From: Fimbriimonadaceae bacterium
GTDB taxonomy: Bacteria; Armatimonadota; Fimbriimonadia; Fimbriimonadales; Fimbriimonadaceae
NCBI GenBank assembly: GCA_019638775.1
Contig: JAHBTD010000002.1
Coordinates: 930,001-994,000 of the forward strand
DNA: 64,000 nucleotides
Direction: 5' to 3'
Of the stretch, positions 1 to 64,000 are shown one piece after another. The translations under genes and the position numbers were made by a program. A model generated the notes under the pieces. The model ran no database searches. It was given only the letters and a program-made list of their open reading frames with translations, and was not told the DNA's origin. How positions within the stretch are numbered: position 1 is the first letter of the stretch; the number at the start of each line of letters is the position of its first letter.

Positions 1-30
1 GCTCTTCTCGGGGCAAAGTTTCAGATTTTC

Positions 31-636
31 CTAGTACAGTTCAAATGCCAAGTCGTCCTTCGCCCCGTTGCACGGGTCTTGCAGCGGTTGAATGAAATTA
101 CCATTCCAATCCCACTGCAAAGCAGGACATAGGTTAACCGATTGATGCGAAGACCACGCAAACTCCGGAGCTCCCGGATTGGCGCTGTTGCTGTCATCCT
201 CCGCAATCTCAATCCAGTAGTGACCCGAGGAAAGGCGAAGAATGTTTAGCGGACTAAGCGCTTGCTTAAACCGAAAAACAAGCTGGCCCTGACAGTCGCA
301 GTCCACAAACTCCCAATCGGGCTTGAGGCAGTCTTTCCAGACAAGAGAGTCGATAGCCGGCTGACAGTTGCCGTTATCCTTGTAGACGGCATAGTACATC
401 GGGCGGCCGAGTTGAGCGAGATCGCGTACCGTTCCCCAATAGACGATCGTACTGATTCGAACGTCGTCGGTGCGGAAATCATCAAACGCGGCCAATTTGA
501 ACGGCTTTGGATTATCGCAAGAACGCACGACCGACATCCACGCGGGTAACGGACGAGTCCAAGGCTGTGACCAAACCTGAGACATTGCGGTGGAAGCAGC
601 CATCGCAATCCCCAATAGTGCAATGATTCTCTTCAT
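31..636 (-). CDS. Secreted protein of unknown function, paralog A
   Basis: A 201-residue protein that I do not recognise. It begins with a short basic segment and a hydrophobic stretch ending in Ala-Met-Ser-Gln near residue 20, which looks like a signal peptide, so export is likely. The mature part is rich in Trp, Tyr and Cys. Six cysteines (in SC, NCQP, DCL, DC, LCPA and PCNG contexts) are shared with the neighbouring copy at 875-1486, so disulfides are plausible. The two proteins align from end to end and both finish in LAFELY, which points to a recent tandem duplication. The start is the ATG at 634-636. It lies in an AT-rich stretch unlike the rest of the window. Function unknown. Confidence 0.72.
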   Translation of the reverse strand: MKRIIALLGIAMAASTAMSQVWSQPWTRPLPAWMSVVRSCDNPKPFKLAAFDDFRTDDVRISTIVYWGTVRDLAQLGRPMYYAVYKDNGNCQPAIDSLVWKDCLKPDWEFVDCDCQGQLVFRFKQALSPLNILRLSSGHYWIEIAEDDSNSANPGAPEFAWSSHQSVNLCPALQWDWNGNFIQPLQDPCNGAKDDLAFELY

Positions 637-837
637 ATCGTTACATCTCCATTTGCGAGCAGTGCCCGCTTCTTCCGACTATATAGTACTTCACATTTCT
701 TTCATGTTTCACGATAACAGAAAAGAAATTTTAGAATCATTTTAGAGTCTTAAATCATAAGAACCATTACATTTTTACGTTAAATTAACCAAGCCTAAAC
801 TATTGCTTCCTAAATAGGCGGGTGAATCAAAAAGAAA

Positions 838-859
838 GGGCCCGCCAAAAGGCAGGCCC
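838..859 (-). terminator. Intrinsic terminator for the secreted paralog B
   Basis: Hairpin GGGCC(c)GCC / GGC(a)GGCCC with an AAAA loop. On the minus strand it is followed by a T-rich run (CCCTTTCTTTTTG). It lies 15 nt beyond the stop codon of the gene at 875-1486. Confidence 0.75.
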
Positions 860-874
860 TGACTCAGATTGACA

Positions 875-1486
875 TCAATAAAGCTCGAAAGCGAGATCGT
901 CTTTCTGCCCGTTGCACGGATCAATCAAAGGCTGAATGATCGCCCCTGTCGAGTCAAACTGCACAGCTGGGCACAGGTTGACTGGCTGGTGTGACGACCA
1001 AGCAAACTCCGGCACATTCGGATTCGCGCTCTGCGAATCGTCTTCCGAGATTTGCAGCCAATACTTGCCGAATGTCAGGAACGGCAGGTTGCCAACCGTA
1101 AGCGCTTGTTTGAACCTAAACACGCGCATGTTTTGGCAGTCGCCATCAACAAACTCCCAATCGGGCCGCAGGCAATCACGCCATACCATCGAATTCAGAT
1201 CAGGCTGACAGTTGCCGTTATCCTTGTAGATCGCATAGAACATCGGTCGCCCAAGTTGAGCGAAGTTCGTGACGGTCCCCCAGTACACAATCGTGTTGAG
1301 AGTCACATAGTGATGATTCACCATAAAGTCGTCAAGCGCCATCAGACGATAGGGCTTGGGATTCGTGCAAGAACGTACCACCGACGTCCATGCTGGAAGC
1401 GGCCGCGTCCAAGGTTGCGACCATACCTGTGACATTGCGCTCGAAGCCACCACCGCAATGCCCAAAATACACAGTAATTTTTTCAT
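875..1486 (-). CDS. Secreted protein of unknown function, paralog B
   Basis: A 203-residue paralog of the protein at 31-636, with the same signal-peptide layout and the same six cysteines. Several blocks are nearly identical (WSQPWTRPLPAW, YKDNGNCQP, PEFAWSSHQ, LAFELY). I use the ATG at 1484-1486, because the hydrophobic signal sequence then sits at the N-terminus and purine-rich GGAAGG/GGAG lies upstream. The frame stays open eight codons further but adds nothing signal-like. A strong terminator follows the gene, so it is probably transcribed alone. No family assignment. Confidence 0.72.
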   Translation of the reverse strand: MKKLLCILGIAVVASSAMSQVWSQPWTRPLPAWTSVVRSCTNPKPYRLMALDDFMVNHHYVTLNTIVYWGTVTNFAQLGRPMFYAIYKDNGNCQPDLNSMVWRDCLRPDWEFVDGDCQNMRVFRFKQALTVGNLPFLTFGKYWLQISEDDSQSANPNVPEFAWSSHQPVNLCPAVQFDSTGAIIQPLIDPCNGQKDDLAFELY

Positions 1487-1857
1487 CTCCAATTTCCTTC
1501 CAATAGCCACAGATTGTTGTGTACATTGGAATATACAGATTACAACACTAATCTACATATTATCAGGATTCTTGGCATGAATATTTATTGAGATATTTGA
1601 ATAAGAATGATCAAATATTAAACTATAGACGTTGCGTGATTCGCAAGCAAGATAATAACATAAAGAGAATTCGTTGCCATCTTCATGCTTTATGATTACT
1701 GATTAAATCAAATAAGTACAACGAATAATCTCAAACGTACGTAAAGATTTCCAGAAGTAGGAGTTCTGCAATCACGACCGCATTCCGGCAAAAAAGTCCC
1801 GAACGACGCACGCAGAACCCAGCCCAAAACGCCTATCGTTCGGGCCAGAAGAGTGGA
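1487..1857. other. AT-rich spacer with no gene
   Basis: About 370 nt, clearly richer in A and T than the rest of the window and lacking a convincing reading frame. It presumably holds the promoter of the leftward gene at 875-1486. The right end contains the terminator of the lipoprotein gene at 1858-2310. I see no repeat family here. Confidence 0.5.
1791..1844 (-). terminator. Probable terminator of the lipoprotein gene
   Basis: Perfect 9-bp inverted repeat CCCGAACGA (1798-1806) / TCGTTCGGG (1836-1844). It is followed on the minus strand by six T residues (1792-1797 read as A on plus). The 29-nt loop is long for a terminator. Confidence 0.5.
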
Positions 1858-2310
1858 TTATCGCGGATGACGCACCAGGGTCAACCCCTGCTCGCCATAC
1901 TCGCTCTTGTTGTATTCGACCGCCTTGAGAGAGTCGCCATCCAGAACGAACACATACCGATCCTCGGTACCTGGTGGCACGGTCACAAGCGCTTCGACAA
2001 GGTCCCCATTGAGCGCCCAGTTCCCCTTAAAAGCCGGAACGTCACCCTTCCCCTCATAAACAAACTTCAGTGTAAACGTCTGATCGCTGTTGAGGGTCAA
2101 CGTAATCGTGCGATCGGGGGAGCCTGCCTTCGAAGTCGTCATCGAATACGAGCCCACATACTTCGTTTGCTGAGCCTCCGACAGCGCCGATTTCACCGGC
2201 GACTGGCCTGCCGAAACATCAGGCGGCGGCTCCGATGGAGAAGGGCTGCCACTTGGCTTTGAGCATCCCACAACTGCAAGGGCCGCAAAGCAACCTAAGA
2301 CGAACCGCAT
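1858..2310 (-). CDS. Small lipoprotein
   Basis: A 150-residue lipoprotein. A hydrophobic leader runs into AVVGC, so Cys16 is the probable lipidated residue. It is followed by a Ser/Pro-rich linker of about 25 residues. The C-terminal 100 residues have the pattern of a small antiparallel beta domain: YVGSYSM, TLTLNSDQTFTLKF, GNWALNGDLV, YVFVLDGDSLKAVE. Such a layout occurs in NlpE-like and other lipocalin-type envelope lipoproteins, but I cannot assign a family with certainty. A TACTCT box lies 5 nt upstream of the ATG, so the message may be leaderless. Probably anchored in the envelope. Confidence 0.7.
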   Translation of the reverse strand: MRFVLGCFAALAVVGCSKPSGSPSPSEPPPDVSAGQSPVKSALSEAQQTKYVGSYSMTTSKAGSPDRTITLTLNSDQTFTLKFVYEGKGDVPAFKGNWALNGDLVEALVTVPPGTEDRYVFVLDGDSLKAVEYNKSEYGEQGLTLVRHPR

Positions 2311-2385
2311 ACTAAAGAGTATGATTCATTCCGGCCGAAACAGCCCACAGGAGAGGAAGCATAGGCCCTCTCCAATCAAGCCTGA

Positions 2386-2853
2386 CTAAAGCCCAGCCAG
2401 AACTTGCTGAACAGCCGCAAAATCCGGCATGTCCTTGGGCTCAGGCGTTTGCTGTGCATAACGCACAACGCCACTCTTGTCGATAACCACAACAACCCTC
2501 GCCGCCGACGGCCCCAACCCAGCCAAATCGGGCAGAACGGCGTCATAAGCGTTGATCACTTCCCTCTTATAATCGCTCAGCAAGGTTGTCGTAATTCCAC
2601 TTTGTGCGGCCCAAGCCTTCAGGGCAAAGGGAGTGTCTGCGCTGATACCAAAGACCTGAGTGTTCTCGTCGGCCTTAAACCCAAGCCCTTGGCTCACATC
2701 GCAAAGCTCTTGGGTGCACGGTCCAGAGAAAGCGGCCGGAAAGAACAGCAAAACCGTGTTCTTCTTGCCAAAGCCATCACTCAGTTTGACTTCTGTCATC
2801 TCCGAATTCTTAAGCACAAAATCGGGGGCGGGATCTCCTATATTTAGCGGCAT
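2386..2853 (-). CDS. Peroxiredoxin (AhpC/TSA family, BCP/AhpE-like)
   Basis: A 155-residue thioredoxin-fold peroxidase that reduces hydrogen peroxide or organic peroxides in the cytoplasm. The N-terminus GDPAPDFVLKN is the usual peroxiredoxin start. The active-site loop FFPAAFSGPCTQELC gives Cys46 as the peroxidatic cysteine. Cys51, five residues on, is placed like the resolving cysteine of atypical two-Cys BCP enzymes. Length is normal and there is no signal peptide. The ATG at 2851-2853 has AGGAG about 10 nt upstream. It is divergent from the MocR-type gene at 2983, and the short shared spacer could hold a regulatory site for both. Confidence 0.88.
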   Translation of the reverse strand: MPLNIGDPAPDFVLKNSEMTEVKLSDGFGKKNTVLLFFPAAFSGPCTQELCDVSQGLGFKADENTQVFGISADTPFALKAWAAQSGITTTLLSDYKREVINAYDAVLPDLAGLGPSAARVVVVIDKSGVVRYAQQTPEPKDMPDFAAVQQVLAGL

Positions 2854-2982
2854 TTGAATCTACTCCTATGAATTCCTCAGTCATACCCGCTCGCTCGGCT
2901 TAGCCGCTTGTGCGTGGTTCACGTAGTTTCGCATAACAGCGGAACTTAGCGTATCGACCCCACGGTACTCACCTACAACTGT

Positions 2983-4455
2983 GTGTGGAAGTGTTATGTG
3001 TTGTTGAAAGAGGGAATAGAACCAGATTTTGAAGTGAGGATCGACCCTGATTCTCGCGAACCTGTTTACCGCCAGATCGCCGAGCAGCTCAAATCGAAGA
3101 TAATCGAAGGAGTCATCCTGCCCGGACAATCGCTTCCGACGGTACGCCAGCTCGCCGACCGCCTCAGCGTCTCGAACTTTACCGTCCTGCATGCCTACGG
3201 TCTTCTCCAACAGCAGAACCTGATCGAAAGCACGATCGGACGCGGCACCGTCGTAAGCAAGCGGGCCTTCCGCGAGCAAGGCGAGTTCCTCATCCGGCAG
3301 CTCGCCCACTCCGGCCCCTTCAACGCTTTCGAAGACCTCAGCGAGGCCGCCGGAATTCGGTCACTCGCCACGGCCTGCCCCGATCCTGCCCTGTTCCACG
3401 CTGACGAGTTCTGGGCCGAACTCTATGCGCTTGGAAAGGGTTCGCATTGGCAGATGTACTATTCGCCACCCCATGGCGAACCCGAGCTCATCTCCGCAGT
3501 ACAGAACCTGCTGCGCAAAGATCGAATCATCGCGACACCATCGCACGTGGTCATCACCAGCGGCTCGACCCACGCCATGACGCTTGCCGTCGATGTCGTC
3601 TGCGATCCAGGGGACACCGTTCTCGTCGAATCTCCATCCTTCCTCGGGTCAGAATCCTTCTTCGCCCACCGTCGCGTACGCCCGATTCCCGTACCAAGAA
3701 CGGCAGAAGGGTTCGATATCGACGCAATTCTTGCCCTCATCAAAAAGCACCGTCCCAAATGCTTTATCCTAAGCCCCTCGTATTCGGCGCCCACGGGCTA
3801 TCAGCTCAGCTACGAACAGCGGGAAGCGATTGCCCAGATCGCAAACGACCAGCAGATCTTCGTTCTCGAAAACGAAAGCTTCTCTCGAATCCGCTACGAT
3901 GGCGACGCATTGCCGCCGATCACCGCGTTCGGAAGAGGCAGCGGGCGGGTGATCCATATCGGCTCATTCTCCTACATGCTCACACCAGGACTTCGGCTGG
4001 GATACATCGCCTCGCAAATCAACATTTCAAAGAGAATCGCCGACAGGCTGCGCGCCCAACAGCTCTCGCTTTGTCGATTCACCCAGCTCGCGACAGCCTC
4101 ATATCTGAAAAACGGTTCCTTGGACACCCACCTCCAGCGAGTGTTGCCCAAATACAGGCTTCGCAGGGACGCCATGCTGCAAGCGCTCGAAACATCCATG
4201 CCTGCCGGAACGCAGTGGTCATGGCCAGAAGGTGGCTTTAGCACTTGGGTTGAGCTTCCAGCTGGACGAGACTACAGCAAGCTCTATCAGCAGGCCGTCG
4301 AGCACGGCACCGCTTTCGCCGGCGGAGGTTTGTTCTTGGGTTGTCACGAAAAAGAGCGATGCATGAGGCTTACTTTTGGCATGCAATCGACCAGCGCCAT
4401 CCAAGAAGCTGTTCGGATTCTCGGCAAGCTTGTCGAAAGTTCACCAACAACGTAG
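2983..4455 (+). CDS. MocR-type (GntR-HTH plus aminotransferase-fold) regulator lacking PLP-binding residues
   Basis: About 490 residues. An N-terminal GntR winged helix (roughly residues 25-95; PVYRQIAEQLKSKI, PTVRQLADRLSVS) is fused to a full-length class I aminotransferase fold, the MocR/GabR layout. In GabR the second domain binds PLP on a lysine. Here the matching positions are replaced: the Schiff-base Lys in SFSK is Tyr331 (GSFSYMLTPG), the Asp of EDDY is Asn297 and its Tyr is Ser299 (ENES), and the Asn of NPTG is Ala269 (SAPTG). The carboxylate-binding Arg is kept (Arg462, MRLTFG). It probably acts as a transcription factor that senses something other than PLP. The start is uncertain: GTG at 2983, or GTG/TTG at 2998-3004. 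Confidence 0.85.
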   Translation: MWKCYVLLKEGIEPDFEVRIDPDSREPVYRQIAEQLKSKIIEGVILPGQSLPTVRQLADRLSVSNFTVLHAYGLLQQQNLIESTIGRGTVVSKRAFREQGEFLIRQLAHSGPFNAFEDLSEAAGIRSLATACPDPALFHADEFWAELYALGKGSHWQMYYSPPHGEPELISAVQNLLRKDRIIATPSHVVITSGSTHAMTLAVDVVCDPGDTVLVESPSFLGSESFFAHRRVRPIPVPRTAEGFDIDAILALIKKHRPKCFILSPSYSAPTGYQLSYEQREAIAQIANDQQIFVLENESFSRIRYDGDALPPITAFGRGSGRVIHIGSFSYMLTPGLRLGYIASQINISKRIADRLRAQQLSLCRFTQLATASYLKNGSLDTHLQRVLPKYRLRRDAMLQALETSMPAGTQWSWPEGGFSTWVELPAGRDYSKLYQQAVEHGTAFAGGGLFLGCHEKERCMRLTFGMQSTSAIQEAVRILGKLVESSPTT

Positions 4456-4573
4456 GGTTTCCTTTGCTTCCCGAAGCCTGAGGCGGGTATCCTACGGTGT
4501 CACCTTTGATACGCCACGGCCAAGTGCGCGGAATGCATGGAAGCGTGCCGAAGAGGGGGGTGTTTTCACGATC

Positions 4574-7500
4574 ATGATGAAACTCTTAGGAAGATTCCGC
4601 ATGAACTCCCTGAAAGCGTTCTTCGTCTTGATGGCATCCATGCTCGGGATGCTCCTGCCGACCAAGGCTTTTGCCTCCGGCGGAGAAGACGTCACGCTGA
4701 ATTTTGCGAGTTCAGACCTCATTTACCTCTATGTGTCGCTGTTCTTTGGCGCACTAGCTGTCTTATGCGCTTGGTTCGTTGGAAAGCAAGTCATGGCGCA
4801 GTCGCCTGGCGACGAAAAGATGCAGAGCGTTGGCTTAGCCATCCGGGAGGGCGCACTCGCCTACCTGAAGCAGCAAGTCAAGACGATGCTCTACTTCGTC
4901 GGAGCTCTTGCGCTTGTGCTCGGCGTCTACTACAGCCAGACCTACAGCGCTGCTATGGGTATTGCCATTGCAGTCTGTTTTATGGCTGGTGTTGGTGCAT
5001 CATATGGCGCTGGCTACATCGGCATGCTCATGGCCGTCAACGGCAACATGCGCACCGCTTCGGCAGCTCTAACCAGCTACAAGCGTGCTCTTGAAGTCGC
5101 ATTCCGCTCAGGAGCGGTGGCGGGCTTGGTCACGGTCGGTATGGGCTTGATCGGTGCTACGCTGATCTTCCTCATCGCCAAGGGCGACGCCATGAAGCTG
5201 CTGGTCGGCTTTGGTTTTGGAGGATCGCTCGCCGCGCTCTTTATGCGTGTTGGTGGAGGCATCTTCACAAAGGCCGCCGACGTTGGCGCTGACCTCGTAG
5301 GTAAGGTCGAAGCCGGTATCCCCGAAGACGACCCCCGCAACCCCGCCGTTATCGCCGACAACGTTGGTGACAACGTCGGTGACTGCGCGGGAATGGCCGC
5401 CGACATCTTCGAATCTTACGAAGTCACACTCGTCGCTGCAATCGTTCTCGGTGCTGCAACTGCCGCAATCTTCGATCAGACGACCTGGATGAAGCTCATC
5501 CTCTTCGCTCTCATGGCCCGTGGCGTTGGCATCATTGCCTCAATCATCGGCATCTTCATGGTGAAGGGATCGGACAACGTCGACGACGACCCGCTCAAGG
5601 CTATCCGCCGTGGCTTCACAGGCTCTGCCATCATTGCTGGAGTCGCCACCCTCGTGCTCGCCTTCTTTATGATGGGCGGCATGTCGATGATTAACAAGAA
5701 CATGAAGCCGATCGGCACCGACCGTCTCGTGTCGCTTTCTCACTACGAGAAAGAAGAGCACAAGGTCGTTGTCCAGGTTCGTGAAGAAGTTGCAAAGTCT
5801 AAAGGCATCCCCTCTTGGCAGATCAAACCGGAAGATATCAAGGACGATCCGCGCATCAAGGCGTTGAAGTTCGACGAGGGCCAACCCGGAGATCAGATGC
5901 TCCAGCAAGCGCTCATGCCGGACAACATGAGGCCCAAGGAAGTTGTCCTTCAAGGCTATAAGAGAATCGATCGGAGCGACAAGAATTCCGTTCTCTATAA
6001 GTACTCCACGATGAAGCCGGCAGAGCCGGGCGATTCGCCCACTGCCCCTCAGTACATCACGCTTGGCGACTTCTTCGATACGGAGAAAGAAGTCGACAGA
6101 GACGGTAAGAAGATCCTCGAAAAGGTAAACGAGATTGTCGTCTTCAAAATCAACTTCAGCCAACCCGAGCAAAAGGGCCCCGACGGTCAAACCGTTGCCG
6201 CCACGAGCAGGGTGATCTGGATTGCTCTTCCCAAGAACTTCCTTCTTGAGCAGAAGAAGATGATGGAGGAGAACAAACTCGGCTCCATCGAGATCCTACA
6301 CGAGGCTCCGCTGGCGTTCTACGCGACCGATGATGGCTCGCTTGCCGCTGGCATTGAAGCGCCGGTAGGGACTGGTCCTCAGCAGGTGGAATTCCCCCAT
6401 CGTGTGATCGTCCAACTGCCCTCCTACTACAAGTACTCGCCAGACGAGATGGCGGGATTTGCAAAGGAGATGCAGGAAGGGAAAATCCAAAGTCTGCCCC
6501 AACAAAACATCGAACTGGGTCACGTTGACCACCAGGTTGTCCCGTGGTATCTGTTCGCGTTTGCGATCATCATCGGCATCTTGATGGCGTTCGCTTTCGA
6601 AGCGATGACCGACTATTACGTTTCGACGCACAAGAAGCCCGTTCAGGAAGTTGCCGGTGTTGCAACTGCCGGTCCGGCTCCGATGATCATCTCCGGATTT
6701 GCACTCGCTTGTGAATCCAGCGTGTTCTCGGTGCTTGCTATCGTCGTCGCGCTCATCGTTCCGATGTTCCTCTTCCCGCCTGCGCTGTACGGCGGCCTGA
6801 TCTTGAGCTTCTACGGAATCGCTCTCGTCGGCCTCGGATTGCTCACCACCACAGGATTCATCCTCGCGATGGACACCTTTGGACCCATCTCAGACAACGC
6901 TCAGGGCGTCTTTGAGATGTCGGGAGCAGGTCATACAAGTCCAGAAGGTGCAAAAGCAGTTCAGCGGCTGGACGCGGCTGGCAACACAACCAAGGCCCTC
7001 ACCAAGGGCTTTGCCATCGCCACCGCGGTGGTTGCGGCGGTCGCCCTGTTCCACTCGTACATCGAGTCGGCCAAGCTCACAGGAATTGGCCTTCCACTCG
7101 ACGTACCCGCGATCTTCCTTGGATTTATGATCGGTGGAGCTGCGCCGTTCCTCTTCGCTGCGTTCTCGATCAACGCAGTAGGTCGCGCTGCATTCGAACT
7201 GATCAACGAAGTTCGTCGGCAGTTCCGCAACGACCCAGGCATCATGGCGGGCACAAGCAAGCCGAACTACGGCAGCTGTGTGGCTATCGTCACAAAGGCT
7301 GCTCAGACAGAGCTGCTTGGACCGGGCGTACTCGCCATTGCACTTCCGCTCGCAACCGCGTTTGGATTTGCAATGTTGCCCGGTGGTCGAACCACCATCG
7401 GTGGAGTCGAATACAACCTCAGCGGCGCGCAGGCCCTTGGTGGCTTCCTCGCCGGTTCAATCCTCTCCGGTCAGCTTCTCGCCGTTATGCTTGCCAACTC

Positions 7501-7912
7501 AGGCGGAATTTGGGATAACGCAAAGAAGGTCATTGAGGATGGACTTCACGGAGGAAAGGGCACAGAAGCTCACAAGGCTGCTGTTGTCTGCGACACCGTT
7601 GGCGACCCATTCAAGGATACGGCTGGTCCGGCCCTGAACCCGCTCATCAAGGTCATGAACCTTGTGGCGCTTCTGTTGGCCCCGACGATCATCCTTCCCT
7701 ACGACTGGAAGGTCCTGGCAACCATTACAACCCTGTGTCTTGCCGCGCTCGCGTTCTCGATCTGGTGGTCGAAGCGAGCAAGCATGCTGACAGGAATGGA
7801 AGCAGCCGTCGCCCAAGCTCCCGCCGCAGGTAAGCGCCCGCTCGATGCACCCGCACCGAAAAAGCGCATCACCGTCGACGACGATGAGTCGGAAGGTGAG
7901 AAGGTCGAATAG
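4574..7912 (+). CDS. hppA: Membrane-bound proton-translocating pyrophosphatase with a large inserted domain
   Basis: Integral membrane pyrophosphatase that couples PPi hydrolysis to ion pumping. The substrate motif DVGADLVGKVE begins at residue 236 and is followed by DNVGDNVGDCAGMAADIFESY. The C-terminal half has NSGGIWDNAKK and CDTVGDPFKDTAGPALN. GNTTKA, with Lys807, marks the K+-independent subclass, which usually pumps H+. At about 1112 residues it is far longer than the usual 650-800. The excess is a hydrophilic block of roughly 280 residues (about 5690-6535) in the loop between predicted helices 8 and 9, which should face outside. The N-terminus adds a signal-like helix, and the C-terminal tail is acidic. 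I chose the first ATG after the GAGGGGGG run; ATG at 4601 is an alternative. Confidence 0.93.
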   Translation: MMKLLGRFRMNSLKAFFVLMASMLGMLLPTKAFASGGEDVTLNFASSDLIYLYVSLFFGALAVLCAWFVGKQVMAQSPGDEKMQSVGLAIREGALAYLKQQVKTMLYFVGALALVLGVYYSQTYSAAMGIAIAVCFMAGVGASYGAGYIGMLMAVNGNMRTASAALTSYKRALEVAFRSGAVAGLVTVGMGLIGATLIFLIAKGDAMKLLVGFGFGGSLAALFMRVGGGIFTKAADVGADLVGKVEAGIPEDDPRNPAVIADNVGDNVGDCAGMAADIFESYEVTLVAAIVLGAATAAIFDQTTWMKLILFALMARGVGIIASIIGIFMVKGSDNVDDDPLKAIRRGFTGSAIIAGVATLVLAFFMMGGMSMINKNMKPIGTDRLVSLSHYEKEEHKVVVQVREEVAKSKGIPSWQIKPEDIKDDPRIKALKFDEGQPGDQMLQQALMPDNMRPKEVVLQGYKRIDRSDKNSVLYKYSTMKPAEPGDSPTAPQYITLGDFFDTEKEVDRDGKKILEKVNEIVVFKINFSQPEQKGPDGQTVAATSRVIWIALPKNFLLEQKKMMEENKLGSIEILHEAPLAFYATDDGSLAAGIEAPVGTGPQQVEFPHRVIVQLPSYYKYSPDEMAGFAKEMQEGKIQSLPQQNIELGHVDHQVVPWYLFAFAIIIGILMAFAFEAMTDYYVSTHKKPVQEVAGVATAGPAPMIISGFALACESSVFSVLAIVVALIVPMFLFPPALYGGLILSFYGIALVGLGLLTTTGFILAMDTFGPISDNAQGVFEMSGAGHTSPEGAKAVQRLDAAGNTTKALTKGFAIATAVVAAVALFHSYIESAKLTGIGLPLDVPAIFLGFMIGGAAPFLFAAFSINAVGRAAFELINEVRRQFRNDPGIMAGTSKPNYGSCVAIVTKAAQTELLGPGVLAIALPLATAFGFAMLPGGRTTIGGVEYNLSGAQALGGFLAGSILSGQLLAVMLANSGGIWDNAKKVIEDGLHGGKGTEAHKAAVVCDTVGDPFKDTAGPALNPLIKVMNLVALLLAPTIILPYDWKVLATITTLCLAALAFSIWWSKRASMLTGMEAAVAQAPAAGKRPLDAPAPKKRITVDDDESEGEKVE

Positions 7913-7935
7913 CCCTTCACAACTGTGAAACAATC

Positions 7936-7967
7936 AAGCCCCTCGGTCAAACCGAGGGGCTTTTTTG
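7936..7967 (+). terminator. Intrinsic terminator of the pyrophosphatase gene
   Basis: Stem AAGCCCCTCGGT / ACCGAGGGGCTT with a CAA loop followed by TTTTTT, starting 24 nt after the hppA stop codon. Confidence 0.92.
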
Positions 7968-8116
7968 GCTCTAATTGACCCTGAACGAAGGCCGTACGAA
8001 ATTATTCGTCCGCATACTGACAATTTCCGGCTTAGAATAAGAGGGACAGATCGACGTGGCAAGGTTTCCATTCGGGTCAAGCCACATGGTCAATATCCTA
8101 TCGGAACCTTGCTATA

Positions 8117-8133
8117 CCGGGCATAAAACCCGG
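8117..8133 (+). promoter_or_regulatory. Small hairpin abutting the ribosome-binding site
   Basis: CCGGG (8117-8121) pairs with CCCGG (8129-8133). It lies directly before the Shine-Dalgarno AGGGG of the gene at 8144. It could modulate translation, or simply be chance in GC-rich DNA. Confidence 0.3.
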
Positions 8134-8143
8134 AGGGGCAAGT

Positions 8144-8389
8144 ATGGCCGACTTAAAGGATATGGAAACCGCAAAATATGCGCGCCGAGAGTTCGTCAAG
8201 CATCGTATCGATATTACGTTGTGCGACCTTCTCGTCCGACACGGTGTGGTTTATCTCCGAGGCGTTGTTCAGGCCGAGCGAACCGCGCCTTATGAGGATG
8301 TAAGGGAGGAGACCCTTCGCATCGCCCGCCTCCTGCGCCAAATCCAAGGGGTGCGTGATGTCGTCGTCGAGTGCCAATACAAACGATAA
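8144..8389 (+). CDS. Small BON-like domain protein
   Basis: An 81-residue soluble protein. The central DLLVRHGVVYLRGVVQ followed by a helix (DVREETLRIARLLRQI) and GVRDVVVECQ has the beta-alpha-beta-beta pattern of BON (OsmY-type) domains, in which a strand with a conserved Gly is followed by a helix and a terminal strand. There is no signal peptide, which is unusual because most BON proteins are exported. A strong GGAGGGG site lies 7 nt before the ATG. It is convergent with folC and only about 20 nt separate the stop codons. BON is a pattern-based guess. Confidence 0.65.
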   Translation: MADLKDMETAKYARREFVKHRIDITLCDLLVRHGVVYLRGVVQAERTAPYEDVREETLRIARLLRQIQGVRDVVVECQYKR

Positions 8390-8408
8390 GCGATGTGCTT
8401 GATGCTTG

Positions 8409-9713
8409 CTATCGTGCGGTGAACGTGGGATACAGATCGCCCAGCAGGTAGAAGCTGCCTGTGATGAGGAGGATGCCGTTATCCGGCGTGACCTCAAGGG
8501 CGCGACGTAGCGCCTCTGCGCTGTTAGGAATCGACTCAACGCACCGAAAGTGCGAACGAATCTTCTCCGCTAACTCTTCTGCTGGCACCCGTCGATAGAA
8601 TTCAACCTCGGTCACGACGGCACGATCCGTCATCCCCTCAAAAGCCCGATAGAATCGGTCGGGATCATGCCCTGCCAGCATAGCCGTGAGCAACACCACG
8701 GGCCTGCCTGGATATTGATTCCGAATCGCTTCGGCAATGGTGTGCGCCGACTCTCCGTTGTGTGCTCCGTCAAGGATGCACTCTTTCCCCTCGATGGCTC
8801 TTCGCTCAAACCTGCCCGGAAGGCGAGTCTGTTTCGCCCCCTCTCGAACTGCACAATCCGACACATGTGCCCCGGAAGCAACCATCGCTGCCGCAGCCAA
8901 AGCCATGTTATCCACCTGATAACTGCCCGGCAGCCCAGGAACGAGTCCCTCAATTAATCGACCAGGCATCGCCACCGAGTAATCCTGACCCGTCGGGAGA
9001 ACTGTGATCTCGCGTCCCAAGCGCCAAAGCTGGCTGTCCTGCTGTCGACAAACCTCAGCAATGGTAAGTTCAGCCTCCACCGGGAGCGTTCCGACAACGG
9101 TTGGTCTCCCAGGTTTCACGATTCCTGCCTTCTGAGCGGCGATTTCAGCGTGGGTAGAGCCCAGCAGGTCTGTGTGGTCCAGCCCGATCGAAACAATCAC
9201 GCTGCAAGCCGGATTCACAAGATTGGTCGAATCGAGCCGTCCCCCGATCCCAACCTCCAACGAAACCCAATCACAGTCCGCCTCCTTCCACGCGAGAAAC
9301 CCCATCGCGGTCTTAAACTCAAACTCGGACACGCCCCCAAACTCGGTCTCCTCAAATGTCTCTGCAATTGGGGCCAGCCGCTCAGCAAGGGAAGCAAACG
9401 CCTCCTCCGAGATCATCTGGCTGTCAACCTGAATTCGCTCGCGTATGTCGTAAACGTAAGGGCTGAAGTAGCCTCCGGTCTTGTGCCCAGATTGGACCAG
9501 CATGGACTGTATGAAAGCTGCGGTAGACCCCTTCCCATTTGTGCCGGTGACGTGGATAAAGCGCGGCCTTTCACCCAGCACCGCCTCTTCAAGACCCGCG
9601 CGTCGGACGAACTCTTCCATGCGGTCAAGCCCGCCCCGCCACTTCTTGTGCTTCAATGAGCTCAGATAGTCAGCCGCTTGGCGGTAGGTCATCGGTCGGG
9701 GCAAAGCGGACAT
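8409..9713 (-). CDS. folC: Folylpolyglutamate synthase / dihydrofolate synthase
   Basis: A 434-residue Mur-ligase-family enzyme that adds glutamate to (dihydro)pteroate or folate in an ATP-dependent reaction in the cytoplasm. The ATP-binding loop TGTNGKGST occupies residues 56-64. It is followed by GGYFSPYVYDIRERIQVD, the LEVGIGGRLDSTN block and the IGLDHTDLLG motif typical of FolC. The C-terminal domain carries DGAHN (where folates bind) and a final LITGSFYLLGD. Length is typical. The ATG at 9711-9713 starts the conserved region without an obvious ribosome-binding site. It is divergent from tRNA-Pro and appears to be transcribed alone. Confidence 0.95.
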   Translation of the reverse strand: MSALPRPMTYRQAADYLSSLKHKKWRGGLDRMEEFVRRAGLEEAVLGERPRFIHVTGTNGKGSTAAFIQSMLVQSGHKTGGYFSPYVYDIRERIQVDSQMISEEAFASLAERLAPIAETFEETEFGGVSEFEFKTAMGFLAWKEADCDWVSLEVGIGGRLDSTNLVNPACSVIVSIGLDHTDLLGSTHAEIAAQKAGIVKPGRPTVVGTLPVEAELTIAEVCRQQDSQLWRLGREITVLPTGQDYSVAMPGRLIEGLVPGLPGSYQVDNMALAAAAMVASGAHVSDCAVREGAKQTRLPGRFERRAIEGKECILDGAHNGESAHTIAEAIRNQYPGRPVVLLTAMLAGHDPDRFYRAFEGMTDRAVVTEVEFYRRVPAEELAEKIRSHFRCVESIPNSAEALRRALEVTPDNGILLITGSFYLLGDLYPTFTAR

Positions 9714-9771
9714 TAGGCACGGCGATGTTACTCCACAATGGGGGTATCGGGTACCTTAGGAGGGCTTCAGT

Positions 9772-9848
9772 CGGGGTGTGGCGCAGCTTGGTAGCGCGGC
9801 TGCTTTGGGAGCAGCAGGTCGCAGGTTCAAATCCTGTCGCCCCGACCA
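9772..9848 (+). tRNA. tRNA-Pro (anticodon TGG)
   Basis: A 77-nt cloverleaf with acceptor CGGGGTG / CGCCCCG, D arm GCGCAGCTTGGTAGCGC, anticodon stem CTGCT/AGCAG with loop TTTGGGA (anticodon TGG), T arm GCAGGTTCAAATCCTGT, discriminator A and an encoded CCA. Confidence 0.97.
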
Positions 9849-10086
9849 ATTCTTCAAAGCGTTTTCTAGTGGATGGCAAGTTGTCGGCCGGTCGCCAACA
9901 AACGCCCATCAAACCGCACTTCCAAATGACATCAAGATGATATCAAAACGATATCACTTTGCAATTATTTTCATGTCATTTGTTTGCAGGCAAAAAAACC
10001 TCACCCGCATTGGCTTTGATCCTCTTGCCACCCATTTGGGACACCATCCAATTTTGAGAATGCGATCCTCAATTGTGAGCAGTGAC

Positions 10087-10177
10087 GTGATCCGTGATCC
10101 GTGATCCGTGATCCGTAATCTGTGATCCTTGATTCGTAAATCCAAAATCCGAAATCCAAAATCGCAAATCCAAAATG
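10087..10177. repeat. Heptanucleotide tandem arrays (GTGATCC and AAATCCA units)
   Basis: Two adjoining imperfect arrays with a 7-nt step. About seven GTGATCC-like units (10087-10137) are followed by six AAATCCA-like units (10138-10177). They lie in the spacer between tRNA-Pro and the STN-domain gene. The rest of that spacer (9849-10086) holds nothing I can identify. Confidence 0.8.
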
Positions 10178-10200
10178 GCCCGGGTCGTTGCCCGGGCCAT
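10165..10200 (-). terminator. Terminator of the STN-domain gene
   Basis: Perfect 10-bp inverted repeat ATGGCCCGGG (10175-10184) / CCCGGGCCAT (10191-10200). On the minus strand it is followed by TTTTGGATTT, which is supplied by the neighbouring heptamer array. Confidence 0.7.
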
Positions 10201-10242
10201 GTTAGGGTTGATGAGGTTTTGTCTTGTCAGGAGTTGGACCTC

Positions 10243-11754
10243 TTATTTGCCGCCCTTGATCGTGAAAGTCTGACCGTCTTTCGAGAAGCTGAGCGTGTAC
10301 TTGCCATCGGGCAGCTTGCCTAACAGCTCACGCTGCTGAGGAGTGAGGTCTTCGGGTGTGAGGTGTCCTCGGCTCTTCATCAATTCCTTTTGCTTGGGCG
10401 TGAGGCTCTTGAGAAGCTTTTCGAACTCAATCGGGTCCTTGCCGTTCCAGGAGACCTTGGTGTCCTTCATCTTCTCCATTGCCTTTTTCATCTCTTCCGA
10501 TCCCATTTTTTCCTTCATGGTCTCGTGGAGTTTGAAGGCCTCGCCTCGGGCTTTCTCGGCCTGCTTTAGAGCCTTTTCCATTTCAAGCTTGTGCATGGGA
10601 TCGAGCTTGATGTCTTGAAGTTTCATGACCTCTTCCATGCGTTTCTTCATGACGTCGGAGTCCAACTTCATCTTGGTTTCGGCAAGTTTCTTGAAGGCCT
10701 CGCCTCGGGCTTTCTCAGCCTCTTGCATGGCTTTCTCGACCTCTTTCTTCTGATCGGGCGACATCTTGAAACCCTGACCATGCGGGAAGTCGAACTTCAT
10801 CTTATCCAGACCCTTCGTGTGCAGCTCCATCATTCGCTTGACATCGGCGCTGTCCATCTTCATTCGGAAAGCGTCGGAGTCGAACTTGAAGTTGCCGCGC
10901 TGCGACATGATCTGTCGTAGCTGAGCCTGAATCTCCGTGAGCTTCTTTTGCAGATTGGCGGATTGCTCCGGGCTCATCTTGGAATCTCTGTTCTTTGAGA
11001 TCTCCGAGATCGTCTTTTCAAGCTGCTCAAGGGCGCTCTTGAGTTGCTTTTGCAGGTCGGAATCTTGCATCCGATCACCGAGCAGTTTGTACTCGGGGAT
11101 GGGGGATGTGCTTAGGAAATCGAACTCGAAAGGCTTGGGCTCTTGGTGCGACCACGAGAAATCGGATCCTGCGATCTCGCGCAGCGCTGGCAGTCGGAAC
11201 ATGATCTCGCGGCCGTCGAATTTCGCATCAATCGGAGCCAGCATTTCAAACTTGCCTGAACCCAGCGCTTGCGGATCGACACGTACACTAAAACCGCTGG
11301 ATTCGACGCCTTGCTTCGTTGAGAAAATGAAGTGAGCGTCGCTGCTTTGGCCCATGTCACTTTCGGGCATGAAGGGCTGGAACACGGCACCGATGCCGTT
11401 ATTCGTTGGGGGCGTCGGCACGATAAAGCCCTGTACGGTATCGGGATAAAGCGTAAAGATGCTGTCGTTTTGCACCCATTTGCCGTTGGTTTGAGCGGCA
11501 ATCGCTTCCATCGCCTCGTCGATCGTAGCTCCACGCAGAGTGAGAGAGACCTTTCTGTCTTGATAGTATTGATCGGCACAGACAAAGCTATATTTGCCCA
11601 AGCTCATCCAAGCCAAAACGTCACCCAGCTTCTCATCCCTGAAGCTTCTTGTGATTCGTGAATCGTTGCAATCCGATTGAAATGCCTGCACGGTGCTTAT
11701 CGCCACACCGCAGACCACGGTTGCCATCGCAAGATATTGCCAGCTCTTCCTCAT
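10243..11754 (-). CDS. Exported STN-domain protein with a highly charged helical tail
   Basis: About 503 residues. A signal peptide (LAMATVVCGVAISTVQA) is followed by RSFRDEKLGDVLAWMSLGKYSFVCADQ and VSLTLRGATIDEAMEAIAAQTNGKWV. This is the pattern of the secretin/TonB short N-terminal (STN) domain found in secretins and TonB-dependent transducers. No secretin pore domain follows. The second half is Lys/Glu/Met-rich and probably coiled-coil, with an internal duplication (EKAMQEAEKARGEAFK and EKALKQAEKARGEAFK). It ends in a small beta segment, YTLSFSKDGQTFTIKG. The ATG at 11752-11754 has AAGGAG six nt upstream, which decides this start over one ten codons earlier. Likely a periplasmic scaffold or interaction protein; function unknown. 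Confidence 0.8.
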   Translation of the reverse strand: MRKSWQYLAMATVVCGVAISTVQAFQSDCNDSRITRSFRDEKLGDVLAWMSLGKYSFVCADQYYQDRKVSLTLRGATIDEAMEAIAAQTNGKWVQNDSIFTLYPDTVQGFIVPTPPTNNGIGAVFQPFMPESDMGQSSDAHFIFSTKQGVESSGFSVRVDPQALGSGKFEMLAPIDAKFDGREIMFRLPALREIAGSDFSWSHQEPKPFEFDFLSTSPIPEYKLLGDRMQDSDLQKQLKSALEQLEKTISEISKNRDSKMSPEQSANLQKKLTEIQAQLRQIMSQRGNFKFDSDAFRMKMDSADVKRMMELHTKGLDKMKFDFPHGQGFKMSPDQKKEVEKAMQEAEKARGEAFKKLAETKMKLDSDVMKKRMEEVMKLQDIKLDPMHKLEMEKALKQAEKARGEAFKLHETMKEKMGSEEMKKAMEKMKDTKVSWNGKDPIEFEKLLKSLTPKQKELMKSRGHLTPEDLTPQQRELLGKLPDGKYTLSFSKDGQTFTIKGGK

Positions 11755-11990
11755 TGCATTCTCCTTGGGACCTACTAACCTCAATACGGGAGTACTCCAT
11801 CTAAGCTAAGTTGAGTTCCCCCGCAACTTAGTTTGCGGCAATTTTGCCAAATGCCCTTATTGATTGGTCGAATGTGCCCGAAAGCCCCGGAACAATCGGC
11901 GTATCGGGCTTGTAACAATCGCGAACTATAGGGCTATTGTCTTGGCACAATTGGGGTGATCGGATTTCAGGCAAGGTCCGCGACGTGAGA

Positions 11991-12191
11991 CCCTCCACCG
12001 CAAGCGGTAGGAGGGATGTAGCTCTGCTCCCGGATTTCACGCAGAGGTCGCAAAGGGGCAGAGTGCGCAAAGTTAGACCCTCCACCGCAAGCGGTAGGAG
12101 GGATGTAGATCTGGCTCTACGGATTTCACGCATAGGTCGCAAAGGGGCAAAGTACGCAAAGTTGGACCCTCCACCGCAGGCGGTAGGAGGG
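11991..12191. repeat. Triple tandem hairpin repeat
   Basis: Three copies of a 25-nt palindrome, CCCTCCaCCGC-aa-GCGGtaGGAGGG, at 11991-12015, 12078-12102 and 12167-12191. They are 87-89 nt apart, and the sequence between them also recurs (GGATTTCACGC, GGTCGCAAAGGGGC). This fills most of the 620-nt spacer before the carboxylase gene. No coding potential is seen. Confidence 0.85.
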
Positions 12192-12198
12192 ATGAAGG

Positions 12199-12307
12199 GT
12201 ACAGGCAAGATGCCTGCACGACAACCGGGATTGCCTTCTTAGAATTTGAGGCCGATGTCCATCATTCGGCGATACGTCAACGCAGGAAAGCGCGAATAAA
12301 TTCGCGC
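12199..12307. repeat. Composite palindromic repeat, copy 1
   Basis: Module A, GTACAGGCA-aga-TGCCTGCAC (12199-12219), is followed about 70 nt later by module B, GCGCGAATAAATTCGCGC (12290-12307), and then ACTCCC. The same two modules at similar spacing recur at 14901-15014, before the M3 peptidase gene. Confidence 0.8.
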
Positions 12308-12375
12308 ACTCCCATAAGGTGGAGACAACCTCTCCCAAGCCTCAAAGCCACCCTGCCGAGTATCATCCATCAAGC

Positions 12376-14037
12376 ATGGAAATCCTCCCTTCGCAGGTGA
12401 ACTTCAACGACGACGAGCACAAGGGCAACCGAGCCGCGATGGACGCCATCATGGCGGAGTATCGGCAGAAGACGGCCCAAGCGATGATGGGCGGAGGCGA
12501 AGCCCTGATCGCCAAGCACAAAGCTCGCGGAAAGATGCTGGCGAGAGAGAGGATTGAGGCGCTTTCCGACCCCGGTGCGCCGTTCCTGGAGTTCAGCACG
12601 CTTGCTGCCTACGGCATGTACGACGGAGATGCGCCCTGCGCGGGTGTGGTGACGGGGATTGTGCGCGTGCACGGGCGGGAGTGCGTGGTCGTGGCGAACG
12701 ACGCCACCGTCAAAGGCGGCACCTACTTCCCTATCACGGTCAAAAAGCACCTGCGTGCGCAGGAGATCGCCCTAGAGAACTGCCTTCCCTGCATCTATCT
12801 GGTGGATTCGGGCGGGGCGTTTCTTCCCCTCCAATCGGAGGTCTTCCCCGATCGCGACCACTTTGGACGCATTTTTTACAACCAAGCGCAGATGTCGTCG
12901 CGGGGGATAGCCCAGATTGCCTCGGTGATGGGCTCTTGCACCGCTGGCGGGGCTTACGTGCCGGCGATGAGCGACGAGTCGATCATCGTAAAGAAGCAGG
13001 GCACGATCTTTTTGGGCGGGCCTCCTTTGGTAAAAGCCGCCACCGGCGAAGATGTGACGGCGGAAGAGCTTGGCGGCGCGGATGTGCACACGCGGATTTC
13101 CGGCGTGGTGGACCACCTTGCCGAGGACGACGGACATGCGCTGGAGATCGTGCGGAATATCGTGGAGAATCTTGGGGGCTTAAGTAAGTCCAATAGGACC
13201 AATAAGACATATACGTCCTATGCACCGGAAGACCCCGTACATAACGTAGACGACCTCTACTCCCTCATCCCCACCGACACCAAGCACCCCATGAACATGC
13301 GCGAAGTGCTGGCCCGCATCGTCGACGGCTCGCGCTTCCAAGAGTTCAAGGCGAACTACGGCACCACCCTAATCTGCGGGTTTGCCCGGTTCTATGGTCA
13401 GCTTGCGGGCGTCATCGCCAATGACGGCATCCTCTTTTCCGAGTCGTCTTTGAAGGGCACCCACTTCATCGAGCTATGCTGCCAGCGCGGCATTCCGCTG
13501 GTCTTTGTGCAGAACATCACGGGCTTCATGGTCGGCAAGAAATACGAGAACGAAGGCATTGCCAAGAACGGCGCGAAGCTGGTGACGGCGGTCTCGACTG
13601 CGAATGTGCCCAAGTTCACGGTGATCGTAGGCGGAAGCTACGGCGCGGGCAACTATGGCATGTGCGGGCGGGCATTCCAGCCTCGGCAGCTTTGGATGTG
13701 GCCCAATGCACGGATTTCGGTCATGGGCGGCGAGCAGGCGGCAAACGTTCTGCTGACTGTGAAACTCGATCAGCTTGCCGCCGCTTATCGCAAGGCGAAC
13801 CCTGGAGCCCCGGCTCCCGCGCCCGAATCTCTAATGTCTTTAGAGGAACAAGAAGCCTTTAAGGCTCCGACTTTGGAGAAGTACACCGATGAGTCGTCCT
13901 GCTACTACTCCACGGCGAGGCTTTGGGATGATGGGATTATCGATCCGGTGGATACTCGACGAGTGATCGGGCTTGGGATTGAAGCGGCGCAGAATGCTCC
14001 GGTGGAAGAGCCACGGTTCGGCGTGTTTAGAATGTAG
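12376..14037 (+). CDS. Acyl-CoA carboxylase carboxyltransferase (beta) subunit, methylcrotonyl-CoA carboxylase type
   Basis: A 553-residue carboxyltransferase that would move CO2 from biotin to an acyl-CoA. The N-terminus [17 protein letters not shown], the [23 protein letters not shown] block, [34 protein letters not shown] and [16 protein letters not shown] match methylcrotonyl-CoA carboxylase beta chains better than propionyl-CoA ones. I start at ATG 12376, where family members begin; an in-frame GTG at 12319 would add 19 residues. No biotin carboxylase/biotin carrier subunit is nearby. A short Ser/Asn/Thr/Lys-rich stretch at about 13184-13219 is encoded by a 9-nt array resembling an intergenic repeat. 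Confidence 0.9.
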
Positions 14038-14056
14038 GCTGGCTCTCCAGGTCCGG

Positions 14057-14092
14057 GTTTGTTCTCGGCGAGCAAGCTCGCCGAGAACAAAC
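14057..14092. terminator. Long perfect inverted repeat after the carboxylase gene
   Basis: GTTTGTTCTCGGCGAG (14057-14072) and its exact complement CTCGCCGAGAACAAAC (14077-14092) flank a CAAG loop. It is 20 nt past the stop codon and can serve as a factor-assisted terminator. There is no clean T-run. Confidence 0.6.
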
Positions 14093-14094
14093 AT

Positions 14095-14155
14095 CCGACT
14101 CTCCTCCCCCTTGATGGGGGAGGTCCGTGAGCGAAGCGAACGGGGTGGGGGTGAT
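14095..14155. repeat. Dispersed CCTCCCCC...GGGGGAGG repeat with a GTGAGCGAAGCGAAC tail
   Basis: CTCCCCCTTGATGGGGGAG hairpin followed by GTCCGTGAGCGAAGCGAACGG and GGTGGGGGTG. A related copy (CCCTCCCTCGAAGGGAGGG, then GTGAGCGGAGCGAACC) lies at 58298-58345, next to the RAYT-like gene. A third hairpin of this style, CCCTCTCC...GGGAGAGGG, is at 14261-14293. Confidence 0.75.
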
Positions 14156-14303
14156 TGGATGGCAGGGGTCTGTTGGACCGGGGGACCGGCCATTAGATAC
14201 ATAGCTCTGCGACCCTCAGCAGAGACTTCTGCTCACCGCAAATCTGCGCTAATCGTCACCCTCTCCCCTGCCCCTCTCCCATCAAGGGAGAGGGAATTCC
14301 CGG

Positions 14304-14342
14304 AGTTCTCTGTCCGGGCGCGTTGCGCCCGGACAGAGAACT
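14304..14342. repeat. 18-bp perfect inverted repeat upstream of the DUF559 gene
   Basis: AGTTCTCTGTCCGGGCGC (14304-14321) and its exact complement (14325-14342) surround a GTT loop. Three copies of TGTGCGCCA follow within 60 nt. There is no T-run, so it is not an ordinary terminator. Confidence 0.75.
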
Positions 14343-14475
14343 GGATACTGATGTGCGCCAGTCTGAGGCGTGTGCGCCAAATCCTGTAACTAATCAAGCA
14401 GAGTTGTGCGCCAAACTGTGTAGTGCGTTAAAGCCTGCAGCAGGACTGTCAGGGGGAGACAACGAATGAACTTTA

Positions 14476-14838
14476 GTGCCAGAGAAGTCCAAGCAGCTCC
14501 GTGAATATGCCCGTCAAAACCGCGAGGGCATGACCGACGCTGAGCGTGCATTATGGAGAAATCTGCGCAGGAAGGAGATCGGATTTCGCTTTCGTAGGCA
14601 ACAACCGGTCGGCTACTACATCTTGGATTTCTACTGCGCGTCAGCCAGGGTTGCCATCGAGCTTGATGGTTCTGGACATAGCGATCTGAAGGAATATGAT
14701 GAAGAGCGAACTAAGTACTTGGAAGCTGAGAACATCTATGTGATGCGCTTCACCAACAACGACGTTCTTTCCGATGTCGAGTCCGTTGTCGCCAGAATTC
14801 TTGAGATATGTGAGTCTCGCCAAGGATTCCGCTATTGA
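14476..14838 (+). CDS. DUF559 family endonuclease-like protein
   Basis: A 120-residue protein of the DUF559 family, related to very-short-patch-repair-type PD-(D/E)xK nucleases. It has the characteristic run REYARQNREGMTDAERALWRNLR, then IGFRFRRQQPVGYYILDFYC and VAIELDGSGH. The Asp of LDFYC and the Glu-x-Asp of IELD are candidate metal ligands. The start is a GTG at 14476. It stands alone among long hairpins and dispersed repeats rather than in an operon. Such genes are widespread singletons with no settled role. DNA cleavage is inferred from the fold only. Confidence 0.88.
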   Translation: MPEKSKQLREYARQNREGMTDAERALWRNLRRKEIGFRFRRQQPVGYYILDFYCASARVAIELDGSGHSDLKEYDEERTKYLEAENIYVMRFTNNDVLSDVESVVARILEICESRQGFRY

Positions 14839-14900
14839 TTCTCCAGGGCGCTCACATTGTCCCTAACCTCAGACCTCGCGTGTCGATACCTTCATTTAGA

Positions 14901-15014
14901 GTGCAGGCAGGGATGCCTGCACCACAAACAGGATCAAGTCCATAAAGACATTGAGGACAGTGTCGATCCAGCGGCGATGAATCGCCCTGACTCAAAGCGC
15001 GAATAAATTCGCGC
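14901..15014. repeat. Composite palindromic repeat, copy 2
   Basis: Module A, GTGCAGGCA-ggga-TGCCTGCAC (14901-14922), then about 75 nt later module B, GCGCGAATAAATTCGCGC (14997-15014), followed by ACTCCC. Module B is identical to copy 1 at 12290-12307. It lies 57 nt before the start codon of the M3 peptidase. Confidence 0.82.
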
Positions 15015-15071
15015 ACTCCCAAATCCCTCGGAACCTTCCCGCTCGGATCGCACATACTTATAGGCACACCT

Positions 15072-17078
15072 ATGAAAGCCCGAATCCTTCTCCTCGTCCT
15101 TTCGGCGATCGTCGCGGCGGGGGCGTTCGCCCAGGAAGTCCCGGCGAACGTCGCCAAGTCACTCAAGGACGCCAGCGCGGCTGTCGCCAAGATCGTCGCC
15201 CTGCCTGCCGGACAGCGGACGTTTGAAAACACCGTCGCCGAGCTCGACCGCATCACCGCCAAGATGGACACCGAGACCAGCCTCACCGCGTTCATGCAGT
15301 TTGTGAGCACCGACGCCAAGGAGCGCGAGAACTCCCGCGCCGCCGACGAGGCCATCCAGAACTGGTACATCGATCTTGGCAAGAACGAGGCGCTGTACAA
15401 GGTTCTCAAGTCGGTTGCCGACAAGAAGCCCAAGCTCGACCCCGTGCAGCAGCGACTGATGGATTTCACGCTGCGCGACTATCGACGCTCCGGCATGGAC
15501 CTCTCCAAAGAGAAGCGCGACCGGCTGAAAGAGATTGAGATCGAGCTGACCAAGCTGAGCATCGAATTCGACACCAATATCGCCGAAGATGCCACCCGCC
15601 TTCCCCTCACCTCGGCAGAGCTGAAGGGCGTTCCGCCGGAAGCCTTGGCGGGCAAGCCGAAGAACGGCGACGTTTATCTGCTGGGCATGGACGGCCCCAC
15701 CTACGGCGCGATCATGGACTATTGCGAAGTAGAGGCCACACGCCAAAAGACGCAGTGGCTCTATCGCCGCCGCGCGGTCAAGAACGTGCAGGTTCTGGAG
15801 AAGCTGCTGAAGCTTCGATGGGAGCAGGCCACGCTGCTGGGCTACAAGAACACGGTCGATTACGAAGTCGAAGTCCGCATGGCGAAGAACTCGGAGACGA
15901 TCAAGAAGTTTTACGACGATCTGCTTCCGGTGGTCCGCAAGAAGGCTCTTGCCGACTTTGCCGAGTTTGAGGCCGCCAAGAAGGAGTTCACCAAGGACTC
16001 GGATGCCAAGTTCATGCCGTGGGACTACTCGTTCACCAAGAACTATCTGATGCGCACCAAGTATGCGGTGGACAGCCAGAAAGTGAGCGAATACTTCCCG
16101 ATGGAGCGCGTGATGGAGGGCCTGTTCGGCATCATCCAGAGCCTCTACGGCGTGGAGATGCGGGATGTGACCAGCAAGGCCAAGGAGCTGGGTCTGCCGA
16201 TCTGGCACGAGGACGTGAAGCTGTACGAGTTCTACGACAAGGCTTCCGGCAAGCTGCTGGGACGGCTCTACACCGACCTCTACCCCCGCGACAACAAGTA
16301 CAACCATGCGGCGTGCTGGGGTCTGCAGGCCCGTCGGGTGCTGGCGGATGGCACGGTCGTTCCCCCGCTTGCGGCTTTGGTCTGCAACTTCACCAAGGGC
16401 ACAGCCGAGAAGCCTTCCCTGCTTCCACACGACGAAGTGGAGACTTTCTTCCACGAGTTCGGACACGGTTTGCACAACCTGTTCACCACCGCCAACTATG
16501 CTCGGTTTGCGGGCACGGCGGTCGCGCGAGATTTCGTTGAAGCGCCCTCGCAGATGTTTGAGAACTGGGTGTGGCGTCCCGAGGCGTTGAAGACCTTTGC
16601 CAAGCATTACAAGACCGACGAGGTCATTCCAGATAGCCTGATCGCCAGCATGAAGGCCGCGCGAACGCTCGGCAGCGGCATCGAGACCGAAGGCCAGCTC
16701 TTCCTCGGCAACATGGACTATGCGTTCCACACCGCTCCCGGTGGGAACGTGGACACGACCAAGGTCGCAGGCGAAGTTTATGAGAAGTTCACGCTCTACA
16801 AGAACGTGCCAGGGACGTTCTTCCAGGCTGCATTCGGACACCTGACCGGATATCAGGGCGCGTACTACGGCTATATGTGGTCGCTGGTCTATGCGCAGGA
16901 TATGTTCCAGCGGTTTGACGAGCTGGGCGTCCTGGACCCGAAGGCGGGGGCCTACTACCGCGACAAGGTTTTGGCGCGGGGCGGCACGATGGACGAGATG
17001 GAGATGCTGCGGGATTATCTGGGCCGTGATCCGAAGATGGATGCGTTCTTGAAGCATCTTGGGCTCGGAGGGGGATAG
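15072..17078 (+). CDS. Exported M3-family zinc metallopeptidase (thimet/oligopeptidase F type)
   Basis: A 668-residue zinc endopeptidase for oligopeptides. A signal peptide (ILLLVLSAIVAAGAFAQ) sends it out of the cytoplasm, whereas many M3 enzymes are cytosolic. The zinc site is HEFGH at 461-465, and the third ligand is probably Glu490 in DFVEAPSQMFENW, the conserved M3 arrangement. The long helical N-terminal half is typical of the family. The C-terminus has GHLTGYQGAYYGYMWSLVYAQDMF, the substrate-binding Gly/Tyr-rich block. It seems monocistronic, with a composite palindrome directly upstream. Confidence 0.93.
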   Translation: MKARILLLVLSAIVAAGAFAQEVPANVAKSLKDASAAVAKIVALPAGQRTFENTVAELDRITAKMDTETSLTAFMQFVSTDAKERENSRAADEAIQNWYIDLGKNEALYKVLKSVADKKPKLDPVQQRLMDFTLRDYRRSGMDLSKEKRDRLKEIEIELTKLSIEFDTNIAEDATRLPLTSAELKGVPPEALAGKPKNGDVYLLGMDGPTYGAIMDYCEVEATRQKTQWLYRRRAVKNVQVLEKLLKLRWEQATLLGYKNTVDYEVEVRMAKNSETIKKFYDDLLPVVRKKALADFAEFEAAKKEFTKDSDAKFMPWDYSFTKNYLMRTKYAVDSQKVSEYFPMERVMEGLFGIIQSLYGVEMRDVTSKAKELGLPIWHEDVKLYEFYDKASGKLLGRLYTDLYPRDNKYNHAACWGLQARRVLADGTVVPPLAALVCNFTKGTAEKPSLLPHDEVETFFHEFGHGLHNLFTTANYARFAGTAVARDFVEAPSQMFENWVWRPEALKTFAKHYKTDEVIPDSLIASMKAARTLGSGIETEGQLFLGNMDYAFHTAPGGNVDTTKVAGEVYEKFTLYKNVPGTFFQAAFGHLTGYQGAYYGYMWSLVYAQDMFQRFDELGVLDPKAGAYYRDKVLARGGTMDEMEMLRDYLGRDPKMDAFLKHLGLGGG

Positions 17079-17083
17079 GTTCG

Positions 17084-17170
17084 GGGCGTTGGCGGTTGGG
17101 TGTTGGGGTTAGGCGGTTGACCTTGCCGCTTATCCCTTACGCCTTACCTCCTTACGATCCTTACCCTTCC
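17084..17170. repeat. Heptanucleotide arrays (GGCGGTT and CTTACGC units)
   Basis: Two imperfect 7-nt arrays follow the M3 peptidase stop codon: GGCGTT/GGCGGTT/GGGTGTT units, then CTTATCC/CTTACGC/CTTACCT units. Together they occupy the spacer to the next gene. Confidence 0.65.
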
Positions 17171-17220
17171 GGTGAGATTTCAGAGACGCAAGACGTTGAA
17201 GTTTGCGGGACTCGCTTGAT

Positions 17221-17706
17221 ATGCCAAGACTCTTTATTGACTGGTATCGCAAGGGGCATTTTATTGGTTTCATGCAAGACATCCTTCTTGCGGTCGACCC
17301 CACGGAGGATCGTTTTGAATGGTTGGTAACGGACGTCGTTGCCCACACCCCCGATCAGACTTGGCTTGCCGAGCGGGAGTTTTCCGCTCCTACGTTTGAC
17401 CTTGTGCGGGCGATGAGCGAGGTGTCGGTCCAGTATCAGTTCGCTGTGTTTTCGGCGTTTCGACTTGCGGAGGCACCCGACCCGAACTTCCTTCCCGTCT
17501 ACCCAAAGATTGAAGACAGGCCGGTGCTCTGGACTCCCGATGTTGAGCCGCAGCATCCTAAGGCGCTCTTTGAAATCTTGCAATGCGACAACTGCTACGT
17601 TTGTGCGGCCTGTCGCGAAGATCGTTGGTTGGATTACATGAAGCGATGTTTCCCGGGCGCCACCATCGAAGACCCATTCCAACGGCCTTCGGGTGATGAG
17701 TCTTAG
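17221..17706 (+). CDS. Hypothetical protein
   Basis: A 161-residue soluble protein with no signal peptide that I do not recognise. It begins MPRLFIDWYRKGHFIGFMQDILL and has mixed alpha/beta character. A cluster of three cysteines near the C-terminus (QCDNCYVCAACRED) could bind metal but does not fit a standard zinc-ribbon spacing. The ATG at 17221 is preferred to a TTG six codons earlier. An opposing reading frame covers the same DNA, but the plus-strand protein has the more natural composition. Confidence 0.55.
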   Translation: MPRLFIDWYRKGHFIGFMQDILLAVDPTEDRFEWLVTDVVAHTPDQTWLAEREFSAPTFDLVRAMSEVSVQYQFAVFSAFRLAEAPDPNFLPVYPKIEDRPVLWTPDVEPQHPKALFEILQCDNCYVCAACREDRWLDYMKRCFPGATIEDPFQRPSGDES

Positions 17707-17838
17707 GTTCAAAATGGGCAATTGAGGGCCGAATGTCCCGAATGCGATGGACCCTTCCGATCTTATCGCCGTCTAACATGTGCAGGTCCTTGGCAAATGT
17801 GTCGGGACGGGCGGCGGCAAAAAAGAAAGGAGATTCCT

Positions 17839-18234
17839 ATGAAGATTCGATCTATAGCAGCACCTTGGCTCTTAGCAGCCGCGCTTAGCGCACCTATGCT
17901 CACGACATCGATGGCCGATGCTCAGAGCAGCAAGAGAGATTCGGTGGCGCACCGCCAAAAGACAAAGAACGAATGGCGAAACATCGCTATCGGCTCTGGA
18001 ATTGTCGCCCTGATCGGCTTGTCCGAGAAGAACGGCACACTCACAACCTTGGGTACCGTGGGTGCACTGTATGCGGCGAGCCGCTACGAGCATGACCGCA
18101 AGAGTCAGAGCAAGCTCCAGCGCGAGCGAGCCGCGCTCTATAGCCGCGAGCGATTTACCTACAAAGGCAAACGCTACGAGCGCAAGACTGTCATGAAGAA
18201 TGGCAAGAAGTACTACAAGCTCGTCCGTTGCTAA
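17839..18234 (+). CDS. Small exported basic protein
   Basis: A 131-residue protein with a clear signal peptide (IRSIAAPWLLAAALSAPMLTTSMADAQ). The mature part is strongly basic. After a KTKNEWRN segment comes a short hydrophobic stretch (IAIGSGIVALIGLS) and GTLGTVGALYAASRYEHDRKSQSK, then a C-terminal repeat of Lys/Arg/Tyr (FTYKGKRYERKTVMKNGKKYYKLVRC). The ATG at 17839 has AAGGAG seven nt upstream. A terminator follows. It may associate with the envelope or with anionic surface polymers. No family recognised. Confidence 0.7.
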   Translation: MKIRSIAAPWLLAAALSAPMLTTSMADAQSSKRDSVAHRQKTKNEWRNIAIGSGIVALIGLSEKNGTLTTLGTVGALYAASRYEHDRKSQSKLQRERAALYSRERFTYKGKRYERKTVMKNGKKYYKLVRC

Positions 18235-18274
18235 GAGTGGTCGGCGATAAACCGATTTCACACCCAACCCTTCC

Positions 18275-18312
18275 GCGAGCGATCCGAGTCACCCGGGTCG
18301 CTCGCTTCCTTT
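18275..18312 (+). terminator. Intrinsic terminator
   Basis: Stem GCGAGCGA-TCCG / CGGG-TCGCTCGC with a 7-nt loop (18275-18305), followed by TTCCTTTTA. It is 40 nt after the stop of the small basic protein. Confidence 0.8.
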
Positions 18313-18487
18313 TATCCCGGTCCATCTTCAAAAACTGGCGGATGAGTGTCCTCTGCCCTATCTGTAAGGCCCTGAAACTTCTTGAAATGTCGATATTCTG
18401 AGTTCAACGCGGTTCATTTTTTATATTTTCTAAATTTTTGACCCATTTTTTTAAGAAAACTTGAAACCTGCTGTGTCTTTTCTGCGA

Positions 18488-18498
18488 TAGTATGTGTG
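18488..18498 (+). promoter_or_regulatory. Candidate -10 box directly before the DUF2089 start
   Basis: TAGTAT at 18488-18493 ends 5 nt before the ATG at 18499. There is no Shine-Dalgarno sequence, so transcription may begin at the start codon (leaderless). The preceding 80 nt are very AT-rich. No clear -35 at 17 nt. Confidence 0.4.
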
Positions 18499-18906
18499 AT
18501 GAGCAAAGATTCGCAGCACACGTTGCCTCATCGCGATCCGATCTCGGGCAAGCCGCTCTATGTTTCAGAGCTGGCCTGTGAAGAGAGCGGCGTTACGATT
18601 CGAGGCAGATTCGCCATTCCGCCATATGCGCAACTTGACCCTGACCAAGCCCATTTTCTGGAGACTTTTCTTCGGTGCCGTGGGATGCTCAGCTCCATGG
18701 AGAAAGAGTTGGGCGTTAGCTATCCCACGGTACGGGCTCGTCTGGACGCCTTGCTGCAGGCGCTTGACCTGAAGCCGATTAAAGATGATACAAAGACCAA
18801 GGAGAAGCTGGAGGAGCGGAAGAGGAAGATCCTCGATGATTTGGAGGCCGGGAAGATCTCGGCTGATGAGGCTAAGCGGAAGATCAAAGAAGGTGTTAAG
18901 GCATGA
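18499..18906 (+). CDS. DUF2089-type regulator with HTH and SHOCT-like tail
   Basis: A 135-residue protein. The N-terminus DPISGKPLYVSELACEESGVTIRGRF and the block FLETFLRCRGMLSSMEKELGVSYPTVRARLDALL fit DUF2089, a bacterial family with a sigma-like helix-turn-helix. The usual N-terminal zinc-knuckle cysteines are absent here. The C-terminal helix KILDDLEAGKISADEAKRKIKEG resembles a SHOCT module. Its gene overlaps that of the DUF4097 protein by ATGA, so the two are co-translated. Such pairs often act together in envelope or stress regulation; DNA binding is inferred. Confidence 0.82.
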   Translation: MSKDSQHTLPHRDPISGKPLYVSELACEESGVTIRGRFAIPPYAQLDPDQAHFLETFLRCRGMLSSMEKELGVSYPTVRARLDALLQALDLKPIKDDTKTKEKLEERKRKILDDLEAGKISADEAKRKIKEGVKA

Positions 18907-20153
18907 AGGAAGAGATTCGAAGGATTATGAATCTGGTCAAAGAGGGCAAATTGAGCCCCGAGGACGCAGCGGAACTTATAGATGCATTCTCGAAGGAGTC
19001 TCAGGAGGAGACTTCCGAGGGAAACTCGCACAGCGAGGAGACCACGGGACAGTCCGGGGAGAAGAGCGGTCCTCAAACCCCTCCTCCGCCCCCGGAAGAC
19101 TCGACCCAGGGGAAATCGAAGGACCCTTTCAGAGGTTTTGTGGATATTGTGGAAGGCCTCGAAAAGCAGGTTCGCGAGTCCGTCGATTGGAAGAAGGTCG
19201 CCGATCAGGTGCGGGAAGGCACGAACAAGGGTTTCGAAGGGCTGAAGTCCTCCTTCGAGCAGATTAAGACGGGCAATTTCAGCTTTAGCGCGTGGGCATC
19301 GAGCGAAACGAAGGTTGTGGAGCTTCCTCTTATCGTCAGTGAGGAGAAGACTCTGCGAATCGAAAACCCCGTAGGCAATATCAAGGTCGTCGGGGGAGCT
19401 TCGAGTGGCTACGCCAAGGCTACGGCTAAGGTTCGGGGAAGCGACGATATGGACGCTCGGATGAAGGCCGACGGCTATACGCTCATCATTGAGGAGAGCG
19501 ACCACGAAGTGCTCATTCGCCAGCCTGATATGGCGGGTACGAGCGTCGATCTCGAGCTTTCTATTGAGGGCAAGTGCGCGGTGGAGATACACACCGGCTC
19601 GGGCGATGTCAGAGTCGAGAACACGGGCAAGGGCTGCCGGATCAATACTCAGTCGGGCGACACGTTCCTAAAGGGTCTGAACGGTCCGGTGGATGTCACC
19701 TGCCAGAGCGGCGATCTGCGCATCGATAACTCGTCAACGACGATGATGACTATCGAGAGCACGAGTGGCGACATCACCCTTTATGATGTGAAGGGGATGG
19801 TCCGGGCTCGCAGTGCGAGCGGCGACGTGGCGCTGAAAGAGTGCGCTGGAAAGTCGGTCTCGGTGGAGTCGGTTTCGGGCAATGTCTCGATCGACTTGGT
19901 TGAGCCGATTACGGGCTCGCTGAATGTGAGGAATGTCAACGGAAATGCAAGCATTGCAGTGCCGGATGGATCGGACTGCCGAGTCTCCCTTTCTACTCTG
20001 CGTGGGCATGTGCACTCGTCAATCGAGCTCGAAGATGAGGCGAAGACGGAGACGCACTTGACCGGCAAAATCGGTGAAGGGGCAGGAACGCTTGATGTCA
20101 GCGCGGTCAACGGCGACGTGAGCTTGGCGTTGAGACTGCATTCGGCTGTGTAG
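18903..20153 (+). CDS. DUF4097 beta-repeat protein (putative adhesin family)
   Basis: A 416-residue protein. The N-terminal 25 residues (IMNLVKEGKLSPEDAAELIDAF) repeat the SHOCT-like motif seen at the end of the preceding protein. A Pro/Glu/Ser-rich linker follows (about 30-75), then an amphipathic helix region (about 80-130). The rest is the DUF4097 fold: about ten short strands with a recurring SGDV/SGNV turn (GSGDVRVEN, QSGDTFLKG, TSGDITLYD, ASGDVALKE, VSGNVSID), expected to form a right-handed beta-helix. There is no signal peptide or membrane helix, so it is probably cytoplasmic. It overlaps the DUF2089 gene by 4 nt and is followed by a strong terminator. Confidence 0.88.
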   Translation: MKEEIRRIMNLVKEGKLSPEDAAELIDAFSKESQEETSEGNSHSEETTGQSGEKSGPQTPPPPPEDSTQGKSKDPFRGFVDIVEGLEKQVRESVDWKKVADQVREGTNKGFEGLKSSFEQIKTGNFSFSAWASSETKVVELPLIVSEEKTLRIENPVGNIKVVGGASSGYAKATAKVRGSDDMDARMKADGYTLIIEESDHEVLIRQPDMAGTSVDLELSIEGKCAVEIHTGSGDVRVENTGKGCRINTQSGDTFLKGLNGPVDVTCQSGDLRIDNSSTTMMTIESTSGDITLYDVKGMVRARSASGDVALKECAGKSVSVESVSGNVSIDLVEPITGSLNVRNVNGNASIAVPDGSDCRVSLSTLRGHVHSSIELEDEAKTETHLTGKIGEGAGTLDVSAVNGDVSLALRLHSAV

Positions 20154-20174
20154 CCGCTTCTTTGCAGAAATTGG

Positions 20175-20217
20175 ATAGGACCTGCCGGACTTGTTGTCCG
20201 GCAGGTCCTATTTTTTA
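20175..20217 (+). terminator. Strong intrinsic terminator
   Basis: Perfect 16-bp stem ATAGGACCTGCCGGAC (20175-20190) / GTCCGGCAGGTCCTAT (20196-20211) with a TTGTT loop and a T-run, 22 nt after the DUF4097 stop codon. Confidence 0.95.
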
Positions 20218-20343
20218 TCTTTGGCGGTGTTTCTGTGCCCCGTTTCTGCATTGTCGAAAAACGCTTTGCGGAGTGCGCTACCCCACCCCCTACCCCCTCC
20301 CCATTTCTCCTTCGTCGAAACAAGGAGGGGGTTCGACTGCTCG

Positions 20344-20447
20344 CAGTTGTAAGGGTGGTTAGGATTGTAAAGATTGTAAGGATTGTAAGGATTGTAAGGA
20401 TTGTAAGGATTGTAAGGATTGTAAGGATTGTAAGGGTAAGGCAAGAT
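20344..20447. repeat. Nonanucleotide tandem array (GGATTGTAA)
   Basis: About ten head-to-tail copies of a 9-nt unit, GGATTGTAA, the central ones perfect. The same unit recurs at 24645-24695 and, as isolated copies, at 61282-61298. Confidence 0.95.
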
Positions 20448-20460
20448 AGGCTTAGCACAG

Positions 20461-20491
20461 CCCAACGCCCAACGCCCAACGCCCAACGCCC
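20461..20491. repeat. Heptanucleotide array (CCCAACG)
   Basis: Four perfect CCCAACG units ending about 22 nt before the trmD start codon. The spacer from 20218 to 20343 holds only a CT-rich hairpin-like stretch (CTCCTTCGTCGAAACAAGGAG). Confidence 0.93.
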
Positions 20492-20513
20492 AAAAAAAGT
20501 ATCCTTCTCGCAC

Positions 20514-21257
20514 ATGCTGCGCATTGACTTTGTGACGCTCTTCCCTGAGATGGTGCTGGACGCCGTTGGGCACAGCATTCTCAGGCGAGCTGTTGACGCG
20601 GGCAAGGTCGGCTTTGGCGCAGCCAATCCGAGGGATTTCACCGAGGACAAGCACCGCACGGTGGACGATAAGCCGTTCGGGGGAGGGCCTGGGATGCTAA
20701 TGATGCCAGAGCCCGTAAGCCGGGCCATTGAGAGCCTGCAGCCTGGACCAAGCGCGGCTATCGTCATGACCGACCCCACCGGGGAGACTTTTCAGCAAAA
20801 GCATGCGGTCGAGCTAAGCCAGAAAGAGCAGGTGATCTTCCTTTGTGGACATTACGAGGGGATCGACGACCGCATCCGGCAAAAGTACGCCACGCATGTA
20901 TTCTCCATTGGCGACTTTGTGCTTACAGGCGGAGAATTGCCGGCGCTTGTGATGGCGGATGCGATCACAAGATTGCTTCCGGGCGTGCTGGGTGACAGCG
21001 ACAGTCTTACGATCGACAGCCACTCCGATGGACTGCTCAGCGCCCCCCAATACACAAAGCCCGCCGAGTGGAACGGAATGGCGGTTCCAGACGTTTTACG
21101 GTCTGGAGATCACGCCGCGATTGAGCGGTTCAAGCGTGAGCAGGCATTGAAGCTGACAAGAGACAGGCGGCCGGACCTATTTTGCCGGGCCCGTCTGGAT
21201 AAGAAAGATGTGGATATGCTATCCTTCAACGCTCGTCGGGAAGCTGATCGTGACTGA
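20514..21257 (+). CDS. trmD: tRNA (guanine-N1)-methyltransferase
   Basis: A 247-residue SPOUT methyltransferase that methylates G37 of tRNAs next to the anticodon, using S-adenosylmethionine. Family signatures are [49 protein letters not shown] and the knot segment [21 protein letters not shown]. The start is the ATG at 20514; the frame stays open upstream only because the repeat arrays lack stops. It heads the cluster trmD-rplS-lepB-ispH, and rplS follows after 23 nt, a very common bacterial pairing. Confidence 0.97.
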
Positions 21258-21280
21258 GCGAACCTACGGAGATTATCCCC

Positions 21281-21634
21281 ATGTCGAAGGGCGCAATTTT
21301 AAAGAGTGTTGTTGAAGAGAGTATGAAGGCCGATCTGCCTAAGATGCGGCCGGGCGATACGGTGCGCGCCCACGTCAAAGTCCGTGAGGGCGGCAAAGAG
21401 CGAATCCAGGTTTATGAAGGCCTCGTGATTGCTTGCAAGAACGGCGGCATTGGCGAATCGGTCACCCTTCGCAAAATCAGCAACGGAGTCGGAGTCGAGC
21501 GAACCTTCCAGATTCACTCCCCGCTGGTAGCCAAGTTTGAGGTTCTGCGACACGGTATCGTCCGCCGAGCCAAACTGTTCTACATCCGCGATCGCGTTGG
21601 AAAGCGCGCCCGAATTCGAGAGCGACGTTCATAA
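21281..21634 (+). CDS. rplS: 50S ribosomal protein L19
   Basis: A 117-residue ribosomal protein at the 30S-50S interface. It contains [35 protein letters not shown] and the L19 core [41 protein letters not shown]. Length is normal. The ATG is at 21281. It lies between trmD and lepB; the next gene begins 6 nt after its stop, indicating co-transcription. Confidence 0.98.
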
Positions 21635-21640
21635 ACTGCC

Positions 21641-22693
21641 GTGCTACCTTTTGCGCAAGCACAACCAAATAAGTTCGCCGATCTTATCGATACGCTTGCG
21701 CGTACCCCTCTGAGCAAGGTCGTTATCTTCGTCGTCATCTGTACGATCATCCGCATCGCGGTTTATCCGGTGCTGATGAAGACCCCGGCTCATCAGCGTG
21801 GCCTGGGCTATGGAGTCGCTCGGTTTGCGAATGAGATGCTCGATGCGATCATTTACGCGGGCGTCTTTGTTTTCCTGCTTGTGCGACCGTTTGGAGTCCA
21901 GACATTCCGCATTCCTTCGGAGTCCATGGTCAGTACGCTGCTTATTGACGACTTCCTAGTCATCAATAAGGCGGTGTATCGGTACTCCGATCCCAAGCCG
22001 GGGGATATCGTGGTCTTCAAGCCTCCGACTTACGCCTGCACCGCCGATCAGATTGATGAAGATGGACAGCCCAAGGTCGACTTTATTAAGCGATGTGTCG
22101 GTGTTGCCGGAGACGTCGTCGAAATTCGAAACGGCGTCTTGTTTCGCAACGGGCAGCCCGTAGACGAGCCTTTCCGAAACGGTATCAATCAGCTCGATTT
22201 CAAGCTTGTCAAATACAACGGCAGCTACACGACGTGGAAAGGACGCTACATTCCAGTCCAGTTCCGAGATCAGTATTACAACTGGTTCCTTGATGGAATC
22301 GCACAGGAGTTTGCGGTTGGTGGACTCCCTGAGGAGAGCAGCCCGGCTCCCTGGCAAAATAGCTGGATCACGACTTTTGACAAACTTTCGCCCGAGCAGC
22401 AAGAGCTTGAGGACGAATTGAGAAATTCAGAGCCCGCGGCAATCCCTAAAGGCTACTTCCTTATGATGGGCGACAATCGCCAGAGGTCGTTCGACGGTCG
22501 TGCTTGGGGACTGGTGCCGCGAGAGGACATCGTCGGGCGCGCAGAGGTGATCTGGTGGCCTGCGCGAAGAATGAAGAGCGAAAGAGGGCACGAGGGTCAG
22601 GGCACTGAATGGAACTGGCAGCGTACGCCCAGCATCCCGCTTGATCCGCCCGCTTCTGGACCCGGACTCGGTGGGCCGTCCCCGTCGAATTAG
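21641..22693 (+). CDS. lepB: Signal peptidase I
   Basis: A 350-residue membrane serine protease that removes signal peptides from exported proteins. A helix near residues 27-45 and a second at 68-82 anchor it. The nucleophile is Ser95 in IPSESM and the general base is Lys150 in DFIKRCVGVAGD. The final conserved box is GDNRQRSFDGRAWG. Between the lysine box and GDNR there is an insertion of roughly 90 residues compared with short bacterial enzymes (containing YTTWKGRYIPVQFRDQYYNWF), placed in the accessory beta domain. The start is a GTG 6 nt after rplS. With many exported proteins in this window it has obvious local substrates. Confidence 0.95.
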   Translation: MLPFAQAQPNKFADLIDTLARTPLSKVVIFVVICTIIRIAVYPVLMKTPAHQRGLGYGVARFANEMLDAIIYAGVFVFLLVRPFGVQTFRIPSESMVSTLLIDDFLVINKAVYRYSDPKPGDIVVFKPPTYACTADQIDEDGQPKVDFIKRCVGVAGDVVEIRNGVLFRNGQPVDEPFRNGINQLDFKLVKYNGSYTTWKGRYIPVQFRDQYYNWFLDGIAQEFAVGGLPEESSPAPWQNSWITTFDKLSPEQQELEDELRNSEPAAIPKGYFLMMGDNRQRSFDGRAWGLVPREDIVGRAEVIWWPARRMKSERGHEGQGTEWNWQRTPSIPLDPPASGPGLGGPSPSN

Positions 22694-22704
22694 CTCCCAC
22701 GAGT

Positions 22705-22716
22705 TACAATAAAGGC
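22705..22716 (+). promoter_or_regulatory. Candidate leaderless -10 box for ispH
   Basis: TACAAT at 22705-22710 lies 6 nt before the GTG start. It could give ispH its own leaderless transcript in addition to read-through from lepB. No -35 consensus is seen. Confidence 0.4.
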
Positions 22717-23664
22717 GTGGAGAAAATCCTTCTCGCTGCGCCACGAGGCTTTTGTGCCGGTGTGGCCTATGCGATCGAAGTCGTCGACTTAGCTCTCAAG
22801 GCCTATGGCCCGCCGCTTTATGTGCGCCATGCCATCGTCCACAACGAGTGGGTTGTGCAGAGCTTTGAGCAGCGTGGGGTTGTCTTCGTCGAAGACGTGA
22901 ACGAAATACCCGAAGGCATGCCGGTAGTCTTCTCCGCCCACGGCGTCTCTCCTCAGGTTCGTCAGACCGCCGAAGAGCGCAACCTACGCGTCATTGACGC
23001 CACTTGCCCGCTCGTAACGAAAGTCCACAACGAAGCCAAACACTACGCTCGCAAGGGCTATTACATGATCTATATCGGTCATGCTGGGCACGTGGAGGCC
23101 GAGGGCACGATGGGCGAGGCGCCCGGGCGAATGGTCTTGGTGGAAAACCCAGAAGACGCCGAAAAGGTTGAGATTCCCAACGATTGGGAGAAGCTTGCGA
23201 TCCTGACTCAGACCACCCTCAGTGTCGAGGAAGTACAAGAGACAATGGTCGTTCTGCGAAGGCGATTCCCGCGTATCGAGACCCCAAAGAAGGAGGACAT
23301 CTGTTACGCGACCACCAATCGGCAATCGGCGGTCAAGCAGATGGCGGATGCCTGCGATCTTCTTCTCGTAGTCGGGTCAAAGACATCCTCCAACTCCAAC
23401 CGATTGCGCGAGGTTGGGGAGGCGCTTGGGGCGGAGGCTCACCTGATCATGTCGCCGGAGGACGTGCGTCCCGAATGGCGAACGAACTACAGGATTGTTG
23501 GGCTTACCAGCGGAGCATCGACCCCTGAGCACCTTGTCGAAAGCATTATCGGGGAGCTGCTGCGCGACCGTCCGGAAGTGCCGGTGGAAGTGATTGAATC
23601 GGTTGCGGAAGACGTGCATTTTATGCCTCATCGCGACTTGATCCAGCTCGCTCAGTCGAGATAG
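22717..23664 (+). CDS. ispH: 4-hydroxy-3-methylbut-2-enyl diphosphate reductase
   Basis: A 315-residue iron-sulfur enzyme of the last step of the MEP pathway, which makes isopentenyl and dimethylallyl diphosphate. The three cluster-binding cysteines are Cys13 (PRGFCAGV), Cys97 (DATCPLV) and Cys196 (ICYATTNRQ). Substrate-binding His42 (HAIVHN) and His75 (SAHGVS), and GHAGHVEAEGTMGE, are all present. Length is typical. The GTG start is 23 nt after lepB. Its presence implies that isoprenoids are made by the MEP route. Confidence 0.97.
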   Translation: MEKILLAAPRGFCAGVAYAIEVVDLALKAYGPPLYVRHAIVHNEWVVQSFEQRGVVFVEDVNEIPEGMPVVFSAHGVSPQVRQTAEERNLRVIDATCPLVTKVHNEAKHYARKGYYMIYIGHAGHVEAEGTMGEAPGRMVLVENPEDAEKVEIPNDWEKLAILTQTTLSVEEVQETMVVLRRRFPRIETPKKEDICYATTNRQSAVKQMADACDLLLVVGSKTSSNSNRLREVGEALGAEAHLIMSPEDVRPEWRTNYRIVGLTSGASTPEHLVESIIGELLRDRPEVPVEVIESVAEDVHFMPHRDLIQLAQSR

Positions 23665-23744
23665 TTCTGCTTGCAGGGTTGCTGAATCTGATGGTCTGCG
23701 TACCTAGGACAGACTATCTCATCGTAATTTCAGCTTGACGGATA

Positions 23745-23830
23745 TGACGAACATCGGGTGCGTTCGTCAGCTTGCGGCTCCGATCATCATATTTGCAAAA
23801 CTGCTCGTGCAAATACGGAACAAAACCGTA
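23745..23830 (+). promoter_or_regulatory. Cluster of three inverted repeats upstream of the pseudopilin gene
   Basis: TGACGAAC/GTTCGTCA (23745-23752 and 23762-23769), TATTTGCA/TGCAAATA (23790-23797 and 23808-23815) and TACGG/CCGTA (23814-23818 and 23826-23830) lie one after another just before the start codon. They could be operator sites or a structured leader. No known riboswitch core is recognised. Confidence 0.4.
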
Positions 23831-23837
23831 TGCAGTC

Positions 23838-24644
23838 ATGAAACGACGCACTGCCTTCACTCTCATCGAACTTCTCGTCGTCATCGCCATCATCGCGATT
23901 CTCGCTGCGATCCTCTTCCCTGTTTTTGCACAAGCCAAGAACGCGGCGAAGAAGACGGCAAGCATTAGCAATATGCGCCAGGTCGGCACGGCGTCGATCC
24001 TGTATGTGGGCGACTATGACGACACCTCGCCTACGCTGTACTACTACGACGCGACGAACCTCTCGATTCCGAGCACGCAGGGCTTTTACTACTGGCCCGT
24101 GTTGCTTCTCCCGTACACCAAGAATGAGGCGATCTTCCTTTGCCCCAACGACCGCGATGAAGATCCGGTGCTTCAGGACTCTCAGGGGCGCGGGCGATTT
24201 GACCCTCAGAACGAGCTGCACTATTACATCATGGGGGCGAATCCAAGCTACGGCTACAACTATCGCTACTTCACAACACAGATCAATACGCCTGATCCGA
24301 ACGGAAGCAATCCGACTCCGTTCTACTATGTGGGCAAGAATCTGAGCGAGATCCAGTCAACCGCCGACACCGTTCTCTATGGCGAAGCCACGATGAAGGA
24401 CAAGGCGCGTCCGGGCGGTGGCACGATCACCTCAACGATTGGATATTCGCGAATTGAGCCGCCGACGCGATGGACCGGTGTTTGGCCTCACGCAGCGGCA
24501 TTTGGGCAGCTGTGGCCCCGATACAATCGGGATGTGGTCAACGTCGTTTGGGCGGATTCTCACGTGAAGGCGACGCCGCTGAAGTCGCTACGAGGTCCAG
24601 CCTCGAACCTGGATCAGTACTGGAACGGTGGGGGGATTCAGTGA
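23838..24644 (+). CDS. Type II secretion-type pseudopilin (prepilin N-terminal motif protein)
   Basis: A 268-residue protein. RRTAFTLIELLVVIAIIAILAAILFPVFAQ is the class III prepilin leader plus the hydrophobic polymerisation helix, cleaved after the residue before Phe by prepilin peptidase. The rest is Tyr/Asp/Pro-rich with SNMRQVGTASILYVGDYDDTSP and a C-terminal WADSHVKATPLKSL, the H-x9-DG-like ending of the DUF1559-type pseudopilins abundant in Planctomycetes and Armatimonadota. No secretion ATPase, secretin or prepilin peptidase is nearby, as is usual for these orphan pseudopilins. The ATG at 23838 places the leader correctly. Confidence 0.93.
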   Translation: MKRRTAFTLIELLVVIAIIAILAAILFPVFAQAKNAAKKTASISNMRQVGTASILYVGDYDDTSPTLYYYDATNLSIPSTQGFYYWPVLLLPYTKNEAIFLCPNDRDEDPVLQDSQGRGRFDPQNELHYYIMGANPSYGYNYRYFTTQINTPDPNGSNPTPFYYVGKNLSEIQSTADTVLYGEATMKDKARPGGGTITSTIGYSRIEPPTRWTGVWPHAAAFGQLWPRYNRDVVNVVWADSHVKATPLKSLRGPASNLDQYWNGGGIQ

Positions 24645-24695
24645 GGTAAGGATCGTAAGGATTGTAAGGATTGTAAGGATTGTAAGGATTGTAAA
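24645..24695. repeat. Nonanucleotide tandem array (GGATTGTAA), second locus
   Basis: Five or six copies of the same 9-nt unit as at 20344-20447, beginning immediately after the pseudopilin stop codon. An inverted, imperfect copy (CCTTTACAATCCTTACG) lies at 24751-24767. Confidence 0.93.
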
Positions 24696-24735
24696 GAGGG
24701 AGGTCGGTATTTCATCTGAAATACCGACCTCCCTC
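24696..24735. terminator. Bidirectional hairpin between convergent genes
   Basis: Perfect 19-bp repeat GAGGGAGGTCGGTATTTCA (24696-24714) and its complement (24717-24735) with a 2-nt loop. It separates the pseudopilin and redoxin genes. No T-run, but the stem is very strong. Confidence 0.7.
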
Positions 24736-24773
24736 ACCGTTCCTTACTCCTTTACAATCCTTACGATCACCAG

Positions 24774-26498
24774 CTACTTCCCTATCTTCTCGCCATCGAC
24801 CGTGTACGCCGCGATCAGCAAGAACATTTCGTCGGTGGTTTCCTCGCCCCATCGGACCTCTTTGGGAGGGTCGTTGGGGTTTCGGGGGTTGCTGGCTGAG
24901 TTGTCGTAAACGGCTTCAACCAAGAGTCTGGTTCCTTTCGGCAACTTCTTGGGTTGCTTGAGCAGATACGACATCTGCCAGTTGAAGTCCCAGTCGTTGA
25001 TGAAGATCAAAGGCTCTTTGGTTCCATCGGGATAAATAGCCGTTGCCTTCATTGATCTGCCTAGCAGGTGCATGTGAGGCATCAACCCGTGCAGCGTCAC
25101 ATCGCCAGGCAAGGAGAAGGACTTGTCGACAGGAATACTCTTTTCGCCGGCGGGCAGCCTCAGGCCAAAGTTCATGAGCCAACCAAGCTGCATTTTGCTG
25201 GTGATCTTCTCCTTGGCGAAGTAGAGGCCGAGCTTGGTTTGGTCCATCTCTACCTTTCCTGTTCGATGGTAGTGGACTTGGAGCACGATGGTCGTACCCG
25301 GTTTTAGCTCAAATGCGGTGCCGTCTGGGGTGAACTGCGGACGCAGCCCAGGTGCCCAACCGCCGAGCGCGCCGCTGGGCAAGAATCCGACTCCGCCGAA
25401 CCCAGCGTATCCTTCTTTTCCATCAGTTGTCTTGGCTTCGTTTTTTGCGGATTGACCTGTGTTGTCAAGGAATGCGATAACGTGGTGCACAACAGTCTTA
25501 TTGCCCGGGCGCACGTCCATCGCCTTCACCCATTTGGTTTCTGTGAAGTTGGTCTTGATGACGAAGTGTCGATACTCGTCAGCGCCGTCGGCTTCAACGC
25601 GATAGGGCGCTTTGCTGGAGACGATAAGGTCGGGCTCACCGAGTGTCCAATTGCTTGCGAATTCGGGAGTTTTGGGCTCCTTCTTTGCATCGCCTCGCGG
25701 CGCACCGGCTTCATGCCAGCGCTTGATGGTTTCGATCTGCTTCTCACTTAAACGGTTCTCGTCATGAAACTCACCAATCCCCTCGACCGGCTTCCAAGGT
25801 GGCATCCGCTTGGACTGAGTTGTGGCGACGAGCATAGGCGACCACTTTCGGACATTCTCGTAGCCCACCAAAGAAAACGGAGCGACCTCGTTTGGTCGGT
25901 GGCACTCCATACAGTGCTTGTTGATGATTGGAGCGATGTGCTCAGCGTAGTTCACGGACTCGGCAGTTGGCACTTCCTCGCCAGCCATGAGCAGGCAACC
26001 AACGACGTCGGTCTTGCGGTACTTGGGTGACTTCCCTGCCGCCAAGGCAGCGAGCGTGTCTTTCGCATAGTGGTTCTTGACCAGGGTAGGGTCTTTGCTG
26101 TCGTCGATAGCTCCCTGATAAACCTTTTTCCCTTTGGCATCGAAGATGATGATTGTCGGGACGGTTGTCACTCCTTCGGCCTTTGCTCTTGCACCACCGA
26201 GGTCCAGTTCAAACGGGACTTCGCATTCGCGCTCGGACAAGAAAGTTTGGCAACGGTTTGTTGTTTCCATCTCGTTCGGGAAATACGCTTTGAACTCGAT
26301 CCCTTTTGGAACGTAGGTTTCATAAAGGGCGTTGATCCTCGGCGCATACCTTTGGGCGATGGGGCAATCGGTGCTCAAAAACAGGACAACCGAACCGGTC
26401 GGCTTTGGTTTTGAATTGGTTTGCGCCAGCGCGAACACGCCAAGAGCGAGAGCGAGCGTTGCGAGAAGTGCAGATACGTACTTTTTTCCAAGGTTCAT
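24774..26498 (-). CDS. Exported redoxin - cytochrome c - copper monooxygenase-like fusion
   Basis: A 574-residue protein with a signal peptide (to about 26). Residues 35-150 form a thioredoxin-fold domain with a single active-site cysteine, Cys45, in STDCPIAQ. Residues 183-265 hold a haem c site, CMECH (196-200). The rest resembles the ascorbate-dependent, PHM-type copper monooxygenase fold, with His338-His339 (VVHHV), His409 and His411 (VHYH) and His475/His477 (MPHMH) as candidate copper ligands. This three-part layout occurs in Acidobacteria and Planctomycetes proteins of unknown substrate. It suggests a periplasmic redox enzyme fed electrons through haem. AAAGGA precedes the ATG. Confidence 0.85.
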   Translation of the reverse strand: MNLGKKYVSALLATLALALGVFALAQTNSKPKPTGSVVLFLSTDCPIAQRYAPRINALYETYVPKGIEFKAYFPNEMETTNRCQTFLSERECEVPFELDLGGARAKAEGVTTVPTIIIFDAKGKKVYQGAIDDSKDPTLVKNHYAKDTLAALAAGKSPKYRKTDVVGCLLMAGEEVPTAESVNYAEHIAPIINKHCMECHRPNEVAPFSLVGYENVRKWSPMLVATTQSKRMPPWKPVEGIGEFHDENRLSEKQIETIKRWHEAGAPRGDAKKEPKTPEFASNWTLGEPDLIVSSKAPYRVEADGADEYRHFVIKTNFTETKWVKAMDVRPGNKTVVHHVIAFLDNTGQSAKNEAKTTDGKEGYAGFGGVGFLPSGALGGWAPGLRPQFTPDGTAFELKPGTTIVLQVHYHRTGKVEMDQTKLGLYFAKEKITSKMQLGWLMNFGLRLPAGEKSIPVDKSFSLPGDVTLHGLMPHMHLLGRSMKATAIYPDGTKEPLIFINDWDFNWQMSYLLKQPKKLPKGTRLLVEAVYDNSASNPRNPNDPPKEVRWGEETTDEMFLLIAAYTVDGEKIGK

Positions 26499-26579
26499 CG
26501 TTGAGTCCTTTTCGATCAGACGTTCAGTCTACGCCTACTTTATCGCGAATGACGAAGAAGCGGAAGGCTAGTTCACAAG

Positions 26580-26591
26580 TAAACTGGTCGA
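26580..26591 (+). promoter_or_regulatory. Candidate leaderless -10 box for the SDR gene
   Basis: TAAACT at 26580-26585 followed by exactly 6 nt and the ATG at 26592. No Shine-Dalgarno sequence and no clear -35. Confidence 0.35.
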
Positions 26592-27335
26592 ATGAGCGCA
26601 AAGAGGGCTTTGGTCACGGGAGCATCCCGGGGGATAGGAAGGGCGATTGCTATTCGGCTTGCCCAAGCGGGATGGAACGTTGCCATCCATTATGTGAATC
26701 AGGGGCGTGATGCGGAGGCGACCAAGAATGAGCTTGGCGCGCAGTTTTCAGGCATGTATCAAGCCGATCTCGCCGATTCTTCGGCATCAAGCAAGCTGTT
26801 TGACGAAGCTCTTGCGGATGGTCCGATCCACGCCCTTGTGAATAACGCTGGGGTTTACCTCCCCCAAAACTTCGTGACGGCGGGCGATGCAGCCTTTAAG
26901 GCGACATGGCACAAGACGTTTGCGATTAACTTCGAGGCCCCGATGCTCTTGACGCGATCTGCGGCGAAGTACTACGTGAAGAATGGCGGGGGCAAGATTT
27001 TGAACGTGTGCAGTCGTGTTGGGTTTAAGGGTGAGGGTGGCGCAGCGGTTTATGCGGCGTCGAAAGCGGCCTTGATCAACTTGACACGCAGCCTTGCCGT
27101 TGAGCTTGCCGACAAGAACATCCAGCTCTACGGAATTGCTCCTGGCTGGGTGGATACGGCGATGGCCCGAGAAGGCATGACGGAAAAGCTGCCGGAGATT
27201 TTGGAGACCATCCCCGTTGGGCGGATGGCGAGTCCTGCAGACTGTGGCGCGGTGGCGGCGTTCTTGCTGTCGGAAGAGGCGGCCTATTTGAGCGGCGAAG
27301 TGATCGACATCAACGGCGCGAGTTATTTTCACTAG
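26592..27335 (+). CDS. Short-chain dehydrogenase/reductase (FabG-like)
   Basis: A 247-residue NAD(P)-dependent oxidoreductase of the classical SDR type. The cofactor loop is TGASRGIGRAI (residues 9-19), the structural NNAG lies near residue 87, and the catalytic set is Ser in NVCSRVG with Tyr and Lys in YAASK. The C-terminal PGWVDTAMARE and YLSGEVIDINGA are typical of 3-oxoacyl-ACP reductase-like members. It stands alone with no fatty-acid genes beside it, so the true substrate is open. Divergent from the redoxin fusion. Confidence 0.9.
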   Translation: MSAKRALVTGASRGIGRAIAIRLAQAGWNVAIHYVNQGRDAEATKNELGAQFSGMYQADLADSSASSKLFDEALADGPIHALVNNAGVYLPQNFVTAGDAAFKATWHKTFAINFEAPMLLTRSAAKYYVKNGGGKILNVCSRVGFKGEGGAAVYAASKAALINLTRSLAVELADKNIQLYGIAPGWVDTAMAREGMTEKLPEILETIPVGRMASPADCGAVAAFLLSEEAAYLSGEVIDINGASYFH

Positions 27336-27545
27336 GTGTTGGGCGTTGGGCGTTCCGGTGTTCCGGTGTTCCGGCTTTCGGGCGTTCGGGCGTTCGGGCT
27401 GGAGGCCTATAGGTCTTATCGGTCTTATATGTCTTATAGGACCCGTCCGAATGTGCCGTCGCTCCCCACGCCCCGCGCCCAACCTCACGCCTCAACGCCC
27501 AAAATCCCCAATCTTCAGTCCGAAATCCAACTTCCCAAGTTCGGA
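27335..27545. repeat. Mixed short tandem arrays (GTTGGGC, GTTCCGGT, GGTCTTATA and CCAAATC-like units)
   Basis: The whole spacer between the SDR gene and tRNA-Leu is built of short arrays. GTTGGGC/GTTCCGG/CGTTCGGG units (7-8 nt) are followed by GGTCTTATC, GGTCTTATA and TGTCTTATA (9 nt), then imperfect 7-nt units such as CAACGCC, CAAAATC, CCCAATC, CGAAATC and CAACTTC. Confidence 0.8.
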
Positions 27546-27550
27546 ATCGG

Positions 27551-27556
27551 TATAAT
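27551..27556 (+). promoter_or_regulatory. -10 box of tRNA-Leu
   Basis: A consensus TATAAT 12 nt upstream of the mature tRNA 5' end. A -35 is not obvious. Confidence 0.6.
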
Positions 27557-27568
27557 TTCGCTCCACCC

Positions 27569-27655
27569 GCCCAGGTGGCGAAATTGGTAGACGCGCTAGT
27601 TTCAGGTACTAGTTCTCGCAAGGGAGTGAAGGTTCGAGTCCTTTCCTGGGCACCA
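27569..27655 (+). tRNA. tRNA-Leu (anticodon CAG)
   Basis: An 87-nt class II tRNA. Acceptor GCCCAGG / CCTGGGC, D arm GGCGAAATTGGTAGACGC, anticodon stem CTAGT/ACTAG with loop TTCAGGT (anticodon CAG), a long variable arm (TCTCGCAAGGGAG), T arm GGTTCGAGTCC, discriminator A and an encoded CCA. Confidence 0.97.
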
Positions 27656-27684
27656 GATTTTCTCCAAGAGCAAATCCCCTTTTT

Positions 27685-27708
27685 GGGAGTGCGCGAATTC
27701 ATTCGCGA
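27685..27708 (-). repeat. Palindromic module B, inverted copy downstream of tRNA-Leu
   Basis: On the minus strand this reads TCGCGAATGAATTCGCGC followed by ACTCCC, one internal change from module B at 12290 and 14997. Here it lies 30 nt after the tRNA and in the opposite orientation. Confidence 0.75.
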
Positions 27709-27721
27709 TTTTCCGTGGCGT

Positions 27722-27770
27722 GCTCCGTGATCAGCTATCAGCTATCAGCTATCTGCAATCTGCAATCATC
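27722..27770. repeat. Heptanucleotide array (ATCAGCT / ATCTGCA)
   Basis: Six or so 7-nt units (ATCAGCT x3, ATCTGCA x2, then a degenerate unit), ending at the stop codon of the metzincin gene. Confidence 0.8.
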
Positions 27771-30540
27771 CCCGATTCAGATACAGAATCGAATTCCTGA
27801 TCCCAAACGTGCGGAAGAACGTCAGGTCGTCGTGATCTCCCATCGGCTCATCCTGAATCCCCAGCCCCTCATAGCCCACGTGCAGAATGTTGTCGCCATC
27901 CCCCTGACCGCCGTCAACCCACCGATACGCCCAGATCACATCCCCATTGAACCAAGCCGCCGCCGGAGCCGAGCGCGACTGCGTCCATTCGTCGTAATAC
28001 CGCTTCACCATCCAGCCACCGCGAACCGACTTGTCGGCGATCTGGTGGGCCACATAGGTGCATGCCCACGGCGACTTCTCGCTGGTCAGCCCGCGACAGT
28101 AGAAGTAGATACGCCCGTCGGGTCCGGTGTCTTTGGTGTGCTCGAAGAGGACGGTGATCCGGCCTGATCCCCGCGAGCCACCTTTCGGACCCTCGACCCA
28201 CTCATACCCGCTCTGCAGCAGCCCGCCGTTCTTGCCCGTGCGGAATCGGCGAATCTGCCAGCGCTCGCTGCGATCCTTGTCCTGGTTCTGCGCCAGACCA
28301 AGCACCGCCTCGCCCGTTACTGTATCCGTGCAGAGCCCGACCGGATTCGTGCTCTCGATGCCAAGACCGGCCTCAAGAACCCATTTCCCACGCGAATCCA
28401 TCACCTTATAGTCCACCGAGCCATCCGCCGGATTCCACAGGAAAAGATAAAGGCGACCGTCGTGGACGCCCACTGTCGGCACACGCGTCTTCTCGGCGTC
28501 AATCACCTCCGCTTCGCCCAGCTCAGGCTCCTTGGCCCCAACCGTCAAAGACCGTCGGACAACGCCCTGCTCGGTCTCATAGAAAAGCCACAGCTTCCCG
28601 CCGAAACTCGCGCCGACCGGGTCGCCGGTCAGCCCTTTCGGTTCGATGGTCCAGGGCTCGTCCCACTTGAACGGCTTCTGCAGCCGACGAAGCAGGAGCT
28701 TGCCCGGCTTCTCCGGGCTGATCGTCGGGTCGGTCTTCTTGTCGATGGGATGCTCGTGCTGCCCATAAAGCACAAAGGCGCGATCCTGGTGAACCATCAG
28801 CCATGGCGAGGTCATCATCTTGCCCAAGTTGTCGCGGCGGCCTGCGTTGGTCGAGTAGGAGTAGTTGATATCGGCGCGGACGTTCTTCTCCCCGAACACC
28901 CCGTTCCAGTTCCAGTCGATCAGCGTCGTCTCGCCGTTCGGCTTCAGCCGGAAGCGATACGGCCCCTTTTCTAAGAACTTCACCTTGTCGTAAGGCAGAG
29001 GGATCGTCTCGTCGAGATTTGTTTCGCGCAATACGTAGTTCGCCAGCCGACCGTCGCTGTAGTGAATCTTGTTGTAGTCGTCTTCAAAGCCGTAGCTGTA
29101 GGCGTAGCTCATCAGACTCGTGTAGGTGGGGCACAGGCCGTTATTCCAAAAGCCGTTGTGGTCCATCCCGATCTGGTGTCCAAACTCGTGGATGAAGACC
29201 GCCCACATCGCGTTCTCGCCGCATCCTCCGCCGTCACCCAGCTGGTCAGCCTGCCCGCCACCCCCCGGTCCCACCTGCATCCAGTGCACTAGCCCACGCC
29301 ACTTGCTCGGCAGAAACTTGTCGCGGTTGCGCTGCCAAGAGTTCTTCTCGTCTTCCCCTTTGATCGGGTCGAGGATGATGTGATGAAAGTTGAATCCGGT
29401 CTTGCCGTCGGGGTTGGGGGTGTTCAGCTCGGCGTAGAACTTGACCACCTTGGCCAGTTCGCTGTCGAACTTCTTCTGGTCGACCTTCTCAAACCGCGAC
29501 ACGAGGCAGATCAGGTCGGTATGCGTGGGGCTGCAACCCATCTTCGGCAGGTCGAGCCCGCGAAAGCCTTTGACCTCCCAGCCGTCCAAAAGCCCGTCGC
29601 CGTCGGTGTCCGGGTTGTGGGGGTCTGACTTGTGCTCGGCCTCCTCAGCGTTGGTCAGGCCGTCGCGGTCAGGGTCGGGGTCGCCGTCTACGATGGACCG
29701 CCGCACCAAAACCTGGTGCCCAGTGTGATGCTCTTTGCCGTAGCGAAACTCGACGAGGTCCGGCGAGCCGTTCCCGTCCATATCCTCAAAGCCATAGACC
29801 TTGTTCGCGGGCGGCAGATCGTCGGCGATCTTCATCTCCCGAGCGTCGATCATCAGCCGATCGCGGAACGCGAGCATCCCGTTTCGGGCGGCTGCCGGAC
29901 GGGAGCCCGGCTCGTTCTCTCCCAGCTTCTGCCCCAGCTTCAGCGTCTCGCGGTCCATCGCCCAAACGCTCCCTTTGGCGTCCTGCGCCGCCAGCAGCGA
30001 GCCTCCGTCGCCGATCCACACGACTCCCTTCGGAACCGAGCATGCCGTCGTCGTCTTCGTCTTTGTGGAGACGCGGAAGCCCTCGCCCGACTTCGTCGAG
30101 AAGGCGATCAGTTCACCGCCGTCGTTCAGCGAGGCCAGCGCGGGAGCCTCCAGCTTCTTTGGGAGCTTCACCCATTCCGTCGTATCCTTGAATTTGCCCT
30201 TCTCAAACTCCCCTGCCAGCCGAAGCATCTGGCCGTCGAAGATGCCGACCACGTCGGCCCCCTTCTTCGCGTCGAACTCGCCAACAGCGGCAGCCTGGCA
30301 GTCTTTGCCCCATTGCGTCAGACCCTGAAACGGCCTGCCTGCCTTCTGCCCGTCAACGGTCAGGGAAACGTCGATAATGGCGTCTCCTGGAGGGTAGACG
30401 ACAATGAGATCGGCGAAGCCATCGGCGTCCACATCCCCAACAAACGGCATTCGGGGCGGAGCGGCAAAGCCCAAAGCCCACGGCTGGGCCACGGTAAGGC
30501 CCTGGATTCCCACGACGAGAGAAACAAAGACGGCAATCAT
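27766..30540 (-). CDS. Secreted metzincin-type zinc protease with FG-GAP and calcium-binding repeats
   Basis: A 924-residue exported protein. The signal peptide ends near residue 18. Next comes an FG-GAP-like stretch (FVGDVDADGFADLIVVY, and a second copy FEDMDGNGSPDLVEFRYG), then a thrombospondin type 3-like calcium segment (DPDPDRDGLTNAEE, NPDTDGDGLLDGWEV). The catalytic domain has HEFGHQIGMDH with His451, His455 and His461 as zinc ligands, Glu452 as base, and a Met-turn SLMSY at Met477, the metzincin signature. The C-terminal third resembles a beta-propeller. It probably degrades extracellular protein. The ATG at 30540 precedes the leader. Confidence 0.85.
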   Translation of the reverse strand: MIAVFVSLVVGIQGLTVAQPWALGFAAPPRMPFVGDVDADGFADLIVVYPPGDAIIDVSLTVDGQKAGRPFQGLTQWGKDCQAAAVGEFDAKKGADVVGIFDGQMLRLAGEFEKGKFKDTTEWVKLPKKLEAPALASLNDGGELIAFSTKSGEGFRVSTKTKTTTACSVPKGVVWIGDGGSLLAAQDAKGSVWAMDRETLKLGQKLGENEPGSRPAAARNGMLAFRDRLMIDAREMKIADDLPPANKVYGFEDMDGNGSPDLVEFRYGKEHHTGHQVLVRRSIVDGDPDPDRDGLTNAEEAEHKSDPHNPDTDGDGLLDGWEVKGFRGLDLPKMGCSPTHTDLICLVSRFEKVDQKKFDSELAKVVKFYAELNTPNPDGKTGFNFHHIILDPIKGEDEKNSWQRNRDKFLPSKWRGLVHWMQVGPGGGGQADQLGDGGGCGENAMWAVFIHEFGHQIGMDHNGFWNNGLCPTYTSLMSYAYSYGFEDDYNKIHYSDGRLANYVLRETNLDETIPLPYDKVKFLEKGPYRFRLKPNGETTLIDWNWNGVFGEKNVRADINYSYSTNAGRRDNLGKMMTSPWLMVHQDRAFVLYGQHEHPIDKKTDPTISPEKPGKLLLRRLQKPFKWDEPWTIEPKGLTGDPVGASFGGKLWLFYETEQGVVRRSLTVGAKEPELGEAEVIDAEKTRVPTVGVHDGRLYLFLWNPADGSVDYKVMDSRGKWVLEAGLGIESTNPVGLCTDTVTGEAVLGLAQNQDKDRSERWQIRRFRTGKNGGLLQSGYEWVEGPKGGSRGSGRITVLFEHTKDTGPDGRIYFYCRGLTSEKSPWACTYVAHQIADKSVRGGWMVKRYYDEWTQSRSAPAAAWFNGDVIWAYRWVDGGQGDGDNILHVGYEGLGIQDEPMGDHDDLTFFRTFGIRNSILYLNRG

Positions 30541-30689
30541 GATTTCAGAGATGGGTATACCTGAGTGGGTTCATTCTCAAGTCGTTGGTATGTTGTTGGC
30601 AAGTTGCGTGGTAATGATTTGTAAGTGAGTTCAAGACAACTTGACCGCTCTCTGATAGCCCATACTCTCCTCTCGTCCACAATAGAGCC

Positions 30690-32645
30690 ATGCCCCGTCC
30701 CCTTGTTTTTGGAAATGGCAGCCTCCTAATTTGTCATGACCATCGCTATTGCATGCGCGACCTTTACTGGCCCCATGTTGGGCTCTACAACCATATCAAC
30801 GGACATGCTTGTCGGGTCGGAGTTTGGGCTGATGGCGCATTTGGATGGATAGATGAGGATGGCTGGCAGCGGACCCTTGGATATGAACCGGGCTCCTTGG
30901 TTGGGCAATCGGAGTTTGTTCATCATGGGCTAAAGCTTAAGGTTGAGATCACGGAAGCGGTTCATCCGTTTGAGCCTTGGTATCTGCGGCGGTTTGCTAT
31001 TCACGATCTTAGTGGGAGTGAGCGCGATGTCCGCCTGTTCATTAACAGCGACTTTCGGTTGAACGAATCCGACGCTGGCGATACTGCGTTTTTCAACCCC
31101 TTCGCCGATGCGATGGTGCACTACAAACGTGAGACGGTATTAGCCTTGAGCGGACGAACTTCGGAAGGTGGGCTGTTTGAGTACACGACCGCGCATCGGG
31201 GGTTCTCAAACTTTCAGGGCAGTTCCGAGGATGCGCGCGACGGGAGCCTTGGCTGGAATCCGATGACTTACGGATGCACCGATTCTACTTACAGCCTCAA
31301 ATTCAAAGTCCCGGCGAATGGCGATGCCGTCGCACACGCCTGGATCGTTGTAGGGAGTTCGATTGACGATGCTGCAGAGGCGAGTGCAAAGCTGGTCGGC
31401 TATGGCTTTGATGAGGTCTTTGAGGAGACCCGGAAGCACTGGCGGGATTACCTCGCACAAAGCGATCCGCACCTTCTGGGATTGCCGGACGATCTCTGCG
31501 CGTCGGTTCGTCAGGGGCTGCTTATCTTGCGAACGCAGATCGACAACGGGGGAGGCATTCTTGCAGCGAATGACTCCGATATCATGTCGGGCGGCAACCA
31601 GGTCAACTACAGCAACGTTTGGCCTCGGGATGGCGCTTTTGTCGCGTCGGTTCTTATTCAGGCTGGGTATCCCGAACTTGCCGACAAGTATTTCCAGTTC
31701 AGTGAGAAGCTCATCACCCCTCATCGACCCTACTTTTTGCAGAAGTACTGGGCGGATGGTACGGTTGGCCCTGGCTGGCACGCTTGGATGCAAGAAGGTG
31801 CGCCTGAGGTTGGGCACCAGCAAGACGAAACTGCGCTTACGGTGTTTGAGTTGTGCAATTTCCTCAACAAGCACTGCTCGCCGGAAGCGATCTCTCACAG
31901 TTGGGAGAGCTTCGTCAAGCCGGCAACCGATCATATCTTGGCCTTCCGCGATGCGAACGGCTTACCGAAGCCAAGCTGGGATTTGTGGGAAGAACGCCGG
32001 GGCATCCATATCTACACGGTTTCGACCGTGATTGTTGCCTTTCGTAAAGCCTCTGAGCTTGCTTTGCAGCTTGGAGACAACGTAAGGGCACACAGTTACT
32101 CCCAAGCCGCTGTGGAGCTGCTTGCAGCCCTGAAGAAGCACATGTGGGATGATTCGCGAGGCTGCTTCTATCGGAGGCTGATCGTTAAGGCTGACGGGTC
32201 TTACGAACCGGACCTGATTATCGATTCATCCTCGATGCAGGTTCTTCTGTTGGGTGTGCTGCCTGCGGACGATCCGATGGTTGTGTCTAACTTAGCGGTT
32301 TGTGATGGGGCGCTTTGGGTCTCGACGACGATTGGGGGGATGGCACGGTACCAAGATGACTACTATCACCGAGTCAGTCATGATGTGCCCGGAAATCCCT
32401 GGATTATCTGCACGATGTGGTTAGCACAGTCGCTCATTGCGATGGCGCAGACTGTGGATGACTTGCAACGCCCTGAAGAGTTGCTTCGGTGGGCGCTGGA
32501 TCGGGCGGAAGGCTCTGGGGTGCTTGCGGAGCAGCTTCACCCGTTTTCGGGCGAGCCTATGAGCGTGAGCCCGCTGACATGGTCGCATGCGGAAGTGGTG
32601 AAGACGGCGGTGGAGTTGGCCGGGAGGATGAGGGGGCTTGATTAG
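30690..32645 (+). CDS. Glycoside hydrolase family 15 enzyme (glucoamylase-like)
   Basis: A 651-residue GH15 protein that would release glucose from alpha-glucans or trehalose by inversion. The N-terminal beta-sandwich (about 1-260) begins VFGNGSLLICHDHRYCMRDLYWPHVG. The (alpha/alpha)6 barrel carries NVWPRDGAFVASVL, DLWEERRG with Glu434 as candidate general acid, and LAEQLHPFSGEP with Glu614 as candidate base. There is no signal peptide, so it acts on internal polymer such as glycogen. The ATG at 30690 follows a CACAAT box by 6 nt, suggesting a leaderless message. Confidence 0.9.
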   Translation: MPRPLVFGNGSLLICHDHRYCMRDLYWPHVGLYNHINGHACRVGVWADGAFGWIDEDGWQRTLGYEPGSLVGQSEFVHHGLKLKVEITEAVHPFEPWYLRRFAIHDLSGSERDVRLFINSDFRLNESDAGDTAFFNPFADAMVHYKRETVLALSGRTSEGGLFEYTTAHRGFSNFQGSSEDARDGSLGWNPMTYGCTDSTYSLKFKVPANGDAVAHAWIVVGSSIDDAAEASAKLVGYGFDEVFEETRKHWRDYLAQSDPHLLGLPDDLCASVRQGLLILRTQIDNGGGILAANDSDIMSGGNQVNYSNVWPRDGAFVASVLIQAGYPELADKYFQFSEKLITPHRPYFLQKYWADGTVGPGWHAWMQEGAPEVGHQQDETALTVFELCNFLNKHCSPEAISHSWESFVKPATDHILAFRDANGLPKPSWDLWEERRGIHIYTVSTVIVAFRKASELALQLGDNVRAHSYSQAAVELLAALKKHMWDDSRGCFYRRLIVKADGSYEPDLIIDSSSMQVLLLGVLPADDPMVVSNLAVCDGALWVSTTIGGMARYQDDYYHRVSHDVPGNPWIICTMWLAQSLIAMAQTVDDLQRPEELLRWALDRAEGSGVLAEQLHPFSGEPMSVSPLTWSHAEVVKTAVELAGRMRGLD

Positions 32646-32736
32646 GCCTCGTCCTTTGGGAATGGGTTGTGGTCGTCACGGCAACGGTCAGGTCGGAAGA
32701 TCAGTCGTTCTCTCCCTGACGTGAGAGGGGGATTCG

Positions 32737-33786
32737 CTAGCCCGCTTGAAAGGCTTCGACCGCGCGATCTGCCATCGAATCGTCGATGTCCAAGTGGAAC
32801 ACCAGTCGCATTTGAAACTCGCCAAAAGGAAGCGCCCAAATGCCTCGTTCGGCCAGAGAGTTCTGCCAATCGACAGCGGGACGATCGAAGTTTGCGAGGA
32901 CGATGTTGGTCTGGACCCGGTCCATGTCCACCGAGATGCCGGGAAGCACTGAGATGGCTTGGGCAACGCGGCGCGCCCGAGCGTGATCCTCGGCAAGCCG
33001 CTCGACGTTGTTCTCCAGGGCGTACAATCCGCAGGCAGCGAGCAGACCCGACTGTCGCATTCCTCCGCCTAAGCGCTTGCGCCAGTAACGTGCCTCTTCT
33101 ATCAACAGCGCGGAGCCAACGAGAACGGATCCGACGGGGGTTCCCAGCCCCTTGCTGAGGCAGAAGCTCACCGAATCGAAGTATTGCGCGATCTCCTTAA
33201 CCGGCACACCGAGCGCGACCGCGGCGTTAAAGACACGCGCGCCATCGAGGTGGAGCGAAACGCCTTTACGATTCGCGATCTCCCGATAGGCCGCCAAGTA
33301 GGGGATTGGGATTACGGTTCCACCGGCGCGGTTGTGGGTGTTTTCGACACAGATGAGGCTCGTGCCGGGTGTGTGCAAAGATTTTTCGAGGACTCTCTTC
33401 TCAACTTCTATCGGGTCCATCGCTCCCTTGTCCGACGGAAGCGTGAACGAAACGACTTGACCAATGACAGCCGGTCCACCGACCTCATAAAACAGGATGT
33501 GAGCTTCTTGCTCGGCAAGGATGGAGTCGCCGCGCTTGGTGTGGCATACGATGGCGATTTGGTTGCCCATAGTGCCGCTGGGAACGAACATGCCAGCTTC
33601 CTTGCCCAGCATCTCGCCGGCCTTTTGTTCGAGGGCGGTTACCGTAGGATCGTCGCCAAGGACATCGTCCCCAAGCGGCGCACTCAACATGGCGTCGAGC
33701 ATCGCCTGGGTTGGGCGGGTTACGGTATCGCTGCGAAGATCGACAATCCCCTTTTGCGTCTTGGGAACGTGAGCGTCAAGAGGCAC
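32737..33786 (-). CDS. ltaE: Low-specificity threonine aldolase
   Basis: A 349-residue PLP enzyme that splits threonine or allo-threonine to glycine and acetaldehyde. It has IVDLRSDTVTRPT, the stacking His96 in EQEAHILFYE, DGARVFNAAVALG (Asp181 for the pyridine nitrogen, Arg184) and the Schiff-base Lys212 in FCLSKGLGTPVGS. The C-terminal substrate Arg lies in FQMRLVFH. The GTG start at 33786 overlaps the end of the upstream esterase gene by 11 nt, so the two are translationally coupled. Confidence 0.95.
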   Translation of the reverse strand: MPLDAHVPKTQKGIVDLRSDTVTRPTQAMLDAMLSAPLGDDVLGDDPTVTALEQKAGEMLGKEAGMFVPSGTMGNQIAIVCHTKRGDSILAEQEAHILFYEVGGPAVIGQVVSFTLPSDKGAMDPIEVEKRVLEKSLHTPGTSLICVENTHNRAGGTVIPIPYLAAYREIANRKGVSLHLDGARVFNAAVALGVPVKEIAQYFDSVSFCLSKGLGTPVGSVLVGSALLIEEARYWRKRLGGGMRQSGLLAACGLYALENNVERLAEDHARARRVAQAISVLPGISVDMDRVQTNIVLANFDRPAVDWQNSLAERGIWALPFGEFQMRLVFHLDIDDSMADRAVEAFQAG

Positions 33787-34549
33787 TGCCGAGCCGCCTC
33801 CGCAAGAAGTCGAGGTAGGTGTGTTCGATCTTCACCCAGTTGTCGTAAGTGAAGGAATGCCCTTCACCTGGGAAGGTGTGATACTCGTGGTCCACCCCGC
33901 AACGTTTTAGCTCGGCGACGAGGGCTTCGCTCTGGCTGATGGGCACGATGTCGTCCTCATCGCCATGGACAATCAAGATGGGCGGAGCATCGTTCGAGAT
34001 GGTCTTAATCGGACTTGCGGCAATCCACCGCGCCTCATCTTCTCCATAAGAGACACCCATAAACTGCTCAAGGAACTGGATACTGATGGGGTTCTCACGA
34101 ATGCCTTCAACCGTGACATCGGTGATCCCGCAAATGTCCACCACGGCGTTCACTCGGGACGAGACGCCGTCCACTGGCGCGTCCGTCAGTCCCGACATCA
34201 GGGCTAAATGTCCACCCGCGCTGTTTCCTAGGCTTGCAATACGATTTGGGTCCAGACCCCACTCCGACGCGGAGGTGCGGGCAAAGCGGACAAACGCCTG
34301 GATATCTTCGACTGCGGCGGGAAAAACGTGCAAAGGGGCCAGTCGGTACTGAGGGCAAGCGACGGCAAAGCCAGCTTTGCCCAAGGCTTGCGTCAGGTCA
34401 CGCATATCGCTCTTGTCGCCGGAAATCCACCCGCCTCCATGAATGAGAATTGCCAATGGCAGCAGCTCGTCGGAGTCTGGTCGAATCAAATCGAAACGAA
34501 GAGGTGTTCCGAGCGGCTCGGCGTACACTTGGTCAGGAACCAGCATCAT
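33776..34549 (-). CDS. Alpha/beta-hydrolase, acetylesterase-like
   Basis: A 257-residue esterase of the BD-FAE/HSL-like group. The oxyanion motif is HGGGWISGDK (residues 37-46) and the nucleophile is Ser110 in GNSAGG. The acid is the Asp in LIVHGDEDDIVP, and the base is the His of GEGHSF. There is no signal peptide, so it is cytoplasmic. It precedes and overlaps ltaE. TAACAT lies 4 nt before the first ATG (7 nt before the second), consistent with a leaderless start. The substrate is unknown. Confidence 0.92.
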   Translation of the reverse strand: MMLVPDQVYAEPLGTPLRFDLIRPDSDELLPLAILIHGGGWISGDKSDMRDLTQALGKAGFAVACPQYRLAPLHVFPAAVEDIQAFVRFARTSASEWGLDPNRIASLGNSAGGHLALMSGLTDAPVDGVSSRVNAVVDICGITDVTVEGIRENPISIQFLEQFMGVSYGEDEARWIAASPIKTISNDAPPILIVHGDEDDIVPISQSEALVAELKRCGVDHEYHTFPGEGHSFTYDNWVKIEHTYLDFLRRRLGSAS

Positions 34550-34587
34550 GCGGATGTTAGTTTAGCTGAAATGCCCTCAACCAAGCA

Positions 34588-35388
34588 TTACATCCCGATG
34601 CCGGTGTAGTGCTTTAACCCCTTTCGCCAAAGGACAGTGGCGAAGAAGTAGCACACCACAATCCACACGCACTGCATCCCGATTGCCTGCCATGCCGCCG
34701 GGCCCTTGAGTTGGTTCACGAGTATCGAAGTTGGGGCGCCAACCGTGTAGAAGAACGGAAAGAACATAGAGAGTTGCCGAGCCCATTCGGGCAAGAGCGT
34801 GATTGGAAACAGGTAGCCCGAAAGAAAGAGTTGGGGCACGTAGTACAACTCAAAGATCGCCATCGCCTCCTGCACGAAGAGAGCGAGCATGGACATCATG
34901 ATGACGAAGCTGAAGCTGACCAGGTGCCCCAGAAAGAACGAAATCCAGAACTCTGGGCCGACATTTGGCTGGAAGCCTCCGAGATAGCCACGATAGAAGA
35001 AGAGCAGCACGAGGAAGAACGGCAGCGTAAGCGTGAGGCGCAGGATTCGCCACGAGATGTTCCTAAAGAAGGAGTACTGATAGAAGCTGATGGGGCGAAC
35101 CAGATAGGTTGAGAAGATCCCCTCTCGGATTTCGGTCGCGATCTCCCACATGATGTGGCAGGTGATGAAGGAGCCAAGGATGAGGATGGCGAGGTAGTAG
35201 ACGATGAAATCGCCGGGCGTCATTCCGGCAATGGGGGCACCGCCAGATGCCTTTGCCCAAACAAGCGGCATGGTGAGTGCGTTCGTGAGGTCTGTGAGAA
35301 TCCAGATAACTCCGCTGGCTCGGTAAGCGAGACCCTCTTGGATAAAGATCCCGAAGACGGCCTTCCATTTTCGCAGAGTCGTCGTCAC
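34588..35388 (-). CDS. ABC-2 family transporter permease
   Basis: A 266-residue membrane protein with about six helices: VIWILTDLTNALTMPLVW, FIVYYLAILILGSFITCHI, LTLPFFLVLLFFYRGY, FWISFFLGHLVSFSFVIMM, YVPQLFLSGYLFPITLL and a final IVVCYFFATVLW. The pattern (IREGIFSTYLVRPISFYQYSFFRNIS) matches the ABC-2 family that normally works with a separate ATPase of the NatA/CcmA type. No ATP-binding subunit is present here, so the partner must be elsewhere. The start is a GTG with AAGGTGAG upstream. Substrate unknown. Confidence 0.85.
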   Translation of the reverse strand: MTTTLRKWKAVFGIFIQEGLAYRASGVIWILTDLTNALTMPLVWAKASGGAPIAGMTPGDFIVYYLAILILGSFITCHIMWEIATEIREGIFSTYLVRPISFYQYSFFRNISWRILRLTLTLPFFLVLLFFYRGYLGGFQPNVGPEFWISFFLGHLVSFSFVIMMSMLALFVQEAMAIFELYYVPQLFLSGYLFPITLLPEWARQLSMFFPFFYTVGAPTSILVNQLKGPAAWQAIGMQCVWIVVCYFFATVLWRKGLKHYTGIGM

Positions 35389-35441
35389 CTGCGTATGCTC
35401 ACCTTAAACCCCCGGAAGATCGCGATTCGCGCCGATTTGAG

Positions 35442-35627
35442 TTATGCGCCGTCGTCTTCGATCTCTTCTAGCCGTGACTCAAGCTCAGTGAGGTTCTCAA
35501 GAGCCCGCTCAGAAACATCATGAGCCATGACCTCGGGGTCCATCTCAGATCGGATCTTCTGAACAAGTGCGTAGCTCACCGCGCCAACGCAAATACCAAA
35601 CAGAAATGTGGAAAACGAGCCTTTCAC
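35442..35627 (-). CDS. Small single-pass membrane protein
   Basis: 61 residues. A short N-terminal helix (FSTFLFGICVGAVSYALV) is followed by an acidic amphipathic tail (MDPEVMAHDVSERALENLTELESRLEEIEDDGA), probably a helix or coiled coil. The GTG start is at 35627. It is upstream of, and in the same direction as, the ABC-2 permease, 53 nt away, so it may be in the same transcript. Function unknown. Confidence 0.55.
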   Translation of the reverse strand: MKGSFSTFLFGICVGAVSYALVQKIRSEMDPEVMAHDVSERALENLTELESRLEEIEDDGA

Positions 35628-35673
35628 TTTGGTTGGTTGTACCAGGAATCGGCTCTTTCGTGCCGTGTGAACA

Positions 35674-35708
35674 CAAAAAAGCCCCCGCTGCTTATCGCAG
35701 CGGGGGCT
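35674..35708 (-). terminator. Intrinsic terminator of the SBBP surface-protein gene
   Basis: 12-bp stem AGCCCCCGCTGC / GCAGCGGGGGCT with a 5-nt loop. On the minus strand it is followed by TTTTTTGTG. It lies 13 nt beyond the stop codon. Confidence 0.95.
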
Positions 35709-35720
35709 AATTGGGTCGTC

Positions 35721-38700
35721 TTAGCGAGTTGCCGTTAGCGCTGCCGAGACTTCATCGCCACCGTAGTTCGCGGTTACGAGGGTCGTCAGCGTTCTGGAAA
35801 CGCGCTTCGTCGTGATCGTTACGGTACGGCTGGTTTGGCCTGGCAGGACCTGAACTGTCGCCGGAATGTTGGCAACGTTCGGGTTTGTCTGGCTCAGGTT
35901 AACCGTTGCGCCAGCGGGCGGCGCAGCTGCATCGAGAGTGATCGTCATCTGCGTGGTCTGGAAGCCACCGCGGACACGAGACGGATCGAAGGAGATACCT
36001 GTGAGGGATGCCTTCAGAATCGTCAACGTTGCCTGTCGGTTGCTTGCATTCACGGTCGCCGTGATTGTCGCCACTGTTGTGGCAGCAACGGCATTCGTCG
36101 TGATTTGGAACGACGCTGTGGTTGTGCCTTGAGGCACGGTCACAGATGCCGGGACAACGGCTGCTCCAGAGTTACTGGAGAGTGTTGCCGTCAAGCCACC
36201 CGTCGGCGCCGGACCGCTAACGGTCAGCGTACCGGTTGCACTCTGTCCACCGGCAACCGTACTCGGTGCAATGGTCAGGTTTGTCGCCGTTGGCGCTGTG
36301 ATGTTTACGTTCGCTGTTGCAGTGTGGGTTAACACCGCACCGACGAAGTAATCACCCGTGATCGTCACGAGCGTATTCACAGCGACGGGGACGCTGGAAA
36401 CGGTGAACGTTCCCGTTGTCGCCCCTACCGGGATGGTGATTGATGCTGGCACTGTGGCTGCAGCATTATTCGAGCTTAGAGCCACGACAATGCCGCCAGG
36501 AGGCGCCGCTTCGATAAGCGTTACCGTTCCTGTAGCGCTGTTTCCACCAGGCATACTTGCCGGTGCGATGGACATTGTGAATGTCATCGGCCGGACCTGA
36601 AGGACTGCGTTAAGCACAACGGAGCCGCGCGTTGCTGTGATCGTCACGTTCGTGATTGCCGACACACGTGCTGTTGTCACGGTGAAGTTAACGAATGCCG
36701 CACCAGCCGGGATCGTTACCGTTGCCGGTACCGCTGCCACTGCCGGATTGTTCGACGAGAGTGCGATTGGGACGCCTGCGCCCGTTGCCGGACGGTCGAG
36801 TCCAACCGTACCCGTAGAGTTATTGCCACCGACAAGGCTGTCTGGGGCCAATCCAAGCGATGTGAGCGATGCATAAAGCACGTCCACAACCGCCGATCGG
36901 TTGTCTGCGCCAAGTGTCGCTGTCACGGTTACCGACGTATTGATCGCAACGATTTGCGTCGGAGCGGAGAAGCTTGCACTTTGCGTTTGTCCCGTGATCG
37001 TCACTGTTGCAGGAACCTGCACAGCGGGATCGCTGCTGGATAGGGCAACGACAACACCGCCGTTAGGCGCGTTACCGTCGAGCTGAACGATACCGGTCGT
37101 GGTGAGACCACCAGTCAGGACGTTCGGAGCGAAGGACAGAGCGAAGAGTCGAGCCGGGATAACCGTCAAGGTTTTCGTTCGTAGCACTCCACCGAATCCG
37201 GCAGTGATGTCGACCGACTGCGGTGCGCTAACGCCAACGGTGTTCACGTCGAAGATAGCGGTGAGTTCGCCAGCAGGAACGGTCACGGATGCCGGAACTT
37301 GAGCAAGGCTCGGGATCGAGCTTGTCAGACCGATGGTGACGCCGCTGGGGCCTGCCGGGAAATTCAGCGTAACACGAGCGCCAACCGGGTTTCCACCAAC
37401 AACTGTGTCGTTGCTGAGTGTGAGAGCCTGGAAGAGCGGTCGTACCAAGAGACTGGCGAATTTCGAGTCACCTTCAATCGTACAGGTGATCTTAACCGTC
37501 GTGTCTTGGCTGACATTGACGCTGGTCTGGACGGTGAAGTCGACCGAAGAAGCGCCGACAGGGATCAGGGCCGAAGCCGGAGTCGTCACGATCGAGTTGT
37601 TGTCGTTCGTGATCGTCACCAGAACAGCAGCATCGGATGCTGGTGCGCTGATCGTTACCGTACCTGTCGCGGTGTTGCCACCGGCGATTGGGTTCGGCGT
37701 CACGGTCACGCCAGTGATCGTGTACGGGATTCGAGTCTTGATCTTGGCGACAAAGCCATCGGGCAGAGCCTCACCGATCGCGTCGAGCGGGAACGCCTCT
37801 TTGAAGGCGCCGGGAGTTGTCGGGAACGCCGGGTTGACGTTCGTAGCCGATGTCGTCCAACCTGCGATGTAGTCGTTTCTCGCACCATCGACTGCGATGG
37901 CATTACAGGACTCGCGCCCTGCACCACCCCAGTACGAACAGTACAAGAGTCCAGAACCCGTCGGGTTGAAGACTTCGAGGAATGCATCGCCGTTCGGAGA
38001 GATCAGCGGGTTCGTCGGACCGTTATAGACGGTCTGATCTGCAGCGCCCGTCAATGGGATTTGAACAGTGTTGGTGTTTGCCTGCCAGACTGCACCACCG
38101 ATGTGCGCGAAGTTCAGGTCGTCGACCTTGATCGACCACGGCACCGCTGTTGTGTTCGAACCTATGAAGGTCGAGTACACCAGCCCTGTGCCAAGCCGGT
38201 TCAGCTTGGTGACGAAGGCGTCTGTTCCAAGGTTGTATGTCGTGTCGTAAGCGCCAACTGTTCGCGGATAGTTGAACGAATTCGTCGGACCCGTAATAAA
38301 TACGTTTCCGGTTGCATCGATATCCATGTCGGTCGCTTGGTCAGAGAAGTTACCGCCGATAAACGTTCCGAACGAAAGGCTCTGACCATCGGTCGCAACC
38401 TTGAGCACAAGCGCGTCGAGGCCGTTAGCGATTGTGTCGAACGAGCCGGGAGTCGTCGGAGCATCCGTGAACGACGTTTGAACACAAACGTAGGCGAAGA
38501 AGTCGATATCGACCTTAACAGAGACGCCGATGTCATCGTCGCCATGAGTCAGGTCATCGTCCCACGGCGTGCCGGGGCCAGCAGAGGGGGTGATGGTGTC
38601 TGTTCCACCGAGGAACGTGCTGTAAACCAGCGCTGTTCCGGTGCTGTTCAGCTTAGTAAGGAACGCATCTCCGTCGCCTCGCATCGTTGTCTGAATCGCT

Positions 38701-40166
38701 CCACCTGTGGTGGGGAACGGAACAGCCGCGAATGGGAAGCCGTTATCCGGTGTGTTGACGCTTGTGGACTGCGTCATACCGGTGACGTATACGGCACCGG
38801 TTGAATCCACTGCAACCGAACGTGCCCAGTCTCGGCGGTTACCACCAAGATAGGTCATCCATGTGCGGGCCGTACCGGACGGGTTCAGCTTTGCGACGAA
38901 CGCGTCAGCATTGTCGGCGAACAGTCGAGGAATAAGTGGATCCTCAGGTGTGAAGTTCGGCCCAGCCGGTGCGTTCTGACGAGCCGTCTGGAATGCACCC
39001 GCGCTTGTGTCGAGGTTAGCCGAGGTTGTTTGACCGCAAACATAAACGTTGTTGGTTGCGTCGATTGCGATGCCCCAACACTCGTCGTCTCCAGAACCAC
39101 CGATGTAGGTCGAGAAAACCAGATCGGAGCCATCGGGGAGCAGCTTTGAAACGACGCCATCGGAGAGAACCATCGTCTCGTCGTAAGCGCCGATCGAAGT
39201 CGGATAAGTTGCCGAGGTCGCGTAACCGCAAACGTATGCTTGTCCGAGGGCATCAATCGCGATGTCGTTCATGACATCGACGGAGCCCGTACCACCCATG
39301 AGCGTGCTATACACGACCGGGTCGATAACAAGCGGCTTGTTGCGATCGTAAGCGCCGAGCACGAAGCTGACCGTTCCCGCCTTGCTCACGGAGAAAGAAG
39401 CAGGGACCGAGACTTGTGCTTGGCCATACATCTGGTACGCATACAGTCCGTCCATGCGGAGCGTGCCTGCGTTCGTTCCGATCTCGAGAGTCGTCCCACT
39501 CACAGCTTTTACGCTGTTGGCTCCATCGAATTGGAGCTTGATCTGTGAGGGGTCAACGCCGGGGAGGACGATCAGGTCATAGCGCGGCGAACCGTTGTCG
39601 AAGTACATCCTGAGGTTGATACCGTCGTAGATTCCGGAAACTTTCGCTTCGGAATATGCTTCGGTAGCGATACCACCGCCCGAGTTGGGAAGGATGTAAC
39701 CGACTTTGCCGGGGGCAGCGTCCTGACCCTGTGCCGTTCCAGGCTGTCCGCCGGCAAAGCCCATACGTACCACTTGACCAGTTTTCGCGTAGTGCGGTGC
39801 ACTTCGCTTGGCTATCTGTGGGCCGTTGTTGGGCTCGTTAAGCTCTCTCAGCCTAAAAATATCGTAGACAACTCCGGTCTCTGTAATCCAGGTGTCCATG
39901 CCTGGCGACTTGCCCATAAAGCGCGCTTCCGAATCCCACTGTCCGCGGTTTTCGATGAATCGCTCCTGATAGGTCAGTCCGGCACTCTTGCCTGACGACA
40001 TGCTGGCTAACTTGCTCGGAGTGCCGTAAGTAGTCTTACTTGGCATGGTCGGCCTTTTTGCCGATCCTCCTGCAAGCGCCAACCCAGCCGCCAGACCCAA
40101 CCCTGCAACTAGCAGAGATCCGGTCCAAAATGTTTTGCTCTTCGTTAGGTTCACTGGCGCATACAC
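35721..40166 (-). CDS. Giant SBBP beta-propeller and Ig-like repeat surface protein
   Basis: A 1481-residue exported protein. The N-terminal helix (TFWTGSLLVAGLGLAAGLALAGG) is a signal peptide or anchor. It is followed by the FIENRGQWDSEARFM block found at the head of SBBP proteins. From about 290 to 850 come SBBP propeller blades (VYSTLMGG, VFSTYIGGSGDDECWGIAIDATNNVYVCGQT, and others). From about 850 to the end there are seven Ig-like modules of about 85 residues, each starting with a variant of APxSLVGGNxxTGTV. No sorting signal or C-terminal anchor is visible. Likely a cell-surface or matrix adhesin. The start is uncertain (GTG at 40166, or GTG at 40154). Confidence 0.9.
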   Translation of the reverse strand: MYAPVNLTKSKTFWTGSLLVAGLGLAAGLALAGGSAKRPTMPSKTTYGTPSKLASMSSGKSAGLTYQERFIENRGQWDSEARFMGKSPGMDTWITETGVVYDIFRLRELNEPNNGPQIAKRSAPHYAKTGQVVRMGFAGGQPGTAQGQDAAPGKVGYILPNSGGGIATEAYSEAKVSGIYDGINLRMYFDNGSPRYDLIVLPGVDPSQIKLQFDGANSVKAVSGTTLEIGTNAGTLRMDGLYAYQMYGQAQVSVPASFSVSKAGTVSFVLGAYDRNKPLVIDPVVYSTLMGGTGSVDVMNDIAIDALGQAYVCGYATSATYPTSIGAYDETMVLSDGVVSKLLPDGSDLVFSTYIGGSGDDECWGIAIDATNNVYVCGQTTSANLDTSAGAFQTARQNAPAGPNFTPEDPLIPRLFADNADAFVAKLNPSGTARTWMTYLGGNRRDWARSVAVDSTGAVYVTGMTQSTSVNTPDNGFPFAAVPFPTTGGAIQTTMRGDGDAFLTKLNSTGTALVYSTFLGGTDTITPSAGPGTPWDDDLTHGDDDIGVSVKVDIDFFAYVCVQTSFTDAPTTPGSFDTIANGLDALVLKVATDGQSLSFGTFIGGNFSDQATDMDIDATGNVFITGPTNSFNYPRTVGAYDTTYNLGTDAFVTKLNRLGTGLVYSTFIGSNTTAVPWSIKVDDLNFAHIGGAVWQANTNTVQIPLTGAADQTVYNGPTNPLISPNGDAFLEVFNPTGSGLLYCSYWGGAGRESCNAIAVDGARNDYIAGWTTSATNVNPAFPTTPGAFKEAFPLDAIGEALPDGFVAKIKTRIPYTITGVTVTPNPIAGGNTATGTVTISAPASDAAVLVTITNDNNSIVTTPASALIPVGASSVDFTVQTSVNVSQDTTVKITCTIEGDSKFASLLVRPLFQALTLSNDTVVGGNPVGARVTLNFPAGPSGVTIGLTSSIPSLAQVPASVTVPAGELTAIFDVNTVGVSAPQSVDITAGFGGVLRTKTLTVIPARLFALSFAPNVLTGGLTTTGIVQLDGNAPNGGVVVALSSSDPAVQVPATVTITGQTQSASFSAPTQIVAINTSVTVTATLGADNRSAVVDVLYASLTSLGLAPDSLVGGNNSTGTVGLDRPATGAGVPIALSSNNPAVAAVPATVTIPAGAAFVNFTVTTARVSAITNVTITATRGSVVLNAVLQVRPMTFTMSIAPASMPGGNSATGTVTLIEAAPPGGIVVALSSNNAAATVPASITIPVGATTGTFTVSSVPVAVNTLVTITGDYFVGAVLTHTATANVNITAPTATNLTIAPSTVAGGQSATGTLTVSGPAPTGGLTATLSSNSGAAVVPASVTVPQGTTTASFQITTNAVAATTVATITATVNASNRQATLTILKASLTGISFDPSRVRGGFQTTQMTITLDAAAPPAGATVNLSQTNPNVANIPATVQVLPGQTSRTVTITTKRVSRTLTTLVTANYGGDEVSAALTATR

Positions 40167-40566
40167 CTCATAGACGAATCCACGCGGGGAGCAAGGACAT
40201 AGCCCCTCCTCCCGACGGTCGTCGCAACCTTTACCGTGTTACTTATTGCTTTGTTCGTCGCCATGCGACAGGCTCATCATAGCGCATCGCAAGCCGAAAT
40301 TGAACAATCTCTTGTAGAAATCTCACTCTACACAATGCGTTTTCAAGAACTCTACAGGTCGATTTGAAGCAATTTCACGAGAATTTTCTCGTTACACAGT
40401 ACGGATTCAACGAACTTGTGTAGGGTTGAGACGGTTGACAGTGCCCGATTCGGTTTAAAACATTCGGCATTTTTCCAAACAGACGCCAGAAACGATGAAT
40501 CCGCGCACGTCCGGTTAATCTTAGCGTTACACTTAGAGGAAGAAAAACCTTACAAAGGAGTCCCTC
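40167..40566. other. Divergent spacer between the SBBP and DUF899 genes
   Basis: About 400 nt without a convincing gene. A TTGACA at 40435-40440 and a TACACT at 40528-40533 are possible promoter pieces for the rightward gene but are not spaced as a pair. On the minus strand, CACGGTAAAGG followed by CGGGAGGAGGGGCTATG recalls a cyclic-di-GMP-I riboswitch but lacks its conserved second half. Confidence 0.4.
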
Positions 40567-41160
40567 ATGGTCAAACAACCTTCCGAACGCATTAATGAAC
40601 TCACTGCAAAGATCGAGTCGATGAAGAAAGAGCTCGCTCAGCTGAAGCGTGAAGAGCTCGGCGACATTGTCCCGGATTACGAACTGGATGCTCTTGACGG
40701 AAGCAAAGTCCGGCTCTCTGAACTTTTTGGCGATAAGAGAGACCTCATCATGGTCCACAACATGGGCAAGCGATGCACCTACTGCACGATGTGGGCAGAT
40801 GGGTTTATCGGCCTTGCGCCGCATATTCTTGACCGGACGGCTTTCGTCCTGGTTTCTGCGGACGACCCAGAGACAGCAAGAGAGTTTTCGGCGTCGCGGG
40901 GCTGGAACTATCCGGTAGTGTCTGGCAAGGACTCGTCCTTTACGAGGGAGCTCGGCTTCTACAATGAGACCGACGGCTATTGGCCGGGCGCGTCAACGTT
41001 CTACAAGAACGACGACGGCACGATTACCCGTGTGTCCATGACTTATTTCGGCCCTGGGGACGACTTTAACCCTGGTTGGCACTTCTTTGACCTGCTCAAA
41101 GATGGCGACAACGACTGGCAGCCAAAGTACGTTTATCCCGAGCGAGCAGTGGCGCGGTAG
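40567..41160 (+). CDS. DUF899 family thioredoxin-like protein
   Basis: A 197-residue protein. An N-terminal coiled coil (INELTAKIESMKKELAQLKREEL) precedes a thioredoxin-like domain with VRLSELFGDKRDLIMVHNMG and CTYCTMWADGF, the CxxC-bearing segment of DUF899. The late block FYKNDDGTITRVSMTYFGPGDDFNPGWHFFDLL is also typical. The cysteines suggest a redox role, but the reaction is not established for the family. Cytoplasmic. AAAGGAG lies 6 nt before the ATG. The thioredoxin-fold lipoprotein follows 57 nt later, so the pair may form an operon. Confidence 0.88.
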   Translation: MVKQPSERINELTAKIESMKKELAQLKREELGDIVPDYELDALDGSKVRLSELFGDKRDLIMVHNMGKRCTYCTMWADGFIGLAPHILDRTAFVLVSADDPETAREFSASRGWNYPVVSGKDSSFTRELGFYNETDGYWPGASTFYKNDDGTITRVSMTYFGPGDDFNPGWHFFDLLKDGDNDWQPKYVYPERAVAR

Positions 41161-41217
41161 CTTCTGCCGATAATCCAAAAAGGAACTTGACGGCCTTTAT
41201 CCGTCTTAAGGAGTGTT

Positions 41218-41757
41218 ATGAGAAATGTTCTGATTGCGAGCGCCCTTGCGGCGATTTTTGTAGCGGGATGCGGCGTTTCCGGCGAGGAAACTATCGTGCA
41301 AGGAAACACAACCGACGACAAGCCTACAACTGAGACGATGGCGAGCGCGAAGCCAGAAGTGAAGGGTTGGATCACCAGCTTCGACGAGGCCAAGAAGCTC
41401 TCTAAGGAGACAGGCAAGCCGATTCTTGCCGACTTTACGGGCAGCGATTGGTGCGGTTGGTGTATCCAGCTCAAGGATGAGGTCTTCGAGAAGGAAGAGT
41501 TCAAGAAGTGGGCTGCAGAAAATGTGATTCTTCTCGAAGTTGACTTCCCCACTCCGGATGGTGATGTCGATAAGGCAATGTCTGCCGAACTTAAGAAGCA
41601 GAATGCCGACCTTGCCGACAAGTACAAGATTGAGGGGTATCCGACGATCCTATTCATCGATGCAGAAGGCAACAAGATAGGCGAGTATGGATACGATCAA
41701 GGCGGTCCAGCAAAGTGGACGGCTGAGGCCGAAAAGAGAATGGGCGCAAAAAGCTAA
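41218..41757 (+). CDS. Thioredoxin-like lipoprotein
   Basis: A 179-residue envelope thiol-disulfide protein. The lipobox FVAGC gives Cys18 as the lipid-bearing residue. After a Thr-rich linker comes ITSFDEAKKLSKETGKPILADFTGSDWCGWC, a thioredoxin fold with an active-site CGWC, then GYPTILFIDAEGNKIGEYGY with the cis-Pro loop. It resembles DsbD-gamma/thiol:disulfide interchange domains. Probably reduces or repairs envelope disulfides or supports cytochrome maturation. AAGGAG precedes the ATG. A strong bidirectional terminator separates it from dnaK. Confidence 0.9.
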   Translation: MRNVLIASALAAIFVAGCGVSGEETIVQGNTTDDKPTTETMASAKPEVKGWITSFDEAKKLSKETGKPILADFTGSDWCGWCIQLKDEVFEKEEFKKWAAENVILLEVDFPTPDGDVDKAMSAELKKQNADLADKYKIEGYPTILFIDAEGNKIGEYGYDQGGPAKWTAEAEKRMGAKS

Positions 41758-41785
41758 ACCGCGCTGCACCTGAAGCTTACAAAGC

Positions 41786-41827
41786 AAAGAGCCCCGATCC
41801 CTAACTGGGATCGGGGCTCTTTTTTTA
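41786..41827 (+). terminator. Terminator between the thioredoxin lipoprotein and dnaK
   Basis: 14-bp stem AGAGCCCCGATCCC (41788-41801) / GGGATCGGGGCTCT (41807-41820) with loop TAACT, then TTTTTT. On the other strand the tail is TTTGCTTTG, so it may also serve dnaK. Confidence 0.95.
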
Positions 41828-41836
41828 GGGCGTCTC

Positions 41837-43759
41837 TTACTTTTCTTCTTTGAACTCGGCGTCGATCACGTCTTCGCCGCTCTTGTTTGCACCAACGCCA
41901 GCGGTTTCTGGCTCCTGATCTTCCTCACCTTCAGCCTCTCCACCCTCTGTGCCTGCGTCTCGGTAGAGTTTTTCGGCGAGTTGATGCGTCTCCGTTTGGA
42001 GCGCCTCGAACGCGGCTTCGATGGCGGCATCGTCATCCGAGTTGATCGCCGTGCGGAGCTCGGTGATCTTGTCCTCGATCTTCTGCCGATCAGCTTCTTC
42101 GACCTTATCGCCCGAGTCTCGAAGCGTCTTCTCGGTCGTGTAGATCATGTGATCTGCCTTGTTGCGCAATTCGGCGCGGTCGCGTGCCTGCTGGTCGGCT
42201 TCGGCATTTGCCTCCGCTTCGGTCACCATTCTGTCGATCTCATCACGGTTCAGGTTGCCCGAACCGGTGATGGTAATCGACTGACGTGTGCCGGTGCCTT
42301 TATCCTGAGCGCTGACGTTCAAGATTCCGTTCGCGTCGATGTCGAAAGTGACTTCAACCTGCGGAATACCAGCGGGAGCGGCGGGGATACCGGTGAGGTG
42401 GAACTTACCCAGCGACTTATTGTCGCGAGCAAGTGGACGCTCTCCCTGCAGGACGTGGATTTCAACCTCGGGCTGGTTGTCTACAGCGGTTGTATACGTC
42501 CGGCTCTTTCGCGTTGGAATTGTCGTATTGCGGTCGATCAGCTTGTCGAAGATGTTGCCCTTGGTTTCGACTCCCAGAGAGAGCGGGGTCACGTCCAAGA
42601 GAACGATGCCTTTGACTTCCCCACCGAGGACGCCTGCCTGGATTGCCGCGCCAACGGCAACCACTTCATCGGGGTTTACCGAGCGATTGGGCTCCTTCTT
42701 CGTGAGCTTCTTGACGAGGTCTTGCACCATAGGCATTCGGCTCGAACCACCTACGAGGATCACTTCTTGGATATTGCCAACTTTGATCTTCGCGTCGGCG
42801 ATAGCCTGCTCAAACGGCTTTTGAATGCGTGTGAGAAGGTCGGCGCACATCTCTTCGAACTTTGCGCGACTGAGATTGACATCGAGGTGGCGGGGTTCAT
42901 TGTCGATGGCGGTGATGTAGGGCAAGTTGATGTTTGCTGTCACCTGGGAGCTAAGTTCAATCTTGGCCTTTTCGGCGGCTTCGCGCAGTCGTTGCAGGGC
43001 GTTTCGATCCTTGGTGAGATCGACGCCTTGGTCCTTTTTGAATTCGGAAGCGAGCCAATCGACGATCTTCTGGTCGAAGTCGTCACCCCCGAGGTGGCTG
43101 TCGCCGGCTGTGGATTTGACCTCGAAGACGCCCTCGCCGACATCGAGGATCGACACGTCGAAGGTTCCGCCGCCAAGGTCGAAGACGAGAATCGTCTCGT
43201 TCTCTTTCTTGTCGAGGCCGTAGGCCAGCGATGCAGCCGTGGGCTCGTTGATAATGCGAAGCACGTTCAGGCCTGCGATCTCGCCCGCGTTCTTGGTCGC
43301 AGTTCGCTGAGCATCGTTGAAGTACGCCGGGACGGTGATAACGGCCTGGTCGACAGTCTCACCCAGATATGCCTCAGCGTCGGCCTTCAGCTTTTGCAGG
43401 ATCATCGCGCTGATCTCTTCGGGCGTGAAGTCCTTATCCATTGCCGGAATGTGGGCGACGGAGTTGCCCTTCTTGTCGGCTTTCATCTGATATGGAACTC
43501 GTCCCGCTTCTTCTTTGACCTCGCTGAGCTTGTGGCCCATGAAGCGTTTGATGCTAAAAACGGTGTTCTCAGGGTTGGTGACAGCTTGCCGCTTAGCCGT
43601 TACGCCGACCATCCGCTCCCCGCTCGTCTTATTAAATGCGACGACGCTGGGTACGGTGCGCGCGCCTTCGGCGCTGCTGATTACGATCGGCTCTCCGCCT
43701 TCCATCACGGCCACGACCGAGTTTGTTGTTCCTAAGTCAATTCCTACTGTTTTGCCCAT
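41837..43759 (-). CDS. dnaK: Chaperone protein DnaK (Hsp70)
   Basis: A 640-residue Hsp70. It starts [21 protein letters not shown], has the phosphate motif [17 protein letters not shown], the [17 protein letters not shown] block and the substrate-binding domain ([16 protein letters not shown]). The acidic tail ends [11 protein letters not shown], the EEVD-like C-terminus of bacterial DnaK. It folds and refolds cytosolic proteins with DnaJ and GrpE. Neither partner gene is adjacent, unlike many bacteria, and I see no CIRCE operator upstream. AAAGGTAGG precedes the ATG. Confidence 0.98.
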
Positions 43760-44145
43760 TTTCCTACCTTTGTTATTTGACCACGCGCAAGAAACTTGAG
43801 TCTTCTACGCTCATGTACTGTGTCTAACAGTTATTGTAGCCTAGAGGTTCCAGAAAAATCAGACAAACGGGGCTGTTGGACCAGAGGACGAGTGGAACGG
43901 CGATTCGGTAATTCAGGTGTCGATCAATGAGCTCAATAGGGCTTAGAGGACCTATACAGCGGAGATTGGTACAAAACGACACTCCCCACCAAACGCCCAT
44001 TGCCTGATGTCGAGCATCCGTAAACAAACTCACATCAATATCCACACCCGTCAATTCCCCAGCTTTCCGACCTTCGACTTGGCGTTTGAGCTGGAGTTAT
44101 GTAAAATAGGTTCGGGCGTGCCCATTTTGAAGGTGTTTTTCTGTT
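43760..44145. other. Divergent spacer between dnaK and clpS
   Basis: About 390 nt with no convincing gene. The right end holds the clpS promoter. On the minus strand a TACAAT at 43833-43838 could be the dnaK -10, without a good -35. No CIRCE or other heat-shock operator is recognised. Confidence 0.45.
44079..44107 (+). promoter_or_regulatory. Sigma70-type promoter for clpS
   Basis: TTGGCG (44079-44084), a 17-nt spacer and TAAAAT (44102-44107), giving a leader of about 30 nt before the ATG at 44146. Confidence 0.6.
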
Positions 44146-44433
44146 ATGGCAGGCGTTTTCCTTGAACCTGAGATAGTCGAATCGTCGGTTGGAACCGGGC
44201 GGTGGATGGTTGTTATCTACAACAACGAATCCAACAGCATGGACGAGGTGATTGCGATCCTGATGAAGGCGACTGGTTGCAGCACCGACGAGGCCTATAT
44301 TGAGATGTGGGAAGCCCACACTTATGGCAAAGCGCCCGTCCATTTTGCCATGCGGACGGAGTGTGAGATCGTTGCTTCCATGATCGCCACGATCGGGGTT
44401 AAAACCCAGGTCCGGCGGGAATGGGAAGAGTAG
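44146..44433 (+). CDS. clpS: ClpS-like adaptor 1
   Basis: A 95-residue ClpS fold. ClpS binds N-degrons (N-terminal bulky residues) and passes substrates to ClpAP/ClpCP. The body WMVVIYNNESNSMDEVIAILMKATGCSTDEAYIEMWEAHTYGKAPVHF aligns with E. coli ClpS. Asn34 is kept, Asp35 becomes Asn, Asp36 becomes Glu, Met40 is kept, and His66 is kept (AH). The tail VGTKTQV-like ending follows. No clpA/clpC is nearby. A second ClpS-like gene follows 90 nt later. Confidence 0.88.
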   Translation: MAGVFLEPEIVESSVGTGRWMVVIYNNESNSMDEVIAILMKATGCSTDEAYIEMWEAHTYGKAPVHFAMRTECEIVASMIATIGVKTQVRREWEE

Positions 44434-44483
44434 TTTGGATTTTGGATTTTCGATTGCCGATTTACGATTGCTGATCGCAAATC
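44434..44483. repeat. Heptanucleotide array (TTTGGAT / TTTCGAT units)
   Basis: Six to seven imperfect 7-nt units (TTTGGAT x2, TTTCGAT, TGCCGAT, TTACGAT, TGCTGAT) starting right after the clpS stop codon, between the two ClpS-like genes. Confidence 0.8.
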
Positions 44484-44522
44484 GAGGTTTGGTGTTTCTT
44501 GCCTTTTGTTAGGAATTCCTGC

Positions 44523-44957
44523 ATGAAGATGAACCAAGCGCCTGAACCGTTTTGGAGGCCGCTTGAGTCAAGCCCTGTTCTCCCTGTTCGGCGACCTGAA
44601 CCCGACTTGCAATGGATACATAACTTCCAACCGATTTCTCCCCCAGATTCGACTATCCCAAGCCCGAAATCCTCTTCCCCCGGCGTTATCGAACGCCCAG
44701 AGGTCGAAGAATCCGGACCAAGCACCGGTGGAGCGTGGATCGTCGTTGTCTACGACAACTCGGTCAACACCTACGAAGAGGTGATCCACATCCTGATGCT
44801 GGCGACGCATTGCACCTTCGATGAGGCAGCCATTGAGACGTGGGAGATTGATCACCTTGGAAAGTCGGTGGTCCACCACGGGAAAGAGGACGAATGCAAC
44901 AACGTGGCGAGCGTGATCGCACGGATTGGGATCAAGGTTGAGGTCAAGGAAGAGTAA
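44523..44957 (+). CDS. ClpS-like adaptor 2 with N-terminal extension
   Basis: 144 residues. A Pro/Ser-rich, probably disordered extension of about 65 residues precedes a ClpS domain, WIVVVYDNSVNTYEEVIHILMLATHCTFDEAAIETWEIDHLGKSVVHH. Relative to E. coli ClpS, Asn34 is Asp, Asp35 is Asn and the gatekeeper Met40 is Tyr, while His66 is kept (DH). The N-degron pocket is therefore altered, and this copy may recognise other residues or act as a partner of copy 1. ATG at 44523 with AGGAA upstream. Confidence 0.82.
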   Translation: MKMNQAPEPFWRPLESSPVLPVRRPEPDLQWIHNFQPISPPDSTIPSPKSSSPGVIERPEVEESGPSTGGAWIVVVYDNSVNTYEEVIHILMLATHCTFDEAAIETWEIDHLGKSVVHHGKEDECNNVASVIARIGIKVEVKEE

Positions 44958-44962
44958 GACAA

Positions 44963-45030
44963 TTTTCGATTTACGATTGACGAATTACGATTGACGAATT
45001 ACGATTTACGATTGACGGATTGCGATTAGC
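44963..45030. repeat. Heptanucleotide array (ACGATTT / ACGATTG / ACGAATT)
   Basis: Eight or nine 7-nt units alternating between ACGATTT, ACGATTG and ACGAATT, directly after the second ClpS-like gene. Confidence 0.88.
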
Positions 45031-45053
45031 GGAAGCCGAAGCCATAATCGCGC

Positions 45054-45426
45054 ATGACCAAAGAGGAACTCCAAGCCCGGACGAAGACATTCGCCGTTCA
45101 AGTTTGCCTCCACATCGCTAACATCCAGCGGTCTATGCTCTCTGATGTCATGACTCGTCAGCTTATCCGTTGTGCCTGCTCTGATGGTGCGAACTACCGC
45201 GCGGCTTGTCGGCCCGTTCTACAGAAGATATGATCGCCAAGCTCAAATTGTTGAGGAGGAACTCGACGAGTCGATTTATTGGATGGAAATCGTTCAAGAG
45301 ACTGGAATTGACCGTTCTGCAAGGCTCGAAGAACTTAAAGCAGAGGCCCATGAGCTCCTGGCTATCTTCGTGGCTTCTATCAAGACTTTGCGAGCCAAGA
45401 GCACGAAAGGCCGTGAGTCTGGATAG
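45054..45426 (+). pseudogene. Frameshifted four-helix-bundle (S23/IVS-type) protein gene
   Basis: The gene is spread over three frames. Frame 1 begins MTKEELQARTKTFAVQV and runs to VGANYRAAC-like DGANYRAACR before a stop at 45231. The next part, ARSTEDMIAKL, is one frame over. The rest (IVEEELDESIYWMEIVQETG and LLAIFVASIKTLRAK, to 45426) is in a third frame. Together these match the four-helix-bundle family encoded by 23S rRNA intervening sequences and by many stand-alone loci. The breaks lie near the GGCCC at 45210-45215 and the CTCAAATT at 45240-45247. Either a decayed gene or two sequencing indels. Confidence 0.75.
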
Positions 45427-45485
45427 AATGGACTCACTGAATAAACGTGTTCATTTGCCATCCTGCTTTGTCTCTTGACCAATCA

Positions 45486-45538
45486 TCAGTCGTGAATCGT
45501 AATTCGTAACTCGTCAATCGTAAATCGAAAATTTTAAT
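45486..45538. repeat. Heptanucleotide array (AATCGTA units)
   Basis: Imperfect 7-nt units AATCGTA, ATTCGTA, ACTCGTC, AATCGTA and AATCGAA immediately before the gene at 45544. Confidence 0.78.
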
Positions 45539-45543
45539 TCCCC

Positions 45544-48117
45544 ATGGACGACTTCTCCCTCGACCGTCAAGAGCTCAACGGCACACTCATGTCCCTTGAG
45601 TTTGGGTCGGGTGGACGCATCCAGCAGATTTGGGCGTCCGATCCTCACCAGCCCGACGAACACGAGGAGTTTCAGTTCGTGCTTGGGCCCTTGGCGATGG
45701 GCGAGGAGTTTAGCGAAGACTATCTGCCCGGGACGATCCTCATCGGCGCGAGAACAGACCCTGACGACCCTTGGATACTCAGTCGAGCGGGAGATGCCGA
45801 GCCGACCGACTACAGTGAGGAGGACCCTTCGCAGGTCTCTTACGAATACGAGTTTCCACTCCTGCCCGAGATTCGGGCCACGGGCCGCTACTACGAAGTG
45901 GCAACACCAATCCCCCAAATCATTTGGGAGCTTCGCATCGCCAATAGGGGCAAGATCAGCATCGAAATCGGTGAGTTGGCGTTCCCGTTTGCGCTGCATA
46001 ACCTCAACGAAGGGCACGACGCTTTGAAGGGCGGCGAATCTATCCTGCATGATCGTGTTCATGTCCACGGTTTTGTGGGCGGCAATGCCAGCTATCTTCA
46101 TGCCTTGCGCATGAACGGCGAGTCGCCCGGGCTGCTCGTCTTCCCCGCCGAGGACACACGCTGGGAGTTGATCACCCACGCCCCCGCATCCCTACACTCT
46201 CCCTACAAATGGGAAGGCATTCCCGTGGTGTACATCTACAGTCGAGCAACGGTGGAGCGTGAGGGTTGGGGCGGATGGTTCAATGAGCACACGGCGTTGA
46301 TCCTAGAACCCGGGGATAGCCGCACGTTCCAGACTCGGTTTGTGGTCACCGGCAGTCAGGGTGCGGAGGGGCTGCATTCGGCCTTGGCGGCGTGTGGCAA
46401 GCCTGCCATTCGGGTTCTGCCCGGGGCTATCGCGCCTCGGGATGTCGGTATTGCTATCGAGATCAGCGGTACCACGCCCACCCAGTTCTTCCTGAACAAA
46501 GACGCCACTACCGAAACCGATGCCGACGAAAACGGTGGCTTCTGCTTTGTCAAACCGCACGAGGCGGGTTCTGTTCGGGTCTCTTTTGAAGATGCACAAG
46601 GACAATTGAGTCATGCCCACTTGCTGTTCGTCGAACCGATCGAGCTCCTCTTGAAGAAGAGAGCGCAGTGGATCGTCGAGAACCAGGTTCACGACGACCC
46701 AAAAAGCGTGTTGCACCACGCCATCCTGGCGACAAATATCCGCACCGCCGAGCGGATTATCGAAGTTGATACGTACGGCGACCCGTTCACCATTCTCAGC
46801 GGACTCGCCGACGCTGCTTTCCTTGCCGAAAAGAACGTCTCGTATCCGCTCCAAAACGAGATTGATGTCCTCGACGACACGATCCAAGACTTTATCAAGG
46901 ACGACATTCAGAATCCCAGCGATGGGTCGGTGGGCAGCGCGTTTGCGGACTTCATGTCGGTGGCTGTGAACTACGGTGTGGCTCCCCTGTACCCGCTCGT
47001 TTTTTCCACCTACCTCTCGATGTACCGAATCGCCAAGACGACGAGTATGGCGCGGCACGAGCCCAAGGCGTACCTGATCGACGCGGCAATGACGGCAAAG
47101 GCGATGTTCCGCTGGTCGGACCCGGAGACGGGCGGGATCATGGGCTATTCGTTCCTCGAAGAGCTGCTGGAAGCGCTGCTCCTTGAGGGCTTTATCGCTG
47201 AGCACGCCGAAATCGTTCAGCAAGCCGACGAACGCGCCGAAGACGTGTATCAACGTGGGCTCTCGGGAATCATGCGCGGGGGGTGGGACAGCGCGGGCTT
47301 TGAGGAGATTTATTATGTCGCGCAGCGAAAACGCGATAAGAAGCTTCAAGAGCGGGCTCTTCGATGTGCATTCGCGGCTCGATCCTTGGCCCCGAGTTGG
47401 TGGTGGTATGCGGGCGACCCTCGGATTTGGGAGATTGCGGCTGGCAATGGCGGCTCTTCGGAGTCGGCGTCTTTGATGCTTGGCTATACGAGTCCGGCAA
47501 ACTCCATGCTTTTCTTCCGCTCGTTGGGGAATGACTACGGGAATTTGCCTGAGGCTTATTTGAGGCTCGCGTTTGGCGGGATGCTTGCACCCTGGGCGTT
47601 GGTCCGGCCTGATGGCGGGGGAAGCATGGGCTTCTGCCCCGACCCAGCCACCAAAATGCGTGGGCCGAGCCCGATCACGGGCGACCTCGGCATTGCCTTG
47701 CTGCACTATTTGAAGGGGGCGGCAGCGTATGTGCTGCCCAGCCGCAACTATGGCGTTTTCACTTTTGGGTGCCATTTTGAGCCGGATGCGGGTGGTTATA
47801 AGGTTCATCCTTGGGATGGCCTCGGGCGACGGATCGTGATGCGGCAGATTGGCTGTGACTTTGAAATCTCGTTCGGGCAGATCAAGGAGTTGCAGCTCGA
47901 TTCTCGCAAACGATGGGCGAAGCTCAAGATCGAGAACCCCGCTGATCGCAGCGTTCCAGTAAACTTAAAGGCAAGTGGGCTGTGGGGACGTCAGTTCTTG
48001 GTCACGATCGATGGAGGTCCGGGTAAGGTAGAGAACTCGGAGAATGGCGAACTGAGCATCGATTGGACTCTTCCGAAGGACGGCATCGAACAGCTCGAAA
48101 TTAAGGTGATTGGTTAA
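45544..48117 (+). CDS. Large glycosidase-like protein (DUF5695-type)
   Basis: 857 residues. The N-terminal 330 residues look like a beta-sandwich (LMSLEFGSGGRIQQIW, YVATPIPQIIWELRIANRGKISIEIGELAFPFAL). It is followed by a helical region (about 380-680) that would suit an (alpha/alpha)6 barrel, and a final beta domain. This order recalls six-hairpin glycosidases and the DUF5695 family, which I suggest without certainty. There is no signal peptide. Candidate acidic residues are many and no catalytic pair can be named. It overlaps the next gene by one base (TAATG), so they are coupled. Likely acts on a polysaccharide. Confidence 0.75.
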   Translation: MDDFSLDRQELNGTLMSLEFGSGGRIQQIWASDPHQPDEHEEFQFVLGPLAMGEEFSEDYLPGTILIGARTDPDDPWILSRAGDAEPTDYSEEDPSQVSYEYEFPLLPEIRATGRYYEVATPIPQIIWELRIANRGKISIEIGELAFPFALHNLNEGHDALKGGESILHDRVHVHGFVGGNASYLHALRMNGESPGLLVFPAEDTRWELITHAPASLHSPYKWEGIPVVYIYSRATVEREGWGGWFNEHTALILEPGDSRTFQTRFVVTGSQGAEGLHSALAACGKPAIRVLPGAIAPRDVGIAIEISGTTPTQFFLNKDATTETDADENGGFCFVKPHEAGSVRVSFEDAQGQLSHAHLLFVEPIELLLKKRAQWIVENQVHDDPKSVLHHAILATNIRTAERIIEVDTYGDPFTILSGLADAAFLAEKNVSYPLQNEIDVLDDTIQDFIKDDIQNPSDGSVGSAFADFMSVAVNYGVAPLYPLVFSTYLSMYRIAKTTSMARHEPKAYLIDAAMTAKAMFRWSDPETGGIMGYSFLEELLEALLLEGFIAEHAEIVQQADERAEDVYQRGLSGIMRGGWDSAGFEEIYYVAQRKRDKKLQERALRCAFAARSLAPSWWWYAGDPRIWEIAAGNGGSSESASLMLGYTSPANSMLFFRSLGNDYGNLPEAYLRLAFGGMLAPWALVRPDGGGSMGFCPDPATKMRGPSPITGDLGIALLHYLKGAAAYVLPSRNYGVFTFGCHFEPDAGGYKVHPWDGLGRRIVMRQIGCDFEISFGQIKELQLDSRKRWAKLKIENPADRSVPVNLKASGLWGRQFLVTIDGGPGKVENSENGELSIDWTLPKDGIEQLEIKVIG

Positions 48118-48527
48118 TGGAAATTCCTGCAATTTGGCTTTGGGTGTCGGGCGCGTTCTTTCTTTTGGGGGCGCTGAGCTATTTGGCGATGATCGTGCTG
48201 CTTGGGCGGCTCATCGGCATTGTTCGTGAGCTCAAGCCTAGGGTCGAGCGCATTTCTGAGCGTGTTGAAGCCATTAGCGCAAAGGTGGATTCGATTGCAG
48301 ATACCGCCAAGGGATCTGTCGAGCGAGTTGGCAGCACGACTAAGGGTATCACCTCCAGCATCGACGGGCTTGTGTCGGGAACGACCGGCAAGATGCAACA
48401 GATCACTTCTGTCCTGGGCATTCTCATGACCGGGTACCAACTTTTTCAGCAGGTTCAGTCGATGAAGGCAAAGACCGCTAAGTCGGAAAAGAGTAAGCCG
48501 GCGCATGACGCCGAAGTGGATGATTAG
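48117..48527 (+). CDS. DUF948-like membrane protein
   Basis: 136 residues. One N-terminal helix (WLWVSGAFFLLGALSYLAMIVLLG), then a long coiled coil (LKPRVERISERVEAISAKVDSIADTAKGSVERVGSTTKG) and a low-complexity Lys/Ser tail. This is the DUF948 layout of small membrane-anchored coiled-coil proteins. The start codon overlaps the stop of the large glycosidase-like gene, so both are made from one message. Function unknown. Confidence 0.72.
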   Translation: MEIPAIWLWVSGAFFLLGALSYLAMIVLLGRLIGIVRELKPRVERISERVEAISAKVDSIADTAKGSVERVGSTTKGITSSIDGLVSGTTGKMQQITSVLGILMTGYQLFQQVQSMKAKTAKSEKSKPAHDAEVDD

Positions 48528-48558
48528 AACTAGGGTTATCCGCGATTGCCGATTCCCT

Positions 48559-48587
48559 TTCACAACCTCCCCGCTTCCCGCTATAAT
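48559..48587 (+). promoter_or_regulatory. Sigma70 promoter with start codon at the transcription start
   Basis: TTCACA (48559-48564), a 17-nt spacer and TATAAT (48582-48587). The ATG of the GNAT gene is at 48596, so the transcript would have essentially no leader. Confidence 0.7.
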
Positions 48588-48595
48588 TCAGAATC

Positions 48596-49249
48596 ATGCA
48601 GCTTCGCTTCGATTGGGTTACCGACGGAGCCAGTGAAGAGTTCGCCGCTTTTGCCGAGCTCTATGAAGCGTCATTCCCCGACGATGAGCGTGAGCCGACT
48701 CATAAATTCGCGGAATGGATCAAGCCCGATGTTGGCGAAGGGCAACGTGACCCGAACTACCTGCTTGCCGCTTTTGATGGCGATGAGTTTCTGGGCTTTC
48801 TTTTCTATTCGTTTTACCGGCAGCCCTGCTTTGCGTTCTTTGTGTATATCGCGGTCAATCTCAATGCTCGGGGAAAAGGGGTAGCGTCGGCGTTGTTTCA
48901 GGAGGGCGAGCGGCACTGTCAGCAGCTTGCCAAACAGCTTGGTTCGGAGTTTTTGGCGGTAGTTGGGGAGGTTGAGCGGATCGAGGATGCGCTTGATGAA
49001 AGCGACCGAGAGCGTCGCGTCCTTCGACTCAAGCTCTTCGATAAGTTGGGGCTAAGCATTCTTAGCTCGGGATATACGCAGCCTGCACTTACCGACGACA
49101 GCGAACCTGTTCCCCTCAACCTTATGTGGAAGCCAGCTTCCCTAAAGGCGAACAGGCGCGAGATTGCCTTGGCATTTTATAGGCTTGTCTTTGAGCTTGA
49201 CGAAGATCACGAATACGTGCAGCAGACCTTGAAGGAGCTACGAGCGTGA
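48596..49249 (+). CDS. GNAT-type acetyltransferase 1
   Basis: 217 residues. An acetyl-CoA-dependent N-acetyltransferase fold: YLLAAFDGDEFLGFLFYSFY, then IAVNLNARGKGVASALFQEGERHCQ with the R-x-x-G-x-G/A acetyl-CoA loop (residues about 92-100). The C-terminal 80 residues are longer than in minimal GNATs and include PLNLMWKPASLKA. The substrate is unknown. The next gene begins within its stop codon (GTGA overlap), so it is co-translated with an unrelated membrane protein. Confidence 0.82.
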   Translation: MQLRFDWVTDGASEEFAAFAELYEASFPDDEREPTHKFAEWIKPDVGEGQRDPNYLLAAFDGDEFLGFLFYSFYRQPCFAFFVYIAVNLNARGKGVASALFQEGERHCQQLAKQLGSEFLAVVGEVERIEDALDESDRERRVLRLKLFDKLGLSILSSGYTQPALTDDSEPVPLNLMWKPASLKANRREIALAFYRLVFELDEDHEYVQQTLKELRA

Positions 49250-50328
49250 AACTGGTTCGTCTTGTGCTGCTGCTTATGGTGCTTGCCGCATTTGTGGTGG
49301 GTCTTGCGCAGAATCAACCAACATCAAACAAGAGCGAGCCTGCCCAGACCAAGGCGGAGAAAGCGACCTCTCAAAAAGAATCGGGGGAAGTTGCGGGGCA
49401 CAAAGATACAAAAGAGAAAGAACCTCCCGAAGCGATGAGTTTCTCGCTCGCGGTGTGGGCCAATGCAGCGCAAATCCTTGCCACGATCGGCGTTTTGCTT
49501 GGCATCATCGCTTACTTTCGGCAGAGGAAAATTGAGAATGAGCAAGGCATCGTCACACGGTACCGGGAATGCACATCTCAGCTCCTTGGCTACTTTGAGG
49601 GGTGCCAGGATTTCAAGTACCGCGATCATGTTTTTGATATCGCGGGGATCATTCCGAAGTCGCTTTCCGACGAGGAGTACAAGCGCACGATAAAGTTCCA
49701 AATCTTGCTCACCCACCTTGAGGAGAGCCACCTGCTTTATGAGCACCCCGAAAACCACATGCAGTTGATGTCACGTCGGGTGTGGCTGCAAACCCTGTTC
49801 CTATGGCTTCGCAACGAGGAGTTTCAGGGCGTGTCGATCTTCAACAGGGGATATTTATCCGGCGCTTACTATCGATCTATCGACCTCTTTATTGCCATTC
49901 ACCGCGCTTATGGCAATCGCGTTCTTCCTGAGATTGAGCCTGAGGATGCCGATCACGGAGGCTGGAGCTACACGGCCGACCCGAGGCTTGAACACTACAT
50001 CGGGCAGTCCAAACATATCCACGGATTGGCGAGGCTAAGCGAGGAATATGCGTTGAAACTGGGGATCGCTCCGGTTTCAGTGCTCTTTCCGCCCTCTCGA
50101 ACCACGCGAAATCTTTTGTTCTTCGACGATGGTTCGTACATCGTGCAAAAGGAGAATCCCGTTCAGTTTGCCATTTTGCAATCTCTGCTCCTTGAGAACG
50201 ATTCTTACCTCGATGAGCTTCGGAACGGCGACTTGTGGAATAGGGTCGCCAAGCAGCTTGATCTCTACATCCGAACGGAGACTGGGAAGCCGATCACGAC
50301 CGACCCGCTGTATCAGCTTGTGAGGTAG
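49246..50328 (+). CDS. Membrane protein of unknown function
   Basis: 360 residues. A signal-like helix (LVLLLMVLAAFVVGLA) is followed by a Lys/Glu/Ser-rich linker, then a second helix (AVWANAAQILATIGVLLGIIAYF) at about 70-92. The bulk (about 100-360) is a soluble domain, largely alpha-helical, with FLWLRNEEFQGVSIF and FPPSRTTRNLLFF. I do not recognise it. The gene overlaps the GNAT gene by 4 nt and the next GNAT follows 6 nt later, so the three are one operon. Confidence 0.7.
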   Translation: MKLVRLVLLLMVLAAFVVGLAQNQPTSNKSEPAQTKAEKATSQKESGEVAGHKDTKEKEPPEAMSFSLAVWANAAQILATIGVLLGIIAYFRQRKIENEQGIVTRYRECTSQLLGYFEGCQDFKYRDHVFDIAGIIPKSLSDEEYKRTIKFQILLTHLEESHLLYEHPENHMQLMSRRVWLQTLFLWLRNEEFQGVSIFNRGYLSGAYYRSIDLFIAIHRAYGNRVLPEIEPEDADHGGWSYTADPRLEHYIGQSKHIHGLARLSEEYALKLGIAPVSVLFPPSRTTRNLLFFDDGSYIVQKENPVQFAILQSLLLENDSYLDELRNGDLWNRVAKQLDLYIRTETGKPITTDPLYQLVR

Positions 50329-50334
50329 TACGAA

Positions 50335-50838
50335 ATGGAGATTCGACTGAGGCCACTGACAGTATCGGACGCGGACCCGATGTCGGAGATGTCGGCGCGA
50401 GCTTTCGACTCGCAGAACGTTGCCAAGCTGGTCAAGGAGCATATCGAACTTTCACTCACCGAACCACGCCCGAGTTTTGGAAGCGATAAACCCGCCCTCG
50501 TCCGTGTGGAGTACTTCGCGATTGAGGATCCGGCAGATGGCATAGCTCTGGGCATGATCGGTCTGTATTCGATGGAATGGACCAACCGAGAGATTGCCTA
50601 TTTGGGTTGGTTCTTTGTCGACCCGAATACGCACGGCAAAGGGATTGGACGGTCGGCAGTGGAAGCCATCAGCGCGATGGCGAGGGGGTTGGGCAAAACG
50701 AGCATTCGTGTCGAAGTGGACGCGGCGGACCCGGATGCTATCGGGTTCTATGAAAAGTGTGGGTTCGTTCGGGAGACGGTGGTGAAGAGCTATTTCTACG
50801 AGGACGTGGATATGCAGCTAATGAGGCTGATTCTCTAG
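50335..50838 (+). CDS. GNAT-type acetyltransferase 2
   Basis: 167 residues. Acetyltransferase with LGWFFVDPNTHGKGIGRSAVEAI, whose HGKGIG segment is the acetyl-CoA pyrophosphate loop, and a closing GFYEKCGFVRETVVKSYF typical of RimI/RimJ-like enzymes. It may acetylate a protein N-terminus, an aminoglycoside or a small amine; the sequence does not tell which. It is the last gene of the operon with the membrane protein and GNAT 1. Confidence 0.88.
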   Translation: MEIRLRPLTVSDADPMSEMSARAFDSQNVAKLVKEHIELSLTEPRPSFGSDKPALVRVEYFAIEDPADGIALGMIGLYSMEWTNREIAYLGWFFVDPNTHGKGIGRSAVEAISAMARGLGKTSIRVEVDAADPDAIGFYEKCGFVRETVVKSYFYEDVDMQLMRLIL

Positions 50839-50899
50839 GGGTTTCCAACCCAGGACCCATTGACTTCCCCTGGCTGAATCGGGAAAATCTCCCTTGCAC

Positions 50900-50976
<77 letters not shown>

Positions 50977-50984
50977 ATTTTAAG

Positions 50985-51010
50985 AAGCCACGCTTTAGCG
51001 TGGCTTTTTT
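50985..51010 (+). terminator. Terminator of the initiator tRNA
   Basis: AAGCCACGCT / AGCGTGGCTT with a TT loop and a T-run (50985-51010), starting 8 nt after the tRNA CCA. Confidence 0.92.
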
Positions 51011-51025
51011 GTTTATTGGCTTTGC

Positions 51026-51889
51026 TCAGAATCGCTCTACGGGAGTTAGATAGCGCCAAGCTTCTGGAAGGCCATTCCGAGTCCAAACCCGCCCCGATTT
51101 AGGCAGCACCTCAACGAGCGTTTCGTCTGCTTGCCTTTCGAGCCTAAGGCGTCCGTACTCAAGATCATGCCGTAGTTTCCGGCGATGCAAGGCATTTCTG
51201 ATCTCGGGAAAGGTCAACACCGCGATCAACAAGAATGTGAGGATCGCCAGTGATCTCTCCATCCAGTTGCGGGCGATTGAAGCCCAAGCTTCTTCGCGAA
51301 TCAATATAATCGTTGCGAAAAAGATAAAGCCTTGCACCCACATGGCACCAGACCCTTGACTAAACTTACGCAGTTCAATCGATTCCTCGGTGCGCAAGCG
51401 CCGCTCGACGTGTGTTTCAGAGACGGTGTGCGACATAGCTGGGGAAGACGCTTGCACGACGAGTGCGAATGCGATGGGATTGCAGGGATTGCCGTTTATC
51501 GAAATCAGAGCATTGGTGCCCTTTGCAATTTCAACAACGCGGGACTGGTCGCCTTCCAAGTCGTTCGAGTCTCCGAACACCTCAACAAGGAGCGGTGTGG
51601 ACCTATCCTTGAGGTTTATTTGCTGTACACCAATGTGGGTTGTTCTGGACATCATAAAAATGGCTATTGTGCAAACCATCAAAGTGATCCAGCCGTGAAC
51701 CATTTCGAGATCACTGCCGGGCTGAAAGCGTGATATCAGAAAGAGATAGATTGCGCCTCCGATAAGGCAAGTTATGCCAATCGCCATTTTTCGCCCTTCA
51801 CGCTTCGTGACTGCGATCAACCGAGCACGTTCCTCCTCCGTCATTGCACGTTCGCACTGATAAGGCAATCCCAAACACCAGCGCGTCAT
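51026..51889 (-). CDS. Membrane protein, second of a paralogous pair
   Basis: 287 residues. Helices at about 38-52, 66-80, 185-200 and 212-230 flank a central soluble region. The C-terminal motif VEVLPKSGRVWTRNGLPEAWRYLTP is shared with the upstream protein at 51886-52860 and is likely the functional tail. The ATG at 51887-51889 overlaps the upstream stop codon (ATGA), so translation is coupled. No known family. Confidence 0.68.
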   Translation of the reverse strand: MTRWCLGLPYQCERAMTEEERARLIAVTKREGRKMAIGITCLIGGAIYLFLISRFQPGSDLEMVHGWITLMVCTIAIFMMSRTTHIGVQQINLKDRSTPLLVEVFGDSNDLEGDQSRVVEIAKGTNALISINGNPCNPIAFALVVQASSPAMSHTVSETHVERRLRTEESIELRKFSQGSGAMWVQGFIFFATIILIREEAWASIARNWMERSLAILTFLLIAVLTFPEIRNALHRRKLRHDLEYGRLRLERQADETLVEVLPKSGRVWTRNGLPEAWRYLTPVERF

Positions 51890-52860
51890 TTCGGGGCCAC
51901 CATCTCACGAGTAAGAAACCGCCACATTGCTGGCTTACCGTTCACGGTCCAAGTTAATCTTGATGTGGGTAGCACTTCAACAGTGCCCACACCCTCCTTT
52001 TGGACGATGATTACGGTTCCGGAACTCTGGTCGGCAGCAACGTTCTTGCCCTCCGTAAATTTGATCCAACCGTAGACGAGACTGGCTAAGATAAGAAAAG
52101 AGTAGAACCAGATCTGGATAAGATCGATGATGCCATCGTAACTCAGAACGTTAACGACGATCGACAAGACGAAGATTGCAACGAATATCAGGACTACGGC
52201 GCTAATCGGCGCGAGCAGTTGTCGCTCGTAGAGTTCCAGTTCGGACTTCTCAAAAGTCGTCAATGGTCGTGATTCTTCGGTTGGCAGTTTGCCTCTCCAG
52301 AATCGACTATCGCTGAACTTCTGCGATGCGTAGGGGACGTTGCCCTCTGCGGACGCTGAGACGGCTGCTCGCTCAAGGGTCTGACAACGAACCCCATTCC
52401 AACTCAGGATGTACCCGCTTCTGGGTAGGCGCTGAATCACGGTTGGCTCGGGTTTGGGTTCGTCATCTTCCTCATCATCGTTGTCAACTTCGTCAGGGTT
52501 AACACCGACAGTATTATAGGGGTCGATTGCGTTTGGGACGCCCGAATACACTTCCACGACTCCTTCTAGCAGAGCCTGTCTCGGCAAAATCCAAGCAGCT
52601 CGCCTCTTGGCAAAGTCCATTGGGATGAGAATTGCAAAAACTGCGAAAGGAAGCCCTATCAGCCAATCTAAGCCTTGCCATTGAAAGTGAAACGCAAGGT
52701 AGGTTCCGGAGAAAACAAGGATAGGAGAAAGTAGCGCGAGTAGGTACCAGATGATTCGGACGCGCACTGAGGCGGCGGCTTCATGCTTAAGCGACTCTAG
52801 TTCTTCCACGCTTAAAGGCCGCACGCTTTCGAATAAGATGCCTTGACATCTGATAACCAT
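51886..52860 (-). CDS. Membrane protein, first of a paralogous pair
   Basis: 324 residues. Two helices near the N-terminus (IIWYLLALLSPILVFSGTYLAF, LIGLPFAVFAILIPM), a central soluble domain with an acidic stretch (DEVDNDDEEDDEPKPEP), and two more helices (ISAVVLIFVAIFVLSIVV, IWFYSFLILASLVYGWI). It ends with VEVLPTSRLTWTVNGKPAMWRFLT, matching its neighbour. The start codon lies inside a palindrome. No known family. Confidence 0.68.
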   Translation of the reverse strand: MVIRCQGILFESVRPLSVEELESLKHEAAASVRVRIIWYLLALLSPILVFSGTYLAFHFQWQGLDWLIGLPFAVFAILIPMDFAKRRAAWILPRQALLEGVVEVYSGVPNAIDPYNTVGVNPDEVDNDDEEDDEPKPEPTVIQRLPRSGYILSWNGVRCQTLERAAVSASAEGNVPYASQKFSDSRFWRGKLPTEESRPLTTFEKSELELYERQLLAPISAVVLIFVAIFVLSIVVNVLSYDGIIDLIQIWFYSFLILASLVYGWIKFTEGKNVAADQSSGTVIIVQKEGVGTVEVLPTSRLTWTVNGKPAMWRFLTREMVAPK

Positions 52861-52869
52861 CGGTTATCA
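52851..52869. promoter_or_regulatory. Palindrome spanning the start codon of the membrane protein gene
   Basis: TGATAACC (52851-52858) and its complement GGTTATCA (52862-52869) flank ATC, which contains part of the initiation codon on the minus strand. It could be a protein-binding operator or an RNA hairpin hiding the start. Confidence 0.5.
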
Positions 52870-52878
52870 AATATCATA

Positions 52879-55089
52879 TCACGCAGCATTTACTCTTGAG
52901 CCAGAAACTGTGACTCGATTTCGTCCTGCGTCTTTGCTTGCGTATAGAGCTTGATCGGCGAGTTCGATGAGTTGCTCGGGCCTTTGCGTGGTTTCGTCAA
53001 CCTTCGCCACGCCGAAACTTGCCGTGATCTGGCGGTATTCGCATGGATAGTTTTCGATGGCTCGCCGAATCTTCTCGGCAACGGCTACTGCGCCGGTCGT
53101 GTCGATTCCGGGGAGGATCACTGCGAACTCTTCGCCGCCATAGCGAGCCGCGTAGCCTTTATCACCCGTTCTTGTGTGGACGATCTCGGCAACAATCTTG
53201 AGCACCGCATCGCCAGCTTGGTGCCCAAAGGTGTCGTTGAACGACTTGAAGTGGTCGATGTCGAGAAGCACCATCGCGAGTTCGCCACCGCCTTTTGCAG
53301 CTACAAACTCATCGTCCAGCATCTCGCGAAGCGTCCGGTGGTTTAGCAACCCGGTAAGGCCGTCGATAGTAGCGAGTGATTCGAGGCGCTGGTTCGCTTC
53401 TTGTAAGTCGATGGCTTGCATTTCTAGCTTCAACAGCATGTCGTTCACGCTTGCCGCTTGCATACTCAGCTGAAGCTCAAGCTCTCTGCGCTGCGAGATG
53501 TCTCGTACGATACATGTAAAAAAGACCTCGTCATTGGCATAGCCACGGCTTAGCGATAGCTCCACTGGAACCTCTGTTCCGTCCGGGCGGAATGCGATGG
53601 TCTCTTCTAGCGTATCGCTGCCTTCTGAGACTGTACTTGGCTCGGCGAATTTGACGAGAAGGTCTTCGAAGGATATGTGGATCAGCGTTGAAACATGCTC
53701 GCCGACGACAGCATCCTGCGGCTGCTTAAAGAGCGTCTCGGCGGCCTGATTGCAGGATAGGACAAGCCCCTCACCGTCCAGCGTGAGAATGGAGTCGCCA
53801 GCAGCCTGAATCACACACCGAAGTCTCTCTTCTGCGAGTCGTATGCGCTCTTCACCAAGTTTTCGTTGGGTTATGTCGAAGCTGGCGCAGAGCGCACCAA
53901 TGATCTCACCGTTCGCACCGTGTAGCGGAAAGGCGTTGCTGAAAATCCACTTCTCCTCACCAGAGGGGGTGACAAAGTGTCGCTCGGAACCGTTGCAAGC
54001 CGTGCCTTGGAAAGCGCTCTGAATCTCGCACTGCTGGGTCTGGCCCTCCTTTGGCTTGAAGCATGGGAGAGCATCGCAGAGCTTTCTAAGAAACACAGCA
54101 TGCCCAGGCAAGCCGAAGTACTCTTCGGCGGCGCCGTTCCATTCGTGAATCAAGCCTTCGCAGTTCACGGTAAAGCACGCAACCGGCAGACCTTGAAAGA
54201 GCTCTTGAAACCTTCTCCCGGCGTGTTCGGCAATGCGCAGGTTTGCAACGGCCTTTTCAGCCTCGTCGATCGCGCGACTTTCGCTCTCGATCAACTTTGC
54301 TGTTTGCTCTTCTTGAGCTTCTTGAAGAAGAGTTATCTCCGTGTTTTGGTCGCTCAGATGCTCGGATTTGGCTTCAAGCTCATCGAAGGCCTCCTGCATC
54401 TCTCGGGCCATCGGTCTGAAGATGAACCGCCCGATAGCAAAAAGAGTCGCAAGGATGATTGCTGAGGCTATCCATATGATCTCTTGGAGTCTACGGTCGG
54501 GGAAACTGTTGCCTATACGCTCCAGACTCGCTAACGATTCCATTTGCTCGCGATAGACGGATTCGGCTTGGAGCAGCGTGCTCAACTCCTTGTCCACCGC
54601 GGCATTGCCGCCATTTTCCAGCGCGTTCAGAATATTCTCGGATGCGGTGACGATGCTGCCAAATGCAGCTTCCGACTGGCCAAGTTGATCGGCTCCCTCA
54701 GGCGACATGGAGAAGAGCGCTGACTTAGAATCGCGATTGAGGAGTTGATTTCGGTCCGATCTCCATTCGTCGAGGCTTTTCGACAACTCCTCCAAAGACT
54801 TGCGTTGGAGTTGCTCTGCATCGGCGTAGTGCTGCGTGAAGTAGGGATTGGCGCTATCGACGCTGAGAATCGCCGACTTGGCAATCTGCTGCACCAGGGC
54901 AGACTGACGCCTCACGAGGCTCAGTTTGTCTTCGGCGGCTTGCTCGGAGCCAAGTGCCGAGTGGATAGCAATATTTGTCAGCAGAATGGCCGTAACGATA
55001 ATCGCCTGAACGAGCGCTAGTTTCGGCAAGAGTCTGCGGACGGGTGACGTCTTCAAATTCAAAAAGTCTTCCTCGATGCCCAATCTCAA
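52879..55089 (-). CDS. Diguanylate cyclase with sensor and two PAS domains
   Basis: 736 residues. Two helices (LVQAIIVTAILLTNIAIHSAL and IIWIASAIILATLFAIGRF) frame an extracytoplasmic sensor region of about 180 residues. A coiled coil and two PAS domains follow (about 290-560), then a GGDEF domain with LATIDGLTGLLNHRTL, LLDIDHFKSFNDTFGHQAGD and the active-site GGEEF. It should make cyclic-di-GMP on sensing an external cue. The RxxD inhibitory site is not at its usual position, so product feedback may be absent. The TTG start at 55089 is uncertain. Confidence 0.9.
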   Translation of the reverse strand: MRLGIEEDFLNLKTSPVRRLLPKLALVQAIIVTAILLTNIAIHSALGSEQAAEDKLSLVRRQSALVQQIAKSAILSVDSANPYFTQHYADAEQLQRKSLEELSKSLDEWRSDRNQLLNRDSKSALFSMSPEGADQLGQSEAAFGSIVTASENILNALENGGNAAVDKELSTLLQAESVYREQMESLASLERIGNSFPDRRLQEIIWIASAIILATLFAIGRFIFRPMAREMQEAFDELEAKSEHLSDQNTEITLLQEAQEEQTAKLIESESRAIDEAEKAVANLRIAEHAGRRFQELFQGLPVACFTVNCEGLIHEWNGAAEEYFGLPGHAVFLRKLCDALPCFKPKEGQTQQCEIQSAFQGTACNGSERHFVTPSGEEKWIFSNAFPLHGANGEIIGALCASFDITQRKLGEERIRLAEERLRCVIQAAGDSILTLDGEGLVLSCNQAAETLFKQPQDAVVGEHVSTLIHISFEDLLVKFAEPSTVSEGSDTLEETIAFRPDGTEVPVELSLSRGYANDEVFFTCIVRDISQRRELELQLSMQAASVNDMLLKLEMQAIDLQEANQRLESLATIDGLTGLLNHRTLREMLDDEFVAAKGGGELAMVLLDIDHFKSFNDTFGHQAGDAVLKIVAEIVHTRTGDKGYAARYGGEEFAVILPGIDTTGAVAVAEKIRRAIENYPCEYRQITASFGVAKVDETTQRPEQLIELADQALYASKDAGRNRVTVSGSRVNAA

Positions 55090-55098
55090 TCGAGTTAT

Positions 55099-55233
55099 CT
55101 AAGATTCATTATCGGGTTCTGGCTTAAATGCTTGCCCGTTAGCTTCCCAAAGTTCATGCGCTTTTCTTGATAGTTTCTTTGGGGTTAGCCTCAATTCAAG
55201 CCATTCGGTGGACTTCAAACCCTGATAAGACAA
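55099..55233 (-). CDS. Possible 44-residue ORF
   Basis: A short frame with natural-looking composition (STEWLELRLTPKKLSRKAHEL, ending FKPEPDNES) in the spacer before the cyclase gene. No clear ribosome-binding site (TTG start). It may be a real small gene or chance. Confidence 0.25.
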   Translation of the reverse strand: MSYQGLKSTEWLELRLTPKKLSRKAHELWEANGQAFKPEPDNES

Positions 55234-55246
55234 AGAACGAAAGAGG

Positions 55247-55282
55247 ACAAAAAAGAGCTGCTTTCTGATAAAGCAGCTCTTT
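55247..55282 (-). terminator. Terminator of the anti-sigma-like gene
   Basis: AAAGAGCTGCTTT / AAAGCAGCTCTTT (55252-55264 and 55270-55282), followed on the minus strand by a T-run. It lies 22 nt past the stop codon at 55304. Confidence 0.9.
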
Positions 55283-55303
55283 GATTGATGGTCTGAGGCG
55301 AAG

Positions 55304-56236
55304 CTATTTTGCGCTTGCCTTTTCCTTCGGCTTGTCTTCATCGTCGCCGAACGAGAAATGGAAGGTTCCGCCGCCGCTGTTACCCTTTGAATCGCCGAAG
55401 TCGTGACCTTGCATGAGCTTGCTAAAGTCGACCTCTTCGTATTTGGCATCCTTCGGGAATGTTGGCTTGAGATTGAAGCGTCCGTTGTACTCCAAGGTGA
55501 TCTCGTTGATGACCTTGGCTCCGTTCGAGAGTTCCTCCGAGATGATTCGGAACGGCTTGTTGGTTGCCTCATCGACGGTGATGGAGCCCTGCAGACCGTT
55601 CTTTGGATTTCGCATGAAGACGTCGAAGACCTGTCGCCCGTTCTCTGTTCTTGAAGGTCCGATCTTGATGTTCTCCTTGCCGTAGTCCTTCTCCATCTCT
55701 GCGATCACATCTTTGAGGCTGATCGCTCCGAGTCCCTCGACAACTCCAGTCTTCACGGCCTCTTTGATCGTGGACTCGATGCCCATCATCTTCAGGTGTG
55801 TGACGGTGTTCTCTTTGGGATCGTAGACCTGCATCGACTTACCGTCCATATAGACGATCTCACCCTGCTCGGCTTCGATGAGGATGCCTTCGTCGGACAC
55901 GGTGATGACGGCTTCGGTCTTGCGCTGTCCTCCCTCAGTGGTGACCACAGACATCTTGAAGGATGTGATCTGCTCGATGGCTTCACGAACGGCAAGCCAC
56001 GTTTTTCCCATCGCGGGTTTGGGACTCATAAAGTAAGCGCCAAGTGCGACAGTGGCGATACCAGCCGTCATGACGGCAACCCAGGCTGGGCGGCGTACAG
56101 GACGGGGTTTCGACTTGGCAGCGACCGCTCTGTCGATCAGTTTTGATTTGAACTCATTAGGCGTTTGCATTGAAATTGGAAGTTCCTCCATTAAGCGTTG
56201 GATCCGTTCCTCTTCGTTTCGATCGTTCGGTATCAT
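55304..56236 (-). CDS. Membrane anti-sigma factor with LolA-like sensor domain
   Basis: 310 residues. A short cytosolic N-terminal part (about 1-48) is followed by one membrane helix (WVAVMTAGIATVALGAYFM, about 51-70). The external domain (about 75-290) has TSFKMSVVTTEGGQRKTEAVITVSDEGILIEAEQGEIVYMDGKSMQVYD, in the style of the outer-membrane lipoprotein-sorting/LolA-like fold. A Gly/Asp-rich tail ends it. It overlaps the ECF sigma gene by ATGA. The layout suits an anti-sigma factor whose external domain senses envelope state. Confidence 0.75.
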   Translation of the reverse strand: MIPNDRNEEERIQRLMEELPISMQTPNEFKSKLIDRAVAAKSKPRPVRRPAWVAVMTAGIATVALGAYFMSPKPAMGKTWLAVREAIEQITSFKMSVVTTEGGQRKTEAVITVSDEGILIEAEQGEIVYMDGKSMQVYDPKENTVTHLKMMGIESTIKEAVKTGVVEGLGAISLKDVIAEMEKDYGKENIKIGPSRTENGRQVFDVFMRNPKNGLQGSITVDEATNKPFRIISEELSNGAKVINEITLEYNGRFNLKPTFPKDAKYEEVDFSKLMQGHDFGDSKGNSGGGTFHFSFGDDEDKPKEKASAK

Positions 56237-56802
56237 GCGTCCCTCCTATCTAGCCAGGGGAGTTCCAGCAAGCCTTTCTCCCTTAACGATTGGCGCGCGC
56301 GCTGCAATAAGCTGTTCGCCGCACCGACGGATTTTCGTATCACGCGAGCCACCTCTTCTGTCCCAAGCCCGTTCACGTACTTCAGAATCAACACTTCCCG
56401 ATAGATTTCGGGCAGGTCGTCCATCAGGGCGTAAACTTGCTGCTTGTTTGCATCGACTTCGGGTGCGGCTTGATCCGCAGCCATATCGAGCGGCAATTCA
56501 GGTTTGCGATACGACCGCCGTATGACGTCGATCACCTTTCTTCTTGCCACAACCAGCAGCCAGAGCCTTGGCGAATCGGCTTTGCGCAAACGATCCAGGT
56601 CTTTAAAGGCGGCCCCGAAGACCTCCATGACAACGTCTTCAACATCCTCTCGCCGACGCAACTTGGACGCGACATATCGCCAGACATCGTCGGCAAAATA
56701 TCGGACAAGATCATCGGGCGGCATAGTCGAGTATTGCTCTCGGGTATGCCTTTCCACGGTCGGTGTAGGACTGAGTTCGATAACCGAAGGTTCGGCGCTC
56801 AT
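56233..56802 (-). CDS. ECF-type RNA polymerase sigma factor
   Basis: 189 residues. Region 2 (DDVWRYVASKLRRREDVEDVVMEVFGAAFKDLDRLRKADSPRLWLLVVARRKVIDVIRR) and region 4 (MDDLPEIYREVLILKYVNGLGTEEVARVIRKSVGAANSLLQRARQSL) make a group 4 sigma factor. The ATG at 56802 has GGGAGAAGAAGAG upstream and is preferred to one six codons earlier. It is co-transcribed and overlaps with the anti-sigma-like gene. It would direct an envelope-stress-like regulon. Confidence 0.92.
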   Translation of the reverse strand: MSAEPSVIELSPTPTVERHTREQYSTMPPDDLVRYFADDVWRYVASKLRRREDVEDVVMEVFGAAFKDLDRLRKADSPRLWLLVVARRKVIDVIRRSYRKPELPLDMAADQAAPEVDANKQQVYALMDDLPEIYREVLILKYVNGLGTEEVARVIRKSVGAANSLLQRARQSLREKGLLELPWLDRRDA

Positions 56803-56871
56803 CTCTTCTTCTCCCTGCATCGCATGTTGAAAAAGTCGAGAAGTCCTATCAAAATCTATCGGGGCCTAGTG

Positions 56872-56946
56872 GATTGGAGATGGCGGATTGTAGATTGTAG
56901 ATTGGAGATTGGAGATTGGAGATTGGAGATTGGAGATTGCTGATCG
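56872..56946. repeat. Heptanucleotide array (GATTGGA)
   Basis: Nine or ten 7-nt units: GATTGTA twice, then GATTGGA six times perfectly, then degenerate. It lies between the sigma gene and hslV. Confidence 0.95.
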
Positions 56947-57009
56947 CTTCGATACCTATCCAACGCATGCGTTCTTAGCTTAGAGCCGTTGTGCGTCGCA
57001 CCTACCAAG

Positions 57010-57021
57010 TACACTCTGGGC
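57010..57021 (+). promoter_or_regulatory. Candidate leaderless -10 box for hslV
   Basis: TACACT at 57010-57015 followed by 6 nt and the ATG. No Shine-Dalgarno sequence; a TTGTGC 15 nt upstream is a weak -35. Confidence 0.4.
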
Positions 57022-57552
57022 ATGATCCGATCCACCACCGTTATCGGTGTGCGCCGTGACGGAAAAACCGCCATCGCTGCCGACGGCCAAGTCACTCTGG
57101 GCGAAGCGACCGTCTTGAAGCACACCGCCAAAAAGGTGCGTAGACTGGGCAACGGCAAGGTAGTGTGCGGGTTCGCCGGGTCGGTCGCCGATGCGCAGTC
57201 CCTGCAGGAGAAGTTCGAAGCCAAGCTGGAGCAGTACGCCGGGAACCTGAAACGAGCGGCTGTAGAGTTTGCGAAAGACTGGCGCACCGACAAGATTCTC
57301 CGCCAGCTGAACGCGCTGATGATTGTGGCCGACCAGGAGACGATGCTTCTGGTGAGCGGTGACGGAAACGTAATCGAACCGGACGACGGGGTTGCCGGGA
57401 TCGGTTCGGGCGGGCCGTTTGCGCTTGCAGCGGGCCGAGCGCTGATTGAGAACACAAAGCTGTCGGCAAGGGAGATCGCTGAGAAGTCCCTACTCATCGC
57501 AGCGGAGATTTGCGTGTTTACGAATGATAAGCTGGTGGTGGAAGAGGTCTAG
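57022..57552 (+). CDS. hslV: ATP-dependent protease subunit HslV (ClpQ)
   Basis: A 176-residue proteasome-like peptidase that assembles with HslU ATPase. The N-terminus [38 protein letters not shown] is the family's hallmark, with a Thr at residue 5 or 6 becoming the catalytic N-terminal residue after processing. GGDGQ/GGDG-type ADGQV and a C-terminal [12 protein letters not shown] match. The ATPase gene hslU is not adjacent, unlike most bacteria. The ATG at 57022 starts the conserved sequence. Confidence 0.93.
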
Positions 57553-57722
57553 GGGATTTTGGATTTGCGATTCTGGATTTTGGATTGGAACCGAAATCCA
57601 AGAGGAGCATTGTGAGGAAGCACAGCCAAGAGGAAGTCTAGGGGATTTTGGATTTTAGATTTTGGATTTTGGATTGGAACCGAAATCCAGAGTAAGAGCA
57701 TTCTGTAGGAACACGACCAGAT
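57546..57722. repeat. Tandem duplication of about 90 nt downstream of hslV, with heptamer cores
   Basis: Copy 1 (57546-57633) starts within the last codons of hslV. Both copies carry GTCTAGGGGATTTTGGATTT, 7-nt units GGATTTT/GGATTTG, GGATTGGAACCGAAATCCA and GAGCATT. Copy 2 (57635-57722) is the same order with small changes. A third heptamer piece is at 57761-57780. Confidence 0.8.
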
Positions 57723-57850
57723 TGTGCGAGTCTTTCCCGGGCAGGGGATCCACTTACGATTTTGGATTGGGCCAAAATTCAAAAGTAAAGCTCAGACAAT
57801 GAAAGCTACAGATATGCTCTAAACAGGCCCGTAGCATAGAAGCAGTTCCC

Positions 57851-57889
57851 ACAAATCCAAAATCCAAAATCTAAAATCCAAAATCCAAA
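57851..57889 (+). repeat. Heptanucleotide array (ATCCAAA) ending at a start codon
   Basis: Five ATCCAAA-like units that run without a break into the ATG of the P-II gene (57890). No Shine-Dalgarno sequence is present. Confidence 0.93.
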
Positions 57890-58231
57890 ATGAAAAAGAT
57901 CGAAGCTTTTGTACGAGTCAACAAGCTCGAAGCCGTGAAAGATGCCCTTGAGAAGGCGGGGATTTTTGGCATCACTGTCGAGCAGGTGCGCGGGTATGGA
58001 CGGCAGATGGGTCGGACCGATAAGTATCGCGGAAGCACCTACGCGGTGAACCTGCTGCCCAAGGCGAAGATCGTCGTTGTTGTGAAGGCAGAAGATTTGG
58101 ATTTGGCGATTGAGGCCATCATCGAAGCCACTCAGACCGGCGAAATCGGCGATGGAAAGATTTTTGTTTCTGATGTGATGGACGCGATCCGCATCCGCAC
58201 CGGGGAACGCGGCGACGCCGCACTGAGCTAG
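57890..58231 (+). CDS. glnB: Nitrogen regulatory protein P-II
   Basis: A 113-residue P-II signal protein that binds ATP/ADP and 2-oxoglutarate and reports nitrogen status to targets such as GlnA-modifying enzymes or AmtB. MKKIEAFVRVNKLEAVKDALEKAG and the T-loop with Tyr51 (RGSTYAVNLLPK), the usual uridylylation site, are present. It closes with GDGKIFVSDVMDAIRIRTGERGDAAL. No amtB, glnA or glnD is nearby. GlnB versus GlnK cannot be decided. Confidence 0.95.
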   Translation: MKKIEAFVRVNKLEAVKDALEKAGIFGITVEQVRGYGRQMGRTDKYRGSTYAVNLLPKAKIVVVVKAEDLDLAIEAIIEATQTGEIGDGKIFVSDVMDAIRIRTGERGDAALS

Positions 58232-58297
58232 GCTTTGCCTCTGTAGCACCAGGTTCAAAACCAACTCACCCTCCCTGTTCACGCTGCGCTTTGAAGT

Positions 58298-58345
58298 TCC
58301 CTCCCTCGAAGGGAGGGACTGTGAGCGGAGCGAACCGAGGGCGGG
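58298..58345. repeat. Dispersed CCCTCCCTC hairpin repeat beside the RAYT-like gene
   Basis: CCCTCCCTCGAAGGGAGGG hairpin followed by GTGAGCGGAGCGAACC and GGGCGGGTGAG, the same organisation as at 14095-14155. Confidence 0.75.
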
Positions 58346-58468
58346 TGAGACGGTTTCGCGCAAATGTCCCGCTGGAAACTATGTAGCCTGCTCGACCTGC
58401 CGCATCAGGCCGCATAATTGGGTACAGAGAACGGCCTCCAGACAGGGTCTGGCGGCAAATCCAAAGAG

Positions 58469-58936
58469 ATGCCCTGGAAGAACTTCAAAATCTGGCGCGG
58501 AAAACTTCCCCACTGGCGGGCCGACGATGTGCGCTATTACGTCACCTTCCGGCACAGCCGCCCGCTCGACGACCTTGAGCGCACCGTTCTGCTGCGCCAG
58601 CTTCTGCGCCCCGAAGGCCGCAAGCTGGAGAGCCTCATCGTCTGCGTCCTGCCCGAAGCCACCGAGATGATCTTCAACGTTCTGGCGGACACGAAAGGAC
58701 AGACCTATGAGCTTTCCAAGGTGATCGAAGACGCGAAGACCCGCGCTGGAAAGCAGATCATCAAGAAGACGGGTGAGCGCTTCCCGCCCTTCTATTCCGA
58801 GAGCTTCGACCGCATCATTCGGGATGATGTAGAGCTTGAGGAGAAGTGGCAGGCGATCTTCGATTCGCCGGTGAATAGCGAGCTTGCCGAAGATCCTGAT
58901 GAGTATGAGGGGCTTTGGGTCAGCGGGGCTCCATAG
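58469..58936 (+). CDS. Degenerate REP-associated tyrosine transposase (RAYT)-like protein
   Basis: About 155 residues. IWRGKLPHWRADDVRYYVTFRHSRPLDD and RFPPFYSESFDRIIRDDVELEEKWQAIFDSPVNSELAEDPDEYEGLW are the outer conserved blocks of Y1/RAYT transposases. The catalytic His-hydrophobe-His is lost: MPNHVHLL is replaced by LPEATEMI (Ala64, Glu66), and the helix Tyr of KSYT appears to be Arg92. It is therefore unlikely to cut DNA as RAYTs do. It may bind DNA or be a domesticated relic. A dispersed hairpin repeat is 120 nt upstream. ATG at 58469 or TTG at 58418. The stop overlaps the convergent YfhO-like gene by 17 nt. Confidence 0.75.
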   Translation: MPWKNFKIWRGKLPHWRADDVRYYVTFRHSRPLDDLERTVLLRQLLRPEGRKLESLIVCVLPEATEMIFNVLADTKGQTYELSKVIEDAKTRAGKQIIKKTGERFPPFYSESFDRIIRDDVELEEKWQAIFDSPVNSELAEDPDEYEGLWVSGAP

Positions 58937-61256
58937 GCACAGGCGTTGAAACGACATTTTTGTTCCGTTTCCACCTGATCCATGAAGCCAGGAAAGCTCC
59001 AAGCATCACCAACCATAATATGCTGATCGCATTCAACAAGTTTGCCGAGCTCTGATACAGCACAACATCGTGTTTGCCTTCAGGTAGTTTGATCGCCACC
59101 CAATTCTCATAGCCGTTGTCCTGTTTATTCCGAGGACGCGTCATTTCGAATTTGTCGCTTGTCCAAGCACCATGAGGAAACCGGGTCACAAGCAAGCCTG
59201 GACCCTGAGCAGTAATCCTTACCTGGTTTGGCGTAAGCCACTCGATAGTCGCCGGACCTTGCGGCGTATAAGCCAGACCCGGGCCATCCAGCCGGTACTT
59301 GGCATAGCCATTGGCGGTCTCAAACGGTTCGCCCATCTGCTTGAGTGGGATGCGTGACCATACTTCAGTCACACCCATTTCCGATAGCTTCTGCGGGTCG
59401 AAGTTCGGCTTGACGAACATGATGTTGCCGTTTGCCAGCGGGGCCGAGTCCTGCCCGTTCATGTCGTTCATCCGGGCGACGACGTCCTTGTCCATCAGCG
59501 AGTCGTATCCAGCGGCGTCCTGCACGCGCATGATCGTGGCGAGATTGGGGGGCATGAGCGCGGGGGCGGCTTGGAGGAGGTCCCACGGCTCGTTGACGAA
59601 GGCGTATCGCTTGCCGGGGTCGAACTGGACCTCACCTTGGTGGATCGGCTCTCCGGTGCGGACGACGAAGCCCCACCCTAGAAGTCCGGCCAAGGCCACA
59701 GCCCCGATCACGGCGTAGCCCGCTCGATCTTTTAGTTTAGGACTGAAGTAGATCAGCCCGATGGTCAAAGCGATTCCAAGCAATGCCATTGGGAGTTGCG
59801 ATTGCATCGAGGTACGCACGTAGGTTGCGAAGGCATTCGCATCGATTCCTTCTGGGGCTGAACCTCCCTGTATGCTTGACAATATGCCGATTGCAAAGGC
59901 TGCCAGCCCCGCAATGGCAGCTATCATTCTCGGCTTCTTCGCCTCGCCTACAAGCTCTTCCCAGCTGAATGCGGCAAGACAAGCCAAAGCCAAGACGATC
60001 AAGACCCCAGCGCGTCCTGGCGAGCCGCTCCCACTCCAGCCGGGCACGAGGAAATACAGCAGGCGGTTCAGGGGCGTACCGAAGGCCAGAAGCACGCCAA
60101 GCAGTCCGATGGCAGCAAATCCAAACTGGCGTTTCCGCCAAAGCGCCATCGCTCCGACGATGGCAAGGCCCCAAATCCACGGCCCCTGCCCCATCGCAGC
60201 TTCGGCGTAGTTCGCACCGCGAAATGCCATCCCGGGCCAATACTGGCTAAGGCCCCCTTCTTTATCGGCAAATTCGGTGGGCAGTCCGTTGACGTTGGGC
60301 ACGAGCTGCTGCCCGATCATGGCGGGCTTCAGGGCTCCTCCCAGATAGGCTTGGTAGCCCTCTTCGGTAGGAACGTTTTTGCGGTGAGAACTTTGACTAT
60401 TTCGAAGCACTTGCAAGGTCTGCGAATACGCAAAACCAACGCCAATCAGAAGACCAAAGATTGCGATGATGACGGGGAAAAATCGCTTCCATCCTGGTCC
60501 TGCATCTTCGCTTACTTGAGAATGACGGCCAAAGGCCGAAGCCAATGTAAAAGCGATCACGCCCATCGCCGTATAGGCGGCAAACTGGAGGTGTCCCGCC
60601 CAGATGACGCTTCCGAAGATCATCCCGAGCACCAGGATCACGAGCGATTGTCGCCACTCTTCACCTTTCGGATACTTCTTACCCAGGGCATCCTTAGCCC
60701 ATACGACTGCCCAAAGCGCCCAGGGCATCCAGGAGACCGTCGTCGGCACGCTGGGCAAGGCTGTCCAAGCCAGCATAAACGGCGACAGCCCAAACGCCAC
60801 ACCTCCTATCGCTGCCCCAATCTGGGAAGCCCCCAGCCGACGGGTGAGCACATACACGCCAAGACCCGCCCAGAACAGATGAAACCACGCCAGCAACCCC
60901 ATCGCCAAGGGTGTCGGCACACGCAAAACGCCCATTAAAATATGCGGCGGATACAGCGCCCCCGATTGCGAATTCCCCATCAGTGGTGCGCCGCCGAGCT
61001 GGTAGGGGTTCCAAACCGGAACCTCGCCGTGCCGCCATGATTCAAAAACGAGGTCGCGCCAGGCGTAGAATTGGAGCGCGCCGTCGGCCTGGAGCACGTC
61101 CCAGGGAGTTTCCGGCTTGGGGCCGTTGAACGGGGCAAAGTGGCGGATATGATCCCACGGACCGATGGCCTCTCCGGCAAAAACCGCCTTCCAGACAGGG
61201 ATGACGGTGACGATCAGCAGGAGAAGGATAGGCCAGTTCTTCTTGAGGCGGTCCAC
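58920..61256 (-). CDS. YfhO-family integral membrane protein
   Basis: A 778-residue membrane protein with about twelve helices. WPILLLLIVTVIPVWKAVFAGEAIGPWDH, then DGALQFYAWRDLVFESWRHGEVPVWNPYQLGGAPLMGNSQSGALYPPHIL are characteristic of YfhO/GT-C-like proteins, which have been linked to polymer or lipid glycosylation. A C-terminal soluble region (about 560-740) faces outside. The GTG start at 61256 is likely. It converges with the RAYT-like gene (17-nt overlap). Its donor and acceptor are unknown. Confidence 0.85.
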   Translation of the reverse strand: MDRLKKNWPILLLLIVTVIPVWKAVFAGEAIGPWDHIRHFAPFNGPKPETPWDVLQADGALQFYAWRDLVFESWRHGEVPVWNPYQLGGAPLMGNSQSGALYPPHILMGVLRVPTPLAMGLLAWFHLFWAGLGVYVLTRRLGASQIGAAIGGVAFGLSPFMLAWTALPSVPTTVSWMPWALWAVVWAKDALGKKYPKGEEWRQSLVILVLGMIFGSVIWAGHLQFAAYTAMGVIAFTLASAFGRHSQVSEDAGPGWKRFFPVIIAIFGLLIGVGFAYSQTLQVLRNSQSSHRKNVPTEEGYQAYLGGALKPAMIGQQLVPNVNGLPTEFADKEGGLSQYWPGMAFRGANYAEAAMGQGPWIWGLAIVGAMALWRKRQFGFAAIGLLGVLLAFGTPLNRLLYFLVPGWSGSGSPGRAGVLIVLALACLAAFSWEELVGEAKKPRMIAAIAGLAAFAIGILSSIQGGSAPEGIDANAFATYVRTSMQSQLPMALLGIALTIGLIYFSPKLKDRAGYAVIGAVALAGLLGWGFVVRTGEPIHQGEVQFDPGKRYAFVNEPWDLLQAAPALMPPNLATIMRVQDAAGYDSLMDKDVVARMNDMNGQDSAPLANGNIMFVKPNFDPQKLSEMGVTEVWSRIPLKQMGEPFETANGYAKYRLDGPGLAYTPQGPATIEWLTPNQVRITAQGPGLLVTRFPHGAWTSDKFEMTRPRNKQDNGYENWVAIKLPEGKHDVVLYQSSANLLNAISILWLVMLGAFLASWIRWKRNKNVVSTPVPMEPR

Positions 61257-61317
61257 GGTGTTTTGAAGTATGAAGGATTGACCGTTAAGGATTGTAAGGA
61301 GAAAGGGTGCTGAGGCG

Positions 61318-61372
61318 AAGAAGTGATCCGTGATCAGAAATCAGCGATCGGCAATCGGCGATCTGCTATCGG
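61318..61372. repeat. Heptanucleotide array (AATCAGC / GATCGGC)
   Basis: Imperfect 7-nt units AATCAGC, GATCGGC, AATCGGC, GATCTGC and TATCGGT, preceded by isolated GGATTGTAA copies at 61282-61298. Confidence 0.8.
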
Positions 61373-61463
61373 TGTCGGGGCTTAGGCAGCAACGATCGCA
61401 ATGCAGGAAACATTAGAGGGCCTGCGCATCGCGTGTGGCAAACAACGATAGCGATACGGATCG

Positions 61464-61823
61464 CTAAAAATAGGCAAGCTGCTTGGGCGCTTCTTCGTTG
61501 TTGGGATCGATCTGCAACACACGCTCAAGGTGCGTCTTTGCTTCATCGAACATGCCAAGCATCAGCTCGGTTTTGGCGAGATCAAGGATGGCCTTAGAGT
61601 GGTCTGGATGGTCGCGCACCACTCCTTGCAGAGTGGCAAGTGAGCCGTCGAAATCACCTTCAAAACCCTGGATCAGACCAAACTGCCAACGGGCATCCGC
61701 ATGCCTCGGGTCCACGTCCAGCACCTTCATCAGCTCAACCTTTGCCGCAGTGTAATCCCCATTGCACCGGAGGTCAAAGCCGCGCTGATAAATTGCGTTG
61801 ATATCCATAGTGGCTGTCGTCAA
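61464..61823 (-). CDS. Small TPR protein
   Basis: About 119 residues (or 114 from the ATG at 61808). Three tetratricopeptide repeats: AIYQRGFDLRCNGDYTAAKVELMKVLDVDPRHADA, RWQFGLIQGFEGDFDGSLATLQGVVRDHPDHSKA, ILDLAKTELMLGMFDEAKTHLERVLQIDPNNEEA. The protein is an all-helical scaffold with no signal peptide. TATACT lies 8 nt before the TTG start at 61823. Confidence 0.88.
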   Translation of the reverse strand: MTTATMDINAIYQRGFDLRCNGDYTAAKVELMKVLDVDPRHADARWQFGLIQGFEGDFDGSLATLQGVVRDHPDHSKAILDLAKTELMLGMFDEAKTHLERVLQIDPNNEEAPKQLAYF

Positions 61824-61889
61824 GGTAACTCAGTATAACACAGGCCTTTTGTAAGGAAAACCCGCAATTTACACTTTCTTTCCTTTCAA

Positions 61890-61933
61890 AAAGAGTTTCA
61901 CGGATACAAGGTTCAATGAACCTTGTATCCGTG
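61890..61933 (-). terminator. Terminator of the transglutaminase-like gene
   Basis: 17-bp perfect stem CACGGATACAAGGTTCA (61899-61915) / its complement (61917-61933), with a T-rich tail on the minus strand. Confidence 0.88.
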
Positions 61934-61970
61934 ATTAAACCCGAATATTGCGAAGGTAAGTTCCTGACTT

Positions 61971-63320
61971 TTAGTTTCCTGCAGATTCGATGACGCTTAG
62001 GTTGCTGTTTGTGTAGGCGGAACCTATGCGAACGTTGCGTCCTGTCCACTCTACTCGGGTCGATTGAAGGAGGGGCGCTTCGAAGCTGCCGGACTCTCTA
62101 TCGAGTCCAAAAGAGGTCGCGATCCGTGCGTTCAGGTCAGGCACTACTCCGAAGTAGATCGGGGCATCACCGCTCGGCATGGCACCCTTGGCGTATGCGG
62201 GATCGACGGGGATCCAGCCTGCGTTTGGCAGATAAAACTCGGTCCAAACGTGCCACTGATTTTGGCCCTCGGTGAATCCAGCAACGGTTCGAGCGGGGAT
62301 GCCGACGGTTCGAAGAAGGGCAACATAAGCTGCGCTGAGGCCACCGCAGTCGCCTTTCTTGCTTCGCAAAGTCTGCGAAGCGTCGGGGGCTTGGCCAGCA
62401 CGACCATCGTAGCGCATGCCCTTGAGCAGAGCCCGATAAAGCGTTTCGGCGGTCTCGGCTGGAGTCATCATGCTTCGGTAGTTACGCGGCAGATTTCGGC
62501 CAACAAAGGAGACGACATTGCGGTCGTTGAGGGGGATGTAGGTTTCAGAGCTGATCCACTCGGGCATCGTGCGAGCTTCTGCATCTACCGAACCCCAACC
62601 GATTTGGTTGAGCATGTTCAGGTTCACTCGAACGGAGTGCGCTCGTGTGATCATCACTTGCTGCGTATTGATCGGTTCCAGGGTGGGCTGGGAGATCATG
62701 TCCAGCAAGAACGGCTGTCCGTTCTGATCCGAAACTTGGGCCGCGTTCGGGGTCACTTGCCGCACAACTTCCTGGAAGCTCTCCGTGATCGGGACTGGGT
62801 AGGCGATGGTCAGCGTTTGCGGAGTGGACGACCGGCGGTCGAAGTCCAAATGAAAATGCATTTGACCGCTGAGAAGTTGGCTACCGTAAGCTTCGCGGGC
62901 GGACTGGGGCGACTGGGGCGTCATCGTGAAGCCGAAGACGTTGTTCTTCTCGTTCTTCTCACTGACTCTTCGTGCGGAGTCGAGGGTGACGGTCACCGGT
63001 ACGCTGCGATCCATGAGCGTGTCGATGGGACCCCATGTGATCTGATAATCGCCAGGAGCGCCGATTCCAAAAGTGAGATCGGGGGTAGTGAGATCGGCGT
63101 AAGAAGTTTGAATTCGAATTCTGTAGGCTCGGTTTACATAGCCTGTGACGCGGTACTTGACCGAAACGAAAAACGGCTTTCCGACCTCTGGCTGCATCGC
63201 ATAGCCTTGTGCATTGCTTGAGAATGCCGTGATCGGTTGTAGGTCGGTCTGGGAGAAGGCCATCGTGGCCCCTGCCAGCATTGCACTGAAGATTGCCGCC
63301 CTTCGAGTGCCGGTAGTCAT
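61971..63320 (-). CDS. Exported transglutaminase-like (papain-fold) protein
   Basis: 449 residues from the ATG at 63318-63320, which puts the signal peptide (RRAAIFSAMLAGATMAFSQ) first; the frame is open 58 codons further but carries nothing convincing. The transglutaminase core has KKGDCGGLSAAYVALLRTVGIPARTVAGF with Cys325, HVWTEFYLPNAGWIPVDPAY with His357 and Asp373, the usual triad. The first 280 residues are beta-rich (a CARDB-like then a second domain). It may cross-link or cleave envelope proteins or peptidoglycan-linked amides. Confidence 0.88.
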   Translation of the reverse strand: MTTGTRRAAIFSAMLAGATMAFSQTDLQPITAFSSNAQGYAMQPEVGKPFFVSVKYRVTGYVNRAYRIRIQTSYADLTTPDLTFGIGAPGDYQITWGPIDTLMDRSVPVTVTLDSARRVSEKNEKNNVFGFTMTPQSPQSAREAYGSQLLSGQMHFHLDFDRRSSTPQTLTIAYPVPITESFQEVVRQVTPNAAQVSDQNGQPFLLDMISQPTLEPINTQQVMITRAHSVRVNLNMLNQIGWGSVDAEARTMPEWISSETYIPLNDRNVVSFVGRNLPRNYRSMMTPAETAETLYRALLKGMRYDGRAGQAPDASQTLRSKKGDCGGLSAAYVALLRTVGIPARTVAGFTEGQNQWHVWTEFYLPNAGWIPVDPAYAKGAMPSGDAPIYFGVVPDLNARIATSFGLDRESGSFEAPLLQSTRVEWTGRNVRIGSAYTNSNLSVIESAGN

Positions 63321-63445
63321 GGAGAAGAGTTGGGGCAAGAAGCGTGCCACCAATGCCTGAACCAGATAGCTCGTATATATCGAATAGGTCCTATTTGCAG
63401 GGCAGCACAGCCTATCACTTCGACGGCAATCCGTCTTTTCCCAGC

Positions 63446-63472
63446 TATAATTGAACTTACAAGAGGAAAAAT
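63446..63472 (+). promoter_or_regulatory. -10 box and ribosome-binding site of hppD
   Basis: TATAAT at 63446-63451, then AAGAGGAAAAAT just before the ATG at 63473. A normal leader, unlike the leaderless candidates elsewhere in the window. Confidence 0.6.
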
Positions 63473-64000
63473 ATGAGCACCGACAGTTTCCCAATACGCA
63501 AAGTTGACCACGTTCGACACTATGTCAACAACGCGCGACAATCCGCATTCTTCTATCAGAACAGCTTTGGCTTCGGAATCACCGGCTATTACGGCCTCGA
63601 AACCGGTATTCAGGACGAAGCTGGCTATTTGCTGGAGCAGAACGACCTCCGGTTAGTTTTCAGTGCGCCGCTTCGCCCGGGCCACCCAATGGCTGACAAG
63701 ATTGCGTATCACGGCGACTTCGTTCAGGACATCGCATTCGATGTCGAGGACGTGGACTGGTCGTACAAAACGGCAACCGCACGAGGCGCCGTATCGGCCC
63801 GTGAGCCGTTCACCCTTGAAGATGATTTTGGCAAGGTCCGCATCGCGTCGATCTGCATCTACGGTGACACGATCCACAGCTTTATCAACCGGGACAATTA
63901 TAAGGGACACTTCTTACCCGGCTATCGCCAGGAGAATTTGCCCGGAGACCCCATCGGCCTCGTGGAAATCGACCACTGTGTTGGCAACGTCGAGCTTGGC
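63473..64000 (+). CDS. hppD: 4-hydroxyphenylpyruvate dioxygenase (N-terminal part, truncated by the window)
   Basis: The first 176 residues of an iron(II) dioxygenase that converts 4-hydroxyphenylpyruvate to homogentisate in tyrosine breakdown. The start PIRKVDHVRHYVNNARQSAFFYQNSFGF and the block ARGAVSAREPF...FGKVRIASICIYGDTIHSFINRDNY fit the N-terminal barrel. The window ends just after VEIDHCVGNVELG, where the His is the first iron ligand of the catalytic C-terminal barrel. The remainder lies outside this window. Confidence 0.93.
   Translation, partial: MSTDSFPIRKVDHVRHYVNNARQSAFFYQNSFGFGITGYYGLETGIQDEAGYLLEQNDLRLVFSAPLRPGHPMADKIAYHGDFVQDIAFDVEDVDWSYKTATARGAVSAREPFTLEDDFGKVRIASICIYGDTIHSFINRDNYKGHFLPGYRQENLPGDPIGLVEIDHCVGNVELG

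Follow-up and report, generated by a model that had tools for sequence, protein, structure and literature searches.

A MocR-type regulator of Fimbriimonadaceae from a clade without the PLP-binding lysine

The protein encoded at 2983–4455 of the window (the whole stretch of 64,000 nucleotides of contig JAHBTD010000002.1 that was analysed) is best read, from its sequence, as a PLP-independent local regulator of the MocR type. Dependence on PLP is part of how MocR proteins are defined and named, and this one belongs to a clade of ten in which the lysine that holds the cofactor is missing. The full reading—a factor of MocR architecture from a clade without covalent PLP, which would bind direct repeats as a dimer and carry a remodelled ligand pocket—is given here a probability of about 0.5. 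The gene and the residues on which this reading depends are located in the window as follows.

2983..4455, + strand: regulator of MocR architecture that lacks the PLP lysine, 490 aa when read from GTG 2983
3067..3255, + strand: GntR winged-helix DNA-binding domain, residues 29–91 (PF00392, E 2.4e-15)
3313..3405, + strand: clade-specific motif of the linker and N-terminal arm, residues 111–141, with G111, P112, E117 and R126 invariant in 10/10
3448..3462, + strand: clade-specific W156 and Y159, then Y160 at the AAT Tyr70* position (clade alignment)
3787..3789, + strand: Ala269 (GCG) at the Asn of NPxG in PLP enzymes (codon check, alignment)
3871..3882, + strand: Asn297-Glu298-Ser299-Phe300 replacing Asp-Asp-x-Tyr (codon check, alignment)
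3973..3975, + strand: Tyr331 (TAC) at the position of the Schiff-base lysine (codon check, alignment)
3994..3996, + strand: Arg338 (CGG) at the phosphate-binding Arg position, retained in 7/10 clade members
4366..4368, + strand: Arg462 (AGG) at the substrate-carboxylate Arg position, retained in 10/10 clade members

The reading frame has an alternative start at GTG 2998, which is preceded by GGAAG. Both domains of the MocR subfamily are present, namely the GntR winged helix and a fold-type I aminotransferase domain (class I/II, Aminotran_1_2 PF00155, residues 160–478, E 1.9e-26), while the aldimine lysine and the pyridine aspartate are absent. The protein scores 260.5 bits against the NCBIfam PdxR equivalog NF052282 and 108 bits against the GabR model NF052285, below the curated cut-offs of 320 and 600, respectively. 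Its alignment with LysN/KAT II-type aminotransferases of solved structure runs unbroken across the pocket: HIGSFSYMLTPGLRLG is aligned to YLGTFSKILAPGFRIG of 1wst, VLENESFSRIRY to VVEDDPYGELRY of 1x0m, and PSYSAPTG to PSFQNPTG of 2egy.

The sequence-only reading had listed four substituted PLP contacts, of which Tyr331, Asn297 (AAC 3871–3873, at the position of the pyridine-nitrogen Asp) and Ala269 stand at the codon level. The fourth, Ser299, had to be replaced by its neighbour. It occupies the position of GabR Tyr281, a member of the aromatic triplet by which the GabR subgroup is distinguished (PMC6677901), and it is no diagnostic loss, since the PLP-competent homologues compared have V, I, A or P there; the tyrosine shared by aminotransferases in general (AAT Tyr225) is matched in the alignment by Phe300. 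The retention of the substrate-carboxylate Arg462, also claimed in that reading, was borne out, and it extends to the whole clade.

An AlphaFold2 model built from five sequences reached a mean pLDDT of 74 and a pTM of 0.67, with low-confidence stretches at residues 94–112, 138–141, 152–163 (which holds W156 and Y159) and 448–457. Its top PDB matches by Foldseek and VIA-align are aminotransferases of the KAT II/LysN type (Z 37–39; best 38.7, LysN 37.9), with GabR next at Z 35, so the overall aminotransferase fold is, according to this model, retained in the window protein; the model does not fix the geometry of the pocket. The same group of aminotransferases (2egy, 3aov, 1x0m) also offers the best sequence match of the sensor domain, at 28–30% identity, although these proteins are PLP enzymes with an intact lysine and no winged helix.

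A family search of 85 Fimbriimonadaceae genomes returned 20 homologues besides the query. The lysine is also missing in nine of them (L005–L010, L017, L023, and L024), and the remaining eleven hold SFSK or SVSK, NPLG or NPMG, and EDDxY. When a profile built from the ten clade proteins was run against 291 genomes of the phylum, the E-values fell from 1e-175 to 1e-84 with none between, and no clade member was found outside Fimbriimonadaceae (Armatimonadota). The ten proteins are distributed over eight genomes of this family (G000, G002, G007, G012, G020, G080, G081, and G083), of which G080 and G081 hold two copies. Lys and Asn are both missing in 10/10 clade proteins and in 0/24 of the other homologues compared from the phylum, so their loss is beyond chance or sequencing error. 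In a maximum-likelihood tree of 34 proteins the ten lie on one branch with a support of 100/99, and the split persists with an SH-aLRT of 99 when five plasmid-borne MocR proteins are added; these trees are unrooted, and the term clade presumes a root on the PLP-competent side, consistent with ancestral PLP binding. No full-length relatives outside Armatimonadota appeared in a five-row scan of 84,980 species genomes; since known members also escaped its two peptide patterns, absence elsewhere is weak evidence.

The best plasmid-borne relative among the five plasmid matches read is PLP-competent. The plasmid MocR protein of Allomeiothermus silvanus (L140, WP_013159632) is 36% identical to the window protein over 96% of its length and also has an Arg at the R126 position (GVRNLALASPDPHLF), but it holds intact SFSK, NPTG and EDDxY motifs where the clade has lost Lys and Asn; its gene sits among genes for an amino-acid permease, a glutamine-synthetase-like protein and an aldehyde dehydrogenase. 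Homologues with the intact set, which the sequence-only reading had named as evidence against itself, exist only outside the clade, as expected for the ancestral state, and none was found inside it.

The pocket contacts have not been lost evenly. Lys331 and Asn269 are gone in all ten clade proteins, Tyr300 in nine, Asp297 in seven, Arg338 in three (L017, L023, and L024) and Arg462 in none; the second aspartate (298) is lost in 8/10, compared with 0/24 of the others. The four substitutions are therefore only partly conserved together: the loss of Lys and Asn is universal in the clade, whereas the remaining ones are not strictly linked to it, with Asp297 preserved in L006, L007, and L010, and Tyr300 in L007. 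The lysine position is occupied by Y, S, G, H, N, T or V, and therefore no single replacement residue has been selected. The simplest reading of these alignments is that Lys and Asn were lost in the common ancestor, and that the other contacts would have been eroded later and unequally. PLP binding through another lysine was rejected, as no lysine column of the sensor domain is conserved in the clade, the best one reaching 5/10. On the other hand, six residues are fixed inside the clade and not outside it: G111, P112, and E117 in the linker and N-terminal arm, together with R126, W156, and Y159. The alignment places R126 in the SLAGGLP segment, and W156 and Y159 immediately before the Tyr70* position; both segments presumably lie close to the pocket on its substrate side, as in aminotransferases of this fold.

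Low dN/dS values (Nei-Gojobori) of 0.107 for L008/L009 and 0.028 for L023/L024 (the latter with a saturated dS of 2.3), together with a sensor domain almost as constrained as the winged helix in both pairs, indicate that the genes of the clade are working genes under purifying selection. A decaying gene or a sequencing artefact is consequently a very improbable explanation. MocR genes can apparently decay in the window genome, which has a second MocR-like protein split over overlapping open reading frames (L108, contig C6, 7837–8736 and 8699–9259) with an intact SFSKS, in a small contig that may be foreign if the gene is not simply broken. However, decay of the lysine-less gene is contradicted by intact reading frames in eight genomes, their grouping into one clade and a dN/dS far below 1.

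All ten clade loci show the gene closely linked to a divergent or upstream gene. In the window, this neighbour and the candidate operator in the common spacer are the following.

2386..2853, − strand: AhpC/TSA peroxiredoxin, divergent, across a common spacer of 129 bp; candidate local target
2940..2974, + strand: candidate operator, imperfect direct repeat CGGAACTTAGCG (2940–2951) / CGGTACTCACCT (2963–2974), 23-bp period, 8/12 identical

The peroxiredoxin, proposed as a target by the sequence-only reading, is plausible in that role from the common spacer and its weak repeats, but the neighbour is not conserved, its place in relatives being taken by a DUF1579-like or a PEP-CTERM gene. Nothing was found in support of the downstream pyrophosphatase, the other target then proposed. 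Its reading frame (4574–7912, + strand; ~1112 aa) is an H+-pyrophosphatase that seems to carry a large hydrophilic insert in the middle of the protein compared with the usual enzyme, because PF03030 matches it in two stretches, the better one covering residues 656–1035. Further upstream, the window holds two neighbouring genes, at 31–636 and 875–1510 (both − strand), whose products have signal-peptide-like starts and at most a weak DUF7901 match, and are 69% identical, which points to a tandem duplication.

In G002, G007, G012, and G020, the clade gene is divergent from a gene for a small protein with a DFW(L/V)GxW motif, apparently secreted in most cases. These DUF1579-like partners are located at:

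L101, 8959–9441: DUF1579-like DFW(L/V)GxW protein, divergent from a lysine-less MocR gene
L056, 5604–6203: the same
L058, 9441–9986: the same
L055, 8933–9406: the same

One of the four is reached by the Pfam DUF1579 model and the other three are not. Since genomes hold only zero to three DUF1579-like genes each (found in 30 of the 85), the occurrence of such an adjacent pair in each of four genomes is not due to chance. G020 carries two such genes in tandem, the one of the window genome is unlinked to the regulator (G000:C2:12616), and in genomes without the clade they do not adjoin a MocR gene. In the genus to which G080, G081, and G083 belong, 5/5 copies of the clade gene lie directly downstream of a co-oriented PEP-CTERM beta-propeller gene (L057 8929–9903; also L102, L103, L104, and L105), and these PEP-CTERM genes weakly resemble the ScyE/ScyF family. 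A common target across the clade was thus not found, the neighbours being of three kinds (DUF1579-like, PEP-CTERM, and peroxiredoxin), and no common signal is suggested, because the neighbouring gene varies by lineage. None of the three kinds suggests amino-acid catabolism, the usual business of MocR regulators.

Direct repeats with a period of 22–23 bp are found in the spacers of G002 (ATCAAATAGAAC/ATCATATAGAAC), G012 (TCTAACAAT twice), G020 (CATAACACAA/CATAACAGAA) and, in a weaker form, G007 (GGACAATG/GGACTAAG), as well as upstream of the PEP-CTERM gene of G080 (AAATTGTCC twice). They are clear in G002, G012, and G020 and weak in the window, where the repeat is not significant alone (p 0.6–0.8), and where its spacing is that of the related promoters and its position just upstream of the start. 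The region of G080 was picked after its repeat had been spotted by eye, so that the figures to rely on are those obtained when it is left out: in a scan of spacings from 10 to 40, the four DUF1579 loci, with the window excluded, peak at 22/23, and their observed sum was reached by 0 or 1 of 2000 dinucleotide shuffles, depending on word length, and in 1–8 of 3000 draws of an intergenic control from the same and related loci. The tandem pattern of the window occurs once in its genome, which carries little weight as the pattern was derived from that site. The 22-bp repeats are missing from the most diverged subgroup (L017, L023, and L024), no inverted repeats above shuffles were detected in the clade spacers, and scans for promoters and terminators likewise did not rise above shuffles. 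In the MocR operators described in the literature, the direct repeats are separated by two or three helical turns (PMC5320631). Several clade promoters would accordingly contain direct repeats of operator type, with a candidate in the window that is weak alone.

From these data and MocR biology, the protein is expected to dimerise via its aminotransferase-fold domain and to bind its own promoter region at two half-sites that face the same way and are separated by two helical turns, from where it would repress its own gene and/or the neighbouring divergent gene, here that of the peroxiredoxin. This proposed binding of direct repeats by a dimer of the MocR type is the better-supported half of the mechanism. 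In its least-supported half, the old cofactor pocket would have been remodelled to bind a small ligand non-covalently, probably a carboxylate that Arg462 holds, and this ligand would alter DNA binding without aldimine chemistry. For the lineage as a whole, it is put forward tentatively, at somewhat less than even odds, that sensing through a covalent cofactor gave way to the direct recognition of a small carboxylate, in an aldimine-free pocket with the residue set R126, W156, Y159, and R462.

The purifying selection on the sensor domain could alternatively act for dimerisation alone. The protein would then be a ligand-independent repressor, the aminotransferase-fold domain being only a scaffold that places two winged helices on direct repeats, and regulation would depend on protein level or other factors. 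This account fits the EnuR Lys302His mutant, which is unable to hold PLP and represses constitutively (PMC8739950), as well as apo-PdxR, which still binds direct repeats (PMC5320631), and the free drift of pocket contacts between clade members is in line with it. It is nevertheless judged less likely, as Arg462 in 10/10 proteins and the new invariants R126, W156, and Y159 in pocket-forming segments seem beyond the needs of a scaffold. The clade ancestor may have passed through a permanent-repressor state like that of the EnuR mutant, and its descendants would then either have kept that state, with the domain as a scaffold, or have gained non-covalent sensing; the latter is moderately favoured by the retention of Arg462 and by the invariants newly fixed on the pocket side.

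Less probable still is that the protein binds a B6 vitamer non-covalently, be it PMP, PLP or an adduct of PLP and an amino acid formed beforehand. Lysine-less fold-type I enzymes provide a precedent, as ColD and E1 dehydrase have a His in place of the Lys and use PMP. L008 and L009 also have a His at this position, and the clade retains the phosphate-binding Arg338 in 7/10 proteins and the pyridine Asp in 3/10. However, the window protein has lost Asp, Asn, and Tyr as well as Lys, and in L017, L023, and L024 even Arg338 is gone.

Much of the MocR/GabR subfamily (GabR, PdxR, EnuR, and PtsJ) is recognisable in these proteins: the winged helix and fold-type I aminotransferase domain, the divergent gene layout and probably, as in several members, direct repeats two turns apart. 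They differ in that a whole clade is without the PLP-site Lys and Asn, most of it also without Asp and Tyr, and has invariant residues of its own, whereas Asp279 and Lys312 are conserved across all MocR clusters surveyed (PMC6677901). The likeness to EnuR Lys302His, a MocR protein without the PLP lysine that still represses, likewise has its limits, as the mutation is an engineered loss of induction, and the loss in the clade is natural, ancestral to it and under selection. The literature searched, in which few subscription journals were covered, yielded no description of a MocR clade that lacks the lysine in nature, and independent losses of the lysine may have occurred outside the phylum, where surveys were limited.

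A whole lineage thus seems to have rebuilt the regulator to work without the covalent vitamin-B6 cofactor. As a warning for annotation, such proteins can be wrongly labelled "PLP-dependent aminotransferase family protein". A clade that lacks the lysine in nature and is maintained by selection sets the DNA-binding mechanics of MocR regulators apart from their cofactor chemistry, and allows one to ask what the role of the aminotransferase fold is once PLP is gone.
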